A DNA stretch of 64,000 nucleotides from the IMG/VR virus record IMGVR_UViG_3300031578_000021, positions 1 to 64,000 of that record; one strand, 5' to 3'. Positions 1 to 64,000 of the stretch are shown here, in pieces. The DNA is from a virus. The position numbers were made by a program, and so were the translations under genes. How positions within the stretch are numbered: the first letter of the stretch is position 1; each line of letters begins with the position of its first letter. Under the pieces are notes generated by a model, which made no database searches, had not been told where the DNA came from, and was given only the letters and a program-made list of their open reading frames with translations.

Positions 1-18
1 TACAGGAAGTTTGGGATA

Positions 19-64
19 ACCCCTCCATAGCGGGAGCCCTTTTAGGGTGGCCCGCTTTAGGGGT
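19..64 (+). other. Compound RNA hairpin upstream of the first gene
   Basis: Three coaxial helices can be drawn: ACCCCT 19-24 with AGGGGT 59-64, AGCGGG 29-34 with CCCGCT 51-56, and GCCCT 36-40 with AGGGT 44-48. No U-tract follows, so a simple intrinsic terminator is not the obvious reading. It lies about 40 bases before the small gene at 105, so it may be a leader element, or the 3' end of a structured RNA that starts outside the window. Confidence 0.45.
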
Positions 65-104
65 CACTAAGGTCACACAGCATATCCTTTGAAAGGGAAA
101 TATT

Positions 105-272
105 ATGGAAAAGAAGGAAATGGGTTTCATGGCTGCCATGAAGGATTTCTTTGGCTATCGCCCCGGTACGGGCATGAAGGACTTCATGGACGAGATCAAA
201 GCCCTGACTCCGGCCGATAGGGTGGAATTCCGGGGAGGGCTGGAAAAGAACGGCTATATCATCAAGGCGTAA
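105..272 (+). CDS. Small conserved phage protein, 55 aa
   Basis: A 55-residue protein preceded by an AAAGGGAAA ribosome-binding site. A G-M-K-D-F segment precedes an acidic helix with the pattern KALTPADRxEF and a C-terminal GLxxxGY. From memory this resembles small proteins of unknown function found in many proteobacterial phages. No catalytic motif is visible. It is the only gene between the hairpin at 19-64 and the structured RNA starting near 285. Confidence 0.7.
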   Translation: MEKKEMGFMAAMKDFFGYRPGTGMKDFMDEIKALTPADRVEFRGGLEKNGYIIKA

Positions 273-284
273 GCGAAAAAGAAA

Positions 285-634
285 CTTGGGAAATATCCCC
301 CAAGGGCGGGAAGCTAGAAATAGCTGGCCCGCCTAAGGGGCTGTAGGGCGTTAACCTTATAAGATGGTAAATAGCCCAGGAGGTTAAAATGTCATCGTGC
401 TAGGGAAAGCCTAGCGGCCTTTAACCACCATTGGATTTTGGGGGTTTCTTTCTTGGTGGGGCGATGCAATTAAATCCATCTTAGCAATCTCTTAGTAAAT
501 CGAAAGGGAATGAGCGCAACAATGGTTGTACCGTCCTAAGTAGGCTAAGAAAGGCATACATAAGATGGTTGCGTTTCTAGAGCGCATTTTAAAAAAGCAT
601 TATGCGCGCATCATGGGAGGAGTAGCGCCCTCCC
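285..634 (+). ncRNA. Candidate structured non-coding RNA (about 350 nt)
   Basis: There is no convincing ORF between 273 and 696, but many helices. CTTGGG 285-290 pairs with CCCAAG 299-304. GGCGGG 305-310 pairs with CCCGCC 328-333 and encloses AGCTA-GAAA-TAGCT, a stem with a GNRA tetraloop. GGTTAAA 382-388 pairs with TTTAACC 420-426 around GCTAGG/CCTAGC 399-415. CCATCTTA 476-483 pairs with TAAGATGG 561-568, extended by GCAA/TTGC across a bulge, enclosing CTTAG/CTAAG. GCGCAT 582-587 pairs with ATGCGC 602-607. GGGAGG 615-620 with CCTCCC 629-634 could close or terminate the transcript. The class is not recognised; strand is assumed from the neighbouring genes. Confidence 0.6.
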
Positions 635-696
635 CCGCACCACTTTCTTATTTCATTTAGACATTTATCACACTACCATTTAGGGGAGTTTTCACA

Positions 697-912
697 ATGA
701 CAGTAAGCAACCTACCTCCAGGATGCAGTTCCGCAGACGGCGGGATTGACCATGAATACGAAACCGCTCTTGATGAACTTTGCGAGGTTGTTAACGGGGC
801 GCACATTCTTAGGCTTTTGGCTAAGATTGCTCCGGCAATAACCGAGGCTTATTCCCAAGGGTTCAAGGATGGATGGGAAGATGGCAAGCTTACGGTGCTG
901 GAAGGAAGATAA
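697..912 (+). CDS. Hypothetical protein, 71 aa
   Basis: Follows structured RNA 285-634. TAGGGGAG sits 10 bases before the ATG. The C-terminal half has the amphipathic pattern EAYSQGFKDGWEDGK, a GF-x-x-GW arrangement common in short phage proteins that interact with other proteins or RNA, but no family can be named. It is the first gene of a small-ORF run reaching 2061. Confidence 0.65.
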   Translation: MTVSNLPPGCSSADGGIDHEYETALDELCEVVNGAHILRLLAKIAPAITEAYSQGFKDGWEDGKLTVLEGR

Positions 913-922
913 GGAAATTCCA

Positions 923-1204
923 ATGACTACCAAGCGGGAAGTGACAAAGTTCCTCGTATGGCAAGCCTATCATAAGCTTAAGGAAGAAATTGGAGATATC
1001 CCCACTCAAGCCATGGTAGCGGAAAGTCTTGGGCTGAGCCGTGAATGGATTTCCGACATAGCTAAAGACCTTAAGACTTGCAAGTTTCCAAATCGAGGGG
1101 GAATTAATCGAGGAGAAAATGATACAAGGTTCACTAGATATCAACCTCCCGTTGATAAGTTTATTTCCCGTGGGGTTGATAAAGTGATTATTGGGGATAT
1201 GTAA
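923..1204 (+). CDS. Small helix-turn-helix protein, 93 aa
   Basis: The ATG at 923 is preferred because AAGGAAA precedes it; an upstream in-frame ATG at 869 would overlap the previous gene. Residues about 25-45 read as a helix-turn-helix (TQAMVAESLGLSREWIS followed by DIAKDLK), as in sigma-region-4-like or XRE-like DNA-binding modules. The tail is basic and lacks further motifs. Inferred to be a DNA-binding regulator; target unknown. Confidence 0.65.
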   Translation: MTTKREVTKFLVWQAYHKLKEEIGDIPTQAMVAESLGLSREWISDIAKDLKTCKFPNRGGINRGENDTRFTRYQPPVDKFISRGVDKVIIGDM

Positions 1205-1261
1205 TCCCTCCGACCAAAGGGCGGTGCCTAGCGCTCTAGACATTCAATAGGGGAGATTAAA

Positions 1262-1435
1262 ATGTACAACTGGTTTAGAAATACGTATTTCGACCTCCCA
1301 TATGCAATTACGGAATTGCTTATCTCAAATATGGTAGTTGAAAACCTCTCCCATGAAACTGCGTGTCAAATAGCATCAACTCTTCGAACAAGGTTTATAC
1401 AGGAGCAGATAAATGTTGGGGGAGATGGGATTTAG
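1262..1435 (+). CDS. Hypothetical protein, 57 aa
   Basis: An ORF with a GGGGAG site 8 bases before its ATG. The start is aromatic (MYNWFRNTYFD), followed by a helical stretch ending in RTRFIQEQ. No family recognised. Spacing and strand match the surrounding small-gene operon. Confidence 0.55.
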   Translation: MYNWFRNTYFDLPYAITELLISNMVVENLSHETACQIASTLRTRFIQEQINVGGDGI

Positions 1436-1477
1436 GCGGTGCCTCGCAATCCGAAGTTTCACTTAAGGAATAAAACC

Positions 1478-1645
1478 ATGCTTAAAATTTCCATAGAGCC
1501 TACTGAACGGGAAAAGTCCTTAAGAGATATTTATGGCGATCCGAAGGAAGAATGGAAACAGATTGAGCGGGAATTTCTATTACTTCAATTTCGTATGAAG
1601 CAAGAAGAGTTGATATTTAAGGCAAATAAAAATGACTCGGATTGA
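1478..1645 (+). CDS. Hypothetical protein, 55 aa
   Basis: The ATG at 1478 has AAGGAA eight bases upstream; an earlier in-frame GTG at 1439 lacks a site. The protein is highly charged and predicted helical (REKSLRDIYGDPKEEWKQIE). Its end overlaps the next gene by 14 bases, suggesting translational coupling. No function assigned. Confidence 0.6.
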   Translation: MLKISIEPTEREKSLRDIYGDPKEEWKQIEREFLLLQFRMKQEELIFKANKNDSD

Positions 1646-1877
1646 ACTAGAAACTTATATAACCTCTCTTCGCGTCCAAGTAAGACAAACGATGCAAAGG
1701 GAAGCGCAAAGCACGCATAGGCCAATTGCCTTTGGCGTAGTACCAAATACCCACGCGGCGGGTTATATGAATTGCCTAGATACGATTGAAATGCTTCTCC
1801 GAGATAAGTTCAACGAACACGATAAGTTTATGAAAGTCATTCTTGGGGATGGAGTGGAATTGTTGGGTAGATTTTAA
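1632..1877 (+). CDS. Hypothetical protein, 81 aa
   Basis: Starts inside the end of the previous gene. The sequence is mostly helical, with an RxxVRQTMQREAQSTHR stretch and a central HAAGYMNCLDTIEMLL segment. No recognised domain. Confidence 0.6.
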   Translation: MTRIELETYITSLRVQVRQTMQREAQSTHRPIAFGVVPNTHAAGYMNCLDTIEMLLRDKFNEHDKFMKVILGDGVELLGRF

Positions 1878-1878
1878 G

Positions 1879-2061
1879 ATGGCTAAAGTAAAATCCCTTT
1901 GGGAAGATAAATATAATGCCGTGGCGGACCATTACCATTCCGCTTTGGCGGATGGACTTTCCAAAGACACCGCCCTTAGCCACGCCGAGAATGAACTTAA
2001 AGCCCTTGGCTTCTATGGGGAACGGTTGAAGGATGAACTTGAAATCCTAGCGGAAGACTAA
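1879..2061 (+). CDS. Hypothetical helical protein, 60 aa
   Basis: The ATG at 1879 directly follows the previous stop. A short protein with the alternating pattern ADHYHSALADGLSKDTALSHAE, resembling small helical proteins with repeated acidic and alanine residues. Its stop codon lies inside the first strand of the 17-bp closing helix of the giant RNA (2059-2075). Confidence 0.6.
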   Translation: MAKVKSLWEDKYNAVADHYHSALADGLSKDTALSHAENELKALGFYGERLKDELEILAED

Positions 2062-2964
2062 TCTTAACCATGCAGCGGCGTTGAAAATCGCGGAAACGCC
2101 CGAAGCCGATGCAAAGTCACGCTGCAACGTGGTGAAGCGGATAGGCCCTTGCAGGGGAGCTGGAGTAGCGACCAGCCTGCATGGTTAAGATTAGAACTTT
2201 GTTCTTTCTCATTGTAAGAATAGCGCTGCGTCCCTATACGCGATTAGGGATTTCCGCCATGGATATGGACGGTTGATAAGTTAGCAGCCATCGTCCTAAT
2301 GAATTCAACCAGCGCTAACGTTATTTGACATTTGTAAATTATGGTATGGAGTAGTTGGCCCAGCCGCTTGCATACGGGGCTGCAGCCTTGAGATACCCTT
2401 AAGGCTAAAGTGAAAGATGCAAGCCCATACCTTGGTGCGGCAGTACGGAAGGACGTACGGGCCAGCGGAACGCTCCCATGGAGCAAGGCGAATTGGGAAG
2501 TCGGTATCAAGTCCGGCCCGCACCAACCTATTCCCGTTCCCCTTGTCGTCACATGATGGCGCATTAGGATCGAAGTGCAGAAGCCTGTAGCCTCGAACGC
2601 AATCAAGCTATTAGGTGAGAGAACAGGCAACCTTGGCGAAATCGGCCCTTACCACGCCCACCATAGGGCCTATGTGGAAGGGATGCCCCGAGTCGATTGG
2701 CAACGCGAGGTTCAAAGTCCCAAGGCATAGGGACAAGTTAGGCTGGCGACCTAACCTGCACTTCTTAGTTTTTTAGGAAAGGACTGGAACGTCGATCGGA
2801 GGCGTTGACTTTAATACCAAGTGTATCCGATACGCACTTTGGGTTGGTCGGTGGGTTAAACCATTCCCAGCTTTCCTAATTGACGGAACACTGGCCCGGT
2901 GGCTCGGAAAAGGTCAAGGGCTCATGCGTCAATAAAAGGCGCAGTAGTAGACCCCGAGTCCGTC
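2059..2964 (+). ncRNA. Candidate giant ornate non-coding RNA (about 900 nt)
   Basis: No credible ORF occupies this stretch, yet it is full of helices. A perfect 17-bp stem joins 2059-2075 to 2177-2193 around an internal CACG/CGTG hairpin at 2118-2131. Hairpins follow at 2193-2205, 2231-2250 and 2254-2272, with GTTAGC/GCTAAC at 2280/2314. A nested arm stacks GGTATGG 2343, GCTTGCAT 2366 and AGCCTT 2384 against AAGGCT 2401, ATGCAAGC 2417 and CCATACC 2425. TTGGTGCGG 2432-2440 pairs with CCGCACCAA 2518-2526 enclosing GTACG/CGTAC and AGCG/CGCT. Later helices are 2717-2734, 2737-2755, 2773-2781 with 2871-2879, and GACGGA 2882 with TCCGTC 2959. Size, phage context and complexity resemble GOLLD- or ROOL-type giant RNAs (inference); the class itself is unassigned. 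Confidence 0.75.
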
Positions 2965-2983
2965 TAACTTTTGGAGATTTATC

Positions 2984-3256
2984 ATGAAAACCCTAACCAT
3001 CTTAACTTTTGCCCTTCTTCTATCCTCTTGTTCTGGTGATCCAGCCAAGGAACTATGTCTCCGTCAAACTGGAGAATATAACCTTTCCTGTTGGTCCGAA
3101 CAATCGAAGGAGCCTTTTTGGGCTGCAGTCGCCCGAGTTGGAAGGGAAAAGGAAAGACTAGATTATCTTAGGAAGAATGCAAGAAGCCCTTCTAACTATT
3201 CCTTCACCTGTATGACTGAAAGTGGAACGGATTTCATTACGACGAGTTGTTACTAA
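2984..3256 (+). CDS. Small lipoprotein, 90 aa
   Basis: An N-terminal signal with a lipobox: MKTLTILTFALLLSSC, cleavage expected before Cys16. The mature part is short, with several cysteines (CLRQTGEYNLSC, FTCM, SC at the end) that may form disulfides in the periplasm. TTGGAG precedes the ATG by 6 bases. Membrane-anchored phage lipoproteins can serve in superinfection exclusion or lysis; which applies here is not visible. It follows the giant RNA by 20 bases. Confidence 0.7.
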   Translation: MKTLTILTFALLLSSCSGDPAKELCLRQTGEYNLSCWSEQSKEPFWAAVARVGREKERLDYLRKNARSPSNYSFTCMTESGTDFITTSCY

Positions 3257-3287
3257 CCCTTCAACCTTACTTTAGGGGAGCCCTAAA

Positions 3288-3674
3288 ATGTTCAACCAAA
3301 CCAAAGTTCACGGAGAAGTTACGCTTCAATCTCTTTTGGAAAAGATGGAAGAGACCTTTTCTAACAAACCGTATGGGAAGGATGATCCTCTACCAACCAT
3401 TACGCTCTTTACATCCAGTGAGAGGTTTGGGGTAGAGGTTTATTCTTTTACCCCAGAAACATACATTAAAATGTCCCATACCAATGTAGGACTTTTTATC
3501 TATGACCTGTTAATACACTCTCTTCATGACAGCCTTGTGGGTTATTACAAAGGGTCCAGCCGTTCACTTCAAGATATGGGAATAATCCCAAACACCTACA
3601 ACGGACGGAAAACCTTTTTTACCCTCTATGATGCGGTCAACTGGATCAAGCAGTCTGAGGGAAAGGAAGATTAG
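3288..3674 (+). CDS. Hypothetical protein, 128 aa
   Basis: Strong AGGGGAG site upstream. A soluble mixed alpha/beta sequence with segments such as PTITLFTSSERFGVEVY and GLFIYDLLIHSLHDSL. No family recognised. Its TAG stop abuts the first helix (GCCAGC 3674-3679) of the ribozyme-bearing RNA region. Confidence 0.6.
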   Translation: MFNQTKVHGEVTLQSLLEKMEETFSNKPYGKDDPLPTITLFTSSERFGVEVYSFTPETYIKMSHTNVGLFIYDLLIHSLHDSLVGYYKGSSRSLQDMGIIPNTYNGRKTFFTLYDAVNWIKQSEGKED

Positions 3675-4000
3675 CCAGCATATTCTATATTCATCCCCCA
3701 ACTCTGCTGGCTATGGTTGGGGCGTCTTATCGGAGCGAGATTATATTAGGCCAGTCTATCCGATACCCTGGGCTGGCCACGTTCGGGAAATACCTCTGAT
3801 GAGCCCTTATCAAGGAAAGGGCGAAACCGCCTAGCGGTCAGGTAGGGCCTTGGAAGTGGGTTTGGTCCATTACCGAAGGGTATGTTTTGAGGTTAGGTTA
3901 GCTACCTTAATCAGATATACTCAGGCAAACCGGGATGCATAACGGGGCAAAACTTCCTCGATTTTTATATTAGTTATATCATTTGCTTAAACCTTATCGG
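3672..4000 (+). ncRNA. Structured RNA region containing a hammerhead ribozyme
   Basis: A gene-free 330-base region. Upstream of the ribozyme, GCCAGC 3674-3679 pairs with GCTGGC 3706-3711 while CCCCAAC 3696-3702 pairs with GTTGGGG 3716-3722, an H-type pseudoknot arrangement. TATCGG 3728-3733 pairs with CCGATA 3760-3765 and GGCCAG 3749-3754 with CTGGCC 3773-3778, again interleaved. Downstream of the cleavage site there is a GGGCC/GGTCC stem, a TACC-GAAG-GGTA hairpin near 3872, and CTACCT 3902-3907, which could pair with AGGTAG 3840-3845 once the ribozyme has cut. Boundaries are approximate. Confidence 0.6.
3791..3844 (+). ncRNA. Hammerhead ribozyme (type I)
   Basis: All conserved core elements are present. 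Stem I is TACCT 3791-3795 with AGGTA 3840-3844. The core CTGATGA is 3796-3802. Stem II is GCCCTT 3803-3808 with AAGGGC 3817-3822 closing an 8-base loop. GAA is 3823-3825. Stem III is ACCGC 3826-3830 with GCGGT 3834-3838 around a CTA triloop. The expected cleavage is after C3839 (position C17). Stem I is the open helix, and GGCC 3775-3778 with GGCC 3846-3849 could extend it across an internal loop. A cut would release a 5' end 169 bases before the gene at 4009. Confidence 0.93.
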
Positions 4001-4008
4001 AGATAATC

Positions 4009-4551
4009 ATGACCACAAAGCTCACAATCACCGAGGCCCTTGCCGAACTCAAGACCATTTCCAAGCGTATCAATAAAAAGAAAGAATTTATCCTCACCTA
4101 CCTCCTCCGCCAGGACGCTTTCAAAGACCCCCTTGAGAAGGATGGGGGCTCCGTATCTGCAATCGCGGCGGAAACCCAATCCATTCGGGATCTGGAGTCC
4201 CGCGCCATTGGTATCCGCATGGCGATCACCAACGCCAACCTGCAAACCCAAGTGACTGTTGGGGATGTTCCGAATTCCATTGCGGAGTGGCTCATTTGGC
4301 GCCGTGATATCGCCCCCGGTCGGCAGGAATTCAACAAAACCCTCCGTGATCGTATCGCCCGCACAAGGCAAGAGGCGACGAAGAAGGGCCTCTCTGTTGG
4401 GGCGGTTGGTGAAATCACCAAGCCGGATGATGTTATCGTTAACTTGAATGAAAAGACCCTCGCTGCCGAAGCGGAGAAGCTTGAACAGCTTCTTGGGGAC
4501 TTGGATGGGCAACTGTCGCTGAAGAATGCGACGACGTTTGTGGAGGTTTAG
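4009..4551 (+). CDS. Conserved phage protein with coiled-coil ends, 180 aa
   Basis: ATCGGAGA lies 6 bases upstream of the ATG. An N-terminal helix (ITEALAELKTISKRINKKKEF) is followed by a basic and acidic pattern, a TVGDVPNSIAEWLIWRRDIAPG centre, and a helical C-terminus (KTLAAEAEKLEQLLGDLDGQL). From memory it resembles phage proteins of unknown function with the same layout, possibly related to the DIP1984 group. It is the gene immediately downstream of the hammerhead, so its mRNA 5' end may be generated by self-cleavage. Confidence 0.65.
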   Translation: MTTKLTITEALAELKTISKRINKKKEFILTYLLRQDAFKDPLEKDGGSVSAIAAETQSIRDLESRAIGIRMAITNANLQTQVTVGDVPNSIAEWLIWRRDIAPGRQEFNKTLRDRIARTRQEATKKGLSVGAVGEITKPDDVIVNLNEKTLAAEAEKLEQLLGDLDGQLSLKNATTFVEV

Positions 4552-4553
4552 TC

Positions 4554-4808
4554 GTGCCTCAAAAAGATCGTACTGTAATGAACGAATGCTGGTCCTGCCA
4601 GCATAAACGAGAGGTTCCTGGAAATTATCATATCAGATGTGTAAAGCCGGACCCTGATATGAAAGGTAACGAACACGGCATTAGAAAGGGCTGGTTCATG
4701 TATCCGTTTCTTTTCGATCCAACATGGAAAGAAAAGCTTTGTAACAACTATCAGAAGATCGAAGATGCGAACAGTGCAGTTAGTGGCTCAGTAAGCGGCG
4801 CGGTGTAA
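4554..4808 (+). CDS. Small zinc-finger-like protein, 84 aa
   Basis: GTG start at 4554, chosen because GGAGG (4542-4546) is correctly spaced; an in-frame ATG at 4578 has no site. The motif CWSCQHKREVPGNYHIRC with a later CNNY gives four cysteines suited to binding one metal. The CxxC...VPGxxHIxC pattern occurs in short phage proteins of unknown role. A low-complexity SGSVSGAV tail ends the protein. Confidence 0.65.
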   Translation: MPQKDRTVMNECWSCQHKREVPGNYHIRCVKPDPDMKGNEHGIRKGWFMYPFLFDPTWKEKLCNNYQKIEDANSAVSGSVSGAV

Positions 4809-5237
4809 GGCCCGATCACACGGCAGGCCAGTAGGTATAACTGAAAACTTGTCAAGGGCATTGTAAGTCGTCCAGTTAGTAGTCCAGTCAGTCACGACGA
4901 GTAGCATCAAATTGATTTGCCTTCTTAGCGAAGTGGGAAAATGTTAAGACCAATGGTAGCTCATTTGGATAGAGCAACGGACTTCTAATCCGTGTGTAGC
5001 GGGTTCAACTCCCGTCCACAACAGCCAATTCTTAAAAGCTTAGGGCTGGCAACCCACCAAAAAGGTTAGAAGGTCAGCTATTCAAAGACGAGGAGCTCAG
5101 GTCTGAAAGTTAGACAAAATCCGTCGGTTATCTGGTTCTTGCAGAGATGTAAGAAATGCTTGCTTAACGAAGTATTCCCAGGATGATGGCTGCTAAGTAG
5201 GGCGTTATTATATAATGTTTGGTAGGGGTATTCTACA
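4809..5237 (+). ncRNA. Structured gene-free region around a tRNA-like element
   Basis: No gene is seen in these 429 bases. Local helices include GTCGT 4867-4871 with ACGAC 4894-4898, CTTC/GAAG 4921-4933, GACG 5087-5090 with CGTC 5122-5125 enclosing GTCT/AGAC 5101-5115, and TTCTT 5136-5140 with AAGAA 5151-5155. A tRNA-Arg-like fold sits in the middle, clamped by TTAAGA 4944-4949 and TCTTAA 5030-5035. It may be a third structured RNA with an embedded tRNA-like domain; this is weaker than the case for 2059-2964. Confidence 0.4.
4944..5035 (+). tRNA. tRNA-Arg(UCU)-like element with disrupted acceptor stem
   Basis: The D arm (GCTC-ATTTGGAT-A-GAGC), the anticodon arm (ACGGA-CTTCTAA-TCCGT, anticodon TCT at 4984-4986) and the T arm (GCGGG-TTCAACT-CCCGT) are all good. 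The acceptor is not: 3' CCACAAC 5016-5022 faces CCAATGG 4950-4956, which pairs only at TGG/CCA. The missing GTT is found at 4943-4945, separated by 7 bases. GCCA follows rather than a clean discriminator plus CCA. An outer TTAAGA/TCTTAA helix closes the whole. It is either a decayed tRNA or a tRNA mimic. Confidence 0.6.
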
Positions 5238-5504
5238 ATGCACCAAAACGATATTGATAAAGAAGTATTAGCAAAAATGCGAAAACATTTTGGAATACCG
5301 GATGCAACTTCAAATGAGGATGTTTTAAAAGTCACTAAGGATACACTTATATTTGCTCAAGTTAGATTACAGCTTGCCTTTCGGCATCTCTTCTACGACG
5401 CCCTTAAACCACTTATCTTAAGTGCTAGGTTTCTTGAACATTTCTTTTATGCAATTCTTATAATGATTTGTTTAGTTCTTATCTATGAACGTTTCGGCGC
5501 ATAG
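5238..5504 (+). CDS. Small membrane protein, 88 aa
   Basis: A charged, helical N-terminal half ([19 protein letters not shown]) precedes one C-terminal membrane segment, about residues 66-84 ([19 protein letters not shown]). A TATAAT-like box at 5211-5216 lies just upstream without a convincing -35. Its last codons and stop overlap the first 10 bases of tRNA-Pro, so tRNA processing would cut this mRNA at its stop codon. Function unknown. Confidence 0.6.
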
Positions 5505-5571
5505 CGCAGCCTGGTAGCGCGTCGCGTTTGGGACGCGAAGGTCGCAGGTTCAAATCCTGCTGCGCCGACCA
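5495..5571 (+). tRNA. tRNA-Pro(UGG)
   Basis: Complete cloverleaf: acceptor CGGCGCA with TGCGCCG, D stem GCGC/GCGC, anticodon arm TCGCG-TTTGGGA-CGCGA with anticodon TGG, T arm GCAGG-TTCAAAT-CCTGC, discriminator A and encoded CCA at 5569-5571. The 5' end lies inside the 3' end of the upstream coding sequence. Confidence 0.95.
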
Positions 5572-5587
5572 AACTTAGGGGAAGATT

Positions 5588-5755
5588 ATGGAAAAGACAA
5601 GACGAGAAATTATCCTTGACACAATCAAAGAACTAGTCCCCGACCCTCTTTACTACGACCCTAAAATAGAAGAAGCACTATACAACAATGAAATATCTAT
5701 CGAGGATATGGTCATTGCCTTTAGACATGCTCTTAAAGAAGGTACGGGAAGCTGA
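5588..5755 (+). CDS. Hypothetical protein, 55 aa
   Basis: A short acidic ORF with AGGGGAAG before the ATG. The sequence contains the helical pieces REIILDTIKELVPD and DMVIAFRHALKEG. No family recognised. It sits between tRNA-Pro and the pyrimidine-dimer glycosylase-like gene. Confidence 0.55.
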   Translation: MEKTRREIILDTIKELVPDPLYYDPKIEEALYNNEISIEDMVIAFRHALKEGTGS

Positions 5756-5769
5756 TAGGAGTAATCGCT

Positions 5770-6183
5770 ATGCAAACCTTCCTCCCCTACCCCAGCTTCA
5801 GCCAAACCGCTAAATGCCTAGACTATCGGAGATTGGGAAAGCAACGCATCGAGGCAAAGCAAATTCTTCAGACCCTTCTCGGCGAGTCGGATGGATGGAA
5901 GAACCATCCTGCAGTTAAGATGTGGCGAGGCTATAGTTCTGCCCTAGCCCGATATGGTTTCGACATTTGCGTTGAGTGGGTAGCCCGAGGCTATAAGGAT
6001 AACCAACGAAATTGGTTCTTTGAGAAGATGTTTTATCCGGGCGTTGAAAATCCTCCTTGGTTAGGAGATCCCGTCTTTCACGCATCGCATCGTTCCAACC
6101 TTCTCCGGAAAGCCCCTGAATGGTATGGGCAATTTGGATGGACAGAGCCAAACGATCTTTCTTATATTTGGCCAGTAATTTAA
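5770..6183 (+). CDS. Pyrimidine dimer glycosylase-like (MSMEG_6728-type) protein, 137 aa
   Basis: The start MQTFLPYPSFSQTAKCLDYRRLGKQ is the hallmark of the family often annotated as MSMEG_6728 or pyrimidine dimer DNA glycosylase/endonuclease V-like. Further family features are RIEAKQIL, HPAVKMWRGY and a C-terminal PVFHASHRSNLLRKAPEWY. Members are thought to act on damaged DNA or share the T4 endonuclease V fold; activity is not proven for most. Length is typical. GATAGGAG precedes the start. Confidence 0.85.
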   Translation: MQTFLPYPSFSQTAKCLDYRRLGKQRIEAKQILQTLLGESDGWKNHPAVKMWRGYSSALARYGFDICVEWVARGYKDNQRNWFFEKMFYPGVENPPWLGDPVFHASHRSNLLRKAPEWYGQFGWTEPNDLSYIWPVI

Positions 6184-6211
6184 TTTAGAAATTTTTTATG
6201 GAGTATCATAT

Positions 6212-6406
6212 ATGACAATCCAAGAATTGATTCTCGAGCTTTGCAAAAATGAAAATCTACAAAAAACAGTATACATCCAAACTCCAAACGGTATTGTATC
6301 ACAGTTAAAAAAAATAGAAGAAATTCTTATACAAGATATTAATGACTCTTTTTCTGGGGCTTTAATGCTAACAGGAGAATCTATTAGAACCTTTAAAGAA
6401 CTTTAA
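6212..6406 (+). CDS. Hypothetical protein, 64 aa
   Basis: An AT-rich ORF with TATGGAG upstream. The opening MTIQELILELCKNENLQK is helical and followed by beta-rich residues, a layout seen in small phage proteins of unknown function. No motif seen. Confidence 0.55.
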   Translation: MTIQELILELCKNENLQKTVYIQTPNGIVSQLKKIEEILIQDINDSFSGALMLTGESIRTFKEL

Positions 6407-6429
6407 GCTCTACATTAGGTAAGACGAAA

Positions 6430-6678
6430 ATGAAACTAAAAAACATAAACCTAAGCCCAATCCAAGAAACCATCCTACGGTGCCTAATGTGTCGGCCAAT
6501 AACCTCCATTGATGAATTAATCCAAGAGGTCTACCAAAACCCAAACCTAGAACCGGATAGCACTAAAAGAAATCTTAGAGTTATAATCTTTAGGCTTAGG
6601 AAGAAATTAAAGGTAATAGGTTGGAACATCATAACCTTCCCCACGCGGGGATATGGAATTGAAAAGGCTTCGCGCTAG
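6430..6678 (+). CDS. Winged-helix DNA-binding protein (OmpR/PhoB-like), 82 aa
   Basis: The whole protein resembles a stand-alone response-regulator effector domain: LSPIQETILRCL, then a helix (SIDELIQEVY), a recognition-helix region (RNLRVIIFRLRKKLKVIGW), and the beta-wing ending TFPTRGYGIE. There is no receiver domain, so it would act as a free phage transcription factor. It is followed by a large hairpin and then by a second protein of the same fold. Confidence 0.75.
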   Translation: MKLKNINLSPIQETILRCLMCRPITSIDELIQEVYQNPNLEPDSTKRNLRVIIFRLRKKLKVIGWNIITFPTRGYGIEKASR

Positions 6679-6693
6679 ACCTCGGCGCGGAGG

Positions 6694-6770
6694 CACCAAG
6701 GGGGTTTGAGGAAATTCTAGTTTAAACCTCCCCTGGCTAGGACAGTACTTGCCCCCTTGGTGTTCTTTTA
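6694..6770 (+). terminator. Large hairpin between two winged-helix genes
   Basis: CACCAAGGGGG 6694-6704 is perfectly complementary to CCCCCTTGGTG 6752-6762, with TTCTTTTA following. The 47-base loop contains a further GTTTGAGG / CCTC pairing. This fits an intrinsic terminator or an attenuator; the oversized loop leaves room for regulation of the downstream gene at 6780. Confidence 0.6.
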
Positions 6771-6779
6771 AGGATAGTT

Positions 6780-7112
6780 ATGAGCCCCTTCGACCTATCA
6801 ATAATAATCGACAAGCCCAATTGGCGGGAAGCGCGGGATGAAATAAAAGCCATCCTTCTATCTAACCCTAAAATAACCTTCGATCTAACCTTAAAGGTCT
6901 TACAATGCTTCTTAGAAAACCCCCTAGTAACGGAAGAATGTATAAGCTTCACCCTATGGCGTCCTAAAGACGTACCCGAATTTCCCCACGACAACATAAA
7001 ACAACACATAAGCGTACTTAGAAAAACCTTTAGAAAATACGACATTCATTTTAGAAATTTAGGCTACAAAAGTGGATGGACAATAGAAAAGGGGAATGGA
7101 CATTATGACTAG
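6780..7112 (+). CDS. Winged-helix-like regulator, 110 aa
   Basis: The second half repeats the layout of the 6430 protein: a helix segment (LVTEECISFTLWRP), then NIKQHISVLRKTFRKYDIHFRNL with a GYKSGWTIE wing. The N-terminal half (about 45 residues) is extra. It overlaps the next gene by 8 bases. Likely a DNA-binding phage regulator; target unknown. Confidence 0.6.
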   Translation: MSPFDLSIIIDKPNWREARDEIKAILLSNPKITFDLTLKVLQCFLENPLVTEECISFTLWRPKDVPEFPHDNIKQHISVLRKTFRKYDIHFRNLGYKSGWTIEKGNGHYD

Positions 7113-7392
7113 CCAAGCCAGTGAAAGAATTATGGCCGACATGGAAAAGAAGATGACGATGGATGCGATTGAGATGTTTACGCGTAATGCGGAGGTGTTC
7201 TCTTTCGTAGCCGATAGGGTGGAATTTACAACTGCCTGTTTTTGCTCCCTTGGGGTTTTGGTTGGGGTTATTGGGACGGAACTGCTTTTCTTCGGTATGA
7301 CTGAGGAACAGCTTGCAGAGATAATGAGCCTTTGGACTAAGAGGACTATTATTTGTCATAGGGAAGATGTTGCGGCGAGGGCAACAAAATGA
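7105..7392 (+). CDS. Hypothetical protein with a hydrophobic segment, 95 aa
   Basis: The ATG at 7105 is preferred over 7096 because GGGG at 7091-7094 is then properly spaced. A hydrophobic stretch (CFCSLGVLVGVIGTELLFFG) may be a membrane helix or a buried core. The N-terminus is methionine-rich. Overlaps the next gene by 4 bases (ATGA). Confidence 0.55.
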   Translation: MTSQASERIMADMEKKMTMDAIEMFTRNAEVFSFVADRVEFTTACFCSLGVLVGVIGTELLFFGMTEEQLAEIMSLWTKRTIICHREDVAARATK

Positions 7393-7580
7393 CCAAAAAG
7401 CATGTTGATTGGTTTCCGTGCTTTATGCGGGCGTATACCATTTTTAGCCCGCACGTCAGCGAATTTGATGCTTGGGACGAGGCTGTTAGCTTCGCCGAAG
7501 CGCAAATCAAAACAGAAGAGGAGGCCGAATTAAAATTCTTCCAGGAGTTTAACGAATGTAAGAATTTCGAGGATAACTAG
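7389..7580 (+). CDS. Hypothetical protein, 63 aa
   Basis: Coupled by an ATGA overlap to the previous gene. The pattern FSPHVSEFDAWDEAVSFAEAQI with an acidic C-terminus is helical. No family recognised. Confidence 0.55.
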   Translation: MTKKHVDWFPCFMRAYTIFSPHVSEFDAWDEAVSFAEAQIKTEEEAELKFFQEFNECKNFEDN

Positions 7581-7594
7581 CGGAGGACGCTTAA

Positions 7595-7831
7595 ATGTCA
7601 GTCCAATATTGCGAACTTCACGGCAGGCATTATGACGCAGACTTCGAGCTTAACTGCAAGTTCTGCGAAGACGAAATGGCGGAAATCCTCCAAAAGATAG
7701 AAGATGGGGAGATCGATATCCTTGCAGCAGCAGAAGACCTTCTCGAACGGGGGGCCTCATGTGAAGAGATTGAGGCTGCGGTTGGTCCTCAAAATTGGGT
7801 CTACATCTTAGGTTTTTGGGCGCAGCAATAA
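7595..7831 (+). CDS. Small CxxC protein, 78 aa
   Basis: CGGAGGA upstream. The N-terminus YCELHGRHYDADFELNCKFCED carries a Cys/His set (C6, H9, H12, C21, C24 approximately) compatible with metal binding, followed by an acidic helix. No named family. Confidence 0.6.
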   Translation: MSVQYCELHGRHYDADFELNCKFCEDEMAEILQKIEDGEIDILAAAEDLLERGASCEEIEAAVGPQNWVYILGFWAQQ

Positions 7832-7851
7832 GCAAAAAGGAAACAAGCATC

Positions 7852-8052
7852 ATGACCGAAGAACAAAAGGCAGCTTATATAATTGCACAGGCAGCTTGTG
7901 CAATGATCGAAGCCTTAGGGCTGCAGGCAGAAAACATTCATTTAGCCGCTGTAGGAAAGGGTACTTATGGGGAAGAGGCATTTAATGCCATTATTAATAG
8001 GTATGGCATCCATAATAATGCCTGTATTACTCTTTTCCATGATATCAGATAG
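7852..8052 (+). CDS. Hypothetical protein, 66 aa
   Basis: The ATG at 7852 has AAAAAGGAAA upstream; the earlier in-frame ATG at 7795 lies inside the previous gene. Alanine-rich helix (AAYIIAQAACAMIEAL) followed by GKGTYGEEAFNAIINRY. No recognised domain. Confidence 0.55.
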   Translation: MTEEQKAAYIIAQAACAMIEALGLQAENIHLAAVGKGTYGEEAFNAIINRYGIHNNACITLFHDIR

Positions 8053-8059
8053 GATTGTC

Positions 8060-8308
8060 ATGTCTCACCAAGTAGAAGCCTCTGTAGTCGTCCTAAATGG
8101 TCTAACCCTTACCGCAAGGGGTAGCCGTTGCCCGGCAGAGCCCGACGTTGGCATCATGCACCCTTATTTCGAGGACATTGAACTCCTTTGGCCCAAGACA
8201 GGTAAACCTGTTCCCCAAAAGATGTATGATCGGGTAACAGAGGATGAATGGGATCGGGCGCAGGAAGAGCTAATGTCGGCTTCCTATTATCCGGAGGGGG
8301 ATTACTAA
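8060..8308 (+). CDS. Hypothetical protein, 82 aa
   Basis: AGGATTGTC precedes the ATG at 8060. A compact, mixed sequence with a PAEPDVGIMHPYFEDIELLW centre and acidic end. No recognised domain; part of the small-gene train. Confidence 0.5.
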   Translation: MSHQVEASVVVLNGLTLTARGSRCPAEPDVGIMHPYFEDIELLWPKTGKPVPQKMYDRVTEDEWDRAQEELMSASYYPEGDY

Positions 8309-8309
8309 A

Positions 8310-8633
8310 ATGAGTATAACTTTTTTGGAAACTTATATTATTCCTGGAGATTGCGAATATAACATTGAGGATTATGAACAAGAAGGCGAGCACTTTTTCC
8401 CAAAGAGCTATACTAATGGAAAGGTTAAACGCTTTAGACTTTGGCGTGGCGGTTGTGGTATTGGTTCCTTCGACTCTATTGAAGAGGCCCGTAAAATGCT
8501 CAACCATTATGTAATAGAACAAAATACTGTAAACAAAGAAGTATTACTACAAAAGTTGGCTATAGTTGAAAATGTTTTGTCAGCACTTTCAGGTGATTAT
8601 TTCTACCTTGGAAAATTTATGACCAACGATTAG
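8310..8633 (+). CDS. Hypothetical protein, 107 aa
   Basis: GGAGGGGG upstream. The N-terminal half is acidic (CEYNIEDYEQEGEHFF), followed by RFRLWRGGCGIGSFDSIEEARKML, which reads as a beta-hairpin plus helix typical of small phage cargo proteins. No family assignment. Confidence 0.55.
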   Translation: MSITFLETYIIPGDCEYNIEDYEQEGEHFFPKSYTNGKVKRFRLWRGGCGIGSFDSIEEARKMLNHYVIEQNTVNKEVLLQKLAIVENVLSALSGDYFYLGKFMTND

Positions 8634-8644
8634 GAAGATTACTA

Positions 8645-8863
8645 ATGGGCTCCCATCCAAACATAACCTACGAGAAATTCCCACGTCAAGGCACGATGCT
8701 TAACGAAAAGGTCAAAGTTTGCTTCCACCATGATACGACTAAGCATTATGCGGGGATTGTAATTCGGGACGACGTTGAGGAACCATTTCGGACAATCATT
8801 CAATTGGATAATGGAAGGGTGTTGCTAGCGGAAGAGTGTCAATATGCGCTTTGGGAGTATTAA
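8645..8863 (+). CDS. Small beta-barrel-like protein, 72 aa
   Basis: GGAAGA upstream. Pattern of alternating strands (KVKVCFHHDTTKHYAGIVIRDD, then RTIIQLDNGRVLLAEECQYALW) resembles a small SH3-like barrel of the sort that binds nucleic acid or modifies enzymes. This is a fold guess only. Confidence 0.5.
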   Translation: MGSHPNITYEKFPRQGTMLNEKVKVCFHHDTTKHYAGIVIRDDVEEPFRTIIQLDNGRVLLAEECQYALWEY

Positions 8864-8865
8864 AA

Positions 8866-9048
8866 GTGAACAAATCACAAACAGCCGCTTATAATACTAT
8901 CCTTAAGATATTTCTTGCCCTACCTTGGGCAGATAGGGCGGAGGTCTTCTCCGCTATTAGATCAAATCCAGTATTTTGTACTGAATGTGGATATGGGGAA
9001 TTAGACAGTCCTAATAAGGATTGTGGCTGTAATTGGGATATAGAATGA
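8866..9048 (+). CDS. Small cysteine-rich protein, 60 aa
   Basis: GTG start at 8866 with GGGAG eight bases upstream. A helical N-terminus is followed by FCTECGYGELDSPNKDCGC, four cysteines placed for a zinc knuckle. Overlaps the following zinc-ribbon gene by ATGA. Confidence 0.6.
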   Translation: MNKSQTAAYNTILKIFLALPWADRAEVFSAIRSNPVFCTECGYGELDSPNKDCGCNWDIE

Positions 9049-9248
9049 TGCAACCTATCTGTCCAAAGTGTGGAAGTGTTAAAGTCCACCCCCAAGGAAG
9101 CCAGGGAGTTTGTGACGAAACTGACTGTGGCTACATAGCCCCTTGGAAGAGCTTTAAGAAAGCACCACTAGAGCCGCATTATGAAAAACCCTGCAACACG
9201 AAATGGCGTGATCCAGTCGCATTAAGTATGGATGGGTATGATGAATAG
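9045..9248 (+). CDS. Zinc-ribbon protein, 67 aa
   Basis: ATG at 9045 overlaps the previous stop. ICPKCGSVKV with GVCDETDCGYIAPW makes a CxxC...CxxxxC zinc-ribbon. The rest is short and basic. Its stop codon shares one base with tRNA-Met/Ile2. A generic nucleic-acid-binding adaptor is the likeliest role. Confidence 0.6.
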   Translation: MMQPICPKCGSVKVHPQGSQGVCDETDCGYIAPWKSFKKAPLEPHYEKPCNTKWRDPVALSMDGYDE

Positions 9249-9324
9249 CCCTCATAGCTTAATTGGTTAGAGCTTCGGACTCATAATCCGCAGGTTCCAG
9301 GTTCGAGTCCTGGTGGGGGCACCA
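9248..9324 (+). tRNA. tRNA-Met or Ile2 (anticodon CAU)
   Basis: Acceptor GCCCTCA with TGGGGGC (one G-U), D arm GCTTAATTGGTTAGAGC, anticodon loop CTCATAA with CAT, T arm CCAGG-TTCGAGT-CCTGG, discriminator A and encoded CCA ending at 9324. The anticodon-stem first pair is mismatched (T-C). Whether it is elongator Met or lysidine-modified Ile2 cannot be decided by eye. Confidence 0.93.
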
Positions 9325-9375
9325 ATCTTTGAGACTAAAATGGAAATTTCATGTCTTTGACAATGGAGAGTTATA

Positions 9376-9552
9376 ATGCCAACCGAAATCAAGCAATGGA
9401 CTGTCGAGCTAATCTCCGACTTCCGCGAGACCTTCCGCAAATCCCTAATCTTCCATATCTTCAAAACAACGGAGGATAAACTAGGTATTTGGGAGCATCG
9501 TGGAGGACGTAAATTCAAAGGCCATATCGGCCTACCTTGGATTAATGAGTAA
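9376..9552 (+). CDS. Hypothetical protein, 58 aa
   Basis: GGAGAG seven bases upstream of the ATG. Aromatic and basic: WTVELISDFRETFRK, then IWEHRGGRKFKGHIGLPW. Its TAA overlaps the next gene's ATG. No family recognised. Confidence 0.55.
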   Translation: MPTEIKQWTVELISDFRETFRKSLIFHIFKTTEDKLGIWEHRGGRKFKGHIGLPWINE

Positions 9553-9857
9553 TGGCTGGCTCTGCCCCCTGCCCTAAGTGTGGACATCTAGAAAGTCAAA
9601 CCCGCACAACATCTCTCAGGACCGGCGGGGTTAGGTGGAGATATCGGGAATGCCTTAATTGCAAACATAAGTTTGTAACGGTAGAGGTTCCAAGGGAAGA
9701 ATATAAAAAACTTGTCGTCTATCGTAGAATTTACCAGCACCTTCAAAGCGTATTCAACCTAAGTGTAATAGATGTTGATAAATTGCTAAGAGAAGAAGAT
9801 AGGCCCCTTTTTGGCTACAAGGGTGGACGTAGAAGGAAACCTAGAGTTATTGGATAA
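9552..9857 (+). CDS. NrdR-like zinc-ribbon protein, 101 aa
   Basis: Residues about 7-45 carry CPKCGHLESQTRTTSLRTGG then RYRECLNCKHKFVTVE, the zinc-ribbon signature of the transcriptional repressor NrdR. The ATP-cone domain of true NrdR is absent; instead there is a helical tail with a basic end (GGRRRKPR). Probably a phage nucleic-acid-binding regulator derived from or convergent with NrdR. Confidence 0.7.
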   Translation: MAGSAPCPKCGHLESQTRTTSLRTGGVRWRYRECLNCKHKFVTVEVPREEYKKLVVYRRIYQHLQSVFNLSVIDVDKLLREEDRPLFGYKGGRRRKPRVIG

Positions 9858-9868
9858 AGGAATGCACT

Positions 9869-10018
9869 ATGGCAAAGATGGCATTAAGTCTGACCGGAAA
9901 ACCAATTAAGAAGAGGGCGAAAAAGGAACCAAGTGGGATTGAAAAGGGGATTTTAGTTATTCTTGGGGTTTTCTTGGTATTCGTAGTGGTATTTATTTTC
10001 TTGGTTGGGGGAGGGTGA
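9869..10018 (+). CDS. Single-span membrane protein, 49 aa
   Basis: A short basic N-terminus (KPIKKRAKKE) precedes one membrane segment (GILVILGVFLVFVVVFIFLVGGG). Topology predicted N-in by positive charges. Could be a small holin-like or stress protein; nothing specific is visible. Confidence 0.6.
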   Translation: MAKMALSLTGKPIKKRAKKEPSGIEKGILVILGVFLVFVVVFIFLVGGG

Positions 10019-10019
10019 G

Positions 10020-10268
10020 ATGGCGGTAGGCATTCATACCATTCAAACCAGGATAACTTTAAAGTTTGATTGCATAGTCTATACGCAAAGCCGCAAAAGA
10101 CTGGACGAAGATGCCATAAAGGACAGGGTAATTCCCATCCTAATACCAAAGATTAAACAAGTTGAAGATGAGATTGCTGGGCTACGTTTTAAGGAATATG
10201 ACTGGCATTTTAAATCGGTCCCATTTATGAAGCGCTGGTTTTCTGGAAAGGGGAAGAATGATGGCTGA
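10020..10268 (+). CDS. Hypothetical protein, 82 aa
   Basis: ATG at 10020 one base after the previous stop, with GGGGGAGGG upstream. Helical (KRLDEDAIKDRVIPILIPKIKQVEDEIAGL) and basic at the C-terminus. Overlaps the next gene by 11 bases. Confidence 0.55.
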   Translation: MAVGIHTIQTRITLKFDCIVYTQSRKRLDEDAIKDRVIPILIPKIKQVEDEIAGLRFKEYDWHFKSVPFMKRWFSGKGKNDG

Positions 10269-10524
10269 GATGAACCGCGAGCGGCTTGACGAACTCAAAG
10301 ACGAAATGGAAACCCTGTCGGCTCTTGGATATGGAAATTCTAGGCAGGTGAGCAACACCGCCGACCTTCTCGCTCTGGTCGAGGAACTGGCGGGGGCGCT
10401 CAAGAACTCTATGGGCTACCTCGACACGCCAATCGGTCGACGGAAACTTGGAATCAGTCCTAATGCCGGATGGCTCGTAAACAATCGTGTTCTGCTCTCC
10501 CGCCTGGATGCCCGCCATGGATAA
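10258..10524 (+). CDS. Helical protein of a GC-rich patch, 88 aa
   Basis: First of three genes whose base composition is visibly GC-richer than the surroundings. Mostly charged helix: RERLDELKDEMETLSALG and ADLLALVEELAGALKN. This style of short coiled-coil protein (the Ea-type accessory proteins) is common in alphaproteobacterial phages. No function known. Confidence 0.6.
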   Translation: MMAEMNRERLDELKDEMETLSALGYGNSRQVSNTADLLALVEELAGALKNSMGYLDTPIGRRKLGISPNAGWLVNNRVLLSRLDARHG

Positions 10525-10840
10525 GCCCGAATGGACGGACGCCGAGGTCGAGCGCGTGGCTAGGGAATTATACGAAGTTCGGCATATCGAGGATGGTCTC
10601 CGGTGGGAAGATTTGTCCGAGTACGAAAAGCAGGAACAGATTGTCGAAACGGGCCACGCTCTCTCCGCCGTCCCGCGTGCCCCTGCCGGGTGCTGGATCG
10701 CGCCGGATGTTCTCCCGTCGATGTTTGTCCTTGGAATGGAACACAACGATCCGAAGAAGGCCGCATGGTTTGTTGAAATGTACACCGAGTTTCGGGACGC
10801 ATTCAATCGTATGCGCGACGCCTACAGGGGGAAATCATGA
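10517..10840 (+). CDS. Hypothetical protein, 107 aa
   Basis: ATG at 10517 overlapping the previous gene by 8 bases. Acidic, with KPEWTDAEVERVARELYEVR and YEKQEQIVETGHAL, a pattern often seen in phage proteins encoded beside coiled-coil accessory genes. GC-rich codon use. Confidence 0.6.
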   Translation: MDKPEWTDAEVERVARELYEVRHIEDGLRWEDLSEYEKQEQIVETGHALSAVPRAPAGCWIAPDVLPSMFVLGMEHNDPKKAAWFVEMYTEFRDAFNRMRDAYRGKS

Positions 10841-11262
10841 GCGAGTTGAGCGACGGGCTGCGCAGACTCTCGGCTTGGATGAAGGACCGCGATCTTGATA
10901 TGCAAGCCCCGAAGGGGATCGACGACCCAGAAGACGCCGCCGACGCCCTGGACGCCAACGAACGCGAGATAGCCCTGTTGAAACGGCGAGAATATGCTTA
11001 CGAGAAGATGGCTGACCACGCCATGGCGCTGGACGCGGAGATAGCCAACCTGATCGCCGAGCGGGACGAAGCACGGGATGACGCATCCAATATGCGCGGC
11101 GATAGATTCGACCTTGGAGAAGAGGTAATGAAACTGACCGCAGAGCGCGACGCGGCCTGGAACGAGGCGATCGAGGCGGCTGCTAAAGCTTGTGAAGCCT
11201 TAGACCACCCCAGGGATTATGCTGATGAATTTGCTTTTTACGTTCGGGAATTGAAGCGATGA
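10837..11262 (+). CDS. Coiled-coil accessory protein, 141 aa
   Basis: ATGA overlap with the previous gene. Long heptad-like stretches (ALDANEREIALLKRREYAYE, LDAEIANLIAERDEARDDA) resemble phage Ea59/Ea22-like coiled-coil proteins. No enzymatic motif. GC-rich over the first 330 bases, returning to background at the 3' end, which suggests a mosaic junction inside the gene. Confidence 0.6.
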   Translation: MSELSDGLRRLSAWMKDRDLDMQAPKGIDDPEDAADALDANEREIALLKRREYAYEKMADHAMALDAEIANLIAERDEARDDASNMRGDRFDLGEEVMKLTAERDAAWNEAIEAAAKACEALDHPRDYADEFAFYVRELKR

Positions 11263-11471
11263 TCCTCAAAATGGGCTGTGCCTTTTGCGGCGCCCACTTA
11301 ACAGAAAAAAGTATCCACGTATGGGACGTTGACAATTCTGACCAATGCGAAAATGGCAGGTTTGAGCCTCCAACATATTCTATCTCAATCATATGCCCCT
11401 CCTGTAAGAAAGAGTTGTATAGGAAAGAGCAAGCATATACAGAATATTCTGCTCCACGGTATAGGGAATAG
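11259..11471 (+). CDS. Zinc-binding small protein, 70 aa
   Basis: Two CxxC pairs, CAFCGAHL near residue 7 and ICPSCKKEL near residue 46, form a split zinc-ribbon. ATGA-coupled to the previous gene. Function unknown. Confidence 0.6.
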   Translation: MILKMGCAFCGAHLTEKSIHVWDVDNSDQCENGRFEPPTYSISIICPSCKKELYRKEQAYTEYSAPRYRE

Positions 11472-11475
11472 TTAG

Positions 11476-11853
11476 ATGAAAAACCTTATCGCAAAACTTG
11501 AGGCAGCGTCTAAGGGTAGTAGGGAGTTGGACTGTGACATCTTCTGTGCAACAGCGCCCAGTCCCTTTGAAAGTCACTATCCAGATTGCGTTCTTGCCGT
11601 GTTGGGGGGATTTGTGGCCCGCGTTGAGATAGACGAAATACCCAACTTTACCATCAGCCTTGACGCGGCCCTGACGCTGGTGCCGGAAGGGTGGATTTTG
11701 GACTCGCTGTCCGATGATGCTACGGGAAGCGTTGGGTCAATGAAAGCGTTTGGCGCTACCTGTGAAGTGACAAATGGGGAACTTGGATTGCAGGGGCAGG
11801 CCGTGTCAAGAGCGCTCGCCCTCTGTATCGCAGCCCTAAAGACGAGGCTCTAA
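11476..11853 (+). CDS. Conserved phage protein (LDAALTLVPEGW family), 125 aa
   Basis: Begins KNLIAKLEAASKGSRELDCDI and contains ISLDAALTLVPEGWILDSL and a VSRALALCIAALKTRL end. These three blocks recur in a phage protein family I recognise from alphaproteobacterial phages, function unknown. Length is typical. Confidence 0.7.
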   Translation: MKNLIAKLEAASKGSRELDCDIFCATAPSPFESHYPDCVLAVLGGFVARVEIDEIPNFTISLDAALTLVPEGWILDSLSDDATGSVGSMKAFGATCEVTNGELGLQGQAVSRALALCIAALKTRL

Positions 11854-12113
11854 TGCTAATCCCCCGCTATCCATTCACCCTTGCTCAACCCTCATCCGAA
11901 AAATGCGCGGTATGTCATTCCCCAACCCGCAAAGCCATTCTAGCCCAAAGTGAGCTTTTCTCAAACATCCAATTCCCAATCTGCAATTGGTGCCTAGATA
12001 TGCGAGCGGAGCCGGAAGGAATAGTGATAGCGGCTAGGGTAAAAAAAGTTGAAATCAAGGCAGAACTTATGACATTTTATCGCAATCAATACGTAAATGC
12101 CACGAAACTATAG
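11853..12113 (+). CDS. Small zinc-finger-like protein, 86 aa
   Basis: CAVCHSPTRKAIL and PICNWCLDMRAEPEG provide two CxxC pairs. Coupled to the previous gene by a TAATG overlap. Likely a metal-stabilised small fold; role unknown. Confidence 0.6.
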   Translation: MLIPRYPFTLAQPSSEKCAVCHSPTRKAILAQSELFSNIQFPICNWCLDMRAEPEGIVIAARVKKVEIKAELMTFYRNQYVNATKL

Positions 12114-12123
12114 GAGACGTATT

Positions 12124-12522
12124 ATGGGATTAGATACAACTCACGATGCCTTTAATGGAGCATACTCTTCCTTTAACCGTTTTCGGCAAATTATAGCAAA
12201 GGCTATGGGTGGCTCATATCCTCCGCACGAAGACAGAAGGTTTCCCGACGATCTGTTTTATTGGGGGGATGCTTATTCGGCCGAATCCCATCCCGGGCTT
12301 TATATATTCCTAACTCATTCCGATTGTGATGGAGAGATTTCTGCAAAGGGGTGTAAACTTGTAGCGGACGACCTTGAAAAACTCCTTCCAAAAATAGAAG
12401 CCTTGGGGGGTGACGTTATCGGGCATTTGGCCAGAGTTGGAACTTATGCTGACGTAACAAGAAAGTTTATAGCTGGCTGTAGACTAGCATATGAAAACAA
12501 TGAGCCTTTAGAATTTTTATAG
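12124..12522 (+). CDS. Conserved phage protein (GLDTTHDAFNGAYSSF family), 132 aa
   Basis: The opening MGLDTTHDAFNGAYSSFNRF and the block LYIFLTHSDCDGEIS with a central LEKLLPKIEAL identify a widespread phage/prophage family of unknown function. AGGAGACG before the ATG at 12124 supports this start. Confidence 0.75.
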   Translation: MGLDTTHDAFNGAYSSFNRFRQIIAKAMGGSYPPHEDRRFPDDLFYWGDAYSAESHPGLYIFLTHSDCDGEISAKGCKLVADDLEKLLPKIEALGGDVIGHLARVGTYADVTRKFIAGCRLAYENNEPLEFL

Positions 12523-12532
12523 GAGTTAAGCT

Positions 12533-12796
12533 ATGAAACCCGAAATCCTAACCGAGCTTAACGACGGTAAAATCTTCAGTGCAACCTTCATCAAACGCAC
12601 AACGGGAGAAGAGCGTAGGATGCTTGCCCGCAGGGGTGTAGCACCTAAAAATGAGACTAAGGGCCGTGCTTGGACTGATGAGGATAAGAACGTCTTCACC
12701 GTCTGGGATATGGAAAAGGGAGCTTATAGGTGCATTCCGCTGGAAGGAGTTGTGAGGATTAAAGCGCATGGAAAGGTTATTTTTAAGAAGGACTAA
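12533..12796 (+). CDS. Sm-like SH3-barrel (WYL_2-type) protein, 87 aa
   Basis: KIFSATFIKRTTGEERRMLARRGV, then VFTVWDMEKGAYRCIPLEGVVRIKAHG fits the small SH3-like barrel family (WYL_2) found in many phages. AGGAG sits 8 bases upstream of the ATG. Members are of unknown function. Confidence 0.75.
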   Translation: MKPEILTELNDGKIFSATFIKRTTGEERRMLARRGVAPKNETKGRAWTDEDKNVFTVWDMEKGAYRCIPLEGVVRIKAHGKVIFKKD

Positions 12797-12800
12797 TGCC

Positions 12801-13043
12801 ATGTTGTTGCCTGGAAAGAAGATCGACCTGCCAGACGACCGTCATGTTGCCTTGCTCCCCTACGACGATGGCTCTTGGATGCTTGAGTTTCGTACAGGGA
12901 AGACCTTTACCAGAACTCGAATTAGCGATGAGGCAAAGAACGCCCTTGAGTGCTTGATGCTTGGAACTGATACGTCAATCTTGCGTTATGAGTTTACAAC
13001 AGTAGATGGCGACCCAGTTTGGCGGTTGGTTTCCTCAAAATGA
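12801..13043 (+). CDS. Hypothetical protein, 80 aa
   Basis: ATG at 12801, four bases after the previous stop. Beta-rich (HVALLPYDDGSWMLEFRTGKTF). No family recognised. Confidence 0.55.
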   Translation: MLLPGKKIDLPDDRHVALLPYDDGSWMLEFRTGKTFTRTRISDEAKNALECLMLGTDTSILRYEFTTVDGDPVWRLVSSK

Positions 13044-13068
13044 ATGCCATAAAGTTAGGATAAATTAG

Positions 13069-13368
13069 ATGTCAGCATTCTCCGACTACGTAACAAGCAC
13101 CGCCTTTCATCTCCATCTATCCAAAAACCAATGTACTATCTTGTGCTTGGTTGCGGAGGGAAACTTGAATAGACTTTACGCCAAAGGTTGGGCAGTTCCA
13201 GCCCTTAGAAATTTGCGTGATAAAGGCTTAGTGAGCCATCACTATATTCCGCCACAAGAGGCACCAGAGGGACATATTTATCATACCATTACACGAGAGG
13301 GCGCTCTTGTTTACGAGCTTCTTAAAATGGCTGGTATTGCGAATAAGTTAGTGGAGGACGCAGCATGA
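13069..13368 (+). CDS. Winged-helix-like protein, 99 aa
   Basis: NQCTILCLVAEGNL, then VPALRNLRDKGLVSHHY and an acidic loop before YHTITREGALVYELLKMAG reads as a winged helix of the MarR/PadR type. Likely a small DNA-binding protein. ATGA overlap with the membrane protein that follows. Confidence 0.6.
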   Translation: MSAFSDYVTSTAFHLHLSKNQCTILCLVAEGNLNRLYAKGWAVPALRNLRDKGLVSHHYIPPQEAPEGHIYHTITREGALVYELLKMAGIANKLVEDAA

Positions 13369-13637
13369 TTTTCCTTATCCTAATCTATCTGTTTTTGGGC
13401 GTTTGTTTGGCTATCCCCCTTCTATACCTCTTTCGTTGGGCACTCTATATCTATATCCCAGATAGAACACCTTACGTGGAGTATAAAGACTTCTCTATCC
13501 TTATCGGCTTTGCATTGCTTTGGCCTTTTATGTTGCTTTTGACCGTCTTGGGGGGAATAGACGCAGGAGTTTCTTCCCTCAACAGGCACCTTGCAAATAA
13601 ACTTCCAGACAAAGTAATCCTCGGTAAGAAAAAGTGA
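13365..13637 (+). CDS. Two-span membrane protein, 90 aa
   Basis: Two membrane segments, about residues 2-25 (FLILIYLFLGVCLAIPLLYL) and 43-65 (FSILIGFALLWPFMLLLTVLG), with a basic C-terminal tail. No conserved motif. Could affect the host envelope; not enough to call holin. Confidence 0.6.
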   Translation: MIFLILIYLFLGVCLAIPLLYLFRWALYIYIPDRTPYVEYKDFSILIGFALLWPFMLLLTVLGGIDAGVSSLNRHLANKLPDKVILGKKK

Positions 13638-13828
13638 AAACCGAACACATAATGCGAACGTTATCAGGAAAGCCCTTAACAACCCTTATCCCAGACCATG
13701 ACTATAATTATACGATCGAAGGAATTTACTCCGGGTTTCATTCGGAGGAAGGGGACTATCAAATTAGGCTTTATATTACAATAGATGATGAGGGTATAAA
13801 TGACGAAAAATGCTCGAACGTTCGCTGA
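13634..13828 (+). CDS. Hypothetical protein, 64 aa
   Basis: GTG start overlapping the previous TGA. Beta-rich with an acidic end (RLYITIDDEGINDEKC). No family recognised. Confidence 0.5.
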   Translation: MKTEHIMRTLSGKPLTTLIPDHDYNYTIEGIYSGFHSEEGDYQIRLYITIDDEGINDEKCSNVR

Positions 13829-14162
13829 ATACCCCGAAGGGTATTTTAAAATACTTGACCACTTTGCTGCGACGGGGCAGCGGCTCGAAGTCCCGGGGAA
13901 TCGACGGGAAATCTTCTCCCTTCGACGAGACCTCTATCGTTTCTTCCGTACCTTAAATGAGGCTTACACTACCGACCCATACGCCGCGAGTCTATCCGAC
14001 GCAGCAAAGGAGGTTATCCTCCGCATCGAGCCAAGTAAGGGCGACCCAACCACCCCCTCCAAACTCATTGTCGAGAAAAGATTAACCATAGACATTAATT
14101 TGTTTGATGATAATGTCGAAACTTCAACTGATGGAGAACAAGATGGGGAGCCCAATGTCTGA
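13800..14162 (+). CDS. Hypothetical protein, 120 aa
   Basis: Overlaps the previous gene by 29 bases. The segment RLEVPGNRREIFSLRRDLYRFFRTL is basic and helical; the C-terminus is acidic. No family recognised. Confidence 0.55.
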   Translation: MTKNARTFAEYPEGYFKILDHFAATGQRLEVPGNRREIFSLRRDLYRFFRTLNEAYTTDPYAASLSDAAKEVILRIEPSKGDPTTPSKLIVEKRLTIDINLFDDNVETSTDGEQDGEPNV

Positions 14163-14538
14163 TGAAAAACAATTCGATCCAATCCAAGACCTTCTGGATG
14201 AAGTTACAGATAAGCAACAGGAGGACGCCCATTGGGAGGCGGTCAAGAATAAGACTCGAGACGATAGCCGGATTGTGCATCTTGATCTTCATCCAGATGC
14301 TTTAGTACTTATCACACTCGTCGCGAGATGTCGGGGCTGTGGAATGGAGTACGTTTACCCAAACAAACATCTTATGATCAGATACAATCATAATCTTCTT
14401 AAACACAAACCTAGTATAACAACTATTGGACTGCCAAGGGAGGTAAAGGAGATTAGGTATGAGGTCGACTTTTGCGATAAATGTTTTGGTGTAGCAGATT
14501 TGCTAGGAGAGGAAGATGAAACTAGTTCTGGAAATTGA
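14155..14538 (+). CDS. Zinc-ribbon protein, 127 aa
   Basis: ATG at 14155 with GGGGAG five bases upstream. CRGCGMEYVYPN and FCDKCFGVADLL make a split zinc ribbon across 45 residues. The N-terminal 40 residues are acidic and helical. Role unknown. Confidence 0.6.
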   Translation: MSDEKQFDPIQDLLDEVTDKQQEDAHWEAVKNKTRDDSRIVHLDLHPDALVLITLVARCRGCGMEYVYPNKHLMIRYNHNLLKHKPSITTIGLPREVKEIRYEVDFCDKCFGVADLLGEEDETSSGN

Positions 14539-14716
14539 TACTAATACAAAAGAGGCCACACTTTATAAGGAGGGTAAAGTCTATTATAGGTTACAGCACT
14601 CCGATCTTAAAGTAAATAGTGAAATTTCTGAGTACATGCACAGTACTACAAATACCCGTCTAAAAAATATTGTAACCGTAACCCTTACTGGAATGGAGTT
14701 TCTTGATGCACTATAA
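14516..14716 (+). CDS. Hypothetical protein, 66 aa
   Basis: Overlaps the previous gene by 23 bases; GAGAGGAAG upstream. Beta-strand-like (KLVLEIDTNTKEATLYKEGKVYY). No family recognised. Confidence 0.5.
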   Translation: MKLVLEIDTNTKEATLYKEGKVYYRLQHSDLKVNSEISEYMHSTTNTRLKNIVTVTLTGMEFLDAL

Positions 14717-14945
14717 CTTCTCATCTCCAGATGGTCGTAAATGCCAGGGCGCAAACCCGCTCAAAAAGCTTCATCGCATCGCTATGCAGAAAGCTGGGAA
14801 GGGCGGGGAACCTACAGGCCACCCGACTAAAAAGAGAACTAAGTATCGCGTAAAATATTGGGAAGGAGCCGATCGAGTTAAGAAAGCCAAGGCTAAGATT
14901 AGGTATGAGAATTTGATCATGGAACTTTATGAGAGGGCGCAATAA
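14706..14945 (+). CDS. Basic hypothetical protein, 79 aa
   Basis: Strongly basic: PTKKRTKYRVKYW and RVKKAKAKIRYEN, suggesting nucleic acid contact. Start at 14706 overlaps the previous gene by 11 bases. No family recognised. Confidence 0.5.
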   Translation: MHYNFSSPDGRKCQGANPLKKLHRIAMQKAGKGGEPTGHPTKKRTKYRVKYWEGADRVKKAKAKIRYENLIMELYERAQ

Positions 14946-15109
14946 TGCCAAATGATTCTGCGAAGATCTACCTCAATGTAATTGATCGGCTTGAGCCTGA
15001 ATTGACTTGTGTTGATAAAGACGCCTCTTTAGCCTCCATTGCGATCAGCCTAAAGCGTCTAGCGGATACGCTGGAAGAGCTGCTCGTTATGGTAAAGGGC
15101 CTAGATTAA
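14945..15109 (+). CDS. Hypothetical helical protein, 54 aa
   Basis: Shares its first base with the previous stop and its last with the next start. Helical: SLASIAISLKRLADTLEELLVMV, like short regulatory or chaperone-like phage helices. No family recognised. Confidence 0.55.
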   Translation: MPNDSAKIYLNVIDRLEPELTCVDKDASLASIAISLKRLADTLEELLVMVKGLD

Positions 15110-15306
15110 TGGCTTGGCTTTATTGTAGTGCTTGTAACGCAGAGTTGTCTACCCCTACCACAAAAGAGATTGGGGATCAAATACAAGTATGTCCAAAATG
15201 TGGCAATACGGAGGACCCAAGATATTCTGTTGGAGAACTTCTTCAAGAGTTTGAAAATAGAATTAAAGCCCTTGAGGATTCTCTTACAAAAGTTGAAAGA
15301 TATTAA
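15109..15306 (+). CDS. Zinc-ribbon coiled-coil protein, 65 aa
   Basis: CSACNAEL and CPKCGNTE form a zinc ribbon, followed by a coiled-coil tail (ENRIKALEDSLTKVE). ATG overlaps the previous TAA. Function unknown. Confidence 0.6.
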   Translation: MAWLYCSACNAELSTPTTKEIGDQIQVCPKCGNTEDPRYSVGELLQEFENRIKALEDSLTKVERY

Positions 15307-15713
15307 TGACTATTTGGCATGATCGGGACGCCCTAGCCGCACGGCAACGCCTAGCGCGGGAAGCGTGGGAACGGGCGGCTACGCTAGGGGATGGTTGGGC
15401 TAGGCGTAGGTACTACCATGACGCCATGCCCTACCACGGACCACGCGGCGGGACCGTGCTAACGGTTGCCGTTCGGTGGTGTCCCGGCCTATCCCAATAC
15501 TACGTAGCTACGCCCTACGCCCGCACCCTTGTCCCGACCATGGCCGACGTTGACGAGATACTAAGGATGGAGTCGGAACATCCCGGATGGCTGGAAGAAA
15601 TGTTGACGGGGAAGAATTCGGTTAAGGAACTAGATCAAGCCTATGAACAAGCCAGGAAAAAGTATAAGCCTAGTGATGTAAGAGATGCTGATGCAATTTT
15701 GGATATGTTTTGA
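15306..15713 (+). CDS. Hypothetical protein, 135 aa
   Basis: An arginine/alanine-rich N-terminus (RDALAARQRLAREAWERAAT) and locally GC-rich codons stand out from AT-richer neighbours, suggesting a mosaic origin. The rest is mixed alpha/beta. No family recognised. Confidence 0.6.
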   Translation: MTIWHDRDALAARQRLAREAWERAATLGDGWARRRYYHDAMPYHGPRGGTVLTVAVRWCPGLSQYYVATPYARTLVPTMADVDEILRMESEHPGWLEEMLTGKNSVKELDQAYEQARKKYKPSDVRDADAILDMF

Positions 15714-15722
15714 GGAAACAAA

Positions 15723-16913
15723 ATGATCATCTTCCAAAACCCAGGTGAGATCGATGTTCGCGCAATTAAAATTCTTGGCATCAACTCAAAGGAGTGTGAA
15801 AGCCCAATCGGTTTTTTCGGAACCGGGCTTAAGTATGCAATCTCAGTCCTTCTTCGAGAAAACCAAGAAATTGAAATCTTCAGCGGGCTTGAACAATTTA
15901 CCTTCTCCAAGAAACACGTTTCTATTCGTGGAGTTGAGGTCGATATCGTTTGCATGAATGGGGAGGAGCTTGGCTTTACTACTTCTCTTGGAAAGAAGTG
16001 GGAGCTTTGGATGGCTTATAGGGAATTGTATTCTAATACGATGGATGAAGGGGGGGTTGTATATGAGTCATTCGAAGAAACTCCCCCAAGCGTCGGAAGC
16101 ACTTTAATTAGCGTTGATGGTAATGCTTTTTCTGGAATCTATCGGGATAGGCATAAATTCATCATTGATGATGAGCATTACCCCGTCCTATTCAAAGGTA
16201 AGGGGGTAGAAATCCGCGGAGGAGGCTCTACTAATATTTTCTATAGGGGAATTAATATAGGCTCGTGCGGCAGAGCTTCTTCTATCTATACCTATAATAT
16301 AACCAATGCGGTTGAACTGACTGAAGATAGGAAATATTCCAATCAATGGGCTATTATATTTGATATCCAGCGCACGATGGATGAGCTTGACGACGAGGAG
16401 CTTATTGAAAATATTCTAACGGCAAAAGGAGATACGTTTGAGACTACTTTTGATTTTGCTTATGCAGGACTTACTAAAGCGAATAGTAAAGCCGTTGAGG
16501 TAACTAGGAAGCTTTGCGAAACTAGGGTCCAGGATGTAAATGAGTCTGCCATCATACAAGTATCGAAGCTTACGTCTAGGGTAGAATATAAAGAATTTGT
16601 TCTTGGACAGATTGAGGAAATTCAACTTAAAAAAGCCCTATCCTTTTGTCAAAACCTTAAGCTTGAGGTTGATATTGGGGATCTTATGTTTATTGAGTCC
16701 TTTGATGGGCATATTTATGGTGCATATCATAGGGGGAAGATCTTTCTAACCAGAAAGACTTTTGAGGCTGGAACTAAGCAATTGGTTATGACACTGATCG
16801 AAGAGCGGGCACATATGCTCTTTGGCCTTGATGATTGTACGCGAGGGATGCAAGAATATTTTCTTAATCTAGCGATTACGCTTGGGGAAAGACTGCAAGG
16901 AGAACCACTTTGA
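15723..16913 (+). CDS. GHKL-like ATP-binding protein, 396 aa
   Basis: Opens with IFQNPGEIDVRAIKILGI and PIGFFGTGLKYAISVLLREN; the FGTGLKYA loop resembles the ATP-lid glycine motif of GHKL (Hsp90/histidine-kinase) folds seen in a widespread phage family. The C-terminus contains VMTLIEERAHMLFGLDDC and a helical end. No receiver or histidine phosphorylation box is visible. Function in phages unknown; the largest product in this small-gene region, so probably important. Confidence 0.65.
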   Translation: MIIFQNPGEIDVRAIKILGINSKECESPIGFFGTGLKYAISVLLRENQEIEIFSGLEQFTFSKKHVSIRGVEVDIVCMNGEELGFTTSLGKKWELWMAYRELYSNTMDEGGVVYESFEETPPSVGSTLISVDGNAFSGIYRDRHKFIIDDEHYPVLFKGKGVEIRGGGSTNIFYRGINIGSCGRASSIYTYNITNAVELTEDRKYSNQWAIIFDIQRTMDELDDEELIENILTAKGDTFETTFDFAYAGLTKANSKAVEVTRKLCETRVQDVNESAIIQVSKLTSRVEYKEFVLGQIEEIQLKKALSFCQNLKLEVDIGDLMFIESFDGHIYGAYHRGKIFLTRKTFEAGTKQLVMTLIEERAHMLFGLDDCTRGMQEYFLNLAITLGERLQGEPL

Positions 16914-17077
16914 CCAAAGAGGATAATATTATATCCGGCCCATGGGAAGAACTGGAAGAGGAAATGCCAGACAATCTTGTGCCTGTTACCTTAGCGAGTA
17001 AATTTGTAACCTACGCCTATTGGTTGGGGATTATAATGGGCTTTCTTATTGGCTTTAAATGGGGGGCAGGGCTATGA
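16910..17077 (+). CDS. Small membrane protein, 55 aa (TTG start)
   Basis: TTG at 16910 overlaps the previous TGA; AAGGAG at 16898-16903 is well placed. An acidic N-terminus precedes one membrane helix (YWLGIIMGFLIGFKWGAG). ATGA overlap with the following gene. Confidence 0.55.
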   Translation: MTKEDNIISGPWEELEEEMPDNLVPVTLASKFVTYAYWLGIIMGFLIGFKWGAGL

Positions 17078-17301
17078 ATACTAAAGCGAATACATATAAA
17101 TCCATTATGGAAGAGCTAAAAGCTACTCTTCCTATTGGCAGCTGTATGGATGGTTGCGCCTGTAAACAGGTAGATAATCAATGGTTTGCAGTTTTACGTA
17201 GGTCTATGGGGGCTGATAGTTTTATTGAGACCCTTTTGGTAACTGATACACAATCCATGATGGAAAGGCTTATTAGCATTTATCGGAGGAAAGAGCGGTG
17301 A
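17074..17301 (+). CDS. Hypothetical protein, 75 aa
   Basis: ATG at 17074 inside the previous stop. A CMDGCACKQ cluster gives three closely spaced cysteines. C-terminus helical and basic (MMERLISIYRRKE). No family recognised. Confidence 0.55.
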   Translation: MNTKANTYKSIMEELKATLPIGSCMDGCACKQVDNQWFAVLRRSMGADSFIETLLVTDTQSMMERLISIYRRKER

Positions 17302-17516
17302 AAAAACGCAAAGTCGAATATTATCTCGTCAGGCTCGTCCGCCCCGGTGGAGCATCTTACGCCGACATAGAAGATCATATCCACCTAAATGTACTCTCTG
17401 GCTGTGGAACATTATCTCCAGAAAACCCAATGTTCCATCTAGACCGCAGTTCAGTTAGCGTCCGCCGTGCAACTAAGCATAGGCTTATCCAGACCTCCGA
17501 TGAAGAAGGGTTTTAA
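17298..17516 (+). CDS. Hypothetical protein, 72 aa
   Basis: GTG start overlapping the previous stop with CGGAGGAAAG upstream. Mixed sequence with IEDHIHLNVLSGCGTL. It directly precedes the acyl carrier protein by two bases, so the two are co-translated. Confidence 0.55.
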   Translation: MKKRKVEYYLVRLVRPGGASYADIEDHIHLNVLSGCGTLSPENPMFHLDRSSVSVRRATKHRLIQTSDEEGF

Positions 17517-17518
17517 AA

Positions 17519-17767
17519 ATGGCTAAGACGACGGAAGACAGGGTTATTCAAGTTATCGTTGAGTCCCTCGCGGTTGATGGGGATAAGGTAAAGGTTAACT
17601 CCACCTTTGACGAGCTTGGGGCGGATAGTCTTGATAAAATCGAGATTGCTATGGACCTTGAGGCGGAGTTTAATGTTCCCATTGATGGGGAGGATTGGAA
17701 ATTAAACTCCTTGAATACTGTGCAAGATGTTGTTATACTTGTTGATAAACTTTTGGGGAAGATCTAA
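17519..17767 (+). CDS. acpP: Acyl carrier protein, 82 aa
   Basis: A full-length ACP. The four-helix pattern is intact, and the 4'-phosphopantetheine attachment site is Ser37 in GADSLDKIEIAMDLE, followed by the typical acidic helix II and FNVPI. ACP carries acyl chains as thioesters for fatty acid and lipid synthesis and needs a holo-ACP synthase, which is not seen here and would come from the host. The sequence diverges from a standard bacterial AcpP after helix II (GEDWKLNSLNTVQDVV). An ACP is an uncommon phage cargo; it sits upstream of a DUF5675 protein and the sugar module. Confidence 0.9.
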   Translation: MAKTTEDRVIQVIVESLAVDGDKVKVNSTFDELGADSLDKIEIAMDLEAEFNVPIDGEDWKLNSLNTVQDVVILVDKLLGKI

Positions 17768-18246
17768 TGCTTATTACCGTAAATCGTTTCGTCTCTGATG
17801 GCAACTCCACCCTCAGTCTAGTCTCTATCGATGGAGTCTTCAACTGCTTTGGCCTTGAGGATGAATATCGAGTCGTCAAAGTGGCGGGGGAGACTCGTAT
17901 CCCTGCGGGTACTTACAAGGTTGGACTTAAGAAAGTAGGTCCAACTCATGCCAAGTATCAAAACCGCTTTCCTAACATTCATAAAGGGATGCTGCATATT
18001 CTAGACGTTCCTGACTTTACAGATATCCTTATCCATATTGGGAATACCGAGGTGGATACGGCTGGCTGTTTGCTTGTTGGATGGAGTGCGGGGGCAGAAA
18101 AGTTTAGAATGAGCATTGGCAAGAGCGCATTGGCGTATAGTGAGTTTTACTCCAAGGTAGTTGATGCGGCAGGAGACGGAACGCTTAAGCTTGAAGTCAT
18201 TGATGGAGATAGAAGTATGGTGTCCCAGGAAAGGACGAAGCCATGA
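17767..18246 (+). CDS. DUF5675 family protein, 159 aa
   Basis: ETRIPAGTYKVGLKKVG, RFPNIHKGMLHILDVPDF, ILIHIGNTEVDTAGCLLVG match the DUF5675 family. The H...G...D-x-x-GC arrangement resembles L,D-transpeptidase-like enzymes, so a role in peptidoglycan or lysis is possible but not established. Shares one base with the ACP gene, implying coupling. Confidence 0.8.
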   Translation: MLITVNRFVSDGNSTLSLVSIDGVFNCFGLEDEYRVVKVAGETRIPAGTYKVGLKKVGPTHAKYQNRFPNIHKGMLHILDVPDFTDILIHIGNTEVDTAGCLLVGWSAGAEKFRMSIGKSALAYSEFYSKVVDAAGDGTLKLEVIDGDRSMVSQERTKP

Positions 18247-18416
18247 GCGGAAAGCGCGCCGACGTGGACAAGATGCGCACACTCGAAACACGATTGCGCG
18301 ACGAAGGACGACACACTGATGCAGACGTCCTTTGGGACGCGTGGCATGACGTTCAGGCAATGCGCTTCGAACTGTGTCGAGAGGCGTCCCCCTCGCGGAC
18401 AAAGGAAGGTGCGTGA
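18243..18416 (+). CDS. Hypothetical protein, 57 aa
   Basis: First gene of the GC-rich patch. Arginine-rich helix (MRTLETRLRDEGRHTDADVLWD). ATGA-coupled on both sides. No family recognised. Confidence 0.55.
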   Translation: MSGKRADVDKMRTLETRLRDEGRHTDADVLWDAWHDVQAMRFELCREASPSRTKEGA

Positions 18417-18889
18417 TGTCGGAATTTAAAGACCCGCCGGAAATTTGGCTGGAGCCTGCCTGTGCCGTTGAAGATCGGGGCTGGTCCGAAACCGAGATTC
18501 AGGACTGCGAAGAAGAAGGGTGCGGGCTGCGGGCTCCTCGATACATCCTAGCGGATAACGCTGAAGCCGAGATCGCGCGGCTGCGGCACCGCATCGAGCA
18601 TATGGAGGCGGGTATCCGCCTCGCCCATGCCGCGAGCCGAGACCTTGAAGTTGACCGCCGTCTGATGATCGCCCTCGCGCAATCAAGTCCCAATAAGCCG
18701 TCCCGAGTGGGGAAGGGGATTGCGGCCGAACTGCCGGACCATGTTTTGGCAATTTGCATCGCCTACGAAAGCGGGTTCGGGCACGCCAGCCGCGATCTGT
18801 GCAACCCGTACTCGCAGGGTTCCGATGCTTGGCACGCCTATGCCCACGGCAAGACCGAGGGCGAGAGTCGCAGCGAAGACCAGTCTTAG
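18416..18889 (+). CDS. Accessory protein with RMF-like C-terminus, 157 aa
   Basis: A coiled-coil middle (AEAEIARLRHRIEHMEAGI) is followed by a linker PNKPSRVGKGIAAEL shared with the next gene, then AYESGFGHASRDLCNPYSQ with W, H and G spacing as in ribosome-modulation-factor-like small domains of phages. The combination looks like exchangeable cassettes. No catalytic residues. Confidence 0.6.
   Translation: MSEFKDPPEIWLEPACAVEDRGWSETEIQDCEEEGCGLRAPRYILADNAEAEIARLRHRIEHMEAGIRLAHAASRDLEVDRRLMIALAQSSPNKPSRVGKGIAAELPDHVLAICIAYESGFGHASRDLCNPYSQGSDAWHAYAHGKTEGESRSEDQS
18693..18728 (+). repeat. Direct repeat, copy 1 (36 bp, encodes PSRVGxGIAA)
   Basis: The stretch starting ATAAGCCGTCCCGAGTGGGG and ending GATTGCGGCCG is repeated at 19156-19191 with two or three differences, in the same reading frame of neighbouring genes. 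It marks the junction between the coiled-coil and C-terminal parts. Confidence 0.85.
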
Positions 18890-18902
18890 AAAGGAGCAAG
18901 CC

Positions 18903-19289
18903 ATGGCCGCAAAGACGCCGCGCGAACTTGAAAGCCTACCGAACGGCTGGGACGGCTACGACGGCATCCCGCCAATCCCCGGCACGCTGGACGCCGAAGT
19001 GGTGGCCGGTGTTGCCGAGTACGACGCAGCAATTGCGGAGATCGAGCGGCTGCGGACGGCGCTGACTGACATCGGGGCTGTATGTCGGTCTATTGCTGCG
19101 TCACGGGAAGCTATAATCGAGATGACCGACGCCGCGCTTGCGAAACCTTGTGTCGATAAGCCGTCCCGAGTGGGGGATGGGATTGCGGCCGGGCTGGCCG
19201 CCGACGAACAGCACGCGCTGGGCCAGGAACTTCGCGAAGCCGGGCGGGTGCCCGTGGACGGCGCGACCAAGAAACCGATTATCGATTAG
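18903..19289 (+). CDS. Accessory protein sharing a cassette linker, 128 aa
   Basis: ATG at 18903 follows the repeated linker AGTCTTAGAAAGGAGC. Contains AEYDAAIAEIERLRTALTDIG (coiled coil) and the PSRVGDGIAAGL linker seen in the upstream gene, then a different C-terminus. Suggests domain shuffling at the linker. Confidence 0.6.
   Translation: MAAKTPRELESLPNGWDGYDGIPPIPGTLDAEVVAGVAEYDAAIAEIERLRTALTDIGAVCRSIAASREAIIEMTDAALAKPCVDKPSRVGDGIAAGLAADEQHALGQELREAGRVPVDGATKKPIID
19156..19191 (+). repeat. Direct repeat, copy 2
   Basis: Second copy of the 36-bp repeat at 18693-18728; differences lie within GGGGGATGGG. Encodes PSRVGDGIAAG. Confidence 0.85.
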
Positions 19290-19300
19290 GAGGGACGAGA

Positions 19301-19489
19301 ATGTCAGAGCAGATGTCAGTCATCATCAATCTGAGCCGTGAAAAAATGGATCAGATTGACAAGCGCGCCAAGGAACTCGGCGTTACTACCGGAGAAGTTG
19401 CGAGCGTGCTGTTAGAGAGCGGGGTTGGAGTTGACGCCCTGGATCGCGTCCGCTTCACGACGCCGCGACTTGTCGTGGCTGAGTCTTAG
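19301..19489 (+). CDS. Ribbon-helix-helix-like protein, 62 aa
   Basis: SVIINLSREKMDQIDKRAKEL with GVTTGEVASVLLESGV follows the strand-helix-helix layout of small RHH DNA-binding proteins. Strong GGAGGGACGAGA upstream. Probably a small repressor or CopG-like protein. Confidence 0.6.
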   Translation: MSEQMSVIINLSREKMDQIDKRAKELGVTTGEVASVLLESGVGVDALDRVRFTTPRLVVAES

Positions 19490-19502
19490 AAAGGAGCCCA
19501 CC

Positions 19503-19658
19503 ATGGACGCGAAGGAAATTGCCCACAAGGTGTTGGCCGACTGGCTGTGCTGGGATGTCGGATCAATCATCCGGCGCGATGAGGCAGACGCATTGGAACG
19601 GCGCATCGTGATGGAGATCGAAAAGGCAGTGGCAGAGGACAAATCACAACTAAACTAG
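19503..19658 (+). CDS. Hypothetical protein, 51 aa
   Basis: ATG at 19503 after the second copy of the AGTCTTAGAAAGGAGC linker (19482-19497). Helical: AKEIAHKVLADWLCWDVG and ALERRIVMEIEKAV. A common phage cargo type; function unknown. Confidence 0.55.
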   Translation: MDAKEIAHKVLADWLCWDVGSIIRRDEADALERRIVMEIEKAVAEDKSQLN

Positions 19659-19666
19659 GTGACGCT

Positions 19667-20035
19667 ATGGACAGAAAATCTATTGAAAAAACAGAGGTTT
19701 CCGAAACCTTCATCCAGGGGATGCGGGATCGGATGGTGGTTAGCTTTCATAAGTATGGGCCGGTGGCGGACGCCTACCCCGGCAAGGTAGACGCTATCGC
19801 CAGTCTGCAAGAGCGCATCAACCGATACAAAGAAACAGGTAACACGGAATGGCTTATGGATGTCGGAAACTTCGCCATGATCGAGTTCATGTGCCCGCGC
19901 CACCCCTCCGCCCACTTCGAGGGGACGGATGCCGATGCGTCTCCCGGTCGGGTATCGCGCTCCGGGAAAAACGACCACCGGGAGAACCGTGTGGTTGGGT
20001 CGGCGCCAGGATCGCGCACGGCCGAATTTCTCTGA
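19667..20035 (+). CDS. Conserved phage protein, paralogue of the 35101 gene, 122 aa
   Basis: FIQGMRDRMVVSFHKYGPV, SLQERINRYKETGNTEWLMD and VGNFAMIEFMCPRHPSAHFEGT align block by block with the protein at 35101-35412. The KYG/GN/NFAMIEF blocks recall phage MazG-like helical proteins (low certainty). The C-terminal 30 residues are unrelated to the paralogue and look like out-of-frame basic sequence. Confidence 0.65.
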   Translation: MDRKSIEKTEVSETFIQGMRDRMVVSFHKYGPVADAYPGKVDAIASLQERINRYKETGNTEWLMDVGNFAMIEFMCPRHPSAHFEGTDADASPGRVSRSGKNDHRENRVVGSAPGSRTAEFL

Positions 20036-20055
20036 CCGTTTGGGAGGGCTGACCA

Positions 20056-20259
20056 ATGAGTTGCTGGACGAAACCGGAACTGGAAAACATGCTGGAGGAT
20101 GTCGTCAACGAACTCGACCTATCCGACGACGCCATCGAAAAGCATGGCCCCCTCGGAACACCGCCGGCCGAACTTGTACGACTCGTTCTCGCGCAGAAGG
20201 ACGCGCAGATACGAATGCTGCGGGCCGGGTTTGTCGACGCAGGCAAAGCGGCCGATTGA
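20056..20259 (+). CDS. Hypothetical protein, 67 aa
   Basis: Preceded by GGGAGGGCTGACC, a junction repeated before the gene at 20456. Helical, acidic: ELENMLEDVVNELDLSDDAIE. No family recognised. Confidence 0.5.
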   Translation: MSCWTKPELENMLEDVVNELDLSDDAIEKHGPLGTPPAELVRLVLAQKDAQIRMLRAGFVDAGKAAD

Positions 20260-20270
20260 GGAGGGTGGGC

Positions 20271-20444
20271 TTGACACAGATTCCTGAGTACGAACGCGGG
20301 TATAGAGATGCGCTCCGTGCCGCAATTACAGCATTGCACCAAGAGGCGGCAACGATGAATGAAGACCGCGCAAGGGGATTTTGGAACAGCGCCGCCTTTT
20401 TGGTGTCGTGTCTGCTGCGCGACCGGAAACATAGGGCCGTTTAG
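20271..20444 (+). CDS. Hypothetical protein, 57 aa (TTG start)
   Basis: TTG at 20271 with GAGGAGGG upstream. YERGYRDALRAAITALHQEAATMN is a helical start typical of short phage accessory proteins, followed by a hydrophobic stretch FWNSAAFLVSCLL. No family recognised. Confidence 0.5.
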   Translation: MTQIPEYERGYRDALRAAITALHQEAATMNEDRARGFWNSAAFLVSCLLRDRKHRAV

Positions 20445-20455
20445 GAGGGCTGACC

Positions 20456-20629
20456 GTGCGCCAGCAATGGGGATCGCTAATCACGCGGCTCTACCGACTG
20501 ATCCAGCGGCACCCCGACTGGTCAAACCGGCAACTTGCCGATGCGCTGAAAACGACGTTGCCTTATGTGCGCGCATCCAAGGCGCGGATGGCTAAGCCGG
20601 GGTGGCGCCAGCCATGTGTAGGTGAATAA
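20456..20629 (+). CDS. Small HTH protein, 57 aa (GTG start)
   Basis: TTTAGGAGGGCTGACC precedes the GTG. WGSLITRLYRLIQRHPDW then NRQLADALKTTLPYVRASKARM is a helix-turn-helix with the recognition helix TLPYVRASKAR. Probably a small DNA-binding protein. Confidence 0.6.
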   Translation: MRQQWGSLITRLYRLIQRHPDWSNRQLADALKTTLPYVRASKARMAKPGWRQPCVGE

Positions 20630-20639
20630 AGGATATCCC

Positions 20640-20834
20640 ATGACAGACTTGGAAAAAGCAAGACAAGCGGTCCGCTCACAACTTTGGAATGAGGAAAGCG
20701 GCGGCGCCAGATCAACGGCGGCAACGATTGCTGGTAACGCTGGCTTCACTGACTTGCTGCGCGAACGATACCCCGCTGAAACGAACCGGTGGGTTATCGC
20801 CGTGATTGTCGCACACCTGACGGAAGTTGGCTGA
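20640..20834 (+). CDS. Hypothetical protein, 64 aa
   Basis: ATG at 20640; helical start (LEKARQAVRSQLWNEE) and ending TNRWVIAVIVAHLTEVG. No family recognised. Confidence 0.5.
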   Translation: MTDLEKARQAVRSQLWNEESGGARSTAATIAGNAGFTDLLRERYPAETNRWVIAVIVAHLTEVG

Positions 20835-20855
20835 AAACGAGCGGAGATCGACCAA

Positions 20856-21365
20856 ATGAAAGACGGATGGATTGCCGCAGAAATGAAGGAAACTCGGCGT
20901 CAGTTGGACGCCATGTCCCCGTGGAAGCGCGGTGTGATCGAAAGGGAAAATAGTAAAATGAAGACCATCGCACAAATTGTCGTTCCTCCCGCCGTCGCGC
21001 CCTACATGGAGCGGCACGGCCAACGGGCTACGGAGGCAATCACTGCCTATCTCACCTCCTGCCCTACAGTGGACGAGAAGCTGGGGGCGCTTGGGGTGCT
21101 GGCGCAGGTACTCCTGCACATGGGCGATGCGATCCAGGCCATGCAACTCGCCAAGACGGCGGGCAGCGAACACTGGGAGCGAGGTAAGGCCATGGATTAC
21201 AAGCTAAAGCCGGATGACTTCCCGCTGACCGCTCTTGGCAATGCCGTCTATCGCCGCACCATGTCAAGCCCCTTGGCGACGTTCTCTGATGAGGCGCTGG
21301 CGGCCGACGTGGCGTTGCGACTGAACCGTGACGACCAAGTGTATGGCGAAACCGAGGCCGATTGA
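20856..21365 (+). CDS. Hypothetical protein, 169 aa
   Basis: Within the GC-rich patch. Mostly helical with KMKTIAQIVVPPAVAPYM and EKLGALGVLAQVLLHMGDAI. An internal ATG at 20959 after GAAAGGGAAAATAG could be an alternative start. No family recognised. Confidence 0.55.
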   Translation: MKDGWIAAEMKETRRQLDAMSPWKRGVIERENSKMKTIAQIVVPPAVAPYMERHGQRATEAITAYLTSCPTVDEKLGALGVLAQVLLHMGDAIQAMQLAKTAGSEHWERGKAMDYKLKPDDFPLTALGNAVYRRTMSSPLATFSDEALAADVALRLNRDDQVYGETEAD

Positions 21366-21379
21366 GGAGGGGTGCAGCC

Positions 21380-21583
21380 ATGAAATATAGGGTCGTTAAG
21401 TCGGTTGATCTTGGGGAAGACGGCCCGCAAGTCGGCGAGACGTGGGCGGCTTGTGGGAAGTGTGATTACGGGCTTCGATCCGACCACGAGCGGATCACCG
21501 GGGAACCGCACATTAATCTAAGCCGCGACAGGGACTATCCGTTCTTCACCGTGCCCCAATCTGCCGTCGTGGCCGTCGCGTAA
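21380..21583 (+). CDS. Hypothetical protein, 67 aa
   Basis: GAGGAGGGG upstream. Contains WAACGKCDYGLRSDH (one CxxC) and a beta-rich end. Last gene of the GC-rich patch before the sugar module. Confidence 0.5.
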   Translation: MKYRVVKSVDLGEDGPQVGETWAACGKCDYGLRSDHERITGEPHINLSRDRDYPFFTVPQSAVVAVA

Positions 21584-21627
21584 TCAGGAGCCCCACAGGG
21601 GCAAGGAGAAATTATGGGAGAAGCCGC

Positions 21628-22290
21628 ATGTCCCTAGCAATCCTATCCGTCTTTCGAGAAAGTCCAAAGTTCTCAATCCAGCATGTGGAGGTATTATATA
21701 ATTCTCTATGCAAGTATTCTACAATTCCCTTCACCTTATACGTAATATCTGATTACCAAAAACCCTTCCCAAAAGGGGTTTTTAGGATCAGTCTAAAACA
21801 CCCCGATTGGAACCCAAAGCTCAACAAGCTTGAACTATTTCGTCAAGATGTATTAAATCTCGCATCTCATTTTTTCTACTTTGATCTAGACACAGTCCTT
21901 ATAGGTAATATAGATGAATTACTTTCCTCAGATAATCCTTTAGTCATGCTAGACGATTTTTATTATAACAACACCTTTGGTTCTGGGTTAATGGCTTGGA
22001 CGAGAGATCTTGGTCCACATATCTATAAAATGGCCGAAGCCACTCCTACGGAAGAACTGCATAAAAATTTCCCCGTAGGGAAGGGGAGGGGGGATCAACT
22101 TTTTATAAAAAGGCACAGTCCCATCCGCCCACAGACATTTCAAAACCTTTGGCCAGGGCAGGTGGTTAGCTATAAAAAGCATTGTAGGGGAGAGGGGAAG
22201 CCTCCGGAGGGGGCAAGGGTGGTCTGTTTTCATGGCAAGCCGAGTCCGCAGGAAGTTGGGGATAGGTGGGTTAGGGAGAATTGGATATAA
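21628..22290 (+). CDS. Glycosyltransferase, GT-A type, 220 aa
   Basis: The DxD metal/nucleotide-sugar motif is FDLDTVL at about 85-91, preceded by HFFY and followed by NIDELL, as in GT8-like retaining enzymes. Conserved GRGDQLF and LWPGQVVSYKKHCRG, then FHGKP near the end. These blocks recur in the next gene, so the two are tandem paralogues. It would transfer a hexose from a nucleotide sugar to an unknown acceptor (DNA base, virion protein or host surface glycan). Confidence 0.8.
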   Translation: MSLAILSVFRESPKFSIQHVEVLYNSLCKYSTIPFTLYVISDYQKPFPKGVFRISLKHPDWNPKLNKLELFRQDVLNLASHFFYFDLDTVLIGNIDELLSSDNPLVMLDDFYYNNTFGSGLMAWTRDLGPHIYKMAEATPTEELHKNFPVGKGRGDQLFIKRHSPIRPQTFQNLWPGQVVSYKKHCRGEGKPPEGARVVCFHGKPSPQEVGDRWVRENWI

Positions 22291-22293
22291 AAA

Positions 22294-23037
22294 TTGAAAA
22301 CATTAGCTATTCCGAAAGATTTACTTCAACGAACCAACCCTCCCCCAACAGCACAGCCCTATCCACTAAACTCCTATGAAGGAGCAATCGATTTCGTTTG
22401 CGTCCTACGGGAAAGCCCGACCTATGGGGTGGAAGACGTTAATCGCCTATACCATAGCCTAGTCCGCTATGCGGGCCGCACGTTCGCCTTTCATTGCCTA
22501 ACGGACTCAAAATCAAAGGATTTTAACCGTTGCATAAACGTCATTAAAATAAAGCATAAAAGTTGGGAAACAAAGCAAAGTAAGCTTGAGATGTTTCGCC
22601 CTGACCTTGGCTTTGATAGGGTTGTGTACTTTGACCTAGACACGCTTATCATTCGCCCTATCCTTCCAATCCTTTCCTACGATGGGGATTTTATGTGTCT
22701 TGGGGATTTTGGGGGGAATGATTATCTTGCTTCGGGTATACTTTTATTCAAGGCAAGTAAACATTATTATATCTATGAAGCATTCAAGAGGCTTAAACCA
22801 AGTATAAGAAAGGTTAATTATAAGGTTGGAATGGGAAGGGGGGATCAATTATTCCTAGCCCATAATATTCGGGTAATCCCCCACACTATTCAAGAGTTTT
22901 GGCCGAGTATAGTTATATCTTATAATAAGAAGTGTAGGGGTTTACCTATGCCAAAGGAAGCGGCTATAGTTGTATTTCATGGGAAACATAAACCGAAGAA
23001 TGCAAGAGAGAACTGGATAAAGGATTTAATTCGATGA
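22294..23037 (+). CDS. Glycosyltransferase, GT-A type, 247 aa (TTG start)
   Basis: FDLDTLII at about 113-120 is the DxD motif; GMGRGDQLFLAH, FWPSIVISYNKKCRG and VVFHGKHKP match the upstream gene block by block. A 30-residue N-terminal extension distinguishes it. TTG at 22294 is used as start; GGGAGAA upstream is rather distant. A divergent paralogue suggests two acceptors or two sugars. Confidence 0.8.
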   Translation: MKTLAIPKDLLQRTNPPPTAQPYPLNSYEGAIDFVCVLRESPTYGVEDVNRLYHSLVRYAGRTFAFHCLTDSKSKDFNRCINVIKIKHKSWETKQSKLEMFRPDLGFDRVVYFDLDTLIIRPILPILSYDGDFMCLGDFGGNDYLASGILLFKASKHYYIYEAFKRLKPSIRKVNYKVGMGRGDQLFLAHNIRVIPHTIQEFWPSIVISYNKKCRGLPMPKEAAIVVFHGKHKPKNARENWIKDLIR

Positions 23038-23354
23038 GTATCGTAACATCAATGGTACTTTGTGTTGCATTGTCAGAAACATATTTGACAAACAATATCT
23101 CTTTAATCAACGATTGGTTGGAGGCTCTCGGTGCTGGAAACTTCCAAAGAGTAGATGAGTCTTTTGGGGGAGCCAAGTATTCTCAAATGGTTGTCTATGG
23201 CCTTGCAACCAGTAGGTTTATCAATGAGGATTTTATATCTTTTCTTAGAAGCCTACCTTGGAATGCTCCAGAAAATATGGTATTTGTGCTTAAGCCTGAG
23301 GAAGGAAGAACTCAGGTTTTTGGCCCCCTTTTTGGATGGGATTGGCAGGAATGA
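23034..23354 (+). CDS. Hypothetical protein, 106 aa
   Basis: ATGA overlap with the glycosyltransferase. Includes ETYLTNNISLINDWLEALGAG and VLKPEEGRTQVFGPLFGWDW. No family recognised; location suggests a partner of the sugar module. Confidence 0.5.
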   Translation: MSIVTSMVLCVALSETYLTNNISLINDWLEALGAGNFQRVDESFGGAKYSQMVVYGLATSRFINEDFISFLRSLPWNAPENMVFVLKPEEGRTQVFGPLFGWDWQE

Positions 23355-23902
23355 TTGATCTATCAACGCTTAAAATGCGTCGTCACGCCCCCTATCTTAT
23401 AGATACAGTCCTAAAGCGCCATCCTGAGTGGACAAAGGGCGCTGAGATTGGCGTAGCCATGGGGCGTACTCTTTTGGGAATTCTCCAGAATTGCCCCAAC
23501 CTTTCAATGATTGTGGTAGACGCTTTTACCTACGTTCCAGATTCCGAGTCATCTGGTCTATACGAGGATATGGATCATAGCAACAACGAGGCATGTGTGA
23601 GGGCCGTAGCCGCCGCATACCCAACCCGCACGAAAATCCTTAAGGGGATTTCTTGGGAGATGGCCGCGAAAGTAGAAGATGAAAGCCTAGATTTCGTTTT
23701 CATCGATGCCTCACACATGTATGAGGAAGTTAAAAAGGATATCCTCGCTTGGACGCCAAAGGTTAAACCAAAGGGCTGGATTATGGGGCATGACTATTGT
23801 CCGAGGTGGGGAGGGGTTATGCAGGCTGTTAATGAGATTTTTGATACTCCGCTTAAGCTGGAACATAGTATCTGGGCGGTTTGGAAAGGAGATCTAAAGT
23901 GA
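23351..23902 (+). CDS. Class I SAM-dependent methyltransferase (Methyltransf_24-like), 183 aa
   Basis: Motif I is GAEIGVAMG at 30-38, motif II region SMIVVDAF, and DFVFIDASHMYEEVKKDILAW with D119 as motif post-I; PKGWIMGHDY completes the fold. Family members methylate sugars or small molecules. Placed between glycosyltransferases, it most likely modifies a glycan or nucleotide sugar (inference). Confidence 0.8.
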   Translation: MIDLSTLKMRRHAPYLIDTVLKRHPEWTKGAEIGVAMGRTLLGILQNCPNLSMIVVDAFTYVPDSESSGLYEDMDHSNNEACVRAVAAAYPTRTKILKGISWEMAAKVEDESLDFVFIDASHMYEEVKKDILAWTPKVKPKGWIMGHDYCPRWGGVMQAVNEIFDTPLKLEHSIWAVWKGDLK

Positions 23903-24072
23903 TTACACCAGGAGACTACAGGGATGAGTATGATCCTGATTATAACCCAGACCCAGACAATGCTTATGGTGATGGAGGGGCGAGCATAGTTGTAGGTTGG
24001 TTTCTTATAACTATTATTGGTCTTGCTGGTTTTTGTATTTATGCCTATATGCAGTCTTTGGGGTGGGTATAA
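23899..24072 (+). CDS. Small membrane protein, 57 aa (GTG start)
   Basis: GTG at 23899 in the previous stop, AAAGGAG upstream. An acidic N-terminus rich in D, P and Y (DEYDPDYNPDPDNAY) is followed by one membrane helix (IVVGWFLITIIGLAGFCIYAY). Function unknown. Confidence 0.6.
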   Translation: MITPGDYRDEYDPDYNPDPDNAYGDGGASIVVGWFLITIIGLAGFCIYAYMQSLGWV

Positions 24073-24743
24073 TGTGGTTCGTTCCAACTCGCGGCCGGCC
24101 TCACCGCCTACAAAAATTCCTTCAGGGTTGCGTCGATACGAAAATGTCCATGTCAGGGCTTATCGTTGTCGACGGCACCGATCCAGATGCAGGAGACTAT
24201 TCAAAAGTAATTCTTCCCCCAAACTGGACCCTTCTCGTTGCCAAAGACCGAGCAGAGTGTGGAGGGCGTATGGAAGATCTCTTCCTAACCTATCCCAAAG
24301 CAAAATTCTACTCCATCGTAAATGATGATGTAGTCCCTGAAACCGAAGGTTGGGACGTTAAGCTTGCAGAAACTGCGGGGGATTGGAACGTAGCCTATCC
24401 TTGGGATACGCTTACAGGAATGGGAACGCAATTTCTTGTTGGTGGAAAACTCGCACGTTCCGTAGGTTCCTTCAGTCTTGGCTTTCTTCATACCATGGTT
24501 GATAGAGCTTGGATGGATATCGGAGAAGGAATTGGGCGCCTAATTTTCCGAAAAGATATTCGCCTGCGGCATGAGCATTGGAGCCGTAACAGGGCTCTTA
24601 GGGATAAGACTTATAGCAGGACTTTTAACGGAATTGCAACAATCCCTTATGATAAGGCTCGTTATGCTAAATGGTATAAAGAGGATTTACCAAAACTTAT
24701 TAAAAGGCTTAAGGTAGAAATTGCAAAGGATACTGGAGAATAA
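24072..24743 (+). CDS. Glycosyltransferase-like protein (GT-A fold), 223 aa
   Basis: MWFVPTRGRPHRLQKFLQGC and FYSIVNDDVVPETEGWD (DD metal motif about residues 90-91) match a phage GT2-like family. C-terminal RLRHEHWSRNRALRDKTYSR is typical of that group. Together with the two GT8-like proteins it gives three potential transferases in one operon. Confidence 0.7.
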   Translation: MWFVPTRGRPHRLQKFLQGCVDTKMSMSGLIVVDGTDPDAGDYSKVILPPNWTLLVAKDRAECGGRMEDLFLTYPKAKFYSIVNDDVVPETEGWDVKLAETAGDWNVAYPWDTLTGMGTQFLVGGKLARSVGSFSLGFLHTMVDRAWMDIGEGIGRLIFRKDIRLRHEHWSRNRALRDKTYSRTFNGIATIPYDKARYAKWYKEDLPKLIKRLKVEIAKDTGE

Positions 24744-24744
24744 C

Positions 24745-25899
24745 ATGCGTATTCTTGTCCTCGGTGCTGATGGTTATCTTGGCTGGCCCACAATGCTGTA
24801 CTTTGCCAAACTTGGGCATGAAGTTATTGGGGTTGATAACTATTCTAAGAGAAGGCTTTGTCAACAGCTTTCTTGTATGCCTGCTCAAGTAGGGAGGTAT
24901 CGTCTGAATGATAGGGAAATTTTTATCAAGGATTATGGGTTTAACATAAAGACGTATGATATTGATTGTGCCATTATTCAGCAATTGGAAAACGTTATTA
25001 AATTACACAAACCTGATGTAATTGTTCATTATGCAGAACAGCCTTCGGCCCCATATTCTATGAGAGGATACGGGGAGGCTAGGTATACATTGGAGAATAA
25101 TCTTGGGACTACGCTGGCGCTGATTCATGCGACTAAGAAGCTCGTACCTAATGTGCATATTATTAAGCTGGGGACAATGGGTGAGTATGGAACACCAAAT
25201 TGGCCAATCTCTGAGGGTTGGCTGAAGATGGAAAATCCTGCAGCCAGCCTTAAACAGAACTTCCTTTATCCAATGTCCCCCAGTTCCCTCTACCACGTTA
25301 CCAAGGTCCAGGATACTCATATGCTTTGGTTCTACTCCAAAATGTGGGGCCTTACCGTAACGGATATCATGCAGGGGCCGGTCTACGGTTTGCAACTTGA
25401 GGGCTTCGACGACTCTCCTATCTTTGAGGCAAACTTCCACTACGACGATATTTTTGGCACTGTTGTAAATCGCTTCATCGCCCAGGCAATCCTTGGCATC
25501 CCCCTAACCATTTATGGTAAGGGAGGGCAGACTCGAGGCTACCTCAACATCAACGATACGATGCAAAGCATCGAGCTTCTCATCAACAATCCTCCCAAGG
25601 ATGGGGAATTCCGTATTGTAAACCAATTCACCGAGCTTTTCTCCATCAATCAAATCGCAAAGATGGTTATTGAGGCAGCAGAAGAGGTTGGTATTAAAGC
25701 CACGGCCCAACACCTTCCCAATCCTCGGATTGAGCAAGAGCAACATTACTACAACGTTGAGCATAAAATCCTAGAAGACCTTGGTCTTAAGTCTCGTCCC
25801 CTTTCTAAAGAATTCCTTAAAGCAATCCTTCTCCGCCTTAAGAATGGAAAATATACCTTTAACAAAAACATAGTAATGCCGCAAGTTAGTTGGAGATAA
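24745..25899 (+). CDS. sqdB: UDP-sulfoquinovose synthase-like (SQD1) protein, 384 aa
   Basis: An extended short-chain dehydrogenase. NAD site GADGYLGW at 7-14; EQPSAPYSM at 98-106; KLGTMGEYGTPN at 141-152; YHVTKVQDTH at 183-192; YGKGGQTRG at 257-265. These match plant and cyanobacterial SQD1, whose catalytic Thr/Tyr/Lys correspond to T144, Y183 and K187. SQD1 converts UDP-glucose and sulfite to UDP-sulfoquinovose. Length and C-terminal NPRxExEQHYYN block agree. SQD1 in a phage would supply a sulfonated sugar to the adjacent glycosyltransferases (inference); a divergent NDP-sugar epimerase cannot be excluded. Confidence 0.88.
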   Translation: MRILVLGADGYLGWPTMLYFAKLGHEVIGVDNYSKRRLCQQLSCMPAQVGRYRLNDREIFIKDYGFNIKTYDIDCAIIQQLENVIKLHKPDVIVHYAEQPSAPYSMRGYGEARYTLENNLGTTLALIHATKKLVPNVHIIKLGTMGEYGTPNWPISEGWLKMENPAASLKQNFLYPMSPSSLYHVTKVQDTHMLWFYSKMWGLTVTDIMQGPVYGLQLEGFDDSPIFEANFHYDDIFGTVVNRFIAQAILGIPLTIYGKGGQTRGYLNINDTMQSIELLINNPPKDGEFRIVNQFTELFSINQIAKMVIEAAEEVGIKATAQHLPNPRIEQEQHYYNVEHKILEDLGLKSRPLSKEFLKAILLRLKNGKYTFNKNIVMPQVSWR

Positions 25900-25901
25900 C
25901 A

Positions 25902-27011
25902 ATGAAATGGGACGCAGATCAGCGCAAGGCAATTGACCTAGTAAACACTTGGCTTACGAAAAAAGATAAGCAAATTTTCCGACTTTTCGGTTACGCTGGA
26001 ACCGGAAAAAGTACCATTGCGAAGCATCTCGTTGAGGGGTTTAAAGGGCAGATTTGCTATGGCTCCTTCATGGCAAAGGCTGCTCTTGTCATGCGGCATA
26101 AAGGAATGCCTGCGAGCACGCTCCACAGCTTGACATATACGGTCGAGCCTCCGGGTGAGGAAAATGGTTGGCAACTTAAGTTTCACCTTAACCATGATAG
26201 CGAGCTTAGAAGGGCCAAACTTCTCGTGGTAGACGAGGTTTCTACGGTTGGGTCCGTTCTTGGAAAAGATATTCAATCCTTTGGCATCCCAATTCTTGTC
26301 CTTGGAGATCCTGGGCAGCTGCCCCCAATCGACGGAGCGGGTTACTTCACTGAGCAACCCCCAGACATGATGCTTACAGAACCCCACCGCTTCGCTCGCG
26401 ATAACCCAATCATCGATATTGCAACCCGTATTAGGAAGATGGAGGAGGTTCCTCGGCGGGCTTATGGAGATTCTAGCCATATCCCCAAGAAAGACTTTCG
26501 CCCAAATATGCTTGACGGAGACGTTCAACTTATCGTTGGTATGAACAAAACTAGGAGGATTTATAATAGAATTATCCGAGATAGGAAGGATTTTTCCGGA
26601 GTAATTCCTCAAAAAGGTGAAACCCTTATTTGCCTAAAGAATGACTATGATTATGGGCTGTTTAATGGTCTAGCTGTAACCGTGGATAAAGTCATAAGTG
26701 ATAGCGATCCAGTAAAACTTTCTATTAAAAGCGAAGAACATACCAACCCATTTATAGTCCCAATGGCAAGGGATTACTTTACAGAATACGTCCGCCCTGG
26801 TACGCTTAATCTCGTTGAACTTTATAAGATTAAAGACTTAACCCACTTTGACTTTGGCTATGCAATTACCTGCCACAAGGCATTAGGTTCTCAATGGCCA
26901 GAGGTCTGTGTCTATTACGATGGGATGTATTCTGGAGATAAGACGTTGCAAAGACGATGGCTTTATACTGGAGTGACGCGGGCAGAGAATAGGGTTATGC
27001 TTGTTAGTTAG
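25902..27011 (+). CDS. SF1 DNA helicase, Dda/RecD2-like, 369 aa
   Basis: Walker A GYAGTGKST at 30-38, Walker B LLVVDE about 107-112, GDPGQLPP at 135-142 (motif III), and C-terminal GYAITCHKALGSQW (motif V) and YTGVTRAENRVMLV (motif VI). Compact like T4 Dda, a 5'-3' helicase that clears proteins and primes recombination-dependent replication. Starts two bases after SQD1 ends, with TGGAG upstream. Confidence 0.9.
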   Translation: MKWDADQRKAIDLVNTWLTKKDKQIFRLFGYAGTGKSTIAKHLVEGFKGQICYGSFMAKAALVMRHKGMPASTLHSLTYTVEPPGEENGWQLKFHLNHDSELRRAKLLVVDEVSTVGSVLGKDIQSFGIPILVLGDPGQLPPIDGAGYFTEQPPDMMLTEPHRFARDNPIIDIATRIRKMEEVPRRAYGDSSHIPKKDFRPNMLDGDVQLIVGMNKTRRIYNRIIRDRKDFSGVIPQKGETLICLKNDYDYGLFNGLAVTVDKVISDSDPVKLSIKSEEHTNPFIVPMARDYFTEYVRPGTLNLVELYKIKDLTHFDFGYAITCHKALGSQWPEVCVYYDGMYSGDKTLQRRWLYTGVTRAENRVMLVS

Positions 27012-27029
27012 TCAGCTCCAAAATAATTC

Positions 27030-27058
27030 TTGACATTCTATAATCCCTATTATATAAT
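27030..27058 (+). promoter_or_regulatory. Consensus sigma70 promoter
   Basis: TTGACA at 27030-27035, a 17-base spacer, and TATAAT at 27053-27058: both hexamers are perfect consensus. Expected start site about 27065. Drives 27146 onward; the intergenic location after the helicase suggests it begins the recombination/replication operon. Confidence 0.93.
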
Positions 27059-27083
27059 AATAGACTTCATCAACTTAAAACTA

Positions 27084-27127
27084 CCTGGGGATGCTTATCG
27101 CCCCTTAACCTTCCAGGCATCCCCAGG
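27084..27127 (+). promoter_or_regulatory. Leader hairpin upstream of 27146
   Basis: CCTGGGGATGC 27084-27094 is perfectly complementary to GCATCCCCAGG 27117-27127, with a 22-base loop, inside the 5' leader made by the 27030 promoter. GATTTTAAAG follows, a weak U-rich tail. It may attenuate or stabilise the transcript, or bind a protein (possibly the RHH product downstream). Confidence 0.8.
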
Positions 27128-27145
27128 GATTTTAAAGGATTATAA

Positions 27146-27349
27146 ATGTCTCAAAAGAAATTAGAGCCCCGGAGACAGATTAATATAGTAGTACCGGAGT
27201 CAACATATATAAAGGTGAAGACCCTCCTGCTTGATCCCCTCTACGGTAGAACGAAATATGGCAGGATGAGTGGTCTAATAACCTCCCTCCTAAACGGATG
27301 GATTGATACACAAACTATTAAGGAAGAAGGGCCGAGCAATGGAATATGA
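27146..27349 (+). CDS. Ribbon-helix-helix-like protein, 67 aa
   Basis: First gene after the consensus promoter. RRQINIVVPESTYIKVKTLLLD followed by a second helix MSGLITSLLNGWI resembles MetJ/Arc-type DNA-binding proteins. It overlaps the next gene. Autoregulation through the leader or promoter is plausible. Confidence 0.6.
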   Translation: MSQKKLEPRRQINIVVPESTYIKVKTLLLDPLYGRTKYGRMSGLITSLLNGWIDTQTIKEEGPSNGI

Positions 27350-27584
27350 GCGTGATCTTCTAGACCTTCGGCAAAGAGTTCTCGCTGGAGATGATATTCC
27401 CCCGGAAGAGTATAAGCGTATAATCGACGCCATTAGGGAAGACCGACGAGCCGGCGCTGAGAGTGCAAAGACTCGAGCCGCTAAGACTTCGGGGAAGGCT
27501 AAAGTAACCCCCCTTAGTGATAGCGAGATTGATGATCTTTTTAGCACTCCAGCTCAAGGCGAAGCGCATGTGGCCGAAGAATGA
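27339..27584 (+). CDS. Hypothetical acidic protein, 81 aa
   Basis: AAGGAAGAAGG before the ATG at 27339. ERDLLDLRQRVLAGDDIPPEEYKR is a common short-phage-protein opening beside recombination nucleases. The tail is low complexity. No known function; overlaps the nuclease gene by 17 bases. Confidence 0.6.
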   Translation: MEYERDLLDLRQRVLAGDDIPPEEYKRIIDAIREDRRAGAESAKTRAAKTSGKAKVTPLSDSEIDDLFSTPAQGEAHVAEE

Positions 27585-28479
27585 TTTTCCAGACATTATC
27601 GATTCAACTTGGCGGAAAGATCTTGCATCCTGCGGGATGAAGTTTAATAGATCCGCTATTCAGAAGATAAAGCCCAAAGGGCAGAGTATTCACCTTCACT
27701 TCGGGGGGTGCTTTGCGCGGGGCGTTGAGGTCTTCCGTAAATCTTATTATGGAAGTAAGAAGCTTTCCGTTGATGAGGCCCTTCTGGCGGCGACCTCCGC
27801 AATCCTAAAGTCCTGGGGCGATGACGTTGACTTCGGGATGGATAAGGGGAATAAGAATTTAACAAGTTGCATTGATGCAGTTCATTCCTTTTTTGAATAT
27901 TACGATCCGCTTTTGGATGCAATCCAGCCACATATGGTTAAGGGTGAGCCGGCGGTTGAGTTTAACTTTGCCCTGCCCATCCCTGGGATTATCCATCCTA
28001 CGTCAGGGAAGCCAATCCTCTATACTGGCCGCTTCGATATGCTTGCGGAGTATCAAAGCTCGTTATTTATCGATGACGAGAAGACTACTACGCAGCTTGG
28101 ACAAAGCTGGGCCAATAATTGGGAGATGGCAAGTCAGATTACGGGATATCTTTGGGCGGCAAAGCAATATGGTTATCCAGTCGCAGGGGCGGTTATCCGA
28201 GGGGTGGGCATTCTTAAGAATGACATTAAGCACCTCTTTGTTATCCAACAAAGGGCACAGTGGGAGATTGACCGTTGGCTGCGACAATTGCAGAGGGATT
28301 TGAAAAAGGCGATTGAGTCTTGGAAGACAGGGGAGTGGGATTATGCGCTTGATGGGGCTTGCTCTAGTTATAACGGCTGCCCCTTCATGACGCTTTGTAA
28401 ATCTAATCAGCCTGAAAAATGGCTTGATACTTATTATGAAGAAAATACTTGGAACCCACTTGAACATTCGGATGATTAA
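27568..28479 (+). CDS. PD-(D/E)XK nuclease (Cas4/RecB-like), 303 aa
   Basis: Catalytic motif GRFDML at 154-159 (D157), then LFIDDEKTTT with E171-x-K-type D-E-K core, and QITGYLWAA helix. Cysteines C22 and the C-terminal CSSYNGCPFMTLC (about 279-291) could hold an Fe-S cluster as in Cas4/AddB-like exonucleases. Acts as an exonuclease producing ends for the Sak4-like recombinase downstream (inference). Confidence 0.85.
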   Translation: MWPKNDFPDIIDSTWRKDLASCGMKFNRSAIQKIKPKGQSIHLHFGGCFARGVEVFRKSYYGSKKLSVDEALLAATSAILKSWGDDVDFGMDKGNKNLTSCIDAVHSFFEYYDPLLDAIQPHMVKGEPAVEFNFALPIPGIIHPTSGKPILYTGRFDMLAEYQSSLFIDDEKTTTQLGQSWANNWEMASQITGYLWAAKQYGYPVAGAVIRGVGILKNDIKHLFVIQQRAQWEIDRWLRQLQRDLKKAIESWKTGEWDYALDGACSSYNGCPFMTLCKSNQPEKWLDTYYEENTWNPLEHSDD

Positions 28480-28493
28480 AGCGAGGGATAAAG

Positions 28494-28823
28494 ATGGAAA
28501 GCTATGACCTCATATCGCATATAAAGCGCCAGCGAGCCTTTTCTCGTGCAACCTTTGGCCCAGGACTTCGAACAAAAGGTGTGATCGATCATATTAAAAA
28601 AGAGCTTAAGGAAATAGAGCAAGAGCCTGAAAGTCTTGAAGAGTGGGTAGATGTTATCTTACTTGCCCTTGATGGGGCCTGGCGATTGGGGGCTACGCCA
28701 GAGGCGATTGTAGAAGTCCTTGAAGCAAAGCAAACTAAGAATGAATTTAGACAATGGCCAGATTGGCGTACTATGTCTGAAGATGTTGCGATAGAGCACA
28801 AGCGGAGTACTACAAATGAGTAG
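28494..28823 (+). CDS. dATP/dGTP pyrophosphohydrolase-like (DUF550/MazG-type), 109 aa
   Basis: FGPGLRTKGVIDHIKKELKEIE then LEEWVDVILLALDGAWRLGATPEAIVEVL match the MazG-like DUF550 family: the ExxE and ExxD-type helices bind Mg and hydrolyse dNTPs to dNMPs. Useful for dNTP pool control during replication. Overlaps the next gene by 8 bases. Confidence 0.85.
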   Translation: MESYDLISHIKRQRAFSRATFGPGLRTKGVIDHIKKELKEIEQEPESLEEWVDVILLALDGAWRLGATPEAIVEVLEAKQTKNEFRQWPDWRTMSEDVAIEHKRSTTNE

Positions 28824-29241
28824 TATATACCTTGCCGCAAGCTACGCCAGACGAGAGGAATTACTGCAGTATAGAAAAGATTTGTTACGACTTGGGCATG
28901 TAATTACATCTCGTTGGCTTGATGGTAAGCATGAGATGGATAAGCCGGGAGAACCACCAAGGGAGCCGGATAAAGAGGTTGCACGCTTTGCGAAAGAAGA
29001 TTTTTATGATATTGAAGATGCTACACACTTTGTCACATTTACTGAGCCCAGTGGAAGTGTAAATGTAAGGGGCGGTCGTCATGTAGAGCTTGGAATTGCA
29101 CTGGGGCTTGAGAAACTTATAGTAGCTATTGGCCCAAAGGAACATGCTTTTCATTATCTACCCAGTATTTGGTTTTTCTCAACTTGGTCGGAAGCTCTAG
29201 AATTTCTAGGCCGTAAATTAAAGCGAGGGATAAATGCCTAA
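28816..29241 (+). CDS. Nucleoside 2-deoxyribosyltransferase-like protein, 141 aa
   Basis: YLAASYARREELLQYRKDL and GGRHVELGIALGLEKLIVAIGP are the hallmark blocks of the nucleoside 2-deoxyribosyltransferase/DUF4406-like fold: substrate-binding start and the GG-R-H-x-E-x-G active-site helix. Also contains FTEPSGSVNVRG. Likely handles nucleosides or a modified base. Confidence 0.75.
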   Translation: MSSIYLAASYARREELLQYRKDLLRLGHVITSRWLDGKHEMDKPGEPPREPDKEVARFAKEDFYDIEDATHFVTFTEPSGSVNVRGGRHVELGIALGLEKLIVAIGPKEHAFHYLPSIWFFSTWSEALEFLGRKLKRGINA

Positions 29242-30031
29242 ATTCAACGTCCTACTCATCGGCCCAATCGGAACAGGTAAAACCTACTCAACCCGCACAC
29301 TTCTCGACTGCGGCCTAGAGCTTTTCTATCTCGCAACCGAGCCTGGGATTGAAAAGGTTGTAGGAGACCTCCCTAAAGATAAAGTCCATTGGTCTTACAT
29401 CCCACCAGCAAAGACCGACTGGGGTACTCTAATCAAGAACGCAGAACTTCTTAATAAAATGTCCATGTCGGATCTGGTAGGGATGAAACCAATCAATCGG
29501 CATGAGTTTCAGCAATTCATCCAACTCTTGTCAACCCTTTCCAACTTCAAGGATGATAGGACGGGGGAAGAGTTTGGGGCAGTTGAGACTTGGGGACCGG
29601 AGCGGGCACTTATCCTAGACGGGTTGTCAGGTATCTCAACGATGGCAATGGATCTCGTCGTTGGAGCAAAGCCTGTCCCGTCTCAACCCGAATGGGGGGC
29701 AGCGCAGAAACAAATTCTTCGCCTTATCCGCACCCTTACGGGGGATCTTAAATGCACGTTCGTTCTAATTTCTCATGCGGAGCGGGAGGTTAACCAACTT
29801 ACCGGGGCAACCCATCTAACTGTATCGACGCTTGGTAAGGCCATCAGCCCAGATATCCCTAAACCTTTCGATGAAATTATCTACACTCGCCGCGATGTTG
29901 ATAAGTTCTATTGGTCGGTTATTCAAGATGGGGTTGATTTGAAGACTCGTACCCTTCCATTTAAAGATGACCTTGCGCCCTCATTCGTTCAATTGTTTGA
30001 AGCGGCTAGGGATAAGGAAGAACGCAAATGA
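29234..30031 (+). CDS. Sak4-like RecA-type ATPase, 265 aa
   Basis: Walker A GPIGTGKTYS at 10-19, Walker B RALILDGLS near 128-134, then ATPase core FVLISHAERE. This layout fits Sak4 (Gp34-like) single-strand annealing ATPases that pair with a phage exonuclease and SSB, all present nearby. Overlaps its neighbours by 8 and 4 bases. Confidence 0.85.
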   Translation: MPKFNVLLIGPIGTGKTYSTRTLLDCGLELFYLATEPGIEKVVGDLPKDKVHWSYIPPAKTDWGTLIKNAELLNKMSMSDLVGMKPINRHEFQQFIQLLSTLSNFKDDRTGEEFGAVETWGPERALILDGLSGISTMAMDLVVGAKPVPSQPEWGAAQKQILRLIRTLTGDLKCTFVLISHAEREVNQLTGATHLTVSTLGKAISPDIPKPFDEIIYTRRDVDKFYWSVIQDGVDLKTRTLPFKDDLAPSFVQLFEAARDKEERK

Positions 30032-30258
30032 CTACTCCAACTCCTGATGGATTTGAGGACCATTTTCAAAAACATTTTGATAATGGCATGTTTGTTTTCT
30101 TTGAAAAAATCCTTGTTGATGCCCCAAGAATATATAGTGAGCGGTTCCAGCATAGGTATATTGGAAGGGAAGTAAAATCTTCTGATGTATTAAATATACA
30201 TATACCTGGAGTTGGCCTTTTAATCGTTGGAAAGTTTGAGGATAAGGAAAAGGAATAG
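30028..30258 (+). CDS. Hypothetical protein, 76 aa
   Basis: ATGA overlap with the ATPase gene. Aromatic start (DGFEDHFQKHFDNGMFVFFEK). No family recognised. Confidence 0.5.
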   Translation: MTTPTPDGFEDHFQKHFDNGMFVFFEKILVDAPRIYSERFQHRYIGREVKSSDVLNIHIPGVGLLIVGKFEDKEKE

Positions 30259-30260
30259 TT

Positions 30261-30500
30261 ATGATTATTCTCGGAAGTACCGTTCGTTGCAGGATTACAG
30301 GCTTTACAGGAATTGTGACCGGGAAGGTTGAATATATTACAGGCTGCAATCAATCACTTGTTCAGCCAACAGTTGGGAATGATGGGAATTATAGAGACTC
30401 CATTTGGCTTGATGCTGATAAACTTGAGCAGGTTGGGGATTGGGTTATCAACCTTAAGGTTGATAACGCTGGCTTTGATAAAGCCCCTCCTAGGAGATAG
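30261..30500 (+). CDS. Small SH3-like conserved phage protein, 79 aa
   Basis: MIILGSTVRCRITGFTGIVTG with YITGCNQSLVQPT and SIWLDADKLEQ resembles a conserved phage family with an SH3-like beta fold. Function unknown; located between Sak4-like and DnaQ-like genes. Confidence 0.65.
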   Translation: MIILGSTVRCRITGFTGIVTGKVEYITGCNQSLVQPTVGNDGNYRDSIWLDADKLEQVGDWVINLKVDNAGFDKAPPRR

Positions 30501-30502
30501 TT

Positions 30503-30691
30503 ATGGACTTTTCCTGGACTATCCATTGGTCATTACAAAGCGAATTAGACCCAAGATGGAATGCCTCCGGGAAGTATGAAGGAACTCTTACAGATGGAAA
30601 ACCAAAAGCAGCTATGGACCATCTAGAAAATTGCATGAAAGATTATGGAGCCTACCCTAAAGATTTAGTATATTGTACAATGAAGGAGTAG
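30503..30691 (+). CDS. Hypothetical protein, 62 aa
   Basis: TAGGAGATAG upstream. MDFSWTIHWSLQSELDPRW and GTLTDGKPKAAMDHLENCM do not match a known family. Part of the operon. Confidence 0.5.
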   Translation: MDFSWTIHWSLQSELDPRWNASGKYEGTLTDGKPKAAMDHLENCMKDYGAYPKDLVYCTMKE

Positions 30692-30693
30692 TT

Positions 30694-31254
30694 ATGAACC
30701 TTTTCTTCGATACTGAAACATCCGGCCTATTCGATTTTAAATCGCCACCCGAGGCTGCTCACCAGCCACGGCTTGTCCAGCTTGGGGCTGTACTAGATAG
30801 TGACCATACAGTCCTTTCTAGCATCAATACGCTCGTCCTTCCTGAGGGATTTTCAATTCCCAAGGAAGCGACCGCAGTGCATGGCATTTCTACAGAGCAG
30901 GCACTTGCCTCTGGCATCCCACTTAAAGACGCCTTGACTCAATTCTATGCTGCCTGTATGCAGGCTGATCTTCTAGTCGCCCACAACAGTTCCTACGACG
31001 TTAAAGTATTAACCGGAGAATATATTCGCGCTGGGATGGAATCTCCATTCTCAAAGCGCCAAGTATTTTGCACAATGATTAAATCAACAAGTATTTGTAA
31101 AATCCCCGGAAAGAGGGGCGGATATAAATGGCCTACGCTCGATGAAGCCTACCGAATGCTCGTTGATGAGGATGGCTTTACCGGAGCGCATGACGCCATG
31201 GCCGACGTATTAGCCTGTCGTGAAGTTTATTACAAACTCGTCCCAACCAGCTAA
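30694..31254 (+). CDS. DnaQ-like 3'-5' exonuclease, 186 aa
   Basis: DEDDh exonuclease: D6 and E8 in FFDTETSG, D102 in HNSSYDVKVL, and H166/D171 in GAHDAMADVLA. Complete domain with an insert PGKRGGYKWPTLDEAYRML. Likely proofreading or RNA/DNA degradation supporting the polymerase split in 33471-36915. Confidence 0.9.
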   Translation: MNLFFDTETSGLFDFKSPPEAAHQPRLVQLGAVLDSDHTVLSSINTLVLPEGFSIPKEATAVHGISTEQALASGIPLKDALTQFYAACMQADLLVAHNSSYDVKVLTGEYIRAGMESPFSKRQVFCTMIKSTSICKIPGKRGGYKWPTLDEAYRMLVDEDGFTGAHDAMADVLACREVYYKLVPTS

Positions 31255-31328
31255 AAGGAGAACCGCCTATAAACTCAATCCGACTACCAATCTTTACCGG
31301 ACTTTATACAACAATCATGGAGTTACCA

Positions 31329-31790
31329 ATGTCTGAAACCTCTATTTTCGATCCCGATAATTTTCTTTCCACCGAATACAACGAGTCCACCTCTACGGAA
31401 TACATCTTGGTCGATGAAGGCGAATATTCCGCCCAGGTCGATGATGTTAAGATCCGTAAGACTGAGGGTAACGATGGTGACTTCTTCGTCATGGAGGTGT
31501 ATTGGCACATTCTTGATGAGGCTGTTGCCAAGGCCGTCGGACGTGATAAGCCGATGGTTCGTCAGTCCCTCTTCCTTGAACTGACCGAAAGTGGCTCGCT
31601 TGATATGTCGAAGGGCAAGAATGTCCCCCTCGGCTATCTGCGGGAAGCAATTGGGCAGAATAAGAAAGGTAAGCCGTGGTCGCCGCGTCAGCTTTTCGGC
31701 GCGACCGCTCTTGTAAAGGTTACGCATAAGCCCCGCAAGAATGAGCCGGAACGGGTTGACGCCAGCGTTACTAAGGTCACGAAGGGCTAA
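31329..31790 (+). CDS. DUF669-like ssDNA-binding protein, 153 aa
   Basis: The acidic start and EYSAQVDDVKIRKTEGND then FVMEVYWHILDE with VRQSLFLELTESGSLDMSKGKNV and C-terminal TALVKVTHKPRK match DUF669 proteins that act as phage ssDNA-binding partners of Sak4-type recombinases. A strong terminator follows at 31808. Confidence 0.75.
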   Translation: MSETSIFDPDNFLSTEYNESTSTEYILVDEGEYSAQVDDVKIRKTEGNDGDFFVMEVYWHILDEAVAKAVGRDKPMVRQSLFLELTESGSLDMSKGKNVPLGYLREAIGQNKKGKPWSPRQLFGATALVKVTHKPRKNEPERVDASVTKVTKG

Positions 31791-31807
31791 ACCTTTCTAA
31801 AAACTAG

Positions 31808-31846
31808 AGGGTGGAGGTAATTGCTGCCTCCACCCTAACTTTCTTT
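31808..31846 (+). terminator. Intrinsic terminator
   Basis: AGGGTGGAGG 31808-31817 pairs with CCTCCACCCT 31827-31836; a T-rich tail TTTCTTTA follows. Lies between the SSB gene and the ParB-methyltransferase gene; it may be bypassed or partial because genes continue closely. Confidence 0.8.
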
Positions 31847-31857
31847 AGGGGATTTCC

Positions 31858-33189
31858 ATGCAAACAATTTCTATTGATGACGTTATTATTGAGCTTGACC
31901 GCCATAGAAAAGATCTCGAGGAGGAACCCCTAAAAGAACTTATCCTTAGCATTCTAACCCTCGGCCTCCTCCACGCCCCCGTTATGCAAAATGATGGAAG
32001 AACCCTCGTTGCAGGGTTTAGGCGTTTTCGTGCGATTTCTGCAATCCACTCCGTAGGTAAGACATTTAAATATCAGGGGGAGGACGTACCTTTCGGCCAA
32101 CTTCCCGTTACCAAGCTCGGCGACCTTTCTGAGGATATGCTTAAGGAAGCGCAGCTTGATGAGAATATCAAGCGAGAGCCGCTCACTTGGCAGGAAAGGG
32201 CGGCGGCGATTGCGGACCTTCATATGCTTAGGGAGCGCCAAGCAAAGAAGGTTGGGAAGACGCAGACCTTTAGCGATACGGCTAAGGAAATAAAGACAGA
32301 GGAACACTCAGACAACTATGTCCGTAATGACGTTCGGGCTGCAGTAACCATTAAAGCCTTCGAAGATGATCCGGAGGTTATGCGGGCTGCTACGCAAAAA
32401 GAAGCAATTAAGATCATTGAGAAGAAATTGACCAAGGCTCATAATGAAGCCCTGGCAAAGCAATTCCTTACCAATAACGCCACTCCTCACGAACTTATCA
32501 AGGGAAACTTGTTGGAGGTTCTTCCGCAGTTCGCTGATGGGCAATTTGACGCCATCATAGCCGATCCCCCCTACGGCCAGGACGCAGATAAGGGGAATAA
32601 TATGAGTGCGACTAAGCACTCTTACCAAGACGATGAGGCATATTCGGATAAGTGTATTGAGACAATCGCAGTTGAGGGTTATCGTGTCGCTAAGGCACGG
32701 GCTCATATGTATATGTTTGTGAGTAGTAATCCTAACCGGCAGGTGAAGGTAATTAGAATTCTTAAAGCTGCGGGGTGGGATGTTTGGAATACCCCGTTTG
32801 TTTGGTATAAGGATAACGTTGGGGTGTGTCCTCGTCCAGATCTTGGCCCACGCCGATCGTATGAAAGTATCCTCTATTGCATTAAAGGGGAGAAGCGTAT
32901 TCAAGCAGTCTACCTAGACACCTTCCTTATCAAGCATGAAAAGGGGATTGATTACGCGGCGCATAAACCCGCAGAGTTATATTGGGCTTTGCTATCTCAT
33001 AGCTGCATCCCAGGTAATAAAGTCTTAGATCCCTCTTGTGGTAGTGGGCCAATCTTCCCAGCAGCTACTAAACTTAACCTTATCGCTGTTGGGATTGAAA
33101 TGGATGAGAATGCGCTTGGGCTGGCGGCACAAAGACTTACCACTAAAATGTCAGATCCCCTAGAGGATTTTGAGAATAATGATGAGTGA
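31858..33189 (+). CDS. ParB-DNA methyltransferase fusion, 443 aa
   Basis: N-terminal ParB-like nuclease/CTPase domain: GRTLVAGFRRFRAI at 47-60 and a helical region to about 200. C-terminal N6/N4 DNA methyltransferase: DPPYG catalytic motif at 236-240 and DPSCGSG SAM motif at 391-397. The order (DPPY before FxGxG) is a beta-class arrangement. Probably modifies phage DNA against host restriction and may use ParB for DNA recognition. Confidence 0.9.
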   Translation: MQTISIDDVIIELDRHRKDLEEEPLKELILSILTLGLLHAPVMQNDGRTLVAGFRRFRAISAIHSVGKTFKYQGEDVPFGQLPVTKLGDLSEDMLKEAQLDENIKREPLTWQERAAAIADLHMLRERQAKKVGKTQTFSDTAKEIKTEEHSDNYVRNDVRAAVTIKAFEDDPEVMRAATQKEAIKIIEKKLTKAHNEALAKQFLTNNATPHELIKGNLLEVLPQFADGQFDAIIADPPYGQDADKGNNMSATKHSYQDDEAYSDKCIETIAVEGYRVAKARAHMYMFVSSNPNRQVKVIRILKAAGWDVWNTPFVWYKDNVGVCPRPDLGPRRSYESILYCIKGEKRIQAVYLDTFLIKHEKGIDYAAHKPAELYWALLSHSCIPGNKVLDPSCGSGPIFPAATKLNLIAVGIEMDENALGLAAQRLTTKMSDPLEDFENNDE

Positions 33190-33478
33190 TATTATGCCAA
33201 AAGTATACAATAAGCGATGCGACCATATACCAGATGGTGCTGTATATATTGGAAGGCCCTCTAAATGGGGAAACCCATTTAAGATTGGGCAATGGTATAA
33301 TGGAAAAAAATTGACTCGGCAAGACTCTATCGATTGCTATGAGGATTGGCTTTTGAATTCTGATGAAGGAATAAAACTTCTAAAAGACATTCATGATCTT
33401 AAAGGAAAAGATTTGGTTTGTTGGTGTTCTCCGGAAGCTTGTCACGGAGATATTCTATTAAGGCTTGCAAATGAATAA
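33182..33478 (+). CDS. DUF4326 protein, 98 aa
   Basis: VYIGRPSKWGNPFKIGQWYNG and LKGKDLVCWCSPEACHGDIL match DUF4326, a phage family with conserved CWCxPxxCHG metal-like residues. ATG at 33182 overlaps the methyltransferase end. Its stop falls inside the polymerase start. Confidence 0.85.
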   Translation: MSDIMPKVYNKRCDHIPDGAVYIGRPSKWGNPFKIGQWYNGKKLTRQDSIDCYEDWLLNSDEGIKLLKDIHDLKGKDLVCWCSPEACHGDILLRLANE

Positions 33479-35108
33479 ACTAATAATCTCCGGCCCCCAA
33501 CCTGCCCGCATAATGTTCGTCGGGGAAGCCCCTGGGGATAAAGAGGTCGAGACTGGCCGCCCCCTGACTGGACCTTCCGGCTGGGAATTCTCCAAAATGT
33601 GTTCGGAAGCAGGGATCGTTCGCGAGTCGTGCTTCATAACAAACTTACTCCAAGAACGTCCCCCTGGAAAGATTGAGGATCTTTTCTATAAGAAGACTGA
33701 GGCTAAACTTAGGGGGGTTACGGAGTTTAAGGGAAGATACCCGGCGCAATCTATAATTGATGGGTACAATACACTACAATCTCTTATCGTCCAAACTCGC
33801 CCTAACGTAATCGTTCCCCTGGGTGATGCGGCCCTTTGGGCACTGACAGGAAATAGTGGCATAACTAAGTGGAGGGGAAGTACACTAAGCGCAAAAGTTG
33901 AGGGACTTGACTATGAGCCTAAAATCATTCCAACTTTTAACCCTGCCGGTGTGCTCCGCAATTGGCCTTGGCGATGGATGGTTGTTAACGACCTTAAGCG
34001 AGTCGCAGCCGGAGCACACACCCACGAAATATCACTACCAGATTGGAGCTTTATCCTCCGACCAAGCCTACAGACTTGCCTCGATTGGCTGGGGGAAGCA
34101 AAGGGAAAAACTCTTGTCTGCGATATTGAGACCAGAGGATATAACATATCATGCATTGGATTTGCATTAGATAAACATAACGCGATCTGTATCCCAATGA
34201 TGCTCTTGGAGGAACCCTATAGTTATTGGAGCCCCGAAGACGAACTTGCCATAACCCTTAAACTTAAAGAATTATTTGAGGATAAATCTACAACCCTAAT
34301 TTTCCATAACGCTTTCTTCGATATGCAGGTAATCGCTCGGCAATGGGGCTTTATCCCGGCCAACTTCGAAGATACGATGGTTATGCAGCACGTCGCATTT
34401 GCGGCGGATATGCCAAAGTCGTTGGCTTTCTGCGCTTCGATGTATTGCAATTATTACTGCTTCTGGAAGGATGACGGGAAGGAATGGAATATTAAGGAAT
34501 TTGGGGAGGATACGCATTGGGAATATAACGCAACGGATTGTGCTTACACCTACGAAGTTTATGAGATGCTCGTCCGCATCTTGAAAGCCTATAATCTTTC
34601 CGAACAATATGCCTTCCAGCGCAGGCTAATGCGTTCCCTCCTTATGATGATGTTTCGAGGGATTAAGGTCGACACCGCCTATAAGCAAAAACTTAACATC
34701 ATGCTACTTAAGCAAATTCAAGAACATAATCAATGGTTCGAGGATGTACTCGGGCACCCACTTAATCCTTCAAGCAATCCTCAGATGAAAATGCTTTTTC
34801 ACAACGACTTTAAGGCGCCTATCTATAAACACAAGAAAACAAAACAACCCACGCTTGACGATGAGGCACTTAAGAAGACTAAGGAAAAGATCCCACTTCT
34901 TCGCCCACTCGTTGATGGTATTCTTGAGGTTCGTTCGTTAGGAGTGTTTAGAAATACCTTTGCCCTTGCGGAGATAGATGAGGATAATAGGGCGAGATGC
35001 TTGTTTAACCCTGCGAGGGTTGAGACCTATCGTTTGTCGTCTTCGCAAAATATTTTTGGGACAGGGCTTAATTTGCAGACTATTCCTAAGGGGAGGGAAG
35101 ATGAATAG
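33471..35108 (+). CDS. polA: UDG-like/family A DNA polymerase, N-terminal half, 545 aa
   Basis: ATG at 33471. Residues 1-180 form a uracil-DNA-glycosylase-like domain (GEAPG 18-22, TGPSG 33-37) as in SPO1-type polymerases, but the UDG H-P motif reads F-N-P at 156-158, so activity is doubtful. Residues about 210-370 are the 3'-5' exonuclease: D218/E220 (CDIE), N280/D284 (HNAFFD), Y352/D356 (YNATD). The thumb region ends with RVETYRLSSSQN and NLQTIPKGREDE, then a stop. The palm motifs A, B and C are absent and appear in the separate gene at 36124, so the polymerase is split. Confidence 0.92.
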   Translation: MNKLIISGPQPARIMFVGEAPGDKEVETGRPLTGPSGWEFSKMCSEAGIVRESCFITNLLQERPPGKIEDLFYKKTEAKLRGVTEFKGRYPAQSIIDGYNTLQSLIVQTRPNVIVPLGDAALWALTGNSGITKWRGSTLSAKVEGLDYEPKIIPTFNPAGVLRNWPWRWMVVNDLKRVAAGAHTHEISLPDWSFILRPSLQTCLDWLGEAKGKTLVCDIETRGYNISCIGFALDKHNAICIPMMLLEEPYSYWSPEDELAITLKLKELFEDKSTTLIFHNAFFDMQVIARQWGFIPANFEDTMVMQHVAFAADMPKSLAFCASMYCNYYCFWKDDGKEWNIKEFGEDTHWEYNATDCAYTYEVYEMLVRILKAYNLSEQYAFQRRLMRSLLMMMFRGIKVDTAYKQKLNIMLLKQIQEHNQWFEDVLGHPLNPSSNPQMKMLFHNDFKAPIYKHKKTKQPTLDDEALKKTKEKIPLLRPLVDGILEVRSLGVFRNTFALAEIDEDNRARCLFNPARVETYRLSSSQNIFGTGLNLQTIPKGREDE

Positions 35109-35412
35109 TTTTGAGGTACTTAGGCTTTGTTTTTCGAACGATTTTATAGAGAAGATGAAAAATCGTATTTTAGTAAGTACCCACAAATATGGCCTTGTGC
35201 AAGAGAATGTCGGAAGAGTTGACATGCTAAAATCCCTCGAGGTACGGATAGATAAGTACAGGGATACAGGAAATAAAGAGCATCTAGTAGACATTGCTAA
35301 TTTTGCAATGTTTGAGTTTATGTTTCCAATGCACCCAAGGGCACACTATCGCGCAACAGATTCTGATGAATCAGCAGGAGTAGTAGGGCGTCATGCAAAA
35401 ACTAGAGATTAA
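35101..35412 (+). CDS. Conserved phage protein, paralogue of the 19667 gene, 103 aa
   Basis: FIEKMKNRILVSTHKYGLV, LEVRIDKYRDTGNKEHLVD, IANFAMFEFMFPMHPRAHY and TDSDESAGVV line up with the 19667-20035 protein. Overlaps the end of the polymerase N-half by 8 bases. First of two genes lying between the polymerase halves. Function unknown; possibly nucleotide-related because ThyX follows. Confidence 0.75.
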   Translation: MNSFEVLRLCFSNDFIEKMKNRILVSTHKYGLVQENVGRVDMLKSLEVRIDKYRDTGNKEHLVDIANFAMFEFMFPMHPRAHYRATDSDESAGVVGRHAKTRD

Positions 35413-36130
35413 AGTCTTAGACCATGGCTATGTTAGGCTTCGCAACTTAGCTGGGCCAACCAGACGGCTAGATATGGATTTTGACGCGGATGATATCGAT
35501 CCGGCAAACGCTGCGAGATTCTCCTTCGACGGAGCAGATAAGGGGCGTCTAAGAGAAGATGACCTCAAGCTTGCCAACTATCTTATGAAGCATAAACATA
35601 CTACGCCCTTCGAGATGATTGTTGCGTGGTTTGAGATGAAGATGCCAATTTTCGTTGCACGGCAGTTCGTCAGGCACAGAACGGTTAGTATCAATGAGAT
35701 TAGTGGAAGATATACCAAGCTTCCTAATGATTTCTACATCCCCGACACAGATGCAATTGGTTGTAAAGCTGCAACTAATAAGCAGGGGAGAACTCTTACT
35801 GAAGTAAATGTTTACGCTGACAATTTTAGAGAAATCTTAAGTGCTACTAGTGAGGGGGCTTATGCCCACTACACTAAGGCATTAGAGCAAGGCATTCCAA
35901 ACGAACTTGCCAGATGTTTCCTTCCACTAAACATCTATACTAAATGGCTTTGGAAGCAGGATCTTCATAACCTTATGCATCTTCTTATGCTCCGCCTTGA
36001 TGGGCACGCCCAATATGAGGCAAGGCAATACGCTAAGGCAATTTATGATCTTCTTAATGAGGCACTTCCAAATTGTATGAAGCTTTTTAGGGAGTATAGG
36101 ACGCTGCCCGATGGAGATTATCAGTGGTAG
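35393..36130 (+). CDS. thyX: Flavin-dependent thymidylate synthase ThyX, 245 aa
   Basis: The ThyX signature RHRTVSINEISGRY is intact at 94-107. Converts dUMP to dTMP using FAD, methylene-THF and NADPH. Supplies thymidylate, relevant beside a UDG-bearing polymerase. It overlaps the previous gene by 20 bases and the next by 7 bases. Typical length. Confidence 0.95.
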   Translation: MQKLEIKVLDHGYVRLRNLAGPTRRLDMDFDADDIDPANAARFSFDGADKGRLREDDLKLANYLMKHKHTTPFEMIVAWFEMKMPIFVARQFVRHRTVSINEISGRYTKLPNDFYIPDTDAIGCKAATNKQGRTLTEVNVYADNFREILSATSEGAYAHYTKALEQGIPNELARCFLPLNIYTKWLWKQDLHNLMHLLMLRLDGHAQYEARQYAKAIYDLLNEALPNCMKLFREYRTLPDGDYQW

Positions 36131-36915
36131 CTGAAACCATCTCCCTACCAAACCTCCGTAAAATGTTCGTACCCGATGAGGGCTACGTTATCATCGACGC
36201 TGACCTAGAGCGTGCCGATGCCCAAGTTGTCTGTTGGGAAGCTGATGATGAAGAACTTAAGCAAATCTTCAAAAGTGGGGCAGACATCCATGAAGAGAAT
36301 GGCCGCGCAATCTTTGGGGTAAGCAAGTGTTCGGTAGATCAACGAGATAAAGCAAAGAAGGGGGTACACGGGGCTAACTATGGGGTGTCCGCCAGAACCC
36401 TCGCTGGGCACATAGGCACAACCGTACACGAAGCGGAAGTCTTCCTAGCCCGTTGGTTTGGTGCCCATCCGAAGATTAAAGCTTGGCATAAACGTACAGC
36501 TTTTAACCTAAAAACCAAACGTTGCATTTATAATCAATTTGGCTTCCGCCGTTATTACTTCGACCGTATGGCTACGGATGATGAGGTAGGCCGAGTCCTT
36601 CCGCAAGCACTAGCTTGGTGCCCTCAGTCGACCGTAGGTATTGTAACCAACACCGGCCTTATTAATATCGAAGATAATCTCCCCTCCGTAATGCCCCTTC
36701 TCCAGGTCCATGACTCCTTAGTCCTACAAGCCCCAGAAGATGAATGCCCAGAGGTCTTTGAGAAAATCCGCCAAAACATGCTAATCACAATCCCCTATCC
36801 TGACCCCCTCATAATTCCCGTAGGCGTTAAGGCCAGCCGCCAATCTTGGGGCGATGTTGAAAAAATTGAATTGTGGGTGCAGGGTGAAAAAACGCTACCT
36901 AAAGGACTGGGTTAA
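36124..36915 (+). CDS. polA: Family A DNA polymerase, C-terminal (palm/fingers) half, 263 aa
   Basis: GTG at 36124. Begins (M)VAETISLPNLRKMFVPD, which continues the N-half ending GREDE. Motif A catalytic D27 (IDADLERADAQ), motif B R74-K78-H82-Y86 (O helix), motif C V195-H196-D197. The O-helix position equivalent to E. coli Phe762 is His82. Start overlaps the ThyX gene end by 7 bases. With the 33471 product it would rebuild a complete polymerase. Confidence 0.93.
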   Translation: MVAETISLPNLRKMFVPDEGYVIIDADLERADAQVVCWEADDEELKQIFKSGADIHEENGRAIFGVSKCSVDQRDKAKKGVHGANYGVSARTLAGHIGTTVHEAEVFLARWFGAHPKIKAWHKRTAFNLKTKRCIYNQFGFRRYYFDRMATDDEVGRVLPQALAWCPQSTVGIVTNTGLINIEDNLPSVMPLLQVHDSLVLQAPEDECPEVFEKIRQNMLITIPYPDPLIIPVGVKASRQSWGDVEKIELWVQGEKTLPKGLG

Positions 36916-38089
36916 GGGCTATATGGAATTCACTCGCTTTAGCGAAGCGCCCGATCAGTTCCATAAATGGACGGCAGTATCGACAATTGCCGGGGCGCTT
37001 CGCAAACGTGTTTGGTTTGATATGGGGTATTTTAAATGGACACCTAACTTTTTCATCTTCTTTGTCGGGCCTTCCGGTGTAGCCACCAAATCCACGTCTA
37101 TGAACATCGGATTTGATTTGCTAAAGGAAATCCCCGGCATTAACTTCGGCCCATCCGTGGCGTCGTGGCAAGCCCTAGTGCAAGCCATTGGGGCGTGCAA
37201 TGAAGAAATCATAACTCCTACGGGGGAATTCGTCCCTATGTCCGCGATGAACATTGCCCTATCAGAGTTGGGAACATTGATCGATCCAAAAAACAAGGAT
37301 ATGGTTGACGTTCTAGTTGATCTGTGGGATGGGAAGGATGATGTTTGGACTAAGATAACAAAGAAGGATGGGGAGGAGTTTATCGTAAACCCTTGGGTTA
37401 ATATGATTGGCTGTACTACCCCGTCTTGGATTGCAGAAAACGTTAGTGATTATTTCATCGGGGGAGGGTTTTCTAGTCGGGCGGTATTCATCTACGCTGA
37501 ACAAAAACGAATGCGGGTAGCATATCCAAAGGAGCTTATGAAAGAGTATGGGGACGGGTTGGGGAAGCTTAAGGCGGAACTTATTAAAGACCTTGAAGCA
37601 ATATCAGAAAGTTATGGGGAATACGAATTAAGTAGGGAGGCTGCGGAATGGGGAAAGGCTTGGTATAATGGGCAAGATGACTCAGAAGAGGTTATGAAGA
37701 ATAATAAATTCATTGGGCACTATTCCCGTCGTCAAGCCCACTCCCATAAACTAGCAATGGTCCTAGCCGCATCAAGAAGAAACGAGTTAGTGATAACTAA
37801 GGAAGATCTTATCGATGCCACCAAAGAACTAGAAGTTGTTGAAAAGGACATGCAGCAAGTATTTGGGTTTATGAATCGGGAAGTAGAGATGGTTATTGCT
37901 GCTGATGTTCTAGATGTTGTAAGGAAAGAGAAAAGAATACAAAAGACCGCGCTTTATAGGAAGTTTATGAGAAGCATCAGTAGCGGAACGTTTAATAAAA
38001 TCCTCGACTCCCTGATAAGTAGTGCCGTCGTAAAACAAGTTTCCATAAACGGACTTATGTTGATAGAGGCAATTTATGACCAGAAATAA
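36884..38089 (+). CDS. DUF3987-like phage helicase/primase-helicase, 401 aa
   Basis: GTG at 36884 is assumed (an earlier in-frame start at 36854 lies inside the polymerase gene). FVGPSGVATKSTSMNIGFDLL is a variant Walker A; NIALSELGTLIDPKNKDM and NMIGCTTPSWIAENV with GGGFSSRAVFIYAE are the conserved DUF3987-like core. Likely a replicative helicase or translocase acting with the split polymerase. C-terminus helical and wHTH-like. Confidence 0.8.
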   Translation: MKKRYLKDWVKGYMEFTRFSEAPDQFHKWTAVSTIAGALRKRVWFDMGYFKWTPNFFIFFVGPSGVATKSTSMNIGFDLLKEIPGINFGPSVASWQALVQAIGACNEEIITPTGEFVPMSAMNIALSELGTLIDPKNKDMVDVLVDLWDGKDDVWTKITKKDGEEFIVNPWVNMIGCTTPSWIAENVSDYFIGGGFSSRAVFIYAEQKRMRVAYPKELMKEYGDGLGKLKAELIKDLEAISESYGEYELSREAAEWGKAWYNGQDDSEEVMKNNKFIGHYSRRQAHSHKLAMVLAASRRNELVITKEDLIDATKELEVVEKDMQQVFGFMNREVEMVIAADVLDVVRKEKRIQKTALYRKFMRSISSGTFNKILDSLISSAVVKQVSINGLMLIEAIYDQK

Positions 38090-38315
38090 TACTCCGCAAG
38101 AATATATAGCAGCTGGATATACTCCCGGCTCAGCCGTAGCAGCTTTAATTGGATGCACCTGTAAGGCATCAGAAAATAATGAGGGAAGAGGTTTCATACT
38201 CGTTATAAAAACTAATGATATTTTATTTATGGTAGACCCAAGCTGCCCTCTCCATGGAGAGTCCCCATGCAAGTTGGACCCTGGGCTTAAGCCCTCAAAA
38301 GAGGGCACTAAATAA
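38076..38315 (+). CDS. Small cysteine-bearing protein, 79 aa
   Basis: Overlaps the helicase end. TPQEYIAAGYTPGSAVAALIGCTC then DPSCPLHGESPC gives four cysteines plus H suited for metal binding. Function unknown. Confidence 0.6.
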   Translation: MTRNNTPQEYIAAGYTPGSAVAALIGCTCKASENNEGRGFILVIKTNDILFMVDPSCPLHGESPCKLDPGLKPSKEGTK

Positions 38316-39040
38316 TGAAAAGGGTTGTAATCGAGTCCCCTTATTCTGGTGACGTTGATGCAAATATAGCCTATCTTCGAGCCTGTATGCACGACTCGCT
38401 TGTTAATCACGAGGAAGCCCCTTATCTAAGCCATGGGCTTTATACTCAACCTGGGGTACTTAGGGATGAGGATAAAAGTGAGCGGACGCTCGGAATTAAC
38501 GCTGGCTTTGCTTGGGGAGAGGTAGCACAAAAGGTAGTATTTTATACTGACCTTGGTATGAGTGATGGGATGAAGGTTGGCATGGAGAAAGCTAGGCTTA
38601 ATAACATCCCAACAGAGGAACGTAAACTTGGTAATGATTGGTTTAGCTTTAATCAAGCAACCGGAAGCTGGGGGCCAATCGCCCTTTGGAGTGACATCTA
38701 CGCTTCAACAACCCTTTATTGTTTTAAAAATAAATTAGTTATTTCAGATACATTACACCTTCCATCCGAAGTCCCATATGCTGTAAGAAGTCTTGGGCAG
38801 CAAAATATGATGGAAGCAATTAATGCTTATTGGGAAGGTGAGGCATCTGATGACATATCCAAAATAACCCTTGCAATTGGAAAACTTTTTCTAGCAGCTA
38901 TGCGTATGCTAATCCTATATGGGGTTCCTGCAAGATGGGTATTCGCCCGTTTATACGAATCAATTCCAACCAAAAAGTTACTTAGCCTGCAGGCTATTAG
39001 GGAGTTGTTAGAACAATATTCTGGAAGGAGATTAGTATGA
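38315..39040 (+). CDS. DUF7768-like protein with extra C-terminal domain, 241 aa
   Basis: Residues about 1-110 (VVIESPYSGDVDANIAYLRACM, GLYTQPGVL, TLGINAGFAWGEVAQKVVFYTDLGMS) match DUF7768, a nucleoside-2-deoxyribosyltransferase-like fold. The remaining 125 residues do not fit a family I know, and include LAIGKLFLAAMRMLILYG. A two-domain nucleotide enzyme is likely. Confidence 0.7.
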   Translation: MKRVVIESPYSGDVDANIAYLRACMHDSLVNHEEAPYLSHGLYTQPGVLRDEDKSERTLGINAGFAWGEVAQKVVFYTDLGMSDGMKVGMEKARLNNIPTEERKLGNDWFSFNQATGSWGPIALWSDIYASTTLYCFKNKLVISDTLHLPSEVPYAVRSLGQQNMMEAINAYWEGEASDDISKITLAIGKLFLAAMRMLILYGVPARWVFARLYESIPTKKLLSLQAIRELLEQYSGRRLV

Positions 39041-39222
39041 ATAGGTGTGGAATTTGTGGGAGGGGTGAGGATAGTGATAATCTTGAAAAGTTTTCAGTCA
39101 AGCTTGATAAAGTTGATAATGATGATGAGGGATATATTGGAAGGATAACCCTTTGCAAGATTTGTAAAGATCATATTATTCGAACATCCCACGCAAAGGG
39201 ATATTATAAAACCTTTAGATAA
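39037..39222 (+). CDS. Small zinc-finger protein, 61 aa
   Basis: CGICGRGEDSDNL and LCKICKDHI are two CxxC knuckles in a treble-clef-like order. ATGA overlap with the previous gene. Last rightward gene before the convergent terminator. Confidence 0.65.
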   Translation: MNRCGICGRGEDSDNLEKFSVKLDKVDNDDEGYIGRITLCKICKDHIIRTSHAKGYYKTFR

Positions 39223-39226
39223 AAAG

Positions 39227-39251
39227 AGGCTCCCTCTCACGAAGGGAGCCT
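39227..39251. terminator. Bidirectional terminator between convergent operons
   Basis: AGGCTCCCT 39227-39235 pairs with AGGGAGCCT 39243-39251. AAAAA at 39221-39225 gives a U-tract for the leftward transcript and TAAGTTT a weaker one for the rightward transcript. Located between the early/replication genes (+) and the late operon (-). Confidence 0.88.
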
Positions 39252-39273
39252 AAGTTTCACCGGGCCGAATTTG

Positions 39274-39492
39274 TTACTTATTATCGTCGAACAATGAGGT
39301 CATAAGCGCATCGGTGACAGCATTAAGTTCATCCCATTCTGCATCTGTGGGATTTCTATTCTCCTTAACCATAGTTTCTACCTTAGCGGCGCCAGTAGTA
39401 AAAGCATCGATCGCACCGCTAACACCCTGGACCATAGCAGGAACTAGGTTCATAAGCTTTACCATAAAAGATAGAATTACAACGGGGTCCAT
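39274..39492 (-). CDS. Hypothetical protein near the lysis group, 72 aa
   Basis: Last gene of the late operon. VVILSFMVKLMNLVPAMVQGVSGAIDAF is hydrophobic enough for membrane association; the remainder is acidic. Not recognised. Confidence 0.55.
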   Translation of the reverse strand: MDPVVILSFMVKLMNLVPAMVQGVSGAIDAFTTGAAKVETMVKENRNPTDAEWDELNAVTDALMTSLFDDNK

Positions 39493-39502
39493 TTAAGGCT
39501 CC

Positions 39503-39874
39503 TTACATCAAATTGTGGTTTTGGCAGATTTTTATAAAATCATCTACCGCAGCCTTGGCTATAGCAATAGCAAGGTTGATCTTAGACTCCGCTACGCCAG
39601 GGGTTCTCACGACAGTCTGCGCGGATTTAAGGGCGTTGTCAACGTCTTTAGCCGCAGAGCGTAGGATATCGACAACCTTAGTCTCTGAGCATCCATCCAG
39701 ACTGCCCTGCCCTTCCTTACATCTTGGCTGACTTTCGTAAGCCACAGCAACAGCAAGTGGGGCATTAAAATCCGCCTGGACCGCAAAGACTCTTTGCGTA
39801 GGAGTCTCTGCCACCATAGACGCACAGCCGACAAGCAGCAACAATAAAAATGTACCACCAATTTTCCTAATCAT
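39503..39874 (-). CDS. Lipoprotein, 123 aa
   Basis: Signal peptide with lipobox LLLVGC near residue 17; mature region has two cysteines and a helical alanine-rich C-terminus (NLAIAIAKAAVDDFIKI). In this place at the end of a late operon it may be an Rz1-like or spanin-related lysis lipoprotein, but it is longer than typical Rz1. Confidence 0.65.
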   Translation of the reverse strand: MIRKIGGTFLLLLLVGCASMVAETPTQRVFAVQADFNAPLAVAVAYESQPRCKEGQGSLDGCSETKVVDILRSAAKDVDNALKSAQTVVRTPGVAESKINLAIAIAKAAVDDFIKICQNHNLM

Positions 39875-40047
39875 TTGTCCTTTGCCTTTCCTACGACGAG
39901 GGCTAGAGTTTCTATGAACGAGTAGAACTTCTTGACAAAAGCGTCATCCTTGGGGGTAGGGGTTAAGGCTGTAATGGCGGACGCTGCCGCATGTAGCCCA
40001 AGAATAATGCCTAGAACGTCAAGCCAATGTTCAGATAGCCATCCCAT
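39871..40047 (-). CDS. Small membrane protein, holin candidate, 58 aa
   Basis: MGWLSEHWLDVLGIILGLHAAASAITAL carries one amphiphilic membrane segment, followed by a short charged tail. Coupled by ATGA to the lipoprotein gene. Position and size suggest a holin or holin-like protein; unproven. Confidence 0.55.
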   Translation of the reverse strand: MGWLSEHWLDVLGIILGLHAAASAITALTPTPKDDAFVKKFYSFIETLALVVGKAKDK

Positions 40048-40056
40048 AATACTCTC

Positions 40057-40293
40057 CTAAATCTTAGTTAAAAGTTCATGTCCAATTGGGGTAAGCCAGC
40101 TTAACATAAACATAATTACGGCTACGGCCCCAATAATATACGACCGCCATCGCTCAAGACTACCTATCCGCTGAGAATGTACGTTAAGTCTACTATCAGA
40201 ATTATCCAACCTTTGAAGAATTGCGTTATTTTGTCCCACAATTTCTCCAAGTTTTAGCAGGATTGAATCAGTAGTGGCCTCTTTTTCTGGCAT
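40057..40293 (-). CDS. Coiled-coil membrane protein (XhlA-like), 78 aa
   Basis: A coiled-coil N-terminus (LKLGEIVGQNNAILQRLDNSDSR) with SLERWRSYIIGAVAVIMFMLSWL gives a single membrane span near the C-terminus, as in XhlA-like holin-associated proteins. Together with the previous genes it may form the lysis system; no endolysin is identified with certainty. Confidence 0.6.
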   Translation of the reverse strand: MPEKEATTDSILLKLGEIVGQNNAILQRLDNSDSRLNVHSQRIGSLERWRSYIIGAVAVIMFMLSWLTPIGHELLTKI

Positions 40294-40326
40294 ATCCTCA
40301 CCTCTGTCATAGGTGGTTGCGTGGAA

Positions 40327-40361
40327 GTCCCCGGCCGGGCTTGGACGGTTCGGCCGGGGAC
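40327..40361 (-). terminator. Strong hairpin downstream of the tail fibre gene
   Basis: GTCCCCGGCCG 40327-40337 pairs with CGGCCGGGGAC 40351-40361, an 11-bp GC-rich stem with a 13-base loop. On the minus strand it follows the fibre gene (stop near 40369). No U-tract on that side, so it may reduce rather than end transcription into the lysis genes. Confidence 0.7.
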
Positions 40362-40368
40362 GGCAAGC

Positions 40369-42195
40369 TTAAACAATTCCCCAAAGTTCAAACGCCAAGT
40401 CCACATCGGTAGACTGTGACGTGTAGCCAGAGCCCGCTGTTGCCGTCGTCGCGGCATTGCCGGCGTGCGTCGGGCTCGTAGAATCGCGGCCGATGGACAC
40501 ATAGTTGCTTGAATTTCCACCCGCATAGCTGACCAGCAGCGCAAGCCCGCCGGATGACGCCGAGTAGGCAACGGGGATTTCAATATCGGCAAACGATGTC
40601 GTCAACGTCGCCGCGTCAAAAGTGGCGGTCGCCAGGGCGGCGCCAGTCGGCGTTGCCGTGCTGCCGATAGTCCCGGTCGTTGCCTTTAGGGTAATCGTCA
40701 CGTTCCCGGTTGGGCTGCCCGTTTTCTTGAGGGCGAACTTGACGGAAGTAATATCGGTCGGCGCCGCCAGGGTGATAAGCTGGCCAGCCTCCTCGACGCC
40801 GCCGCCGCCATACATATCGTACTGAGCGTTAACGTTTGCCGAGGCGTAACTGTCGATAAGGACTGACGGAATTATCGTCACCGGATTCTCGTCCCCCGCC
40901 CGAAAGGCCACGCTGGCGGCAACCCATGGCAGGGCGCTATCGATCGAGAAGGCGCGGGCGGAAACTGTTCCCGGTGACGCGGCGGCCTCATAGGCGGCGC
41001 CCAGGGTGACGAGGCTGTTTGGCGAGGTGGCGACGGAAATCCCCGTCGTGTCGGCCGGATAGCCGGTGTCGCCGGTGGTGCTGCCGAGGGCGGCGAAGAA
41101 ATGGGCGACGAAGTTATTGGCGCTGCCGGTGGTGACGGCGGGGGAAGTTACCGTTCCGTAAGGTTCTGTTGGCGGAATAAAATTCACAACAGGAAAACTG
41201 TCCCCATTAGACATAAGTATTTCGTCAAGCCATCCATTTAAAGAGTTTCCTAAACCGGTGAGGCCGCCACCGATACGTAAAGCACCAGTACCATTAAATA
41301 TATCCGTTGAATTACTTTGGGCGGGTCCCAGTAGGGTACCATCAATATACATATATATGTATCCTGATGACCGGAAAACCCTGATATGGAACCAGCTGTC
41401 CAGAGATAACGTAAAATTTCTGAACATAATAAATGTATCGTTAATACCGTCATCGGATAAGACCAGCAAAAGAGCTGGGTTCCCGCCGTATGATAACAAC
41501 ATGAGCCGCCAGGATCGTTGATTGCCTGTCGATAACCACTTGCCGGCGATAGTATCATTATAGGTTGTCGCGTGTATCCTCGCCCAACCATCGAAAAAAA
41601 CGCAATCATTTGTTCCGAGTTCGAAATCAGCATGATCGGCGGCCGTAAGCCAATCACTGCTACCATCAAACAAGGCGGAAGTCCCCCCAAATATAGACTG
41701 CGCTGTATCTATCTGGGCATTTCCACCTGCGGATATGGCTTGCCCAGATACGGCGCTATTTGTAAATATTGACGAGCCATCAGATCCATTGCAGTGGAGC
41801 ATTATTTTTATACTCTTTGGAATATCAAGCGTACTGCTAGCCTTGAACGTCGCCGCCCCGCACTGGTCGACGTTGACCATCAGTCCCTGCACGTCGTCAT
41901 TGCCGGTCCAGCCAACAGTGTAGGGGTCGCCCGCCACGTCGGCCGCCACGGCCGCTTTCTCAAACACGTACAACGCGGCCGGCGAGGTTTCACCAACCAC
42001 CTCGGTCCAGTCGCCGAGTCCGGTAAACGTCGCCGCCGTCGCCTTGGCCAGCGCCAGCACCAATCGGTCACCCAGCGCGCAGGTCGGCACCGTGGCGGAC
42101 AGCGAGGTCGTGTTGTCGGCCGAGAAGGTTTCGACGGCGCCATAGATTGGAATAGCCGGGTCTGGTAGCGTTTGGTAAGGAATATAATAAGGCAT
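40369..42195 (-). CDS. Tail fibre-like protein with LamG/lectin domain, 608 aa
   Basis: ATG at 42195 (upstream in-frame codons overlap the next gene). The middle (residues about 130-300) has LamG/concanavalin-like features: SALFDGSSDWLTAADHADFELG, then DCVFFDGWARIH and YIYMYIDGTLLG with NGWLDEILMSNGDSF. N-terminal and C-terminal parts are beta-rich and low in charge. GC content rises toward the 3' end, suggesting acquired sequence. Likely binds host surface glycan. Confidence 0.8.
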   Translation of the reverse strand: MPYYIPYQTLPDPAIPIYGAVETFSADNTTSLSATVPTCALGDRLVLALAKATAATFTGLGDWTEVVGETSPAALYVFEKAAVAADVAGDPYTVGWTGNDDVQGLMVNVDQCGAATFKASSTLDIPKSIKIMLHCNGSDGSSIFTNSAVSGQAISAGGNAQIDTAQSIFGGTSALFDGSSDWLTAADHADFELGTNDCVFFDGWARIHATTYNDTIAGKWLSTGNQRSWRLMLLSYGGNPALLLVLSDDGINDTFIMFRNFTLSLDSWFHIRVFRSSGYIYMYIDGTLLGPAQSNSTDIFNGTGALRIGGGLTGLGNSLNGWLDEILMSNGDSFPVVNFIPPTEPYGTVTSPAVTTGSANNFVAHFFAALGSTTGDTGYPADTTGISVATSPNSLVTLGAAYEAAASPGTVSARAFSIDSALPWVAASVAFRAGDENPVTIIPSVLIDSYASANVNAQYDMYGGGGVEEAGQLITLAAPTDITSVKFALKKTGSPTGNVTITLKATTGTIGSTATPTGAALATATFDAATLTTSFADIEIPVAYSASSGGLALLVSYAGGNSSNYVSIGRDSTSPTHAGNAATTATAGSGYTSQSTDVDLAFELWGIV

Positions 42196-42659
42196 CACAC
42201 ATACCTCGCGGAAAGAGTAATCAATACCTTCTGGCCAGGCGTTCCACTGCCAACCTGGACACACACAAATTCAAGCACAGCCCCAATTTCAAAAATCTGT
42301 GTGCCATCTGTCTTAAGTGTACCCTGCGAAAATACACCAGTACTAGCCGCAAAGTTAGGTTTTGTGGAATAAATCGATACCCCATCGTTAAGGACATCAA
42401 AGATGACAGAATCCCCGGTAGGAATAATGCCAATATCCCCAATCCCCCCAATAATCTCCGTCCTACGGTCAATTAAAACCTTTTCGTATAGCTGATCAAC
42501 TACCAGATTAAGCCCCGTAAGGGTATTACTAAAGCCTGCTTTAAGCGGAAATCCCGTAGCTAAGGCATTTTGAATTGCTACAATATTATCTGCGCAAAGC
42601 TTAACGTTGTTAGAAAAGCCCAGATCAATAGCAAGTGGAATGTAAACTAATTCACTCAC
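42195..42659 (-). CDS. Tail appendage protein, 154 aa
   Basis: The C-terminal 70 residues (VIFDVLNDGVSIYSTKP then TLKTDGTQIFEIGAVLEF and VGSGTPGQKVLITL) match the C-terminal part of the next gene, so they share a module. The N-terminal part is different. ATGA coupling with the fibre gene. Probably part of the tail tip or fibre. Confidence 0.7.
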   Translation of the reverse strand: MSELVYIPLAIDLGFSNNVKLCADNIVAIQNALATGFPLKAGFSNTLTGLNLVVDQLYEKVLIDRRTEIIGGIGDIGIIPTGDSVIFDVLNDGVSIYSTKPNFAASTGVFSQGTLKTDGTQIFEIGAVLEFVCVQVGSGTPGQKVLITLSARYV

Positions 42660-42669
42660 AATCTAACTC

Positions 42670-43572
42670 CTATTGCAGATAAACATCTAGGGTGAAGACA
42701 ATTTGCTGCCCAGGGGTAGTCGACCCAACTTGCGTTACAAGGAACGCACAGATATCATCGGCAGCAAAGATTTCAGTACCATCTGTCTTAAGCGTCCCTG
42801 CTGTTAGGGTAGTGGCTCCATCAACTATTTTAGGTTTTGTAGTATAGATAGTTGTTCCATTCTTAGTAACATCAAAGATGAGATCAGCACCAGTAGGCCC
42901 AACCCCACCCGATAAAACTTTAGCATGTTCTGCGACCGCCTTGTATGCACGAGATACGATGAAGGAATAATATGTCCTTACTTCTGCGTTTACCCCCGTT
43001 TGTGTGCTGGACATTCCAATCTGGATAGGAATACCATCAGAGACTGCGCCGAGGGCACCAACAGCCTCAAGGCCAGCAAGGGCATCTCCAGTTCCTAAAT
43101 TTCCTATCTCAGTCCCAAGACTAGTCAAGGCTCCAAGGGCGGTTTTAACAACCCAAGTTCGAAGATCATCAATATCCGTATTGGCAATAGCAGTTGTAGA
43201 GGTAGTTAGATTGATCCTAGCTATTGCATATTTACTTGTAGGGATTGTGGGATCAACGGGGGACGCGCTTTCCGAACCAGTCTCAACTCCAACAGTTCCA
43301 GTATCGATATCGATGTAAACAATATCTTTTCTAGGCTGAACCGATGGGGCGGTTATAGTTCCACTATTCTGGGCAGCCACAGATGAGAAGCTTCCATCCG
43401 TAGAATCTTGAACAGCTCCAGCATCAATTCGCACAGTCATATTGGGGGTAGCTTGCTCATGCACAGAGAACGCCGCCCCAATCCCCGCCATTGCCGCAAC
43501 GGAGTTATCTACATTAATAGCCCATTGAGTAGCATCGCTCTCAATATCAGGCTGTACGAATGTTCCAGTCAT
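42670..43572 (-). CDS. Tail appendage protein, 300 aa
   Basis: Contains AINVDNSVAAMAGIGAAFSVH at the N-terminus and a C-terminal module (LIFDVTKNGTTIYTTKP, TLKTDGTEIF, VGSTTPGQQIVFTLDVYL) shared with the downstream gene. Located between the tail hub and smaller fibre genes, suggesting a baseplate or fibre adaptor. Confidence 0.7.
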   Translation of the reverse strand: MTGTFVQPDIESDATQWAINVDNSVAAMAGIGAAFSVHEQATPNMTVRIDAGAVQDSTDGSFSSVAAQNSGTITAPSVQPRKDIVYIDIDTGTVGVETGSESASPVDPTIPTSKYAIARINLTTSTTAIANTDIDDLRTWVVKTALGALTSLGTEIGNLGTGDALAGLEAVGALGAVSDGIPIQIGMSSTQTGVNAEVRTYYSFIVSRAYKAVAEHAKVLSGGVGPTGADLIFDVTKNGTTIYTTKPKIVDGATTLTAGTLKTDGTEIFAADDICAFLVTQVGSTTPGQQIVFTLDVYLQ

Positions 43573-46500
43573 TTAAACTCCCTCGGCATCCCATGCCACC
43601 GTACCATTTTCCGCAGCTCCACTAGTATCCCACCTAAGAGCGGTGAATCCCGTAGTTGTAACATTATCCCATCCAACAATCCCAGGCGCCGCATCAGCAT
43701 TGAAGGTCCTTACATCTGGGACGTTTGTGAAGGGCGTAGAAAATACAACAGCCTCTTGGCCAGCAGGGGAGCCTGTAATAACTACCGTACCACTTTCTTT
43801 CCTGCTTTGAGAGTCAACCGTAACGTTAAATCTTGTAACCCTTGAGGGGCCTGTGGTGTTATCAATTGTAATCCTTCCCTTAAGGGTGTCTACAACCGCA
43901 TCCCCAACGTTCCACACCTCAAACCCATCATAGGCCCCACCATAGGCGTAGTAGTCGATTTCTAGCAAGGGATTAGCAGAGCCTATCTCTCCTGGGCCAA
44001 GGTTAACATTAGCGGCTGTCCAAATTCTAGCAGAGGTATCTTGTCCAAGGTTAATATCATTTGTCGTATAGGTAGAAGTATCAACCGGGCTTGGAACGTA
44101 TCCTGAAAATGTAGTCCAGTCTACATCAGCAGCCGTTACCTGAGAAGCTGGGTTAAGCTTTCCTGTTAGCGGATTTCTAATAAACCCATCTAACGTACCA
44201 GTCCAAAGCGGCCATTGCTCATTACTACTCACAACCGTAAAGGCATTAGTTACTATAAGATCGGTGGTAAGTGCATTGACCGATTGATTTTTAGAGGTAT
44301 CTTCTGCCTTAATTCCAAATACCCAAGGAACCTGAACCCCATCAACTACGGGCGATGGCTGGACCGCCGCCGTGGTTATCCGAGTTCCACGCGTAACCTT
44401 AGTGAGTTCCGCTGCATCAGCATAAACAAATGGCGCGGCCATATAGCGAATTTCGTATCCCGCCAAATCCGCATCTGGTATCTGCGACCAGCGGAAGTTA
44501 ACAGCATTACCATTCTGATTGGCAGTAAACGTGGTGACATCACTCGGAGGGGCCGTCTTACCAACAACTACATGGCCAGTTACAGTTAACCAAGTGGAGG
44601 CTCTTCCAAGATGATTAACGGCCCTAACTCGTTCAGAATACGCAATTCCATCTTTAACGTCGAATGTCCAAAGCTCGGTAAGTGTTCTATCAATTGTACC
44701 TGCGGGGCTCCAATCCGAAGCGGAATCTTTTTTAACTTGGACCTCATAATGATCCAGATATGGATCAGTGCTCGCTGTCCAACTTCCATGAAGCCTAGAA
44801 ACAATTGTCCCGTCATCTTTGGTAAAGAGTTCATCCGTTCCACTAGTGAGGACCAGATTTGTAGGAGCTACGACACTAAGCGGGCTTGGCAAACTTGTAT
44901 TAGGGGCGGGATCAACAAGAGTTTCTTCCCCAGAATTCCAATCATAAACAGTACTTGCAGTTTCCTGCAAAGTCAAATTAACCATAATCCCCTGATCTGC
45001 GGTAGAGGCTGTTTGATTTTGCTTTTGTGGAGTAATGCCAAGAGTCCACCCAATAACCTCAAATACCTTATTAGTCCAACCAAATCTGGTATTATTTATC
45101 ATAACCGTATCGCCGCATTGGACCTTAAGGCCAATAAGACTTATCGGATATGTAATGGTAATTTGCTGCCTATGTCGTTCAAGAAGAATCTTAGCAGTTC
45201 TCTGTGCCTGTCCTGGACGAGAAGTAAAGGCTTGGTCGTAAGTATGCCAACTTTTTACATTATTATCCTCAGACAAATATAGGGAGTTGACTACAATCGG
45301 ATACGTCGTAACAACCCCATAATTAATAGGAGACGCATATGAGCCCTTTACACGGTTAAATCTATCCTGTCTCGGGCGCTTAGTCTCAATTTTAATAGAG
45401 CCTCTAGCGTCTCCCTCATCAAATACAAAGGTTGGAGATACATAGGCCCCGACTCTAATATGCCAGCTATCACCAATATGAACTATAGACCCAGCAAAAG
45501 AGGTAGTCATATCAGTTAAGATATCACCCCACTGTCTATCACAACTGATAGGTCCATTACAAGTATATCTTGGCTCGGCGTTTTTAATAACTGTCATAGT
45601 GCCAGAGCCAGCACTTGTAAAATCTATCGTAGTATGGGAAAGGGCATTATCGTAACTTGTTGCAAGCTGAAGCTCAACGTAAGAATCATCAGTTGCCCAA
45701 CGATGGCGAGGCACGGCATAATAGTTAGTATCAGCCTCAATATTTCCAATATATGTCCCATCTGAGGTAACAGTAACCCTATCCCCTGTTTGGAACATCA
45801 TTATCGCAACATTGTCTGCCGCAGATGTATTATAATTCTTTAGCCTAATAAAATTATTAGTTGCATCTACACTAAGAACATTATGAGTGATATTATCGAC
45901 AGCTACAAATTCCTCACAAATATTGGCACTTGCAATTGTAGTATCGTCATTAACATCCTCGGAAAGGCCACCAATCCCATGATCTGAGTCTAGTAAAAAA
46001 TCGCGAATGCACAAAACTGAGTTAGGGGTCCATACAGAGGGATCTCCGCTTTCCCTCGGATCTACAACCTTCTTCCCCCGTACCCAGGCAGAAATAGCAG
46101 GAATTCCAGAAAATAATTCAGAATCAAACTCCAACCTCACATAGATATATGCACGGCTTGTTCCTTTAAAGTCCGTAGTCCAATCTGTTATCTCACTAAC
46201 CAGATCACTATCAGCTGTCTGCCCCGGCGCACCTAGATGCTTTTTAATTCTGATCTTACCGTTAAACTTACCAGTATTAACTACTCCGCTTCCATCAAGC
46301 ATATCGGAATAAATAGGATAATTATCCATAAAAACTTCATCAATTGCCTCAACCTCGTGCGCGGCAAGGGCAATAACGAGATGAAGATACTTTCCATCTG
46401 AAGTACTCGTAGCAAAAAGCATAGGCCCGGAAAGTCTGCACTCCCCATACACCAAAACGTGGGGAGAGGTCGCCTCCCTAAATTGTTGAATTCTTTTTTG

Positions 46501-46686
46501 TGCGGATGAAGCTGAAGAAAAGGATAAATCTGGAGTCTTTGGGGTAGTAGATAACATCCCCATTACCATAGTACTGGCAAATGCGATAGCAGCAAGCATA
46601 GCCGCCTGGGCAATAGTATAACCTACGATTATACCACCACCATAAGCTGCGGCAGCCGCAACAATTGCTGGGATTGCCATAGGCAT
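43573..46686 (-). CDS. Tail tip/central hub protein (gpJ-like), 1037 aa
   Basis: Starts with hydrophobic AAAAAYGGGIIVGYTIAQAA; continues with AWVRGKKVVDPRESGD, SVLCIRDFLLDSDHGIG, typical of J-like tail-tip attachment proteins, and later fibronectin-like beta domains (APTNLVLTSG; APPSDVTTFTANQNG). Normally contacts receptors and controls DNA release. The largest structural gene. Confidence 0.88.
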   Translation of the reverse strand: MPMAIPAIVAAAAAYGGGIIVGYTIAQAAMLAAIAFASTMVMGMLSTTPKTPDLSFSSASSAQKRIQQFREATSPHVLVYGECRLSGPMLFATSTSDGKYLHLVIALAAHEVEAIDEVFMDNYPIYSDMLDGSGVVNTGKFNGKIRIKKHLGAPGQTADSDLVSEITDWTTDFKGTSRAYIYVRLEFDSELFSGIPAISAWVRGKKVVDPRESGDPSVWTPNSVLCIRDFLLDSDHGIGGLSEDVNDDTTIASANICEEFVAVDNITHNVLSVDATNNFIRLKNYNTSAADNVAIMMFQTGDRVTVTSDGTYIGNIEADTNYYAVPRHRWATDDSYVELQLATSYDNALSHTTIDFTSAGSGTMTVIKNAEPRYTCNGPISCDRQWGDILTDMTTSFAGSIVHIGDSWHIRVGAYVSPTFVFDEGDARGSIKIETKRPRQDRFNRVKGSYASPINYGVVTTYPIVVNSLYLSEDNNVKSWHTYDQAFTSRPGQAQRTAKILLERHRQQITITYPISLIGLKVQCGDTVMINNTRFGWTNKVFEVIGWTLGITPQKQNQTASTADQGIMVNLTLQETASTVYDWNSGEETLVDPAPNTSLPSPLSVVAPTNLVLTSGTDELFTKDDGTIVSRLHGSWTASTDPYLDHYEVQVKKDSASDWSPAGTIDRTLTELWTFDVKDGIAYSERVRAVNHLGRASTWLTVTGHVVVGKTAPPSDVTTFTANQNGNAVNFRWSQIPDADLAGYEIRYMAAPFVYADAAELTKVTRGTRITTAAVQPSPVVDGVQVPWVFGIKAEDTSKNQSVNALTTDLIVTNAFTVVSSNEQWPLWTGTLDGFIRNPLTGKLNPASQVTAADVDWTTFSGYVPSPVDTSTYTTNDINLGQDTSARIWTAANVNLGPGEIGSANPLLEIDYYAYGGAYDGFEVWNVGDAVVDTLKGRITIDNTTGPSRVTRFNVTVDSQSRKESGTVVITGSPAGQEAVVFSTPFTNVPDVRTFNADAAPGIVGWDNVTTTGFTALRWDTSGAAENGTVAWDAEGV

Positions 46687-47123
46687 TAGTTAATGTCCCA
46701 TGCCATCAAAATTGCAGTAAAATCATAGGACTTCCAGCCCTTAGATGAGGCAACTAGCGCTCGCCTACCTGTGAGATCTATGATACCGAGGGCTTTATTT
46801 CCACCCTCTAAACCAACAAGAACGATATCTCCCCTTTTAACTCTATTGACATTAGAGTACGCAGTAACATTAAGTGCCTTTGCAAACCACTTAAGCATAT
46901 TAACCATACCGCGTTTAGAGGTTAAAAATGCCTTAGCTTCTTCCTCTGTGGTATAAGCAATTCCAAATTCTTTTATAATATCAACGCCAGTCATTGCCTT
47001 TAAGCAATTAACCGGAGATATGCAGCAATCATGCCAACCATACCTAAAGCGCCTCCGGTCATGAGAGCGTATAGCTTTCTCAAGCCGGGTCGGCCAGTCT
47101 TGATATCTTTTTAACCTCCCCAT
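46686..47123 (-). CDS. DUF6950 family tail assembly protein, 145 aa
   Basis: RFRYGWHDCCISPVNCLKAMTG matches the conserved HDCC block of DUF6950/NlpC-like tail proteins; the Cys-His pair may act as a cysteine peptidase site. It sits before the hub gene like the lambda K-type position. ATGxx overlap on both sides. Confidence 0.75.
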   Translation of the reverse strand: MGRLKRYQDWPTRLEKAIRSHDRRRFRYGWHDCCISPVNCLKAMTGVDIIKEFGIAYTTEEEAKAFLTSKRGMVNMLKWFAKALNVTAYSNVNRVKRGDIVLVGLEGGNKALGIIDLTGRRALVASSKGWKSYDFTAILMAWDIN

Positions 47124-47671
47124 ACAACATCCCTCCCATCATTAAGGGAGACTACAAAGGAACAAAATTCATCTGTTGCATCATCAATATGCTGATCTTC
47201 TTCTGTATAATACCTATCAGAAGATCTATCTAATCCAGAAAGCATATTAACAACATTAAGCTCAATTATAGGATTTTCAGCATCCTCGGTAAGGGTCATA
47301 GTATCCATTCTCCCCTTATAAAGAGGATAGGGGTCTGGCACAACTGCATTACTATCATCAACACAGCCAAGCCAAATAGTAGCTGGGCGTTCTTGATAAT
47401 CTTCCCCAAGGGCCAAGGCTAGGACGGAACTGTCAACTCCCATAAGACTGCAAGTTACCGCATCCGCACGAAGCTCTATGGTTTCTGGGATGCTAGAAAT
47501 CTGGGCGATATCCCCCGTTCCAGTATAATCATCCCCATTCCAAGGAAGAGTGCCATAACCAGTAAATAGATTAAGATCCCCACTATCAAATTTAAACTTA
47601 GCCAAGAGGAATGGTCGCAATGCTGCCGCTGATACCTGGGTAGCCATCCCGGATGTAAGGTCTCTAGCCAT
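47111..47671 (-). CDS. DUF2163-like tail protein, 186 aa
   Basis: AAALRPFLLAKFKFDSGDLN, then ELRADAVTCSLMGVDSSVLALAL resemble the DUF2163/phage-BR0599-like tail proteins. Position between the tape measure side and hub is characteristic of distal tail/hub adaptor genes. Confidence 0.7.
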   Translation of the reverse strand: MARDLTSGMATQVSAAALRPFLLAKFKFDSGDLNLFTGYGTLPWNGDDYTGTGDIAQISSIPETIELRADAVTCSLMGVDSSVLALALGEDYQERPATIWLGCVDDSNAVVPDPYPLYKGRMDTMTLTEDAENPIIELNVVNMLSGLDRSSDRYYTEEDQHIDDATDEFCSFVVSLNDGRDVVWGG

Positions 47672-48300
47672 TACAAAGCCTCCTTACATTCAAAATCGAG
47701 TCCGCCATAGATAAGGGCCTCGTCAACGCTCCAGCTTCTATCATTTGAGGCTAGACGACAGAGAGCCTTAGCATTAGAGACTACAACGGCGGCATTGTCA
47801 AGTGGGCTGGTTCTAAGCTTAGGCCAGATCGTTAAATCTACCTCCCCCACACTATCTGAGTTCGCGGTATCAAGAACTTTGTATAGTCTGGTAGATGTTC
47901 CAGTCCCAAGTTGAAGCATATCCCCAATTTTAAGGTAGCCGGTAACTCCAGCGGGGGCCCCATCTATTGTAAGGGAGTTGCCCGTTTGACTTCCACCCTT
48001 AACAAGCGGGGTTCCCGGAGCTGTTGCAGCGGAGCCTCTTGGAGTAGACGTAGCCGGACTATCGAGATAAAATGTCCCATAAATCCCCTGCAACTTAAGA
48101 AGGAACGAGATCCATTCTTCCGCCGCCGCCCTTTCTTGCAATGCAATATTTACACTAAAGGTCCACCATTCTCCTGGAAATTGATAAACCTGTGTCTCTC
48201 CTGTAAAAGGAGAACTTCCTCCAGCCACAACATTAACCGCATGTGTTGTTACTTTCATAATGCCTGAACTCGGAGGGGTAAGTGGGTATGTAATAGTCAT
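47671..48300 (-). CDS. Distal tail-type protein, 209 aa
   Basis: WTFSVNIALQERAAAEEWISFL and IYGTFYLDSPATS are conserved in the phage tail protein that precedes the DUF2163 gene in many siphoviruses. The rest is beta-rich. Adjoins the tape measure gene by one base. Confidence 0.7.
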   Translation of the reverse strand: MTITYPLTPPSSGIMKVTTHAVNVVAGGSSPFTGETQVYQFPGEWWTFSVNIALQERAAAEEWISFLLKLQGIYGTFYLDSPATSTPRGSAATAPGTPLVKGGSQTGNSLTIDGAPAGVTGYLKIGDMLQLGTGTSTRLYKVLDTANSDSVGEVDLTIWPKLRTSPLDNAAVVVSNAKALCRLASNDRSWSVDEALIYGGLDFECKEAL

Positions 48301-50699
48301 TACCGTCTCCGATTGAGCAAATTAGGTTGTGTGCGGGATGCGCTATAAACAGCCGCCACCGCACGAGGTTCAATACTCCCATTAACGGAGTGTACTAGCT
48401 GCTCAAGCTTCGCAACTGCAGCATCGCTGGCACCCCGCATGTCAACATACCAAGTTGGGCTACCATTTGATTTATTTTTCTGCTCCCTAGGCGTAACTTC
48501 TACATGCTCGCCAGGACTCATGGCAAGGTTAACCATCTTGTTATCAACCCCACCAATACCGGGAACGTCGAAGGATGTACCATACTGAGCAGTTTGCACG
48601 GGGGCATTAAGGGCCGTAGAATCTTGCGTTCCTGTACTACTAGTAGCCCAGCTATTCGCCGCACTAAGAAATGCGTTCTTAAGTGGGGTAAATACAGTAA
48701 GTTGAAGGATGGCATTTAAAATTTCTGTTAAAACGGTCTTAGCTACCGACTTAAATCCATCCATCGCGCTGCTAGCCGTAGTCATGGCACTGACAACGCC
48801 CTCAGCAAAAGTATCAAATCCCTTACTAAGTTTACTTAGTATTGGGTCTGTGGCATAAAGCTCATCCTTTAGTTTTTTAATTCCTCTAGTATAAAGCTCT
48901 TGGTTATCTGATATTCCTCCTGGCCCGTAGGTCTTTTCTAGGACGAGCATCTGGGCATTATATTTCTCTTGGGGGGTTAGGAGGTCTGTCATAGATAACC
49001 GAAGGCTATCTGCGGAGATATTAATTTGGCTTAGGATATCTTCCCTCTTTTTAAGACTGGCATTAACTTCATCCTGAAGCCTAAAGTAATCTGATGCTTC
49101 CCTTCCCCCTACGCCAGATGTAAATAGATTATTGGCTTTGGATACCCCAATAGTGTCTTTGTCTATTTGACTATGAAGTTGAGAATACCGAGCCTTAGCT
49201 TCTGCCTCGGTATTATACGAGGGAAACTTTTCTATTCCTATCTCTGTAGCATGGGCGTAAGCTTCTTCTGTAGTATATACTTTACCACCCCAGATAGTTG
49301 GGATAAGATATATTTTTCCATTATAAGCTTTAGTAATTTCTTGTAGAGTGGATATACTCCCATTTTTATTAACAACTGGCTGTTCTATTAAATTTCTTAA
49401 ATGGGTCTCATAAAGATATTGTTCCTCTTTTGTGAGATTATATTTTTTTACAACACCAGTAAGTTCTTCCATCTTTTTGATTTGGTTATCAATACCTACA
49501 ACGTCTAACAAGGATATAGGAGTTGCATATTCATTATTACCAATAGTGGATGTTAAAATTTTTACCTGATTATTTATTTCTTTTAAATCCCCAACAATTT
49601 TTGTATTTTGGTAAGGACGAAGGTTTGCCCCAACATTTCCCATATCTTGAATACCAGGCATTCCGCCAGTCGTAGCGGGGACAGGTGGTATCTCCACACT
49701 AGCCCCGGTATCTACAATCTGAGAACCAGGAAGGGCTCTTCTAATCCTATCAAGAAGATTAGCAATATCAGTAAGGTAGTCTTTGAGTTTTCCAGTAAAT
49801 CCTGACGCCCTATCTAATGCATCAAGGAAGAGTTTCCAGGAGGTATTAAGCCTATTAATAGACGAGTTTAGGTTATTAGCTCCCTCGATTGCACCAGGAC
49901 CATAAACTTCCATCATTCTTTGCGCTAGTTTAGGAAGGAGGTCCTCAGCAAGAACCTTCCCACCCTGAAGCATCTTACCAAGTTGCTGCGTAGTGACCCC
50001 CATCGCATCGGCAGCCATTCTAAAGGCGCCTGGGAGACGCTCGCCTAACTGTCCCCTAAGCTCTTCCGCCTGGACTGTGCCTTTAGACACCATTTGCTGG
50101 AAGGCGAGAAGAATACCAGCAGTTTGATCTGAGGATAGCCCAAGGGCGGCGGAGGCTACAGCCGTGGCTTGGAAAATATCTCTAGTCGCTGCTCCGGCTA
50201 AGGCTGTTCCACGAGTAGCAGCTGCCAACTTAGCGTATTGACTAGCGGTGGCTCCAATCTCAAGTCCGTATTTCTGTGCTACCACTATAATATTTTCAAA
50301 CTCAGATCTAGCGCTAGAAGTGCTTCCAGTTACACTCTTAAGGGTGTTTTGAATTCTATCGAATTCAGTTCTAACTGCTATAAATTTAGGGGCCATCAGA
50401 GCGACAATAGCAACAATGGCGGCAAAAGCGATTACCATTGTTGCAGCAACGACATTAAGTCTGGTAATAATCCCAACTAACGTCTGGAGTCGTGCAGCGG
50501 TACCGCCCAACGGACCCTCGATAAGCCTAACGGACTTAGCGAGTTCGTCAAGCTTACCCCTAAAACCAGCAGCACCAGCGGCAGCAGATTTAGTTGATTT
50601 ATTAAACTTATCCGTATGAGCGGTTGCGCTGCTAAAGGCAGATGTAACCTTACCTTCCCCAACGACGCTAAACTCAATTGTGACAGGAATTGTTACCAC
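48300..50699 (-). CDS. Tape measure protein, 799 aa
   Basis: A long alpha-helical protein with a transmembrane-like hydrophobic block (VVAATMVIAFAAIVAIVAL at about 81-99) and LGLSSDQTAGILLAFQQMVS plus EELRGQLGERLPGAF, the hallmark of tape-measure N-terminal domains. An 800-residue length implies a tail of roughly 120 nm by the usual rule (inference). The centre contains an inserted beta-type region (YLIPTIWGGKVYTTEEAYA) unlike a normal tape measure. Confidence 0.92.
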   Translation of the reverse strand: MVTIPVTIEFSVVGEGKVTSAFSSATAHTDKFNKSTKSAAAGAAGFRGKLDELAKSVRLIEGPLGGTAARLQTLVGIITRLNVVAATMVIAFAAIVAIVALMAPKFIAVRTEFDRIQNTLKSVTGSTSSARSEFENIIVVAQKYGLEIGATASQYAKLAAATRGTALAGAATRDIFQATAVASAALGLSSDQTAGILLAFQQMVSKGTVQAEELRGQLGERLPGAFRMAADAMGVTTQQLGKMLQGGKVLAEDLLPKLAQRMMEVYGPGAIEGANNLNSSINRLNTSWKLFLDALDRASGFTGKLKDYLTDIANLLDRIRRALPGSQIVDTGASVEIPPVPATTGGMPGIQDMGNVGANLRPYQNTKIVGDLKEINNQVKILTSTIGNNEYATPISLLDVVGIDNQIKKMEELTGVVKKYNLTKEEQYLYETHLRNLIEQPVVNKNGSISTLQEITKAYNGKIYLIPTIWGGKVYTTEEAYAHATEIGIEKFPSYNTEAEAKARYSQLHSQIDKDTIGVSKANNLFTSGVGGREASDYFRLQDEVNASLKKREDILSQINISADSLRLSMTDLLTPQEKYNAQMLVLEKTYGPGGISDNQELYTRGIKKLKDELYATDPILSKLSKGFDTFAEGVVSAMTTASSAMDGFKSVAKTVLTEILNAILQLTVFTPLKNAFLSAANSWATSSTGTQDSTALNAPVQTAQYGTSFDVPGIGGVDNKMVNLAMSPGEHVEVTPREQKNKSNGSPTWYVDMRGASDAAVAKLEQLVHSVNGSIEPRAVAAVYSASRTQPNLLNRRR

Positions 50700-50700
50700 T

Positions 50701-51425
50701 TTAACTGCCCTTTGTAGTAACCCAATTTTCTATCCACGCCGCGTCAAGAGCTTTTATAACTACTAAAAATTCATCAGGCTCTTGCATCTCCGCAATTTGG
50801 CAATAGGCTAAGATATCAGAAAGCAATATCGGATTAGGCCCAAAGCCAAACTGCCTACTCGAACTAACCATAACCCACCCTTCCCAAAGCAGTTCTTGCC
50901 AAGGAGTTAACAATGGCTTACGGCTTAATGTCTTACTCTCCTTTCCTAATTCCGCTTCTTTCTTAAGAAACTCCTCCTCAGTTAGCCCTCCAAGTGCAAG
51001 GGTCCATCTAAGGAGGTCTAGGAGTTTTTTATGTCTTCCTCAACATTCGTAGGGCGGAACAATTCCCGATTGGTGGCGATGCCCCAAACGAGATCGAAGA
51101 AGTCTTCGTATTGAATGAGCTTTTGCTTCGCAACTTCTTTTGAATACTTAACGGCCTTTCCATTCTCCGTGATATGTTTCCAATCAAGAAGAATGGCATC
51201 AGCAAGCAGCCCTGCCCAGAGGTCACGACCAGTATCTTCTGGAATGGACCCCCTTTGAAGTTGACGGGCATGGTGGGGAGGAATGGACTTAATCGCCTTA
51301 GTCCATTTCTTATTCCCAAAGCTCGCACTAGCAACAAGGATTTCAGCATCGCCGCCAACCGGCTGCCAAATACCTTCATTTTCTTTTTGTTTATCAGACT
51401 CAAACCCGGTGAGATCAAAGGACAT
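50701..51425 (-). CDS. Tail assembly chaperone, long form by -1 frameshift, 241 aa
   Basis: Reading the 51018-51425 ORF and slipping back one base at A-AAA-AAC (minus strand, 51030-51024) gives continuous reading through to 50701: ...DIKKLLDLLRWTLALGG and TEEEFLKKEAELGKESK join smoothly to LTPWQELLWEGWVMV. This is the lambda G/GT arrangement. The slippery heptamer is the ideal X-XXY-YYZ form in the correct frame and lies six bases before the short-form stop. Confidence 0.9.
51018..51425 (-). CDS. Tail assembly chaperone, short form, 135 aa
   Basis: MSFDLTGFESDKQKENEGIW with WAGLLADAILLDWKHI has the gpG-like form and position, between tail-tube and tape-measure genes. Ends EEDIKNS at a TAG right after the slippery site. 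It is expected to be the major product, with the long form a minor fraction. Confidence 0.85.
   Translation of the reverse strand: MSFDLTGFESDKQKENEGIWQPVGGDAEILVASASFGNKKWTKAIKSIPPHHARQLQRGSIPEDTGRDLWAGLLADAILLDWKHITENGKAVKYSKEVAKQKLIQYEDFFDLVWGIATNRELFRPTNVEEDIKNS
51024..51030 (-). other. Slippery heptamer A-AAA-AAC for -1 frameshift
   Basis: On the minus strand the sequence is A AAA AAC in zero frame (ATA AAA AAC), followed by TCC TAG. The plus strand reads GTTTTTT. Downstream bases are rich in G and C and could fold; no stem was checked. Confidence 0.92.
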
Positions 51426-51440
51426 TTGTCCCTCCTATTG

Positions 51441-51863
51441 TTAAGCAGAAGTTGAACGTGTAAGCACCCCATTAGCGTTAAAGGTTGCAGTCACAGTAGC
51501 CAACTCTCCAACCGCGTTAGCAATTGGGTTGTAGGAAGCAAGGACTGCGGAGCCAGTATACTTAGGGTTATTAATCCCAATACCAGCGGTTTTATTAGCC
51601 ATAGCTGTAACAGTAACGGCTGCCCCACTAGTCTCAATAGCGTATAGAATACCATCAACCGATCCAGAATCAAAATCCTGGGTAAGTTGAACTTCAAGGG
51701 ACCAGTCCTTAAGACCAGAAAGCCTAGACTTAGCCCTATTAGCATTCATCGTAGTAGACTCTTGCAGGTCCACACTGGTATTAAGGGTGGCCCGCATTAC
51801 AAAGGCGCTCAGATCCTCACCATTGATGGTGACCTCAGCATCGTTCAGGATAAACTTAGCCAT
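51441..51863 (-). CDS. Major tail (tube) protein, 140 aa
   Basis: VTINGEDLSAFVMRATLNTSVDLQES and SLEVQLTQDFDSGSVDGI are typical of siphoviral tail-tube proteins; the C-terminal beta pattern continues with NPIANAVGELATVTATFNANG. Position two genes before the tape measure supports it. Confidence 0.85.
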   Translation of the reverse strand: MAKFILNDAEVTINGEDLSAFVMRATLNTSVDLQESTTMNANRAKSRLSGLKDWSLEVQLTQDFDSGSVDGILYAIETSGAAVTVTAMANKTAGIGINNPKYTGSAVLASYNPIANAVGELATVTATFNANGVLTRSTSA

Positions 51864-51874
51864 TTTACTCTCCT

Positions 51875-52330
51875 TTAAGTAAGCCCACCCACGGACCCAC
51901 CAGCTATTCCTGCTTCAAGTGTAGCTGCCCCTACTTGAGCGGCTACTTCATAAATCCTATCACCAAGTCCGGGCTTAAAGCCAACGTCGGAGGAATATGG
52001 GACAGGGTTAATTATATACGTATGTTGAATTGAACTAAGCGTTCCTATCTTAGAAAGGTTGGCTTGTTTGTTAATCGTGGCTTCTGCGACAAGGGCATCT
52101 TTCTGAGTCGGTCGAGTTGGTGGAATGAGTTGTCCCGTTGGAGATCCAAAAGCTACTTGATGGTTTGCCATAGACCAGTAGGTATCATGGGGCCAGTTTG
52201 GATAAATTTCTTCATAAGTCGCCCGCATCACATATTTAAGCGACTCAAGGGTAAGTTGTTTAACAATCTTTTCCTCAAGCTGCCTAAGTGCGTCCTCAAC
52301 TTGAGAAAAATTAGTCTTAACATCAAACAT
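51875..52330 (-). CDS. HK97 gp10-like head-tail protein, 151 aa
   Basis: ATG at 52330 assumed (MFDVKTNFSQVEDALRQLEEK). Coiled start, then a conserved-type block NWPHDTYWSMANHQVAFG. Phage gp10-like neck proteins have this order. Overlaps the next gene by 8 bases. Confidence 0.6.
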   Translation of the reverse strand: MFDVKTNFSQVEDALRQLEEKIVKQLTLESLKYVMRATYEEIYPNWPHDTYWSMANHQVAFGSPTGQLIPPTRPTQKDALVAEATINKQANLSKIGTLSSIQHTYIINPVPYSSDVGFKPGLGDRIYEVAAQVGAATLEAGIAGGSVGGLT

Positions 52331-52724
52331 TGTTGTACGCCAATGAGACTCCGAGGGACCACATATGATACCCAAGTGCCTCAGATCCAAGGTTATCCGG
52401 CTCAGACTGCAACGATGCTATATCCAAATACCCACTTGGGGCATTCCCCATAAGAAAGTTTTGGATATCTCGCATCTTGGTAAGCCCTGCCGAGGATCCC
52501 CATCTAACCCTTATCATAACTACCGGGCGCCTAACCTCACTAGCATCCCCCATAACCCGCATTACTGGCGTTCCAGGTGCCCCGTATACGAAAACCGCAT
52601 TGACGGGGATGTTAGACGAAACGGCTTGAACTGGTGTGGCAAATAGATTAACCCCAGAGGTTAGCCCAAGCGAACTATCAGCATCGAGCGCATTAACAAT
52701 TGCCTTAGGGGGATCGAATGTCAT
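52323..52724 (-). CDS. Tail terminator/minor capsid-like protein, 133 aa
   Basis: VNAVFVYGAPGTPVMRVMGD and RRPVVMIRVRW with LTKMRDIQNFLMG fit phage tail terminator-like (minor capsid) proteins. ATGA-type coupling with the upstream gene. Confidence 0.6.
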   Translation of the reverse strand: MTFDPPKAIVNALDADSSLGLTSGVNLFATPVQAVSSNIPVNAVFVYGAPGTPVMRVMGDASEVRRPVVMIRVRWGSSAGLTKMRDIQNFLMGNAPSGYLDIASLQSEPDNLGSEALGYHMWSLGVSLAYNNV

Positions 52725-53068
52725 AGGTAAACGCTCCGTTCAAACTCTTCCCCACTTAAATCAGGAATTTTATTAAAGCCCCTAACGATAAACGCTCCAT
52801 ACAATCCAACCGGGCTTTCCGCCGCCGAGGTTCCTAGATAAAGATAACTCCCCTCATCAATATCCTCAGCAACCATTACTACAGCCTTAGATTGCCTTTC
52901 TTCCCCATTAGAGGAATAAAATATCTCATTCCTTTTTTCCCACCTGCAAGATATCTGCCGGGGGCAGCCAGATGCGAAGCTGGGATCCCCATCAACATCA
53001 ATCCCATCCAGCTCCCAAAGGGTAGCTGTTTGCTTGAGGTGTCGAGTGAAGAAGCCAGTATCACGCAC
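52721..53068 (-). CDS. Head-tail joining-type protein, 115 aa (GTG start)
   Basis: GTG start at 53068. RQISCRWEKRNEIFYSSNGEERQ then AVVMVAEDIDEGSYLYLG and FIVRGFNKIPDL matches small head-tail connector proteins. Position between head and tail genes. Confidence 0.65.
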   Translation of the reverse strand: MRDTGFFTRHLKQTATLWELDGIDVDGDPSFASGCPRQISCRWEKRNEIFYSSNGEERQSKAVVMVAEDIDEGSYLYLGTSAAESPVGLYGAFIVRGFNKIPDLSGEEFERSVYL

Positions 53069-53130
53069 GTTTAAATTTCCTACTCCAAAGATTCTACAAT
53101 ACCCGCACCCCTAATTGTAGTAAGTACCTC

Positions 53131-53769
53131 TTATAGATAATCCTCCAGTAAACCAGTCTTGAAATAATCTAATGCCGAGTCTTGTGTGCAATTAATTATT
53201 TCTACACCAAGCTCTAATTTCTTAATCGCCTTAGCCATTGTTCCAAAAGCAGGAAGAAATTGATCTTTATAAACACCTGCCCCAACCGCTCGTCTATGCC
53301 CACTATGATAATTATGCCTTCCACCAACAATCTTCATGTCAAAGCCAAGCAGAATTATCCTAGTCGCCCCAAACTTAATCGCTAAATCAATTGCCCCATA
53401 GCCAGAATTATTCCCATTAATCTGTGTCCTGCTTGGAGAAAGCCCGTGCCTTCCCCCTCTTTCTACCACCTGAATACTTCCATCTGGCTCCTCAGATTGT
53501 ATGCAGGTCGTAACCTTATAGCCCTTAAACTTTCTAAGTTCCTGTTGGTGGGTGACTATCGTATCATCCGCAATTGGTTCATGATACCACTTACAATCCT
53601 GGAAATAAACCGCAGTCGCCCAAGGGCACTTTAGATAAGCATTATTAACTGCAACTACATTCTTCTCAGACAACTTCCACATTTGAATATTCAAGAGACT
53701 TGGGCCGCCCCCAAGAATGAAGCAGGTTGCACCATCCCAGATCTTGGGTATCTCCCAATATCCCATCAC
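53131..53769 (-). CDS. DUF115/MptE-like Rossmann protein in the structural operon, 212 aa
   Basis: FILGGGPSLLNIQMW, AVNNAYLKCPWATAVYFQD and LAIKFGATRIILLGFDM with GRHNYHSGHRRAV are the family hallmark for phage DUF115/sialyltransferase-like proteins. These often have GGGPSL and a terminal HW-type motif. May modify glycans on virions. Enzyme activity is not demonstrated. Confidence 0.75.
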   Translation of the reverse strand: MMGYWEIPKIWDGATCFILGGGPSLLNIQMWKLSEKNVVAVNNAYLKCPWATAVYFQDCKWYHEPIADDTIVTHQQELRKFKGYKVTTCIQSEEPDGSIQVVERGGRHGLSPSRTQINGNNSGYGAIDLAIKFGATRIILLGFDMKIVGGRHNYHSGHRRAVGAGVYKDQFLPAFGTMAKAIKKLELGVEIINCTQDSALDYFKTGLLEDYL

Positions 53770-54161
53770 ACCGCCGTTGGATCTGTTGGGGGCTCAGGCC
53801 CATAAACCTTAAACTTTGCCTTAGCCTTGTTAAGTTTAATCAGCGTCCCTGAAGTATCAAGAACCATAGCTTGCTGGCCCCAGCTTGTATATTCAAGCAT
53901 AAGACCATACTTCCCACCATAGGAGGTTTGGGTATTATTAACCTGCTCCATGGTTACTTCGGTAGACCGATCCCTCGGCACCATAAAATGGGCGGCAAGG
54001 AATGCCTCAATATCCGCAAGCTGCGTATCAAGCAAGCCCTTAGCCGCCAATTTATCAGTGACAAGCCTATTCGCAACACCGATGAAAGCCTCAACGGTAG
54101 CATCTGGTAGTGTAGACCCCGTAAGGAGTTTAACTATTGTCGCTGTGGTCCGGGTCGTCAT
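53766..54161 (-). CDS. Head-tail connector (DUF4054-like), 131 aa
   Basis: GSTLPDATVEAFIGVANRLVTD then ADIEAFLAAHFMVPRD resembles the phage DUF4054/gp6-type head-tail adaptor; a helical bundle followed by beta-rich end. Lies downstream of the capsid gene. Confidence 0.65.
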   Translation of the reverse strand: MTTRTTATIVKLLTGSTLPDATVEAFIGVANRLVTDKLAAKGLLDTQLADIEAFLAAHFMVPRDRSTEVTMEQVNNTQTSYGGKYGLMLEYTSWGQQAMVLDTSGTLIKLNKAKAKFKVYGPEPPTDPTAV

Positions 54162-54534
54162 CTTCAGCCTTCTTTACGACTATAAATGCCTCGGCTTCGT
54201 TCTTGTGCATAGGATCGGAACTAACCCTAGCACCAGTCTCCGAGTCCACTACGTCATACCATCCACCACCACGAGGTTTAATTACGTAAATTGGTTTAGG
54301 GTTGACGGTAATAGTTGGAGCTGGCGGAGATGGCGGATTAGAATTAAAGGGAAGCTCTGGTTCATCATCGTCAGAGGTAGAGTCAGAAAGCGGTTCTAAT
54401 TTATTCTTATTCTTCTCATAAAAATCGATATCAAATTCACCAACATCGGTATCCGTACCAGCCCGATGACAAACAAGACCAAGCTTTGGATATCTCTTAA
54501 AAATCTTTCCTTGAATTACCCGGTATTTTGGCAT
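54130..54534 (-). CDS. Hypothetical structural protein, 134 aa
   Basis: A mixed protein with a proline-rich low-complexity centre (PFNSNPPSPPAPTITVNPKP) and a C-terminal beta segment. Adjacent to the capsid gene; overlaps the connector by 32 bases. Not assigned. Confidence 0.5.
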   Translation of the reverse strand: MPKYRVIQGKIFKRYPKLGLVCHRAGTDTDVGEFDIDFYEKNKNKLEPLSDSTSDDDEPELPFNSNPPSPPAPTITVNPKPIYVIKPRGGGWYDVVDSETGARVSSDPMHKNEAEAFIVVKKAEDDDPDHSDNS

Positions 54535-54552
54535 TATTCCCTCCTAAGGGGA

Positions 54553-54574
54553 GTGGGGGCTGTTACACCCCCAC
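54553..54574 (-). terminator. Hairpin after the capsid gene
   Basis: GTGGGGG 54553-54559 pairs with CCCCCAC 54568-54574, with an 8-base loop, between the capsid stop and the next start. There is no U-tract, so it is more likely a transcript-stabilising or partial attenuating element, letting capsid mRNA exceed downstream mRNA. Confidence 0.75.
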
Positions 54575-54578
54575 ACCT

Positions 54579-55583
54579 TTACGACAGTTTCACAATTCCG
54601 CAACGCGTATCGTGATCGGACGCAATACGCGGAACCATGATAGCAAACACCTTGAAGTTAAGGCGCCAGCCACCATGGCTCGGCCAAGAGATGGCAGTCG
54701 GCTGCTGACCGACAATCATCTCAACGGTATCACTGGTCATCTGAACCAGCAGAACCGTGTTGGCCGTCAGAACATCGGCAACCTTGATGTCGATAATGCT
54801 CGCAATTTCCTTCAAGCGGGTGTAGATGCTCTTCGGGTAATTGGAGGCATAATCGTTATCAAGCACGACGCCGTAAGCAGTAGGCACGTAGAGCATGAAC
54901 GGACCATACATATGATCCGCATTCGCGGCCGCAATCATATCGAGCACGTCGGCCAGGATCTCCGCACCAGTCTTACCCGAGGCATCCCAATTCTCACTGA
55001 GGCTAACGGTATTAACATCAGTGAAATCAGAATATCCATAAAGGGTCGAAGAACCCATCTTATAAGTCGAGGCACCATTGAAGAGAATGCTCTCAATCTT
55101 ATCCGACACGATACGAGTAGCAGTCGCAACCTGCATGGTATCCAAGGGATCACCATTCCGACGGGACGCACTGAGTACCCGCAGATTGATGAAGAAGTCC
55201 TTGGAGATAACAGGCAGCGGAATGGTATTCACGTCAAAGGTAACGCGATCGCCCTGGCTCTCATTAATACCGTCCATAGTGATCTGGGCATCGGTCATGT
55301 CACTAACGTCTTCCCACTGGAACACGGTAGAGCCAAGACCATTAGCCAGATTCATGCTCAGGCCGGCGTTCATAAGATCCGAAACACCAACCAGTCGCTG
55401 GCGGGCAATCTGTACCACCTTCGCATCGATAGCCTTCCATTCATCATACTGAAGAACATCATTCGAACGGAAGTCAGCGGCACGAAGACCACCCATCAGG
55501 GCCGTAGCAAGATCGCCCTGAGCACTATAGCCACCCTTCCCATTAGGGACGAGCAGGCCAACGTCAACTTTTTCAATAGGCAT
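54579..55583 (-). CDS. Major capsid protein (HK97 fold), 334 aa
   Basis: Contains MPIEKVDVGLLVPNGK, SNDVLQYDEWKAIDAKVVQIAR, LLVQMTSDTVEMIVGQQPTA and a C-terminal GWRLNFKVFAIMVPRI, matching the encapsulin-like/DUF6260 type of phage major capsids. Flanked by decoration and protease genes. GC-rich codon use and a hairpin following fit high expression. Confidence 0.88.
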   Translation of the reverse strand: MPIEKVDVGLLVPNGKGGYSAQGDLATALMGGLRAADFRSNDVLQYDEWKAIDAKVVQIARQRLVGVSDLMNAGLSMNLANGLGSTVFQWEDVSDMTDAQITMDGINESQGDRVTFDVNTIPLPVISKDFFINLRVLSASRRNGDPLDTMQVATATRIVSDKIESILFNGASTYKMGSSTLYGYSDFTDVNTVSLSENWDASGKTGAEILADVLDMIAAANADHMYGPFMLYVPTAYGVVLDNDYASNYPKSIYTRLKEIASIIDIKVADVLTANTVLLVQMTSDTVEMIVGQQPTAISWPSHGGWRLNFKVFAIMVPRIASDHDTRCGIVKLS

Positions 55584-55594
55584 CTGGGCTCCTC

Positions 55595-56056
55595 CTACAG
55601 CACAAGGATCTTAACCCGCCGAGCCGCAAGCGCAAAGCCTGTGGCCGTGAGGTTAAGAGCCTCAAGCACCATACCAACCTGCTGATTGGTATAGTAATTA
55701 CCAGTAGTATCTACTGCATAGACTTGCACTTCACCACTACCGGCCGCCTCTACGATGTTGCCGATAGCCGCGTTCTGGCCATCCTTAAGCACCGCAAGGA
55801 TCTCATCGCCAGGCTGCGCAAATACAGCCTGAACCTGAGCCCCAGAAGCATAGGCGTCAGAAATCTCATCCCCGTTTACTTCATTCTCAATGGCGAAGAG
55901 GGGAACGATATTCTGACCGGCAGAGTATCCCGCAGTAACGGTATTGCCGGAGCCAAGGACAATAAGGTTTCCGGGATAGATAGTTCCCGCAGCCTTAAAC
56001 TCCTTCCTAACATTACCGCCCTTAAGGACAATGGTATCAGGGTTAGTTTTAGCCAT
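55595..56056 (-). CDS. Capsid decoration-type protein (DUF2190-like), 153 aa
   Basis: GGNVRKEFKAAGTIYPGNLI then AIENEVNGDEISDAYASGAQ, QPGDEILAVL and GMVLEALNLT resemble small beta-barrel decoration proteins that precede capsid genes. Position (protease - this - capsid) fits. Confidence 0.7.
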   Translation of the reverse strand: MAKTNPDTIVLKGGNVRKEFKAAGTIYPGNLIVLGSGNTVTAGYSAGQNIVPLFAIENEVNGDEISDAYASGAQVQAVFAQPGDEILAVLKDGQNAAIGNIVEAAGSGEVQVYAVDTTGNYYTNQQVGMVLEALNLTATGFALAARRVKILVL

Positions 56057-56068
56057 TACTCATCCTCC

Positions 56069-57583
56069 TTAGCTGGCTTTCTTTTCGAAGACGAGGGGCG
56101 GCTCAGGCGCTTTGTCGGTACGCTCAGCCGTACGGCCCGGCCCACCAAGCGCGGAATAATCAACATCCGACGCGAGTTTGGCAAGCTTTTCGAGGGCCTC
56201 AAGTCCCATCGTCTCAAAATCTTCATCAGAATAGGCATTACGCTTATTGGTCTTGATAGACGCAATAAGGGAGCTACGCTTTTCCGACAAAGTACGCTGG
56301 CCTAGCTGGAGGACATTACGAATCTCCGGCGGGGCACTTTCAAGGAACTCCTCAGCCGTAGTAGGCTTCTTAATCTCGGGTTCCTTCTTCACAGCAGCCG
56401 CAGGTTCCTTTTTAACGGGCTCCTTTGGCGGTTCAGGGGTGACAGCCTTCTTGGTAGCCTCTTCCGAGATCTTAGCGATTTTCTCGAACTGAGTGTCTTC
56501 CAAGCCGAGGAGCCACTCCCTGTCATCTTCGGTGAATTGCTTATTGGTAATAAGCGCATCCACCAGGTCTTTACGATCGTTGGGCATCAGTCCAACCTCC
56601 TCGTTGGTTTTGACAGGGACAAAGGAAGTCTCTGGGCGTACTCTAATCTTCTCTTGCCCAAGTGAGACTGTTCCATCTCCAGAGATATCATAGCCCCTCT
56701 GGAATAGGCCATCTCCTGTTTCGTATATGAAGTAGTCGGAGAAAACTGCTACCACATAGTTCCAATAGTATTCAGTATCTTCAACGTCGAGGGCAGATTG
56801 AATGGCTGCCCGTCGATCGGCGTCGCTTATTTCCTGGCTGCTACGGAAAAGGCTTCCCATTGCAGTCCAGACCCGGCTAAAGACAGAAGGCTCGGCGATG
56901 AGAGTCTTTAGATCAGCCTCCCCCGTTAGAAGTGACACATTAAGCTCACATGCCTTAAGAGAATTAAGGCGAGGGGCACCGGCCCCATCTGCAATAGATG
57001 AGGCACCAATCTTTCCGGGAGAAAGGAGGGCCAGATGATCCGGCACCACGTCTCGCCAAACCCCATTGTACCTTTCACCCTCAAACATACCCGCATGAGG
57101 GTCAAGGCTAACATAAGCACCTACGGAGACTTCTACCATCTCCCCCGCGTCGAGCTTATTAACTACAATCTCCGAATTTCCACCAAGCCGCTTGGCTTTC
57201 TCGGCATTAACCCATGCCTCAGTCTTAAGCCGCTTATCCTCAACCCGAGTATTAAACAAAAAGCCAATCACGGAGCTTTCGAAGACGTCAGGGGAATTCG
57301 CACTTACCTTATCACCCTCAGCATTCTCGGGATGGTCCACAACGACGGGGCGGCCATTCCAGCCAGCAGGATATTTTCCAAATTCTGCGGCGAGGGCGAG
57401 TTCCGGGGCCGGGGCGTTACTTGGATGCAAAACCCCCTCTACAATAGCCACGGCAGGGACTACCATATACTCAACCCCGTCCATCGTTTCCTTACGATTA
57501 AGTTCCCCGCAGGAACGAAGGGACATAAGCACCCTTACGGATGCGTTAGGGGTTTTTTCAGACTTGAGTGCTGGGATCGGCAT
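56069..57583 (-). CDS. Capsid protease/scaffold (DUF2213-like), 504 aa
   Basis: ATG at 57583 is preferred to the GTG at 57595 because GAGG is well spaced. The N-terminal 200 residues match DUF2213: VPAVAIVEGVLHPSNAP, WNGRPVVVDHPENA, KLDAGEMVEVSVGAYVS, DVVPDHLALL. The C-terminal 250 residues are acidic and helical (KEPVKKEPAAAVKKEPEI), as in a scaffold fused to the protease. Confidence 0.8.
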   Translation of the reverse strand: MPIPALKSEKTPNASVRVLMSLRSCGELNRKETMDGVEYMVVPAVAIVEGVLHPSNAPAPELALAAEFGKYPAGWNGRPVVVDHPENAEGDKVSANSPDVFESSVIGFLFNTRVEDKRLKTEAWVNAEKAKRLGGNSEIVVNKLDAGEMVEVSVGAYVSLDPHAGMFEGERYNGVWRDVVPDHLALLSPGKIGASSIADGAGAPRLNSLKACELNVSLLTGEADLKTLIAEPSVFSRVWTAMGSLFRSSQEISDADRRAAIQSALDVEDTEYYWNYVVAVFSDYFIYETGDGLFQRGYDISGDGTVSLGQEKIRVRPETSFVPVKTNEEVGLMPNDRKDLVDALITNKQFTEDDREWLLGLEDTQFEKIAKISEEATKKAVTPEPPKEPVKKEPAAAVKKEPEIKKPTTAEEFLESAPPEIRNVLQLGQRTLSEKRSSLIASIKTNKRNAYSDEDFETMGLEALEKLAKLASDVDYSALGGPGRTAERTDKAPEPPLVFEKKAS

Positions 57584-58898
57584 TTGGGTCCTCACTTACT
57601 GGAATATCTCTGGGCAGTCCAAACCAATGCTCGCGCGCTTCCTCAGGAGTTACAATTACCTGGGGGGAACCTGGGCCGCCCTGTTTCGACAAATTCCCAA
57701 CGGCCTGGGACTTCCGAGCAGCGATATCCGCCCGCTCTTTCTCCGTCAAAATGGAAGTGTCAGGCCATTCAGCTTCAATTTCATTCTTAGGCCGAGGGAC
57801 CGCCCCCGCAGTTATAAGCCGCTCGATTAGAGGAAGGAGGAGCATGGGCATCGCATAACTAGTCTGCCGTTCCTTCACCCGCGCGTTGAAATTCCTCTCA
57901 TCTTGCTCCGAAGCCAGTTGCCCCTGCTCCGCGCCCGTCAAGATCCTCTTTGGAATGCCCGTTGTACCGGAGATAAGCATAAGGGACGTATTTGCAGCGC
58001 CCTGAGGATTTGGTGTCTCAGAGCCAAGGACCTTAGACGTGACTCCATGCGTAACAACAAAACGTTTGAGGTTGTGAGTGTATTCCTCAAGTTCGTCGTT
58101 AAGATCATCTTGGTCCTCAGTCTCAAACTCCGCCTCAGGATCAACGTCGAAGTGAATACCGCGGTCTACAACTCGCCAGAAAGCCTCTCCGGCTCCTCCC
58201 ATAATTTTATCAAGGTCGTCGAGATAATTCCAAACTTTTTGGAGCCGTGGGACCCCTATAATCTCACTCTCCAGGAGCCCATCCGCAGCGTGTAGGACGC
58301 GGGAATAATGGACTTTTTTAGCAATTACAGCGTTTAAATCATTCCCTGTCGCCATGGCGATCTTATAAAATTCAGGCTTTCCGTACCTCGGGCTATGCTC
58401 ATTCGTCACATAAGAATCTATTTGGGCGGACTTCTCACTAAATACCGAGAAATACATAACCCCGCCGGAACTAAGTGGGGTTTCAAGTGCCCCAGGTGCT
58501 CCGAGGAGCATTGCCCCCCATCGCCCAACTCCCGCAATCTTATCCAACCTCTCCAGATAATGGAAAAGGCCCATAGATTTAACAAGCTTTTCCCATTCCC
58601 GCTCAAATTCAGTAGCCCGCTTCCTAACTCCTGCTTCCTTAACCTTGGGAGGATTTCTCCAAGTCGCTTGTGGGTAGGCATCGATAATTCTCGCCGCAAT
58701 GCCGCCCCGATCGTATCGCTGGGAGTAATCCTCATAGCTAAGGTTTCTTTTATATCCCAGATACTTATAAAGGTCTCGATCTCCCTCATACGTTTTCCCA
58801 ACGAGATTCGACATCTTATCTCGTGCCATAAGTACGGAGCTTGCCTGCCGAAGGATCGCGCTGGCACCGCGAAGAGGAATGATCTTCTTACTTGGCAT
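57558..58898 (-). CDS. Portal protein (DUF1073/Phage_portal_3-like), 446 aa
   Basis: RGGIAARIIDAYPQATWRNPP and WGAMLLGAPGALETPLSSGG, LISGTTGIPKRILTG are the conserved DUF1073 portal blocks. Forms the DNA entry dodecamer with the terminase. Overlaps the protease gene by 26 bases. Confidence 0.88.
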   Translation of the reverse strand: MPSKKIIPLRGASAILRQASSVLMARDKMSNLVGKTYEGDRDLYKYLGYKRNLSYEDYSQRYDRGGIAARIIDAYPQATWRNPPKVKEAGVRKRATEFEREWEKLVKSMGLFHYLERLDKIAGVGRWGAMLLGAPGALETPLSSGGVMYFSVFSEKSAQIDSYVTNEHSPRYGKPEFYKIAMATGNDLNAVIAKKVHYSRVLHAADGLLESEIIGVPRLQKVWNYLDDLDKIMGGAGEAFWRVVDRGIHFDVDPEAEFETEDQDDLNDELEEYTHNLKRFVVTHGVTSKVLGSETPNPQGAANTSLMLISGTTGIPKRILTGAEQGQLASEQDERNFNARVKERQTSYAMPMLLLPLIERLITAGAVPRPKNEIEAEWPDTSILTEKERADIAARKSQAVGNLSKQGGPGSPQVIVTPEEAREHWFGLPRDIPVSEDPNADPSTQV

Positions 58899-58906
58899 GT
58901 TAACCC

Positions 58907-59164
58907 CTAAGCGGCATCTTCAGTAGTGGATACAAGATCCACAAAATAAAACTGGCCAGGAAGAACCTTACCAAAAGCCGCCGGATTATTTACGTGCATA
59001 GTAAGATTAGCCGAGGGAGTCCATTTAGACCATTGTTTGTTTGCGGAACCTTCGTCCCCATAAACGGCCTGTAATACAATTTCCTCGGAGTCTTTTTCTC
59101 CAAGATGGTTGCAGGAGGATTTAACAGATTGAACACTCATTTTCAGGCGTAGTGTGGTGGGCAT
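58907..59164 (-). CDS. Small conserved head protein, 85 aa
   Basis: ATG at 59164. VQSVKSSCNHLGEKDSEEIV and LQAVYGDEGSANKQWSKWTPS, LTMHVNNPAAFGKVLPGQFYFVD match a conserved phage protein found between terminase and portal. Function unknown. Confidence 0.75.
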   Translation of the reverse strand: MPTTLRLKMSVQSVKSSCNHLGEKDSEEIVLQAVYGDEGSANKQWSKWTPSANLTMHVNNPAAFGKVLPGQFYFVDLVSTTEDAA

Positions 59165-59180
59165 TATATTAATCCTTTTC

Positions 59181-60578
59181 CTAAGCAGCCGCAGACTCTG
59201 GCTGATATCGTCTACTCTTCGATCCCCGCATGGCTCCGCCCCTCTTTTTCTTTTGGGCGAAGAACAGTTCCGTAGCAGCCCATACTTGTGCATCAACCCT
59301 GTTAGGAGAATCAACAAGTTGATCTGGAACAAAGGAGCACATCTCATCTTCTAGCTGCGGGAGACACCCCACATGATGAAACCTTCCCTGTTCGTATAAT
59401 GCACAGACCGGCTCAGCCCTGGCAACCTTCCCCTTAGAGGCATGAACTAACTTAACTGGAATATTCTTATCAACACTATGAATCGTATGGGAGACCATTT
59501 CCCCGCCTTGATTCTTCTCCGCGATAATCATGTCCGCCTCAAGGGTATGATACATCTTAATCGCGGCTGTCGCCCAACCTTCTGGGGTATAAACGTCAGA
59601 CGCATCCGCTAAAACATACCCGTGATCGTCATGCCCTTTGCCAACTCCAACAATCCCCGTCTCATTTGAGCCCTCGGCCGAACTTGTCGCTGGATCTACA
59701 CCAACGACTTTACGCTTATAATTAGTTGGAGCAGAGTGCTCATTGCTATCACCAACCCGCAAAGCGTCCAACATGTCATGATTCCAGAGGGCGCCCTCAA
59801 CGTCTTCAAGATATTCCCCATAGATCTCCTGCCTTTCGAGCCGAGTACCCTTGTACTTCTGGATAATCTCGTTAATGAATCGTGGGGCCAAGTTGGCCTG
59901 GTTTTCTAGTGTCGCCCCTCGTGTAACAACAGCGTCAATCCCTTCCCTCAGAAGCATTCCCTTAACTGCCTTAATAGGCCGGGGAGTCATCGTAACCATG
60001 CATCTCGTATCTTTTCCATGCCGCAGGGTAAGCATGAGGTTATCCCACGTCAATTCAATATATTTCCAATAAGAAACCTCGTCGCACCATGCCCTTTCAT
60101 AGTTACCACCACGAAGGCGGTGAGGCTTCTCAGAAGTATAAAGATGGGTCTCTCCTCCATCTGGCCAAATAAGCATATTCTTAGATGGCTTGTAGTCCGG
60201 GTAGAAGTGCTTAGGGGCGAGGCTCATGACCCCACTCGGCCCCATGATGCAATACTTTCTTAAATCTCCCGCAGTTGCCGCAACGATCGCACTAAGCTTG
60301 CATCCATGGATCAGATGGCTATCAATGAGCCAATGACTTCCAGCAAAGTTCTTTCCAAAACCACGCCCCGCCAGGATAACCCAAAGGAACCAATTACCCA
60401 TTGGCTCCAACTGTTCCCGTCTTGCCGAAAGCCACCAGTCTCCAAAAGCCGTTGCAAGTTCTTCGTCCCGGAGGGTGGCAAGGAGTTTATTTTGCTTATC
60501 CTCTGGGAGGGAGGCCAGTACCATCTTCCAGGAAAGCTTGGGGGGTGGGAGGATATCAATCTCCCTAATGGCTACCAT
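59181..60578 (-). CDS. terL: Terminase large subunit, 465 aa
   Basis: Walker A GRGFGKN at 71-77, Walker B ERAWCDE with acidic pair at 166-167, coupling TMTPRP region, and C-terminal nuclease motif VVGVDPATSSAEG with a second acidic block (EADMIIAEKNQGG) and NRVDAQVWA. The Walker A has N where T or S is usual (GKN). Packages DNA with TerS. Confidence 0.95.
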   Translation of the reverse strand: MVAIREIDILPPPKLSWKMVLASLPEDKQNKLLATLRDEELATAFGDWWLSARREQLEPMGNWFLWVILAGRGFGKNFAGSHWLIDSHLIHGCKLSAIVAATAGDLRKYCIMGPSGVMSLAPKHFYPDYKPSKNMLIWPDGGETHLYTSEKPHRLRGGNYERAWCDEVSYWKYIELTWDNLMLTLRHGKDTRCMVTMTPRPIKAVKGMLLREGIDAVVTRGATLENQANLAPRFINEIIQKYKGTRLERQEIYGEYLEDVEGALWNHDMLDALRVGDSNEHSAPTNYKRKVVGVDPATSSAEGSNETGIVGVGKGHDDHGYVLADASDVYTPEGWATAAIKMYHTLEADMIIAEKNQGGEMVSHTIHSVDKNIPVKLVHASKGKVARAEPVCALYEQGRFHHVGCLPQLEDEMCSFVPDQLVDSPNRVDAQVWAATELFFAQKKKRGGAMRGSKSRRYQPESAAA

Positions 60579-61144
60579 TATTCAGCCGACCCCTCAAGTT
60601 CCGGGGTTTGGGGTACGAGTTCCCGAAGACTCTCCACAAACCTTTCTCTAATCCCACTAATATTATTCTGAATGAGGGTAATATCTCCAACCTTGGCCCC
60701 CTGGTCGAAGCGCCCAATCAGCTTAACAAACCGATCCACTCCCCTAAGCCGCATGTTCTTATCATTATCCAGAAGGGCATCTCGCGTAGCGTCGAGGGCA
60801 AGACCGGTCATCGCCTGGAGGGAAAGCTCCTGCTCATCCTTGATCTGCTCTATAATCGGCTTAGCCAGAGGATCACTAAGAACGTTAACAACAGTCTGAT
60901 ATCCCACTCCAAGATAAGCTGCCACCTCTCCATACTTCCATCCATTCATAACGAGGGTAATAGCCATCTTATGCTTGGGGGAGAGCTGCTTCCTCGCCAC
61001 AACTCCATTTTTCGTCCGAACCCCAATAACCTTTTCAAAAGCCCGCAGTTCAACCGTCCCGCCTTTTCTAAAATGCCGAAGGGCATCTCGGGGGCAGGTA
61101 ATGGCCGCAGTCTTTGGTGTATCTTCAAACCCTGGGATAGACAT
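60578..61144 (-). CDS. terS: Terminase small subunit, 188 aa
   Basis: A helix-turn-helix (MNGWKYGEVAAYLGVGYQTVVNVL) for pac/cos site binding and a long coiled-coil middle (ELSLQAMTGLALDATRDALL). Immediately precedes TerL, one-base overlap. Confidence 0.85.
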   Translation of the reverse strand: MSIPGFEDTPKTAAITCPRDALRHFRKGGTVELRAFEKVIGVRTKNGVVARKQLSPKHKMAITLVMNGWKYGEVAAYLGVGYQTVVNVLSDPLAKPIIEQIKDEQELSLQAMTGLALDATRDALLDNDKNMRLRGVDRFVKLIGRFDQGAKVGDITLIQNNISGIRERFVESLRELVPQTPELEGSAE

Positions 61145-61326
61145 TAATCTTCTTCCAAAGAGGGGGAAGCGTTGAGGGGGGACTCATGCTGGGGGGCGCA
61201 GGGAGGGATATCCACGCATCCCCCTGAGGCAGAGCCCCCCTCAACTTTCCTAATCATCTCTTCCGCCACCGAGGGATTAGCCTTGGCCGCGTCAGACTCT
61301 AAGATGATTTTTTTCCAAACTTCCAC
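61144..61326 (-). CDS. First gene of the late operon, 60 aa
   Basis: GTG start at 61326 with GGAG upstream, about 20 bases from the predicted promoter start. MEVWKKIILESDAAKANPSV and KVEGGSASGGC are unlike known families. May be a small regulator or an unstructured leader protein. Confidence 0.55.
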   Translation of the reverse strand: MEVWKKIILESDAAKANPSVAEEMIRKVEGGSASGGCVDIPPCAPQHESPLNASPSLEED

Positions 61327-61351
61327 AGGCTTTCTCCAATTCCTACCTTAT

Positions 61352-61380
61352 ATTCTACACCTAACCCGTAGGAATGTCAA
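61352..61380 (-). promoter_or_regulatory. Sigma70 promoter for the late operon
   Basis: On the minus strand TTGACA (61380-61375), a 17-base spacer, then TAGAAT (61357-61352). The -35 is perfect and the -10 has one mismatch. The start site is expected near 61345, giving a 20-base leader to the GTG at 61326. Confidence 0.9.
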
Positions 61381-61454
61381 CGGATTGGGGGAAGATATAT
61401 GTATATTGTAGCCTTATGACGAAAAGCTATTGTAGAATAGCCCAAAACTACACA

Positions 61455-61490
61455 AATCTCCTTAAAACTTGCCCAAAATCTCCTTAAAAC
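61455..61490 (+). repeat. Tandem direct repeat AAATCTCCTTAAAAC
   Basis: The 15-base AAATCTCCTTAAAAC occurs twice within about 36 bases (near 61456 and 61476), separated by TTGCCCA. Located just upstream (relative to the late operon) of its promoter, so a protein-binding direct repeat is plausible. Confidence 0.8.
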
Positions 61491-61607
61491 GTAAGAAAAT
61501 GCGGAAAAATGGGATGAAAACTTAGGTGATTTTGGTGGAAAATGTGGAGAGTTTTGGGATGATTTTTCTCAGAAATTTGGGTTGGGGGTATAAGCCGCAA
61601 GAAACGT

Positions 61608-61808
61608 GCCAACAAATCCGCCCAGGACCCTCTCGCAAGGTTTATTTTCGATTTGCCTCAAGTTGGCATGAAGATTGCAAAGCTTTCGCCGTGCAAGGAA
61701 CGTGCCAAGCGCGGCTGCAGCCAAGTGGCAGGAAAATTGCGAGGCAAGCATTGGGCCAAGGCTCAAGGTTGGGTTGGCATGGTTCGTGCAAGGCAAGAAG
61801 TGGGCCAA
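61608..61808. repeat. Cluster of seven GCCAA/TTGGC boxes
   Basis: GCCAA at 61608, 61704, 61720, 61755 and 61804 and TTGGC at 61663 and 61774, seven copies in 201 bases where less than one is expected by chance. Related longer phrases recur (CGTGCAAGG twice, CGGCTGCAG twice, ACGTGCCAA twice). Could be iterons of a replication origin or operator sites. Confidence 0.65.
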
Positions 61809-61987
61809 CCAATCGTCACCGATTAAAGGACACGGCTGCAGGTGTTGTTAAACGAATTACAACAAAAGGGTTGTGTGAAAATAGGGGCGTTGGGTTGACA
61901 CATTTGTTAAGAAAAAAGTTCGTGACATTTGGTGTAATCGGAGCGATAATTCTTAATCGAAAGCGAAGAAAGAACGGAGTCGAAACC

Positions 61988-62116
61988 ATGAACGTTTATG
62001 ACAATCGCGGAATGTGGATCGGGGAATTTATCGGAATGGACGGTCGCCTGGTCATTTATCGCGACCGTTTCGGCGACATACACAGCGAATATCGTGGGTT
62101 GGTTCAAATCCGTTAA
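61988..62116 (+). CDS. Small protein, 42 aa
   Basis: ATG at 61988, GAAAGAACGG upstream. MNVYDNRGMWIGEFIGMDGR then VIYRDRFGDIHSEYRG is beta-strand-like. First gene of the second early block. No family recognised. Confidence 0.55.
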   Translation: MNVYDNRGMWIGEFIGMDGRLVIYRDRFGDIHSEYRGLVQIR

Positions 62117-62145
62117 AAACGAACGATGAACGGTGGAGAAAGCAA

Positions 62146-62340
62146 ATGACCGAAACCCGTTACCAGCGCGTGGCCCGTGAAATAGCCGAACGTCAAGCGG
62201 CCAGGGAAAAGCGGATGGCCGATGAACAGCGCAAGGCTCGCAAGCCGCGGAAGACCGCAAAGCGATGGGAAGATGAACGCACGGCCAACCACATTGACGG
62301 TTTCGACCGTGACGATTTGGGGTACAGCCCGGATTATTAA
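62146..62340 (+). CDS. Basic helical protein, 64 aa
   Basis: ATG at 62146 with GGTGGAGAAAG upstream. Highly charged helix: ARREIAERQAAREKRMADEQ-like with KARKPRKTAKRW. Likely nucleic-acid or protein binding. Followed by a hairpin. Confidence 0.6.
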   Translation: MTETRYQRVAREIAERQAAREKRMADEQRKARKPRKTAKRWEDERTANHIDGFDRDDLGYSPDY

Positions 62341-62349
62341 CCCTTTCCA

Positions 62350-62373
62350 AAGGCCGGAAGGGGAACCGGCCTT
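62350..62373 (+). terminator. Hairpin downstream of the 62146 gene
   Basis: AAGGCCGG 62350-62357 pairs with CCGGCCTT 62366-62373 with an 8-base loop. A short U-tract is missing, so termination strength is uncertain. Confidence 0.6.
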
Positions 62374-62402
62374 GAGTAAGGGCTAAGACCATGGAGAAAG
62401 AT

Positions 62403-62585
62403 ATGACTAAGTTGGTTAAGGCAGAGACCATTCTTTACGGTTGGGCCACGGGAAAGGTTAAGCCTAGTGCCGTGCATGTTGCCATGGCAAAGCTTGGGCT
62501 CGTGGTCGATCTAAGGAAGGGTTGGGCGAACGTTCTCGAAGTCGCCGATGTTGCGACCGGGGAACTTTGGGAAGTGGCGATTTGA
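62403..62585 (+). CDS. Hypothetical protein, 60 aa
   Basis: ATG at 62403 has GGAGAAAG upstream; 62391 is an alternative. ILYGWATGKVKPSAVHVAMAKLG with a beta-rich end. Not assigned. Confidence 0.55.
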   Translation: MTKLVKAETILYGWATGKVKPSAVHVAMAKLGLVVDLRKGWANVLEVADVATGELWEVAI

Positions 62586-62680
62586 CGTTGACGCCAACCT
62601 ATCTTGCGAGGTAGGTTGGAATGAACGCCAAGCGTTCAACCGGGCAATTTCGCCCAACAAGCATAGAAAGGAACTACCTC

Positions 62681-63196
62681 ATGCCTAAGCGTCGTTTGGA
62701 ACGGGACTATCATTCGGAGTCGGCCCTTGCGTCGGGCGTTGTGGCGTTCAAGGATACCGTCACCGAGAAAGCGTACACTTTCGACACCACCAAGATTTTC
62801 CCGACGTTCGGGGAATTCAACGCCATTCAAAAGAAGATGGTTCTCATGGCCGTCAACAATGTGTTGGGCGATACGGCGGCTGACAAGGAAAAGGACGCCA
62901 TTGAAGCCATTACCGCGCGTGGCGTCAAGCTTCTCGCCGGTGAGTGGTCGGGCCGTGGGTCGGGCGGAAGTGGTCCGCGTATGACCGTCCTGGCCGAGGC
63001 CGTTGCCGCCGTCAAGGGCATGGAGATCGAAGACGTGATTGCCAAGCTCGAAACGATGGATGACGAAACCAAGAAGAAGCTGAAGGCGCATCCCGCCGTT
63101 GCGGCCAAGATGGCCGAGATCACCGCCAAGCGTGCGGCGGAAAAGGCGAAGAAGGCCAAGGGCGACGCCAAGGAGGCGGGCGAACTCGACTTCTAG
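62681..63196 (+). CDS. Hypothetical protein, 171 aa
   Basis: ATG at 62681 with GAAAGGAA upstream. GVVAFKDTVTEKAYTFDTTK is beta-like, followed by an alanine/lysine-rich C-terminal helix (AKMAEITAKRAAEKAKKAKG). GC-rich codon use. No family recognised; an abundant basic tail suggests nucleic acid binding. Confidence 0.65.
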   Translation: MPKRRLERDYHSESALASGVVAFKDTVTEKAYTFDTTKIFPTFGEFNAIQKKMVLMAVNNVLGDTAADKEKDAIEAITARGVKLLAGEWSGRGSGGSGPRMTVLAEAVAAVKGMEIEDVIAKLETMDDETKKKLKAHPAVAAKMAEITAKRAAEKAKKAKGDAKEAGELDF

Positions 63197-63210
63197 GGCC
63201 TTATACGATT

Positions 63211-63240
63211 GCGGGATGCATGGTCAATCATCCCGCTTTC
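63211..63240 (+). terminator. Intrinsic terminator
   Basis: GCGGGATG 63211-63218 pairs with CATCCCGC 63229-63236, followed by TTTC. Downstream of the 62681 gene. Confidence 0.8.
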
Positions 63241-63289
63241 GCATAAAGCCTTATCATATTAGTCATAACCGTCAGATGGAGGGATAACC

Positions 63290-63736
63290 ATGTTTGACGA
63301 CTTGCTAGAAGATGTTGGCGACTTTATGCCAAGGAAAATTGCGCCTGAATATCTTGATGATATGAAGGCGCTAAAGGATGAAATCCTTGGCCCCCTTTCC
63401 GGTCATAAGGCCGTGGTGGGGCTTAGGGTATATCCAACAAATACCAGTCGGGGAATGGCCTATTGGGCGCATCCCGTCATTACAATCCCCGTATTCGCCA
63501 TCCACAAAGCGAAGATCAATCCCGGCTATACCCATTGGTATATGGCGCATGAACTGGCCCATAAATTCGCATACTATGAGTGCGAATATAAAGACCATGG
63601 AGCTAAGTTCATGTATTGGCTTAAGCTTCTTTGCCCCGCCAAGTATCAACACTATGAGCTAGGCTACAAGCCAAGGCTTGCGGCTGCAGCCGGGATTTCA
63701 AGTAAGGAAAGCGAAGACGCCTTACGGAATTTCTAA
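63290..63736 (+). CDS. HExxH metallopeptidase-like protein, 148 aa
   Basis: HELAH at 87-91 is a zinc-metalloprotease motif, with a third likely ligand H103 (CEYKDHGAKF). The following MYWLKLLCPAKYQHYELGYKPR resembles the SprT/WLM/DUF45-type peptidase layout. AGGAAGATT upstream fits expression. Substrate unknown; possibly host regulators or covalent DNA-protein adducts. Confidence 0.8.
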   Translation: MFDDLLEDVGDFMPRKIAPEYLDDMKALKDEILGPLSGHKAVVGLRVYPTNTSRGMAYWAHPVITIPVFAIHKAKINPGYTHWYMAHELAHKFAYYECEYKDHGAKFMYWLKLLCPAKYQHYELGYKPRLAAAAGISSKESEDALRNF

Positions 63737-63812
63737 TGCCTAATCTTTAGGCAACAATCTCCTACCGCCTAAAGTTTATGCATATCAATTCAAGCCAGAA
63801 GGAAGATACAAA

Positions 63813-64000
63813 ATGCTTAAGCTAACCCGCGTATGTCGAGAAGAAAACGCCTCAACCTTCCGCGTCGATATTCTTCTCATGACCCAACAAACCCCTATGC
63901 TTACCGCACGCGGTCTTGTCTATCCGCGCTACCAGCTTATCGAAGAAATTCCCAATATCCCAACCTATAAGGCCGCGTTGGGGATTTCCCGCTGGATTGA
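63813..64000 (+). CDS. Partial gene, runs off the right edge
   Basis: ATG at 63813 with GGAAGATAC upstream; 62 codons are visible (MLKLTRVCREENASTFRVDI, then LMTQQTPMLTARGLVYPRY) with no stop before 64000. The C-terminus is missing because the window ends. No family recognised. Confidence 0.55.
   Translation, partial: MLKLTRVCREENASTFRVDILLMTQQTPMLTARGLVYPRYQLIEEIPNIPTYKAALGISRWI

Follow-up and report, generated by a model that had tools for sequence, protein, structure and literature searches.

A gene-free kilobase near the left end of a tailed phage

The window, i.e. the whole stretch of 64,000 nt that was analysed, belongs to the 65,059-nt virus record of a tailed phage, among whose genes are those for terminase, portal, capsid, tape measure and polymerase A. 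At 33465-35108, a single open reading frame combines a domain resembling uracil-DNA glycosylase with a 3'-5' exonuclease and the beginning of a DNA polymerase of family A. The left end of the window harbours small genes, tRNAs and several gaps without genes. The region studied here is bounded by the stop codon of the gene 1879-2061 and by the gene 2984-3256. An earlier sequence-only reading had described it as a gene-free kilobase filled by one ornate non-coding RNA of about 900 nt, and the first part of this description is accurate: No plus-strand open reading frame of at least 60 amino acids lies inside 2062-2983. Promoter-like or terminator-like sites were not found in 1800-3100.

The folding energy of the 906 nt lies well below that of shuffled sequences (z about -4.3 to -4.5), as compared to a mean z of -1.3 +/- 1.5 for 14 further segments of equal length from this phage, the lowest of which reached -3.7, and to only -2.5 for the antisense strand of the region. 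This energy excess is real but moderate, and we regard it as suggestive rather than as decisive by itself. At the scale of 300-nt windows, the folding energy of the region does not stand out.

Other RNA-like stretches are present in the vicinity. The gene-free gaps at 271-660 (z of -3.7) and 3675-4008 contain RNA-like sequence, and a search for homologues of both returned none. Moreover, a second conserved RNA is located at 4915-5213 directly 3' of the gene 4009-4551 and occurs in more than 20 relatives. It consists of a leader AGCGAAGTGAGAAA, a tRNA, an A-rich stretch and a closing CCRCC..GGTGGCTG part; the tRNA part is degenerate or absent in some relatives and is permuted in L180, there with a sub-threshold match to YrlA. 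The whole of this RNA is covered by no Rfam family.

Two tandem copies of one structured RNA element

The region contains two tandem copies (2058-2194 and 2432-2526, both on the plus strand) of one structured phage RNA element that is apparently undescribed. The element has a length of about 95-135 nt and four arms. From 5' to 3', its consensus consists of the closing helix P1, C-R, the arm P2 with the loop GAWGGA, a variable linker with the arm P4, an invariant A, and the arm P3 with the 8-nt loop UAUCAAGC, which stacks directly on P1. The closing helix is variable in sequence and has a median of 9 bp (range 1-22 bp); P4 is of variable length and ends just 5' of the invariant A.

In copy 2, P1 (2432-2440/2518-2526, 9 bp) corresponds to the stem closing two hairpins that had been proposed from the sequence, and it is both real and conserved. 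It encloses P2 (2443-2447/2454-2458, loop GAAGGA), P4 (2474-2478/2494-2498), the invariant A2499 and P3 (2500-2504/2513-2517, loop TATCAAGT). In copy 1, the outer stem that the sequence-only reading had given as 17 bp is in fact a perfect 18-bp inverted repeat (P1, 2058-2075/2177-2194), the sole perfect non-palindromic repeat among the 25 longest inverted repeats within 300 nt in the window. It is followed by P2 (2078-2082/2095-2099, loop GAAAATCGCGGA), a putative P4 (2146-2156), A2158 and P3 (2159-2163/2172-2176, loop AGTAGCGA). Copy 1 has kept its helices, and its arm A-GCTGG-loop-CCAGC still stacks on P1, but the loop sequences differ: The loops GAWGGA and UAUCAAG are present in copy 2, whereas copy 1 has GAAAATCGCGGA and AGTAGCGA instead.

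A covariance model built from the single sequence 2341-2528 (R1) gave one convincing match in 0.96 Mb of relatives (27.8 bits, E=1.1e-4), which spans the 2433-2525 domain only and lies in L174, the nearest relative as judged by the protein of the neighbouring gene 4009-4551. The window and L174 have the hairpin loops GAAGGA and ATCAAG in common, and compensatory changes distinguish the stems of the two sequences. A pattern derived from these two loops was used to scan IMG/VR: At least 119 stretches were found, and 89 of those listed passed a loose hairpin filter, from which L300 and L349 were discarded as chance coding matches. The resulting alignment of three helices (A5) comprises 80 distinct members. 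In P2 and P3, the pattern prescribed no more than the loops and one or two of the innermost pairs; P1 was subject to neither pattern nor filter. Nevertheless, at pairs 9 to 14 of P1, between 72 and 78 of the 80 members have a standard pair, with four Watson-Crick types each, and double changes occur at 22 of the 25 pairs of the alignment. The covariation score of the whole structure is 0.52, as opposed to 0.16 for shuffles and 0.09-0.14 for slid partners, and a subset of 40 members gave the same covariation as the full set. For P4, the last four nucleotides of the linker find a complement in 40 of 80 linkers, with 17 expected. On the two points by which the sequence-only reading was to be judged, covariation among homologues and a conserved coding frame, the outcome favours RNA; a structured non-coding RNA is indeed present in this phage.

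A second sample, consisting of 80 unfiltered hits of a pattern with the loop variant GATGGA, falls into two clearly distinct groups: P2 and P3 are complete in 43 of these hits, and all 43 also have P1 (at least 6 of 8 pairs), while in the other 37 P1 is near background. In this sample, 46 hits score 52-90 bits.

A covariance model from 40 members that excluded the window and L174 (R3) recognises both parts of the region: Copy 2 is matched at 2426-2534 with 66.7 bits (E=2.1e-12), and copy 1 at 2061-2193 with 36.4 bits (E=1.1e-5; E=3.1e-7 on 6 kb without filters). It follows that the 17-bp stem and the 9-bp stem of the sequence-only reading mark two copies of a single element. None of the 4227 models of Rfam 15 matches the element, either in the window at 1-5600 (E<=10) or in ten loci that carry it (E<=0.5), and a search of open-access papers yielded no description of it.

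The remaining part of the region, about 680 nt once the two copies are set aside, has good folds without comparative support and is unproven as RNA structure. Between the copies (2195-2431, plus strand), a helix 2221-2228/2310-2317 and a nested arm at 2343-2431 are predicted. The latter had been described as a three-tier arm, and it does appear with pair probabilities of 0.97-0.99, but in a single-sequence fold only and without a homologue. Similarly, the single-sequence fold of the stretch after copy 2 (2527-2964, plus strand) predicts a multi-branched domain at 2572-2764 and distal helices at 2773-2964; of the distal long-range pairings proposed earlier, 2773-2779/2873-2879 (0.55) and 2901-2907/2954-2960 (0.91) are present in the fold but have no homologue. 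A possible third match of R3 at 2214-2326 is non-significant (8.6 bits, E=0.46).

The region had been read, by analogy to GOLLD and ROOL, as a single giant and ornate RNA of about 900 nt, of which copies 1 and 2 would form two domains; this reading has to be weighed against that of separate small elements. Its z of about -4.4 is the lowest of the 906-nt windows tested and remains at -4.47 if copy 1 is removed, the entire kilobase lacks genes, and relatives have other long gene-free RNA-like stretches close by. However, two of the helices on which it was built belong to copies of a separate element of about 95-135 nt that is mostly solitary elsewhere, and the whole has no match in Rfam at E<=10. 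Moreover, blastn and nhmmer searches with the whole 900 nt gave no homologue in about 250 loci, 50 whole virus records, nearly all of which carry the neighbouring 4009 gene, and 50,697 phage records. All loci were also searched with the loop of P3 from copy 1 and with two loops from the domain at 2572-2764, and no convincing partner was found. In the full-length minimum-energy fold, 2458-2465 pairs with 2891-2898 and thus competes with the domain 2432-2526 that is supported by evolution. We consider a single RNA of this size improbable. As a caution, what looks like a large "ornate RNA" in a single sequence may consist of several small RNAs in an array.

In the course of these searches, an apparent 70% match to the region in L120 was dropped as it is located within a coding gene, and long gene-free gaps in relatives were rejected as homologues: They correspond to a tmRNA (L208, 7714-8101, minus strand, a phage tmRNA according to Rfam), tRNA arrays, missed coding sequence and unrelated giant RNAs. 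One such array, L178 10580-14780 in a phage with a 4009 homologue, is very dense and apparently contains more than 20 tRNA genes by eye. In L181 (8915-10775), L222 (8925-10935) and L245 (130-2270), gene-free stretches of about 1.85-2 kb are homologous to each other; L181 and L222 are about 60% identical here with many compensatory changes, and the stretch of L181 has no Rfam match. This is a candidate for a giant RNA family larger than GOLLD. Similar-looking stretches in L187 (9550-11310), L180 (3300-5090) and L175 (6540-7390) cannot be aligned. Finally, L211 has an ornate RNA-like gap of about 500 nt (11140-11690; z of -4.35 for 10920-11683) with neither an Rfam match nor a homologue.

Distribution, strand and possible function

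The element is carried by at least about 120 distinct IMG/VR loci and by five cultured phages of Alpha- and Betaproteobacteria and one cyanobacterium: Acidovorax phage AP1, Alcaligenes phage QDWS595, Caulobacter phage DMCA, Komagataeibacter phage phiKX1 and Pseudanabaena phage Pan3. In these five phages it scores 56-81 bits and always lies in unannotated intergenic DNA; in phage DMCA, which infects Caulobacter vibrioides CB15, its position is about 25.55-25.70 kb. Covariation thus supports an RNA class that occurs in well over 100 phage sequences, where it lies between genes without annotation and belongs to no Rfam family. The element is mostly present in a single copy, and other tandem pairs are found in L297, with 7 nt between the copies, and in L282 (71 nt) and its relative L335 (82 nt). 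A clear match was obtained for only L174, L210 and L211 among the 50 whole records, nearly all of them carriers of the 4009 gene, indicating that the element moves independently of its neighbours. The genes next to it have nothing evident in common across loci. In addition, a tRNA gene is located within 1.5 kb of the element in 13 of 80 cases, compared to 6.8% at random. In Bordetella phage PHB04 (L367, 4718-4980), a gene-free stretch of 2.7 kb looks by eye like a permuted tmRNA accompanied by further structured RNA and by a degenerate version of the element.

Two lines of evidence indirectly show that the element acts as a plus-strand RNA: In the helices, G-U pairs exceed A-C mismatches (27 versus 7, P=4e-4), and where the two neighbours are co-directional, the element shares their direction in 50 of 59 cases (P=3e-8); both P values are optimistic because the sequences are related. 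The same observations speak against a hairpin at the DNA level, such as a site for replication, packaging or recombination. Sites in folded single-stranded DNA also have a closing stem that is often long and of free sequence, and the conserved loops could be read as DNA, but the strand bias with the genes speaks against this idea, and the excess of G-U over A-C would not be expected of a DNA hairpin. We regard this possibility as highly improbable.

As the best explanation, which we hold at about even confidence, the region carries tandem copies of a structured phage RNA that would be processed to a small RNA acting in trans. The element would be transcribed within an operon of its phage, and its RNA would fold into a compact cloverleaf-like body that unites the two conserved loops. 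It would then be released, or persist, as a small stable RNA and act in trans on a widely conserved component of the host, most likely tRNA or the translation machinery. A role in trans is suggested by the lack of a shared neighbour gene, the proximity to tRNAs, the distant hosts and the recurrent tandem copies; together with the occurrence in both orientations and the cloverleaf order of the arms, this leads us to prefer a small and stable RNA whose counterpart in the host would be a conserved component. In a more specific and decidedly tentative version, the element may represent a widespread class of tRNA-like small phage RNAs whose two invariant loops meet at the elbow and which use this shape to interact with the machinery of tRNA or translation in widely differing bacteria, with diverged tandem copies in some phages, including this one.

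A cis-acting operon element, which would control antitermination, processing or stability of the adjacent gene within a polycistronic transcript, comes as a close second and is a possible, though not the more probable, reading. The strong co-direction with the neighbouring genes fits it as well as a role in trans. Its location is often a narrow gap that it fills between co-directional genes, with a fit to within a few nucleotides in L263, L305, L364 and L290, and in some loci it is directly followed by a ribosome-binding site. However, the element is antisense to both neighbours in nine cases and precedes a convergent gene in six, the adjacent genes are unrelated between loci, and a switch in cis has no need of tandem copies. 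One cis target gene was rejected on account of the diversity of the neighbours, and the element as its own terminator since only 5 of 80 members have a T-run after P1 (control, 1.7). It is also conceivable, if rather improbable, that the element is a self-cleaving ribozyme that cuts phage transcripts with the conserved loops as its catalytic core. Its size, its few invariant nucleotides, its scattered positions and the lack of a fixed neighbour generally resemble small ribozyme classes. Yet, it is two apical loops, and not internal loops or junctions, that contain the invariant nucleotides, and a cleavage-site consensus is not seen. The compact consensus, the natural tandem pairs and the culturable phages make the role of the element directly testable by deletion.

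Comparison with known RNAs

GOLLD and ROOL RNAs are encoded in gene-free stretches of phage or prophage genomes with tRNA genes nearby, and their function is unknown (PMC12286853). The element has a phage setting, a gene-free stretch and tRNA genes not far away in common with them. However, GOLLD and ROOL are single RNAs of about 600-800 nt or more, whereas the element has about 95-135 nt, a different fold and usually stands alone; conservation is limited to these units and does not extend over a single RNA of about 600-900 nt. The likeness that had been drawn from the size and setting of the region thus finds no support, nor does the associated idea of large homo-oligomers, and the accompanying remark that the sequence is not obviously either of the two was correct: The models of GOLLD, ROOL and OLE gave no match at E<=10 in 1-5600 and none at the gathering score in the whole window.

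The put RNA of phage HK022 and the EAR element of Bacillus are compact multi-hairpin RNAs inside operons, and so is the element. Their loops and architecture appear to differ from those of the element, which has no match in Rfam. In the Ro-associated Y RNAs, as in the element, the paired ends form a closing stem with arms inside, and one carrier, L287, encodes a phage Ro60 protein (TROVE and vWA domains, 8349-10082) 77 nt upstream of the element; a cluster of tRNA genes lies at a distance of about 1.5 kb. We rejected a partnership with a phage-encoded Ro60, as a Ro/TROVE protein of the phage itself is present in 1 of 50 carriers and not in the phage of the window.

In the order of its parts, the element resembles tRNAs and tRNA-like RNAs such as the tmRNA domain and YrlA: a closing stem, a 2-nt linker, an arm with a GG loop, a variable arm, an A and an arm of 5 bp that stacks directly on the closing stem. 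A tRNA has an acceptor stem of 7 bp, a 7-nt T-loop (UUCRANY) and an anticodon arm. In the element, P1 has 1-22 bp rather than 7, the 8-nt loop of P3 lacks the T-loop sequence, and there is no conserved 3' end. Stem length and loop sequence thus exclude a tRNA, and there was no tRNA, tmRNA or YrlA call at the element and no tRNA call at copy 1 or 2. The likeness to tRNA is one of topology only. As the sequence-only reading had suspected, although for a much larger RNA, the element is probably a new RNA class, and its function may yet be of a known kind.
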